Below, piece by piece: positions 1-12,507 of a stretch of DNA of 12,507 nt (position 1 is its first letter; every line of letters begins with the position of its first letter). Position numbers and translations under genes: made by a program. Origin of the DNA: Bacillota bacterium. GTDB lineage: Bacteria > Bacillota_A > Clostridia > Lachnospirales > Lachnospiraceae. The DNA is taken from assembly GCA_023443925.1 (NCBI GenBank), contig JAEZSL010000352.1:1-12507 (forward strand), written 5' to 3'. Under the pieces are notes generated by a model that saw only the letters and a program-made list of their open reading frames with translations, was not told the origin of the DNA and did no database searches.

Positions 1-256
1 TAATACCGTCCGCCTCTTTCAATCTGCAGATTAGATCAGCAAGATTGTCTTTTATGGGACAGTGTTCTTCCCCTTTTGTAAAGCAAATCCGGCAGCCACG
101 GCAAACAGACAGATTCATATCACTTAGAGACACATAGTCAAACTCGACATTCCGGTTGTTCTCCGCTTTTTCTTTCAGCATATCTTCCATTAGCCGTATG
201 ATTTTTTCTGTGTTGCCCTTCTTCCTAAAACTGCCGTTTATTGCTACAATTTTCAT
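1..256 (-). CDS. Flavodoxin-fold NAD(P)H-dependent oxidoreductase, iron-sulfur flavoprotein-like (3' end cut by window edge)
   Basis: The first 85 residues are visible; the C-terminal part lies beyond position 1. The start ATG (254-256) follows AGGAGT at good spacing. The protein opens with MKIVAINGSFRKKGNT, the FMN-phosphate-binding loop typical of the NADPH-dependent FMN reductase/flavodoxin-like family. At residues 52-66 it carries four cysteines spaced C-x2-C-x2-C-x7-C, inside CRGCRICF and ending HCP. That compact spacing is what iron-sulfur flavoproteins of anaerobes use for a 4Fe-4S cluster; in other members similar cysteines are present without proven cluster binding. The likely role is cytoplasmic electron transfer or flavin/quinone reduction, substrate unknown. 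A 5-bp hairpin (272-287) sits just upstream of the ribosome binding site. Family assignment is firm; cluster content is inference. Confidence 0.85.
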   Translation of the reverse strand, partial: MKIVAINGSFRKKGNTEKIIRLMEDMLKEKAENNRNVEFDYVSLSDMNLSVCRGCRICFTKGEEHCPIKDNLADLICRLKEADGI

Positions 257-301
257 ATTAAACTCCTATCTGTGCGTTTAGGCGCACGTATAAATCAAGA
301 T

Positions 302-330
302 GTTGAAAAACTGTATTTCGTTTTTTCAAC
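302..330 (-). repeat. AT-rich inverted repeat in the flavoprotein upstream region
   Basis: GTTGAAAAAC (302-311) is mirrored by GTTTTTTCAAC (320-330) with one bulged base and an 8-nt loop. On the minus strand no T-run follows beyond the arm itself, so it is a poor terminator. It could be an operator-like dyad or a 5'-UTR structure of the flavoprotein gene. Nearby, GTGCG/CGCAC (272-287) makes a second small hairpin next to the ribosome binding site. Confidence 0.35.
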
Positions 331-403
331 CTATCCCCCCATGCATACCAAGCCTGCTCCCGGTACTGCCCAAATAAGAAGTGTATGATTGCACATCCTC
401 AAA

Positions 404-557
404 TTATTGTATTCTTGTAACCCGCAAGATCTCATCAACAAAACGTCCGCTTTCGTTTACCCACGGACTATGCCGGGAATGCTCAAAGATAAAATGTTAC
501 CTGACTAACTACTGCTTTGGCTATTCCTATTAAAGCATTTAAAGGCGCAAAAATCAA
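404..557 (-). pseudogene. Frameshifted C-terminal remnant of an alpha/beta hydrolase
   Basis: Read on the minus strand from 557, the frame gives LIFAPLNALIGIAKAVV and continues to VTF. Dropping one T from the TTTT run at 491-494 continues it as IFEHSRHSPW, then VNESGRFVDEILRVTRIQ and a stop at 404-406. The pattern 'PLNAL..IAKAV.....F.IFE.S.HSPW.....RF...I' is the C-terminus of the alpha/beta hydrolase/proline iminopeptidase-like family, and the H of SRHSP would be the catalytic histidine. Only about 50 residues survive: a TAA stop precedes in frame at 558-560 and the aspS 3' end starts at 593, so the nucleophile and acid residues are gone. It looks like a decayed gene left between the flavoprotein and aspS. 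Alternatively it is a sequencing indel in a gene otherwise deleted here; the truncation holds either way. Confidence 0.65.
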
Positions 558-570
558 TTAGTATAAAATA

Positions 571-590
571 TTTTGAAGGTATTTTCAAAA
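571..590 (-). terminator. Weak stem-loop just after aspS
   Basis: TTTTGAA (571-577) pairs with TTCAAAA (584-590) around a 6-nt loop, directly behind the aspS stop codon on the minus strand. It is followed by TATTTTATAC rather than a clean T-run. AT-only stem, so termination strength is doubtful. Confidence 0.35.
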
Positions 591-592
591 GG

Positions 593-1915
593 TCACGGTA
601 TTAATCGGTGCTGATCTCTCGGAAAAAGAGTAGTTTCCCTTACATTGCTTTTATTTAACAGGCTCATGGTAAACCGTTCCAATCCCATACCAAGCCCACC
701 GTGAGGAGGCATTCCGTATTTATGGATCATCAGGTAGCTTTCAAATTGGGTTGTGTCCATTTTACGGAAAAGCATTTTTTCAACCTGTTCCTTATAATCA
801 TGGATTCGCTGACCTCCGGTGGTAACCTCTACCCCGCGGAATAACAGGTCAAAGCTCAAGGTAACTTCTCTGTTTTCCGGATCTTCCATTGCATAGAACG
901 GTCTTTTCTTTGTAGGATAATGTGTTACAAAGACAAAATCACAATCCGTTTCCTTTTTAATAATTTCACAAAGCAGACGCTCTTCTTCCGGTTCAAAGTC
1001 TCCCTTATCCTTGATTTCCCTTTGATATGTTTTACTGACCAGTTCTTTTGCATCCGAAAATCTGATTGCAGGTATCTCCTTAATAACAGGGATTTTAACT
1101 TGAAGTAAAGATAATTCGGCAGCATAATTAGCGTTCAGATAATCCATAACTGCTTGCAGCATACGGGTTTCCATCTCCATGATTTCTGTAAAATTTTCTA
1201 TATACCCCATTTCCAAGTCCAAACCGGTATACTCATTTATATGTCTTGAAGTATCGTGCTTTTCCGCCCGATAAACGGCACCAATTTCATAAACCCTGTC
1301 ATATACTCCAACCATCATTTGTTTATAGAATTGTGGACTTTGCGCCAAATAAGCCTCTTTGCCGAAATAATCCAATTTAAATACATTGGCACCGCCTTCC
1401 GCGCCTGCATATACAATTTTAGGACTATGGATTTCCGTAAATAACTGTTCCTGAAGAAATTTACGTGCACCGATACAGATTCCTTCCTGAATCTTAAAAA
1501 TTGCCCGTTCTTTTTCATTGCGCAGGGTTATGGGCCGGTAGTCCAGTATGGTGTCCAGAGATGCCGAAACTTCTTTGTTATTGATTACTACGGGGGTATC
1601 TTCAGCCGGTTCCGCCAAAATATCTATGGTACGAATTCTTACCTCATACCCTTTTTTAGAACGCAGCTCTTCTACTACATCACCAGTTAACCGAACACTG
1701 GAATTTTCCTTTAAAAGACTTAAATTAAAGCAACAGTATTCGCTGCTGTATATACACTGGATCAGAGAGCGTCCTGTTCTTATTATTACAAATGCAAAAC
1801 CGCTCATATTTCTGATCTTGTATACGGAACCGTTAATGGTAACCGTTTTACCGATATAAGTTTCTAATTTTTCTGCTTCAATACTTTCTTTTAATTTTCC
1901 TGTTATTTTTATCAT
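593..1915 (-). CDS. aspS: Archaeal/eukaryal-type aspartyl-tRNA synthetase, probable aspartate--tRNA(Asp/Asn) ligase
   Basis: 440 residues, the usual size of the short archaeal-type AspRS and much shorter than the ~590-residue bacterial AspRS, because the GAD insertion is absent. An N-terminal OB-fold anticodon-binding domain spans about residues 1-105. The class II catalytic core follows: QSPQ at 192-195, motif 2 RAEKHDTSRHINEYT at 216-230, THYPTKKRPFYAM at 331-343, GGQRIHDY at 367-374, and motif 3 GLGMGLERF at 407-415. The start is fixed by AGGAGG upstream. This enzyme type in bacteria is commonly non-discriminating, making Asp-tRNA(Asp) and also Asp-tRNA(Asn) for GatCAB transamidation; from memory of that literature an OB-fold His and a Pro mark relaxed enzymes, and the corresponding places here appear to be Tyr32 and Leu84, so specificity is open. 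It is monocistronic and preceded by a long leader with an Asp/Asn-rich ORF and a terminator-like hairpin. Confidence 0.93.
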   Translation of the reverse strand: MIKITGKLKESIEAEKLETYIGKTVTINGSVYKIRNMSGFAFVIIRTGRSLIQCIYSSEYCCFNLSLLKENSSVRLTGDVVEELRSKKGYEVRIRTIDILAEPAEDTPVVINNKEVSASLDTILDYRPITLRNEKERAIFKIQEGICIGARKFLQEQLFTEIHSPKIVYAGAEGGANVFKLDYFGKEAYLAQSPQFYKQMMVGVYDRVYEIGAVYRAEKHDTSRHINEYTGLDLEMGYIENFTEIMEMETRMLQAVMDYLNANYAAELSLLQVKIPVIKEIPAIRFSDAKELVSKTYQREIKDKGDFEPEEERLLCEIIKKETDCDFVFVTHYPTKKRPFYAMEDPENREVTLSFDLLFRGVEVTTGGQRIHDYKEQVEKMLFRKMDTTQFESYLMIHKYGMPPHGGLGMGLERFTMSLLNKSNVRETTLFPRDQHRLIP

Positions 1916-2029
1916 ATGGGTCCTCCTGATACAATTTTTTATTTTTCTATATTTGTAATCGCAGAATCCGTTCCAGCATAATCTGTATGCTGCATATTAT
2001 CACGTCCCTTCAAGTAAAAAAATATATAA

Positions 2030-2077
2030 AAAACCGCATGGATATAATAAAATTGTTTATTATACCAATGCGGTTTT
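2030..2077 (-). terminator. Strong terminator-like hairpin in the aspS leader (candidate attenuator)
   Basis: Two 22-nt arms (2077-2056 and 2051-2030 in minus orientation) pair at 20 of 22 positions around the 4-nt loop CAAT; the outer part is AAAACCGCAT/ATGCGGTTTT. The minus transcript continues with T6, TATATA and T7 (down to 2016). No plus-strand gene lies upstream for it to terminate, so it most plausibly acts on transcripts arriving from the promoter at 2349-2377 towards aspS, 115 nt downstream. That position fits a regulated terminator. Confidence 0.75.
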
Positions 2078-2135
2078 ATTCGTATTATTCATTAAAAAAT
2101 CGAATATTTAACCCTGCACAGGTACAAGCCTTAAA

Positions 2136-2176
2136 GCGCTTATACCTATGGCAGAATCCTCCACAGCTATAAGCGC
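2136..2176 (-). promoter_or_regulatory. Leader hairpin overlapping the end of the leader ORF
   Basis: GCGCTTATA (2176-2168) pairs with TATAAGCGC (2144-2136), and inside it CTGTGG (2166-2161) pairs with CCATAG (2151-2146); one G/G mismatch separates them and the loop is 9 nt. The 5' arm contains the last codons and stop of the upstream 18-codon ORF, so a translating ribosome must open it. Its 3' arm contains GGTATAA, which is repeated in the 5' arm of the terminator hairpin (2066-2060). The 5' arm could therefore also pair there (TTATA with TATAA, TGTGG with CCGCA). This is the kind of mutually exclusive pairing an attenuator needs; I have not computed energies. Confidence 0.6.
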
Positions 2177-2223
2177 CGAATATCGTCGTCCCTGTTAAGT
2201 TGGCAGTTAAATAATCGATTCAT
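2167..2223 (-). CDS. Leader peptide ORF upstream of aspS, rich in Asn and Asp codons
   Basis: ATG at 2221-2223 follows AGGAG with 5-nt spacing and reads MNRLFNCQLNRDDDIRRL, then TAG. Six of 18 residues are Asn (2, 6, 10) or Asp (12-14, three consecutive GAC GAC GAT codons). These are exactly the codons read by the two tRNAs that a relaxed-specificity AspRS aminoacylates, and the next gene is such an enzyme. The Asp run ends 5 nt before the 5' arm of the 2136-2176 hairpin. The peptide itself resembles no family I know and need not have a function; its translation could be the signal, as in classical amino-acid operon attenuation. It might be a chance ORF; the ribosome binding site, codon content and surrounding hairpins argue against that. 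Confidence 0.55.
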   Translation of the reverse strand: MNRLFNCQLNRDDDIRRL

Positions 2224-2313
2224 ATTTACTCCTGTTTTCAAATTGATGGTTGTTTGCTTCTTAGTGGATTGATGATTAATACCATGAATTAATATTATCG
2301 GTTCTTATCGAAT

Positions 2314-2342
2314 AATTATTTAATCCTAACGATTTAATAATT
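2314..2342 (-). promoter_or_regulatory. Hairpin at the predicted 5' end of the aspS transcript
   Basis: AATTATTAAATC (2342-2331) pairs with GATTAAATAATT (2325-2314), one mismatch, 5-nt loop. It would form at the very start of the RNA from the 2349-2377 promoter, where it may stabilise the 5' end or be part of the leader's regulatory fold. AT-rich, so modest stability. Confidence 0.4.
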
Positions 2343-2348
2343 TTTCCT

Positions 2349-2377
2349 ATCTTAGCATGATAAATAAAAACTGTCAA
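2349..2377 (-). promoter_or_regulatory. Sigma-A-type promoter for the aspS leader
   Basis: On the minus strand TTGACA (2377-2372), a perfect -35, is followed after exactly 17 nt by TAAGAT (2354-2349), 4 of 6 matches to the -10 box. TGC directly in front makes an extended -10 (TGn). The start site would be near 2342, giving a leader of roughly 430 nt before the aspS ATG and 119 nt before the leader ORF. Confidence 0.7.
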
Positions 2378-2387
2378 GTAGAATTAT

Positions 2388-2450
2388 AAACTTTATATTA
2401 GTCAAATTAAAACTTTATATTAGTCAAATTCTAAACTTTATATTATTCAT
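2388..2450. repeat. Three phased direct repeats behind the aspS promoter
   Basis: A 21-bp unit beginning AAACTTTATATTA occurs perfectly twice (2388-2408 and 2410-2430), each ending GTCAAATT. A third copy keeps only the first 13 bp (2433-2445). Spacing is 22 and 23 bp, about two helical turns, and the array ends about 10 bp from the -35 box. It could be a set of activator sites, an A/T-rich UP-type element, or simple replication slippage. Confidence 0.75.
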
Positions 2451-2576
2451 AAGTTTCTAAACCTATAATATTGAACTTGTGTCAATTAACCACTAATTTA
2501 ACATTCCACCCTTAACAATGATAAACTAATACCTTTGAAAATTAAGATTAATAGTTTAGAGAATTCGAAATTCATA

Positions 2577-2605
2577 TTGTTAAATTATAGTATTTATTAT
2601 ATTGT
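2577..2605 (+). promoter_or_regulatory. Weak candidate promoter for the Ntn hydrolase
   Basis: TTGTTA (2577-2582) and TATTGT (2600-2605) are separated by 17 bp. Each matches four of six consensus bases, in an AT-rich region where such matches are common. If real, its transcript would run through the MITE-like insert before reaching the gene at 2856. Confidence 0.22.
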
Positions 2606-2632
2606 TATTTTATAAGCATTTCATATTTAAAG

Positions 2633-2795
2633 CTAGGGCGTGTATGATAATTCATTACACCGTTCTGAACGCCCCAATTTGCGGAATACCGCGTCGGGAT
2701 TTTGGGAACGCAGACCCGCTACGCCCCAAAAATCGCTCCTTGTCTCCACAAAGTGGACCATTCAGACCAGCACAAGCAGTTTTCAGACACTCTAG
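2633..2795. mobile_element. MITE-like non-coding insertion with CTAG ends
   Basis: A GC-rich island of about 160 bp stands out from strongly AT-rich flanks. It is bounded by CTAG at 2633-2636 and 2792-2795. Just inside, GTGTATGATAATT at the left matches the inverted right end GTGTCTGAAAACT at 10 of 13 positions, with a 2-bp length difference next to CTAG. Internally it has GGGCGT/ACGCCC and GCGG-AATA-CCGC pairings and no plausible gene; an ORF through it has no ribosome binding site. This looks like a short transposase-free element with imperfect terminal inverted repeats and a possible CTAG target duplication. I cannot name the family. Confidence 0.5.
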
Positions 2796-2855
2796 TGAAA
2801 ACCAAAATTTACGATACTATTGTTATGTATTTTATCAATCCATAAGGGGGTTTAT

Positions 2856-3713
2856 ATGTGTACAAGTTTTGCAACTTATTTTGGTAATCCAATATATGCT
2901 ATGAATATTGACCACCCAGACCGAGAAAGGAAATTTAAAATTACTTTACTAAAGCGTAAGTGGAAAAATGATAGTATTATAAGGTTTCATTGCCAGAACA
3001 GGGAAAATGATAAGTTTTTGGATTCGGTCTGTTTAAATAGTTTGGGTATGTTCTCAAACTATCAATACTTAGTTCCAAATAAAGAAGACATACAGACATC
3101 AAAACTAAAATCAAACAAAATCTCTGATGGTAATCTGTTTTCCCAATCGCAAATGTATGTGGATACTGTAGAGGAATTACTAGAGAGAATGGATAACAGG
3201 GCTATTTATTACAGTAATTCGTTTGGCTCCTTTAAATTGCATAATATGTATGCTGACAAAGAAGGTAATGCCATTGTTCTTGAAGCATGCGAAACTGGCA
3301 ATGCAATTCATTATTTGCAGGATAAATGCATTGTAATGACTAATTTCCCTATTTATGAGTTCGAAGGGAAACATTATACTGAAGTATATGGGGATGGAAG
3401 TGATCGATATAAAACTGCATATGATGAAATTAATAAAAATAAAAGTAATTTTAATGTAGAACGGGCATTTGATGTATTAAGAAAAGCCCGTCATGCATCT
3501 GAATACTATCCCACTGTTTGTTCAATGGTTTTTGACCCTGTCGGCTTATATGTATACTTAGTTCTTTTTGGAGAATTTGAAAAGATATGGAGAATTTCAA
3601 TCAAAGAAAATATAATAGAAACCTATACTGGTTTTAAAGAGACCCGTATATTTAAAATTGGAACTAAAGGCATTCTTGCTTCAGAATTAGAAAAATACAT
3701 GCAGCAGGATTGA
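2856..3713 (+). CDS. N-terminal-nucleophile amide hydrolase (choloylglycine hydrolase / acyl-CoA:6-APA acyltransferase-like)
   Basis: 285 residues beginning MCTSF. I chose the ATG at 2856 because AAGGGGG lies 5 nt upstream and because it puts Cys at position 2, where removal of Met exposes the catalytic N-terminal nucleophile of this fold; an in-frame TTG 12 codons earlier would bury it. Other family marks are Asp19 in MNID, VLEA at 141-144, MTNFP at 161-165 with the conserved Asn163, DGSDRY at 180-185, and the late strand TVCSMVFDP (220-228). The Arg that normally stands three residues before the Asp in bile-salt hydrolases is Met16, so bile-salt specificity is unlikely. No signal peptide is present, so it is cytoplasmic. 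Substrate is unknown: linear C-N amides such as acylated amino acids or peptides are possible. It is the only plus-strand gene, with its own terminator. Confidence 0.75.
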   Translation: MCTSFATYFGNPIYAMNIDHPDRERKFKITLLKRKWKNDSIIRFHCQNRENDKFLDSVCLNSLGMFSNYQYLVPNKEDIQTSKLKSNKISDGNLFSQSQMYVDTVEELLERMDNRAIYYSNSFGSFKLHNMYADKEGNAIVLEACETGNAIHYLQDKCIVMTNFPIYEFEGKHYTEVYGDGSDRYKTAYDEINKNKSNFNVERAFDVLRKARHASEYYPTVCSMVFDPVGLYVYLVLFGEFEKIWRISIKENIIETYTGFKETRIFKIGTKGILASELEKYMQQD

Positions 3714-3822
3714 GCAGAAATCTTGCCTGCTATTCAGAATCGAACAATATTTATCTTTATCTCAAAAGAAAACTTAACTTTCTCCTCATAAAAATATGCT
3801 ACCTCTTATGATACATTTTTTT

Positions 3823-3889
3823 AAGGCTCTATAACAAATGTTGGAATGTGTTATTTACACACTCCAATATTTATTATAGAGCCTTTTTT
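3823..3889 (+). terminator. Long terminator hairpin, IS-end-like
   Basis: AAGGCTCTATAA (3823-3834) pairs with TTATAGAGCCTT (3873-3884). An inner stem joins TTGGA-A-TGTGT with ACACA-C-TCCAA around TATTT. T6 follows, so it should terminate the plus-strand Ntn hydrolase transcript. On the minus strand the exit side is A-rich and it would not work. The arms begin with GGCTCT, like ends of ISL3-type elements. Confidence 0.75.
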
Positions 3890-3978
3890 ATTAATTTACT
3901 TGATACCTAGAAGAAAGCATATTAATCTGCTCTGCTCAAATTATATTCATTTTAACATTGGCTGTGACAAAACCACTC

Positions 3979-4013
3979 CTTATATTCTGGATTGAATATA
4001 ATCCAGATATAAG
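3979..4013 (-). terminator. Hairpin across the stop codon of the downstream ATP-grasp gene
   Basis: In minus orientation CTTATAT-CTGGATT (4013-4000) pairs with AATCCAG-A-ATATAAG (3993-3979), 14 bp with one bulged A and a 6-nt loop. It contains the final codons and TAA of the gene. Only GTTTTG follows, so termination is uncertain; it may instead protect the mRNA 3' end. Confidence 0.4.
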
Positions 4014-4849
4014 CCTACCAGATTTATATCCGTACACTGATATAGCATTCTGGCTCCAACTACATCTTCAATCTCATTAAAAATTAGTTCTCCCTTGTCG
4101 CCTATTATGAAATCAATCCCCACCAATCCAAAATCAAAGAGATTTATGATTTGACTCACCAGATGGGTTTCTTCCGGTGATAAAATATAGTTTTTGACTT
4201 CACCGCCCAATGAGAAATTGGATTTAAATCCTTCTTTTGCTGTTCGCAGTACACCGCCTATAATTTCCTTCCCTATTACATAAACTCTCAGATCCTGATG
4301 TTTGTGACCGATTAAGGGCTGTATTATGGCATCTGCACCGTTCAGACCTCGAAGAATACCTTTCTTATTCAATTCTACTTCTGTAGAATCGCCTTGTTCC
4401 AGCAAATAAACCTGATTGCCTCCATGCCCTGCTACTGCTTTGACAATAGTAGGTTCGGATATTACAGAAAGCCTGTCTTCTAAGAGGGAATATCTGCAAA
4501 ATTCGGTATCAGGCATTGTAATTCCAAGTCTGGCTACATACTGATGCGTTCTTGCTTTGTCATTACAGATTTCTGCTACCGTGGAATTATTAAAGACCGG
4601 AATCCCCAAGACCTCCAACTGTTTACTCAACAGGGGATATATCGTTCTACATACGGCAAATTCCGGACAGGTGATATCATCGTATCTGCCGGAAATAAAC
4701 CATTTACCCTTTTTTACACCAAAATTCAGTTCCTCCAACACCACTAAACGGATGTCTATATTCCGTTTTAGCCCTTCTTCCATATAAAACTGAATATAGC
4801 GCTTATTCTTTTCTATGTCGGCCTGACTGTATATCAACCATCCAATCAT
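3980..4849 (-). CDS. RimK-like ATP-grasp ligase, second of a tandem pair, with altered metal-site motif
   Basis: 289 residues; start ATG behind AAGGAG. The fold is RimK/LysX-like. The N-terminal domain (1-95) includes the linker GIPVFNNSTVAEICNDKART seen in RimK relatives. The ATP-grasp domain has Lys137 in IVKAVAGHGG, DLRVYV at 186-191, R202, the NFSLGG loop (211-216), D246 in GIDF, and NEIED at 258-262. Such enzymes activate a carboxylate as acyl phosphate and join it to an amine, often adding amino acids to peptide or protein ends. Here the usual E-x-N magnesium motif is E259-x-E261, so metal binding may differ. It is clearly a paralogue of the upstream gene (YQCTDIN versus YDCTGVN near the C-terminus), 48 bp away, probably cotranscribed. 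Substrate unknown; they may act as a pair. Confidence 0.8.
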   Translation of the reverse strand: MIGWLIYSQADIEKNKRYIQFYMEEGLKRNIDIRLVVLEELNFGVKKGKWFISGRYDDITCPEFAVCRTIYPLLSKQLEVLGIPVFNNSTVAEICNDKARTHQYVARLGITMPDTEFCRYSLLEDRLSVISEPTIVKAVAGHGGNQVYLLEQGDSTEVELNKKGILRGLNGADAIIQPLIGHKHQDLRVYVIGKEIIGGVLRTAKEGFKSNFSLGGEVKNYILSPEETHLVSQIINLFDFGLVGIDFIIGDKGELIFNEIEDVVGARMLYQCTDINLVGLYLDYIQSRI

Positions 4850-4897
4850 AAATGCTCCTTAAAACAGTATAAATAAGCCAATTGCTTCCCTATTATC

Positions 4898-5800
4898 TTA
4901 TTTTACACCGATACATATTCTTTTAATAATATAAGCCAGGATGGTATCCGCCACATTAACTCCGGTACAATCGTATATATTTTTAAAATGGGCATTGGAA
5001 TTAACCTCACAGACTACCGGCTCCTTGTCTTTTCCAAATAAGATATCCACTCCTGCAAAGTCAAGCCCTAATATCTTACAGCTCTCCACGGCTAGATCAA
5101 TCTGCTTCTGGGTAGGCTCATAAGGTTTCATCTTGCCGCCGCCTGTTATATTAGCACGGAAATCCCCGTTGTCCGAATAGCGGTACATGGCAGCAACTAC
5201 CTGGCTGCCCACAACCTGAAGTCTTAAATCCTTCCCCTTGCTGGAATGAATAAACTCCTGGAACAGCATTGGCTTAGCGCCAATATTCATTACGGTCTCC
5301 TTTAGTTCCTGCCTGTTATAAGCCAGATATACCTGTTGTCCGAAAGAGCCGAAACACTCCTTGATAACAATTGGCCAGCTTATTTCCTTCTCTACCTGAT
5401 CTAAAAAATCCAGATTATTATACCCTATATTGGAAAAGGTCATAGGGGCTATCATTGTTTTCGGCATAAGAATACCTGCACCCTGTAAATATAAATGGGT
5501 CTGGGATTTATCATCGCATAACGCGATTCCCTTTGAGGAATTAAAAACTGGTAATCCTTTCATTTCAAGATATTGTGCCAGTCTTGTGTCTTTATCCCAA
5601 AACAAAATAAAGTCAGGTTTTTCAGCTGATTTCTTAGACTTCATACCGGCAAAATCCTGATCCAGTTGTATCAGGATTTCCGCATTGGTTTTAACGATTA
5701 AATCAACACCCAATTTTTTTGCTGCTTCTGTTAACCAAAGATGAATTTCTGTAAATTTATGGGTATGTAAAAAAGCATTGGTTACTAACCAGCCCTTCAT
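4898..5800 (-). CDS. RimK-like ATP-grasp ligase, first of a tandem pair
   Basis: 300 residues with an excellent GGGAGGAG ribosome binding site. The pre-ATP-grasp domain (1-100) contains GLPVFNSSKGIALCDDKSQT, the RimK-type linker. The ATP-grasp domain shows Lys147 in IVIKECFGSFGQQVYL, the hinge QEF at 181-183, KGKDLRLQVVG (188-198), R215 with ANITGGG (216-222), D252, and the canonical metal motif E265-V-N267 in CEVNSNAHF. It should therefore be a catalytically intact carboxylate-amine ligase, related to RimK, LysX and the coenzyme F420/tetrahydromethanopterin glutamate ligases. The natural substrate cannot be told from sequence. It lies 44 bp after ftsK and 48 bp before its paralogue, so the pair is probably transcribed with ftsK. 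Confidence 0.82.
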   Translation of the reverse strand: MKGWLVTNAFLHTHKFTEIHLWLTEAAKKLGVDLIVKTNAEILIQLDQDFAGMKSKKSAEKPDFILFWDKDTRLAQYLEMKGLPVFNSSKGIALCDDKSQTHLYLQGAGILMPKTMIAPMTFSNIGYNNLDFLDQVEKEISWPIVIKECFGSFGQQVYLAYNRQELKETVMNIGAKPMLFQEFIHSSKGKDLRLQVVGSQVVAAMYRYSDNGDFRANITGGGKMKPYEPTQKQIDLAVESCKILGLDFAGVDILFGKDKEPVVCEVNSNAHFKNIYDCTGVNVADTILAYIIKRICIGVK

Positions 5801-5844
5801 AAAATACTCCTCCCTTACCGACTCATATGGCTATTAAATTTATC

Positions 5845-8622
5845 TTAAACATAATCATCAACATATTGTTCGAACTCTTCCAGAGACATAAGTATTTTTC
5901 TCGGCTTAGTTCCTTCTTCCGGCCCGACCACGCCGGCTTCCGCCAGCTGATCCATAATTCTGGCCGCCCGGTTAAACCCGATCTTGTAGACTCGCTGCAG
6001 CATACCGATAGAGGCTTTATCCTTATCAATAATAAATTTACCGGCTTCGATAAAATATTCATCCCGGTCATTGCCCCCGGACGCCGCCGGGCTGTCCTGC
6101 GACTGTACACTGGTAATTTTATTTGCAATTTCATCACTATATTCCGCACCGCTGTTCTGTGCGGTTAAAAATTCCACTACGGAACTAACTTCTTTATCTG
6201 AAATAAATGCGCCTTGTACACGTACGGGTTTAGGATAACCCGAAGGGAAGAAAAGCATATCTCCCTTACCAAGTAATTTCTCGGCACCGGAACCATCTAT
6301 AATGGTTCTGGAATCGATAGCAGACGATACGGAAAAAGCGATCCTGGAAGGAATATTTGCTTTAATCAGACCGGTGATTACATTCACGGACGGACGCTGG
6401 GTAGCGATAATCAGATGAAGTCCTGCGGCACGGGCCATCTGGGCTAAACGGCAGATGGCATCTTCTACCTCTCCCGGGGCTACCATCATAAGATCGGCAA
6501 GCTCGTCTACAATGATTACAATCTGAGGCAGTTTCTGATATCTTTCATCCTGATATTCGGCTACTGTTGCAATCTTTTCGTTATAGCCTTTTACATCCCT
6601 GACACCTAAATCCGCAAATTTCTTATAGCGTTCCGTCATTTCCATAACTGCCCAGTTTAGAGCGGCAGAGGCTTTCTTCGGATCGGTTACGACCGGTATT
6701 AAAAGATGGGGAATTCCATTGTAGACACTAAGTTCAACTACCTTGGGATCTACCATAATCATTCTGACATCGGAAGGTTTGGCTTTATACAATATACTCA
6801 TAATCAGAGTATTGATACACACGGACTTACCGGAACCGGTAGCACCTGCTATCAGCAAATGCGGCATCTTGCCGATATCCGTTACGATAGTCTGTCCCCC
6901 GATATCTTTGCCCACCGCAAAGGCTATATCGGAAGGATGCTGTTTAAAATCCTTGCTTTCTATAAGCTCTCTAAACATTACCGCCGAATTCTCTTTATTG
7001 GGAACCTCGATACCCACAGCCGCTTTACCTGGAATAGGTGCTTCGATTCTTACATCGGCGGCGGCCAGATTAAGCTTAATATCATCGGCCAGACCGGTTA
7101 TTTTACTTACCTTTACACCCTGCTCCGGCTGGAGTTCATATCTGGTTACCGAAGGGCCGCAGCTTACATTGGTAATGGTAACCCTTACGCCAAAGCTTTC
7201 CAGAGTTTTTTGAAGTTTCAGGGCAGTTTCTTTTAAATCCCTGTCAGACATACCCCTGGATACGTTTTTCGGTTTGGACAGCAGATTCAGCGGGGGGAAT
7301 ACATGCTCCTTTTTCTCTTCCGCTTTCTGGTTAATATGAATATCGTCTGCGTTATCCAGGCCGGCTGGTGAGCCGGTTAAGACAGAGGCCTCAGCAGAGG
7401 GCTCCTTTTTCTCCTTATCAGTATCTTTATATGGTGCAAACGACTCCTCCCTGTCAGTGCCGGACATCATATCGTCCTGAATACTTAACTCTGTGGCAGC
7501 TACCGTATTATCCTCTTCTTGGCGGGATATTTCATCCTGACCGGCTGCCCGCAGAAGCCGTTCAATGTCGTTATCAATACCCGGCCTCTCTTCGTTTACC
7601 GCAGGTGCTTCTTCCTGGCGCCTGCCAAATTTCTGTCTCATCTGTTCTTCATAATCATTGATATCAATATCAGAGCCTGTCCCGGCAGAAGCCATGCCAC
7701 CGCGCTGAATCGGAATATCACCGGGGGGTGAGGTGAGGATTTCTTCCATATCAAAATTAGCTTTGGTATTTGAAGGATTTTCCTCCAGTGCAGCTATCCC
7801 CTTTTTCTTTTTTAATTTATTTAAGAACCCGTCCTCCGCACCGCCGGATTTGCCGGCTAAGCCCTCTGACGTACTTTCTTCCCCTGATTTCTTAAGCAGA
7901 ACTGTTTTCGCTTTCCGCTTCGGCTGTACGTCTCCCTCCGTTTCCTCTTCGTCTTCATAGGCTTCCTCTAAAAGCATTCTTCTTTCTTTCATCTGGCGGA
8001 GGGAATCACCGCTTTTTGAACTAAGATAGGATAACAGGGCTTTACCTGTGATAAACATTATAAATATAATCATCAGAGCAATTAAAATAATATAGGTTCC
8101 CACTGTACCGAATAAAGGGTATAATATCCCGCACAGAAAGCCGCCGATAATTCCGCCTCCGCTTTTTAAATCCGCAGAATTCGTATAGTATTCGGTTAAT
8201 TTAACGCTGGGTGAGTAGCCTATAATCAGTAACTGGATTAAAGCTGTAAATACAATTCCTAATGATACCGCACTGATTAGTTTGCGTATGGCAATACGGT
8301 TGCCCCGGTTTGCTATGTAAAAAGCGATTCCAAAGAAGAGAAAAAACGGCAGCAGATAGGCCATAAATCCAAACAAGCCAAATGTAAAACGGTTAATTGT
8401 CTTACCTACGGCTCCGCTAAGGTCAAAATTACTTAATATTAACAGCAGTGAAATAACCAGTGTTATAATTAATGTTATTTCATTATGGTATAATTCTCTG
8501 TTGGGATCTTCATTTATCTTTTTCCGTACTTTTTTTCGCCCGGTAGATTTTCTTTTTCCTGTCGTACGATTTGTCTGCCTGTTTTGTTTTGATTGATTGC
8601 TTTTATATTGTTGTGCAGCCAC
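5845..8622 (-). CDS. ftsK: FtsK/SpoIIIE-family DNA translocase
   Basis: 925 residues. A basic N-terminus (1-40) is followed by four or five hydrophobic segments (about 48-66, 81-105, 117-137, 157-172, 174-193) that anchor it at the septum. An acidic low-complexity linker runs from about 200 to 440. The motor follows: an alpha domain, then the RecA-like beta domain with Walker A GATGSGKS (593-600), Walker [11 protein letters not shown] (701-710) and the [12 protein letters not shown] motif (about 740-751). The C-terminal winged-helix gamma domain (855-917) recognises KOPS/SRS DNA and contacts XerCD-type recombinases in other species. Start is GTG (8620-8622): AGGAGG is 7 nt away, whereas an out-of-frame ATG is only 2 nt from it. 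Role: ATP-driven DNA pumping in division or into the forespore. It has its own promoter upstream and is downstream of tepA-ylzJ, as in Bacillus. Confidence 0.96.
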
Positions 8623-8665
8623 ACCATATCCTCCTTAAGCTACATTAAGAAACTATCTTAAACAT

Positions 8666-8714
8666 GAAATTGATTCTAAGCTGCTTAACTTCAAGCTGAC
8701 CTAGAACCAATTTC
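8666..8714 (-). promoter_or_regulatory. Inverted repeat over the ftsK transcription start
   Basis: GAAATTGGTTCTA (8714-8702) is complementary to TAGAATCAATTTC (8678-8666) over 13 positions, counting one G-T pair. A smaller GCTT/AAGC pairing sits inside the 23-nt interval. The predicted start (about 8709) falls within the first arm, so it could be an operator dyad or, for its inner 8 bp, a 5'-UTR stem about 45 nt before the ribosome binding site. Confidence 0.45.
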
Positions 8715-8715
8715 T

Positions 8716-8744
8716 ATTATACCCTTATTTTACTATTGTTGCAA
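8716..8744 (-). promoter_or_regulatory. Sigma-A-type promoter for ftsK
   Basis: TTGCAA (8744-8739, 4 of 6) and a perfect TATAAT (8721-8716) are spaced by 17 nt on the minus strand, within the 161-bp gap between ylzJ and ftsK. Start predicted near 8709, giving a leader of about 85 nt. ftsK can thus be expressed independently of tepA-ylzJ. Confidence 0.75.
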
Positions 8745-8783
8745 GGAAAAATATAACTGTAAACCGAAAAAATGTTCGAACAA

Positions 8784-9041
8784 TTAATTCTCTCTTTTAA
8801 ATCTTGCTCCGGGCATATACTCTGCATTCAGGTAATCAGCCATATCTGTTGAAGCAATTCCTTCCACCACATAATCCGAACCGTCTAATCTCGTATAGAC
8901 ATTACCGTGTTTTAAGGCAATATTGTGATATTCTACAGCTGTATCCTTTCCTTCAGTAGACTCTGTATAGCGGGTATTTCCTAAGACACTTTCCGTTCTA
9001 TAGCTGTAGATTCTCTCCAAAGGTACCACTGTATACAGCAT
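8784..9041 (-). CDS. ylzJ: YlzJ-like family protein
   Basis: 85 residues beginning MLYTVVPLERIYS, slightly longer than the ~70-residue Bacillus YlzJ. The opening MLYT.VP.E.I and the later NV-Y-RL-GSDYVVEGIASTD portion fit this small uncharacterised family. The ATG abuts the TAA of tepA with no gap; GAGGTGAT in the end of tepA serves as ribosome binding site, so the two are translationally coupled. The order tepA-ylzJ-ftsK/spoIIIE is that of Bacillus subtilis and supports the name. No transmembrane segment or known catalytic motif; function unknown. Confidence 0.82.
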   Translation of the reverse strand: MLYTVVPLERIYSYRTESVLGNTRYTESTEGKDTAVEYHNIALKHGNVYTRLDGSDYVVEGIASTDMADYLNAEYMPGARFKREN

Positions 9042-9755
9042 TTACTCATCACCTCTTCCAGCCATCTGATAAAGTTTATTCAAAGCTTCTTTTATGCCCC
9101 CTACTTCATCAATAATGCCTTCATCAATTGCTTCCTTCCCAATTAATATGGACCCCACATCCTTGGCAAGCTGATTGGTATTCTGCATAAGACGTTTTAA
9201 TTCTTCTTTTCCTATTTTAGAATGGCTTGATACAAAATTCAGAATACGATCCTGGATTTTTTCAAAATAATCATAGGTCTGGGAGACTCCAATAACCGTA
9301 CCGTTCATTCTTACGGGATGAATTATCATAGTAGCGGTTGGAACGATAAAGCTATACTGTGCCGATACGGCTAATGGCACTCCTATGGAATGGCTGCCAC
9401 CTAATACCAGTGACACGGTCGGTTTGCTTAAGGAAGCAATCATCTCGGCAATGGCAAGTCCTGCTTCAACATCTCCGCCTACCGTATTAATTAATATTAA
9501 TAAGCCATCAATATCTGCACTGTCTTCTATGGCAGCAAGCTGCGGTAATACATGTTCATATTTTGTCGTTTTATTATGTTGAGGAAGACATTCATGGCCT
9601 TCAATCTCTCCAATAATGGATAGTAAATGTATTTTGGACTTTCTCTTGTCATTAACCAGGGTGGTCTGTCCATACTCTCTTATTTTCCCATCATCCAGTT
9701 CTTCTTTTTCTTTTTGTTCTCTTTCTTTTTCAATCTTTGTTGTATTATTTTCCAT
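9042..9755 (-). CDS. tepA: ClpP-like serine protease of the TepA (translocation-enhancing protein) family
   Basis: 237 residues; strong GAGGAG before the ATG. A charged, probably disordered N-terminus (1-35) precedes a ClpP/crotonase-type fold. It shows LLILINTVGGDVEAGLAIAE (85-104), the oxyanion-hole and nucleophile region GGSHSIGVPLA (119-129) with probable catalytic Ser123, and TMIIHPVRMNGT (142-153) with probable catalytic His146. Bacillus TepA (YmfB) was linked to protein export and degrades small spore proteins; the same role here is by family only. It carries no signal peptide. It is the first gene of the tepA-ylzJ pair; I found no convincing promoter in the 440 bp upstream (a lone TATAAT at 9902-9897 has no matching -35). 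Confidence 0.88.
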   Translation of the reverse strand: MENNTTKIEKEREQKEKEELDDGKIREYGQTTLVNDKRKSKIHLLSIIGEIEGHECLPQHNKTTKYEHVLPQLAAIEDSADIDGLLILINTVGGDVEAGLAIAEMIASLSKPTVSLVLGGSHSIGVPLAVSAQYSFIVPTATMIIHPVRMNGTVIGVSQTYDYFEKIQDRILNFVSSHSKIGKEELKRLMQNTNQLAKDVGSILIGKEAIDEGIIDEVGGIKEALNKLYQMAGRGDE

Positions 9756-10197
9756 ATGAATCTCCTCGCGAGTTTTTCTGACATATCCCTTCTGACACCG
9801 GTAATGATTAATATTGACAGCTGCAGGTTAATCTATACGTCAGCTTTACCCCGTTCTCAGAAGATTTGTAAAATCAAATGAAACTAATTCCTGTTTATTA
9901 TATGGAAAATATCAATTTTTATTTATTTGTATTGAATCTGACATTTTTTTATAATTCAAATGATTGATATCGTTAATAAAGAAATGGGAATGCAATTTTT
10001 AAACTAATACACAAGCATACCGCAAGCCCATTTTACGGTGCTCCGAAAATAGTAAAAATATACTGCAATACATCTTAAACTACTCTACCTGACATTTATC
10101 GGTCCACTGTAACTTGGTTATCCGTTGTTTCAATTTGCTATGTAGTTTGCTAATCGGGAATTGAATACAATTTAAAACTATGTTAAATTGGATACCA
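9756..10197. other. Gene-free interval between tepA and the ydcF-like gene
   Basis: No supported gene or RNA on either strand. At its right end CAATTTAA/TTAAATTG (10168-10190, 7-nt loop) and TGGATACC/GGTATCCA (10189-10218, overlapping the neighbouring stop codon) form two adjacent inverted repeats. They may mark the 3' end of the ydcF-like mRNA, although neither is followed by a T-run on the minus strand. Confidence 0.5.
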
Positions 10198-10767
10198 TCA
10201 ATTAAGAGGCGGTATCCAGTTTCTTATTTTATCTTCAAAATATCTGCCGATTTTCACGGTTTCACCCATTACCATGTTAACTCCTACTTCACTTAAGAAC
10301 CAATTATCTTTTGAAATACCTCTGTTATCTATAACTGTGGATACATAAAAGTTTATGTTTAAAGGAAACACGGATTGATAAGTTAATAATGCCCGCCGGG
10401 AATGATATGCCTTGCAGACCAATAAAACTTTATTAACCGGTATATTCATGCTTTGCAGCAAATCCCATGAAAACTGAGCGTTCTCAAATGTATTCTGGGC
10501 TTTGTTTTCTTTTAAGATTACCTTTTCATCAACACCTGCCCTAATTGCAATTTCACGCAAAAAATCCCATTCCGTTTCATTATCCTTTAGTTTTTTATTT
10601 ACGCCTCCACTCGGTAAAATATAATTACCAAAACCTTTTTTATAGAGTTCCGCTGCATGTTCCATAAGTTGTGGGTGGCTGCCTCCCGGTATAAGAATAA
10701 CATCCGCCTTCTCAATTTCCGTATCGGCAAAAATAAAATCACTGATACAATCAAATGGGTAATTCAT
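10198..10767 (-). CDS. YdcF-like (DUF218) family protein, soluble short form
   Basis: 189 residues; AAAAGGAGGA precedes the ATG. Family marks are ADVILIPGGSHP (21-32), a strand leading to PSGG (52-55), ETEWDFLREIAIRAGV (64-79), NTFENA (92-97), and VCKAYHSRRALLTYQSVF (117-134). These are the conserved positions of the DUF218/YdcF fold, a Rossmann-like domain; the E. coli YdcF protein binds S-adenosylmethionine, while SanA/ElyC relatives act in envelope biogenesis. Unlike SanA or ElyC this one lacks an N-terminal membrane segment, so it is cytoplasmic. Its biochemical role is not known. It stands alone between two long intergenic regions, with three direct repeats upstream. Confidence 0.85.
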   Translation of the reverse strand: MNYPFDCISDFIFADTEIEKADVILIPGGSHPQLMEHAAELYKKGFGNYILPSGGVNKKLKDNETEWDFLREIAIRAGVDEKVILKENKAQNTFENAQFSWDLLQSMNIPVNKVLLVCKAYHSRRALLTYQSVFPLNINFYVSTVIDNRGISKDNWFLSEVGVNMVMGETVKIGRYFEDKIRNWIPPLN

Positions 10768-10852
10768 TTCTAATCCTCCTTTTGTTTTTTATATTAATTA
10801 TTTGACTTTCACTACTAATCCGTTTATTTTTAATGTAGAACATTCCATCTTA

Positions 10853-10998
10853 TTAATCCGTTCATTTATAACAATTGGTAAATTACAAAGCTATTCATGG
10901 TTTTAATCAGTTCATTTAGAAGAATAGTAAAATACAAAGCTATATCATTATTAATCAGTTCATTTATAATAATCGTAAAATACAAAACTACAACATAA
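10853..10998. repeat. Three ~49-bp direct repeats upstream of the ydcF-like gene
   Basis: Units start at 10853, 10903 and 10951 (spacing 50 and 48 bp). The plus-strand core is TTAATCAGTTCATTTA, then a variable stretch, then GTAAAATACAAAGCTA. Units two and three differ at only 4 of the first 40 positions; unit one has a C for A and a 1-bp indel. A degenerate piece (CTAATCCGTTTATTT, from 10815) precedes them. Units are adjacent without unique spacers, so this is not a CRISPR array. Tandem duplication or repeated regulator sites are both possible. Confidence 0.7.
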
Positions 10999-11025
10999 TA
11001 TTCCTATCGGGATTCTAAAAGTACA

Positions 11026-11053
11026 AAAGACACGATGTTTTAATCGTGCCTTT
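11026..11053 (-). terminator. Probable terminator downstream of the G1P dehydrogenase
   Basis: In minus orientation AAAG-G-CACGAT (11053-11043) pairs with ATCGTG-T-CTTT (11036-11026), with one non-canonical position and a 6-nt loop. TTTTGTACTTTT follows, an imperfect T-rich tail. It lies about 190 nt after the dehydrogenase stop codon, so either that mRNA has a long 3' end or a small transcript lies in between. Confidence 0.5.
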
Positions 11054-11245
11054 CTCGAATGCATGTATTCATATATTACTATAATCAGTTTACTGCTTTG
11101 TATGAAAGACATTCTTTATACTTTAGTTTATGGCTAACCTAAAGCCCTACCGTGTATATAGTTCCTTGGCGCACAGCATACTTTTAGTAACTTGCAATCA
11201 CCCTTTATAATAAATTAATTTCTTAACAATACTCAAATTATGTCT
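11054..11245. other. Gene-free interval after the G1P dehydrogenase
   Basis: No supported ORF. At 11121-11146 two mutually exclusive short stems exist (CTTTAG/CTAAAG and GGCT/AGCC). Together with the terminator at 11026-11053 this could be a long 3' UTR or a small RNA, but I see no convincing promoter for the latter. Confidence 0.3.
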
Positions 11246-12507
11246 TTATACCAGTTTAATCAGCTTTGTTAGTCTCATAAACGTAAGCCGGTTTCGTACA
11301 TAAGGTGACAGACATATGGTTCTGGGGATGATATGCTCATCCAGTCCGATTTCATGAACATATTTCACACAGCCGGCCTGGGAAAGAAGTTCGTTAATCC
11401 GGTCAACAGACGGAAGTTCATCCAGGATATCCACTATCAACGGCAGCAGGTTTTCAAACTCTCTGGGCTGTATCTGTTCCAGGGGATCCGGAGTATTTTC
11501 TTCCAGCATACCTTCATAAAGTCCTTTCGGACCGAAGGCCTCTTTTAACTCCATATAATCCAGTCCGGTATAAGGTACTGTTTCATACATACCGTTACGA
11601 ATCGCTTCCCTCATCATATGATAGGTTTCTGCCGCTATCATAAGTCCGATGGATACTTTTTCTCCATGGTAGGCATCTACAGGTTTATTAATAACTTCCA
11701 TTTCCCACAAATGTGAAATATGATGCTCAGCACCGGACGCGGGCCTTGAATTTCCCACCATCTGCATGGCTAAGCCTGATAATAATAAAGCATACATCAA
11801 TTGCTCATATGCTTTCCGCCGTGATTCTTCCGATACATTACCCCGTAAATCGGACAGGCAGCCGCAGACTTCATTCACGGCTTTCAGTTCCAGTTCACAT
11901 ACCCGGTCACAGATATATTCATCTGTTACGAGATGGGCTATCTTCCAATCCGCCAGGGCTGTATATTTTCCTAATAAATCCGATATCCCCGATGCGGTAA
12001 GACGGTAAGGTGCCTTTGAGAAAATGTCGGTATCCGCAATTACCATTACCGGTGATACCGCCGGAAATGTTTTTTTAAAGCCATTCCAGGTCATTGCCGC
12101 AACAGTGGATACGAATCCATCCACACTGGCAGCAGTAGGTATGGATACAAAAGGAATTCCTCTCTTATTAGCAATGTATCTGCTGATATCATGAATGGTT
12201 CCGGAACCGACAGCCAGGATTAATCTGGTGCTGCCATCAAGCTCCTCCTCAGTAAGCTTAACGGCGTGGTTATCCGCATGAAGTCCTTTTGACGGAAGTT
12301 TTATTACTCTGCAGTTCTTAACTTTTTCCTCTACAAATTTACCGGCAGCAGGATATGTATTATCATCACATATCATACTTATTTCCTCCGGTTTTCCGGT
12401 AAAAATATCTGATAACAGTTCAGGTATTTTATTGATTGCTCCAGCTTCAATTAAAATTTCTTTAACATGAATCTTGTGTTCTCTGCCGCATGGACATGGT
12501 TCAGAAA
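11246..12507 (-). CDS. egsA: sn-Glycerol-1-phosphate dehydrogenase, AraM/EgsA type (5' end cut by window edge)
   Basis: Catalyses NAD(P)H-dependent reduction of dihydroxyacetone phosphate to sn-glycerol 1-phosphate. The reading frame is open to the right edge: before the internal Met at 12376 there are 43 more codons containing EPCPCGREHKIHV, the Cys-rich N-terminus typical of bacterial AraM proteins, so that Met is not the start. Counting from Met12376, the nucleotide-binding GSGTIHD is at 57-63, PTAASVDGF at 80-88, ISDLLGKYTALADW at 131-144 (metal-ligand Asp133), GAEHHISHLWEM at 215-226 and AYHGEKVSIG at 235-244 (His ligands). The B. subtilis homologue is metal dependent and supplies G1P for heptaprenylglyceryl lipids; elsewhere the gene often sits with arabinose genes. 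No partner is visible here. Archaeal-like G1P chemistry in a bacterium is established for this family. Confidence 0.87.
   Translation of the reverse strand, partial: SEPCPCGREHKIHVKEILIEAGAINKIPELLSDIFTGKPEEISMICDDNTYPAAGKFVEEKVKNCRVIKLPSKGLHADNHAVKLTEEELDGSTRLILAVGSGTIHDISRYIANKRGIPFVSIPTAASVDGFVSTVAAMTWNGFKKTFPAVSPVMVIADTDIFSKAPYRLTASGISDLLGKYTALADWKIAHLVTDEYICDRVCELELKAVNEVCGCLSDLRGNVSEESRRKAYEQLMYALLLSGLAMQMVGNSRPASGAEHHISHLWEMEVINKPVDAYHGEKVSIGLMIAAETYHMMREAIRNGMYETVPYTGLDYMELKEAFGPKGLYEGMLEENTPDPLEQIQPREFENLLPLIVDILDELPSVDRINELLSQAGCVKYVHEIGLDEHIIPRTICLSPYVRNRLTFMRLTKLIKLV

Follow-up and report, generated by a model that had tools for sequence, protein, structure and literature searches.

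A candidate aspartate-codon attenuator in front of spare archaeal-type aspS genes, mostly in Lachnospiraceae

Upstream of aspS, a leader open reading frame (ORF1) ending in a run of Asp codons, an RNA switch and an intrinsic terminator occurred together in 65 of 81 loci among the matches listed, a recurrence that argues against a chance arrangement. The 81 loci consisted of the aspS locus in a 12,507-nt stretch of Lachnospiraceae DNA (assembly GCA_023443925.1, contig JAEZSL010000352.1; hereafter, the window) and at least 80 relatives, obtained by scanning one genome per species and belonging mostly to Lachnospiraceae according to their titles. On the basis of conservation, codon identity, fixed spacing, covariation and folding models of these leaders, the element is probably a ribosome-mediated transcription attenuator that would switch on a spare aspartyl-tRNA synthetase (AspRS) when charged tRNA(Asp) is short.

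The leader in the window and among relatives

An earlier note, made from the letters of the window alone, had proposed a ribosome-mediated attenuator with an Asp-codon ORF, and the elements that it listed (promoter, 18-codon ORF with a ribosome binding site, Asn codons, the GAC GAC GAT run and two hairpins) were all located on the minus strand (Table 1). The folding z-score of the leader was -5.97 relative to dinucleotide shuffles, and none of 100 shuffles folded equally well. The statement that the leader is not a T-box was borne out, as no Rfam family matched it at E values up to 1 and the AGGGTGGnACCGCG core was absent; the Rfam search also ruled out a known riboswitch.

Table 1. Coordinates of the leader features and of aspS in the window
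Feature	Position	Strand	Basis or remark
Promoter-like site, TTGACA-17-TAAGAT, TG before the second hexamer (extended -10)	2377-2349	-	Consensus match only
Leader ORF1, 18 codons, MNRLFNCQLNRDDDIRRL, AGGAG in front	2223-2167	-	Counterpart ORF in 65/81 loci among the matches listed
Regulatory codon run GAC GAC GAT (Asp-Asp-Asp)	2190-2182	-	Codons 12-14 of ORF1
Segment 1, partner of segment 2	2177-2161	-	5' arm of the first hairpin, starting at the ORF1 end
Segment 2, pairs with 1 or 3	2151-2135	-	Permutation and covariation tests
Segment 3 (CTTGTACCTGTGCAGGGT), pairs with 2 or 4	2128-2111	-	Covariation and permutation tests
Segment 4, terminator 5' arm, also complementary to segment 3	2077-2056	-	Permutation tests
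Segment 5, terminator 3' arm and U-rich tail	2051-2014	-	Terminator hairpin as a whole, 2077-2030
Long Shine-Dalgarno-like stretch of ORF2	2011-1996	-	Compared with the 16S 3'-end complement
ORF2, the downstream short ORF of the leader, MQHTDYAGTDSAITNIEK; codons 5 and 10 encode Asp	1995-1939	-	Model R2
Hairpin over ORF2 codons 2-8	1992-1974	-	Covariation; 94.7% of cells paired, in rows picked for at least 5/6 pairs
aspS, archaeal-type AspRS, extra copy	1915-593	-	NCBIfam PRK05159 and TIGR00458 above cut-off

Regarding the surroundings, a 22-bp A+T-rich tandem repeat in three copies (2382-2449) lies immediately upstream of the promoter. Between aspS and the next gene there is a G+C-richer stretch (2630-2830), which is perhaps a dispersed repeat; partial copies of it (87 and 91%) were present at two places in one of the five genomes searched. 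For an ORF at 2856-3713 on the plus strand, similarity to the choloylglycine hydrolase family was weak and partial, and two adjoining RimK-like ATP-grasp ligase genes, one of them slightly below the family cut-off, occupy 3980-5800 on the minus strand.

The Asp-Asp-Asp pattern retrieved 64 of the 81 leaders, including that of the window, and one more (L067), which reads Asp-Asn-Asp, was added by eye. The covariance model R1, built on 44 of the 65 leaders (short and non-redundant ones), found the element in 67 of 81 loci among the matches listed; the extra two, L018 and L063, are cut by contig ends. The attenuator was absent from 14 of 81 loci among the matches listed. Two of these (L059 and L073) end too early, and eight carry a T-box in its place (L057, L068, L069, L071, L076, L077, L078 and L080), five of them scoring under the gathering threshold and that of L077 being of uncertain assignment because it lies more than 300 nt from the gene. 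Reading by eye gave AAC as the T-box specifier of seven of the eight loci and GAC as that of L057. Neither an attenuator nor a T-box was seen in L072, L074, L075 and L079. Because the T-box is another sensor of tRNA charging, its occurrence in 8 of the 14 leaderless relatives was counted in favour of the attenuator.

In 200 genomes of the family, R1 at an E value of 1e-4 marked 13 genomes with one sense-strand match each, 12 of which precede aspS. A home-made scan for further members, which ranked known cases 2nd to 4th, took in approximately 1.95 Mb of one 5.5-Mb genome (G001); it recovered an argS leader only at rank 6 and yielded nothing new, since the five higher-ranked candidates resembled pieces of coding genes by eye. 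Plasmids and phages held relatives of less than 60% identity only (17 and 7 records, respectively), and ten neighbouring ORFs from seven loci had no family in common. Two further loci were noted in passing: in G168, the attenuator-linked aspS copy is split into two adjoining frames (L151 and L153), and a plasmid-borne aspS of Paraclostridium bifermentans has a T-box match with a second T-box core behind it (L302:6621-6960).

By sequence, the closest solved chain to the AspRS of the window is 1n9w, named AspRS 2, a non-discriminating archaeal-type enzyme. In all eight genomes tested, a single AspRS of bacterial type and a single AsnRS scored above the cut-offs, which makes the leader-linked AspRS (copy A) a spare. 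A second archaeal-type AspRS (copy B) was present in seven of the eight; a T-box core lay upstream of all seven, with a specifier region GAAC in six of them (by eye). In a midpoint-rooted tree, copy B grouped with the genes with T-boxes and four others in a clade of 19 (support 0.994) that contained no attenuator copy. In a single strain, L. phytofermentans KNHs2131, one paralogue has the attenuator (L005) and the other a T-box (L078). At the W26/H28 site, whose residue we take to separate discriminating from non-discriminating archaeal-type AspRSs, attenuator copies carried Tyr (57), His (5), Thr (1) or Ser (1) (n=64), and copy B carried His in 7 of 7 cases; a second discrimination residue was dropped for want of a confident alignment. 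Copy A may act as an inducible back-up. Extra AspRSs in bacteria are called rare in one report (PMC4206432).

Codon run, alternative helices and the predicted switch

Asp occupies the three codons of the run in 65, 64 and 65 of the 65 leaders, respectively, with Asn once at the second codon, a conservation that is partly due to selection because the first ORF1 search imposed GAY GAY GAY (L067 excepted). The codons used were GAC (64) at the first position, GAC (59), GAT (5) and AAT (1) at the second, and GAT (65) at the third; the nearly fixed third bases imply that the RNA letters are constrained too. Relatives keep the ORF and its Asp codons, as the attenuator proposal had anticipated, and the N-terminal half of the peptide varies. 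The additional suggestion of Asn sensing was not supported for the window. The Asn codons of the window (2, 6 and 10) are not conserved as a set: codons 2 and 6 fall in the variable part, the position just before the run (codon 10 of the window) is occupied by Asn in 50 of the 65 leaders and by His in 11, and L067 has an Asn codon inside the run, between two Asp codons. Ahead of the run there is also an Arg in 61 of 65 leaders, and Leu, spelled with different codons, stands three codons ahead of it in 49 of 65. The stop codon follows directly behind the run in 8 of 65 leaders and later in the others. As sequence features, ORF1 starts have a Shine-Dalgarno-like sequence in 63 of 65 cases and use ATG (63) or TTG (2). 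The distance from the first Asp codon to segment 1 is constant, at 13 nt in 65 of 65 leaders.

Behind the run, segments 1 to 5 can pair in alternative ways. Helix 1:2 was paired in 94.2% of cells, and 8 of its 15 pairs were changed on both sides, a value reached by none of 500 shuffles. For helix 2:3, 93.1% of cells were paired and 6 of 11 pairs were changed on both sides, which 24 of 500 shuffles also reached; its covariation score was reached by none of 500. The two helices share segment 2 and are mutually exclusive, and both covary, in line with the covariance check proposed in the earlier note. A third helix, 3:4, missed in that note, competes with the terminator 4:5. Of its nine core positions, 7 to 9 are paired in 64 of 65 loci, many of which share a conserved T-T mismatch, and the helix shows exchanges at column 3 (A-U/G-C/U-A), column 4 (U-A to G-C) and column 6 (U-A to C-G); within-locus pairing was 7.92 against a permuted maximum of 7.62 (500 permutations). 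When segments were permuted across loci 300 times, the within-locus scores of 1:2, 2:3 and 3:4 (32.4, 25.0 and 20.5) exceeded the highest permuted values (29.3, 22.3 and 18.5, respectively), although the test of 1:2 is partly circular because segment 2 had been sought as the complement of segment 1. The excess also held in 29 dereplicated loci. The terminator was located by script in most loci and entered by eye for 9 of 65. The GGTATAA echo to which the exchange of partners had been ascribed does exist, but the swapping segment is segment 3, which is complementary to both of its neighbours.

In the ribosome-mask model, the RNA was folded as far as segment 4 and the first ribosome-free base was counted from the first Asp codon. 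Helix 3:4 was favoured over 2:3 in 63 of 65 leaders at +13, in 50 at +16, 32 at +19, 10 at +22 and 2 at +25, and the predicted flip was not clean in L002, L056 and L064. The prediction is therefore an antiterminator when the ribosome waits at the first Asp codon and a terminator when it runs on. The 13-nt distance fits the leading edge of a ribosome as given by its footprint. At 8 nt before the T-run, 3:4 outweighed 4:5 in 52 of 65 leaders under the stall, and 4:5 outweighed 3:4 in 43 of 65 once the codons had been passed. With the whole 3' arm exposed, at the start of the T-run, the terminator won in 65 of 65 leaders past the codons and also in 62 of 65 stalled ones, so that antitermination would have to be kinetic; equilibrium folding by itself was set aside as proof of antitermination, which it cannot show. 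Under the stall, the terminator took over later in 34 of 64 leaders (6 nt later in the window), at an equal point in 30 and earlier in none.

The direction of the switch and the signal sensed, as we infer them from these models, would be as follows. A ribosome translating ORF1 would meet three Asp codons. If it waited at the first, its leading edge would stop just before segment 1, allowing 1:2 to form; segment 3 would then be free for segment 4, the terminator 4:5 would be delayed and transcription would read through. With Asp-tRNA plentiful, the ribosome would enter segment 1, 2:3 and then 4:5 would form, and transcription would stop. Helices 1:2 and 3:4 would also form without translation, and the predicted default is therefore ON, opposite to that of the trp attenuator.

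The second leader ORF and versions for other amino acids

ORF2, a conserved short ORF absent from the earlier note, lies between the terminator and aspS. A first search imposed GAY at codon 5 and at least 5 of 6 hairpin pairs, and the conservation of both is accordingly partly a matter of selection. The 44 aligned ORFs follow the pattern M-x-x-x-D-[D/Y]-x-x-x-D. Codon 5 is Asp in 44 of 44 (GAC 23, GAT 21), as the search pattern imposed, and codon 10, on which nothing was imposed, is likewise Asp in 44 of 44 (GAT 40, GAC 4). The model R2, built on 44 of 50 examples, found the element in 52 of 81 sources among the matches listed, at E values of 5e-12 or better, the match in L066 being weak; the model alone picked up L015 and L018, in which both Asp codons are also kept. 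The hairpin over codons 2-8 has a 7-nt loop, and its covariation was reached by none of 500 shuffles. Of the 15 letters of the full anti-Shine-Dalgarno complement, the Shine-Dalgarno stretch matched 11.4 for ORF2 and 7.4 for ORF1, the stretch scored being slightly longer for ORF2.

Among the 200 family genomes, R2 gave nine strong matches, of which eight lie at aspS leaders and one at a decayed locus that lacks aspS; at E values up to 0.01, some match appeared in 101 of 200 genomes, nearly all of it weak background. At the decayed locus L162, the terminator and ORF2 remain and aspS is gone. Inspection of a few leaders by eye revealed no general pairing of the ORF2 module that would hide the aspS start. 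Our guess is that a ribosome waiting on the Asp codons of ORF2 might protect or stabilise the mRNA.

The architecture also recurs with other codons. In A. aminovalerica, R1 weakly matched what turned out to be an argS leader, MTSLVLSNLRRRDRRKLL, and within this accessory argS subfamily, a set of 16 genes (14 plus two further ones), an L-R-R-R leader of the same architecture precedes seven (L203-L208 and L221); neither an attenuator nor a T-box was seen before the other nine. The Arg run lies 13 nt from segment 1 in five of the seven and 16 nt in two. In the mask model, all seven flip in the same sense by +34, and in six the open state lasts to +22. All seven genomes contain another argS above the cut-off. 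In addition, the one R1 match among the 13 marked family genomes that does not precede aspS is an Asn-Asn-Asn leader, MYYSVKCFHLNGNNN, with 13-nt spacing, before a phosphorylase-superfamily (nucleosidase-like) gene (L182:12679-12569, minus strand), a case that does not fit a rule restricted to synthetases.

These versions bear on three other readings of the Asp leader. The same attenuator might work with the opposite sign, a stalled ribosome covering part of segment 1 and promoting 2:3, so that Asp shortage would increase termination. With a footprint 6-9 nt longer, a ribosome stalled on the second or third codon of the run would favour 2:3 (3:4 is kept in 50, 32 and 10 of 65 leaders at +16, +19 and +22). 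We regard such repression as improbable, because the synthetase would be shut off just when its product is short, the first codon of all 65 leaders is spaced precisely so as to hold the switch open, and six of seven Arg leaders stay open to +22.

Binding of the RNA by AspRS itself or by another trans-acting factor, with the ORFs being incidental, would account for nucleotides of the Asp run and segment 1 that are conserved beyond coding need, and for the 7-nt-loop hairpin of ORF2; it is very improbable given that the codon run becomes Arg before argS with the architecture unchanged and that SD-like sequences mark 63 of 65 ORF starts. The same change of the run with the gene, from Asp to Arg, and the retention of a triple cognate run make a leader that senses general slowing of translation (for example, by ribosome-targeting antibiotics) rather than charged tRNA(Asp) the least probable of the three, even though the mask model needs only a ribosome held near codons 12-14 and such leader ORFs are known (PMC12121999). 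Extending the preferred reading, activation of a spare synthetase on shortage of its charged tRNA, we offer as a speculation, and a rather unlikely one in its entirety, that Lachnospiraceae may use a portable, codon-programmable, inverted five-segment attenuator for spare synthetases, retargeted by swapping the run (Asp, Arg, Asn). In the Asp version, ORF2 would add a further stage by initiating strongly and holding an mRNA-protecting ribosome at its Asp codons, and the whole might serve as an alarm that replaces a blocked housekeeping synthetase, for example one blocked by a natural synthetase inhibitor.

Comparison with known systems

T-boxes are the rule for synthetase genes of Firmicutes. 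The T-box (RF00230) regulates the gene family that the Asp leader precedes, at the eight attenuator-less loci and copy B described above, but it binds tRNA directly. In the trp, his and pheST attenuators of E. coli, segment 1 is covered by the stalled ribosome, helix 2:3 acts as antiterminator, and the operon is OFF without translation. The Asp leader resembles them in coupling leader translation to mutually exclusive hairpins and an intrinsic terminator, whereas its 2:3 helix is predicted to favour the terminator and 1:2 together with 3:4 to favour read-through. The trp/pheST geometry supposed in the earlier note would therefore be inverted: a ribosome stalled ahead of segment 1 should not disturb 1:2. 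Helices 2:3 and 3:4 cannot coexist, and segment 1 begins 13 nt beyond the predicted stall codon, which departs from the four-segment scheme.

Among described synthetase leaders, the closest in setting are the leader peptides predicted before duplicated hisS-family genes (hisS*, hisZ) in bacilli (Naville and Gautheret 2010, PMC2965389). They share a cognate codon run before duplicated Firmicutes synthetase-family genes whose paralogues use T-boxes, but the run is His, not Asp, Arg or Asn, and the accessible text of that paper describes no inverted five-segment geometry, fixed spacing or second ORF. The uORFC-8-2 motif, a Cys uORF before cysS in Rhodobacterales reported in 2021 (PMC8632094), likewise combines tandem cognate codons, a structured RNA and a terminator before a synthetase gene; it differs in belonging to alphaproteobacteria and in having two Cys codons inside the first stem, and no covarying, exclusive 1:2/2:3/3:4 set is described in the available excerpt. 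A terminator-containing 5' UTR of Shewanella aspS appears among the synthetase leaders in PMC2659441. The transamidation operon of C. acetobutylicum has a two-codon T-box (Saad et al. 2013, cited from the review PMC4052509), which resembles the GAAC specifier region of copy B (6/7) and so concerns copy B, not copy A.

Overall, the kind of regulation is already known, and no description of the Asp or Arg leader, the inverted five-segment geometry, the exact spacing or the tandem ORF2 was found in the open-licence PMC literature searched, as far as its accessible text goes. The present leaders would add Asp and Arg, with one Asn case, to leader-peptide attenuation of Firmicutes synthetase genes, and both kinds of tRNA-charging sensor occur on members of one gene family. 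The default-ON geometry and the exact codon-to-hairpin distance lead to sharp predictions on ribosome position, and the association with additional synthetase genes suggests an inducible back-up, a point relevant to the question of why duplicates persist in bacteria.
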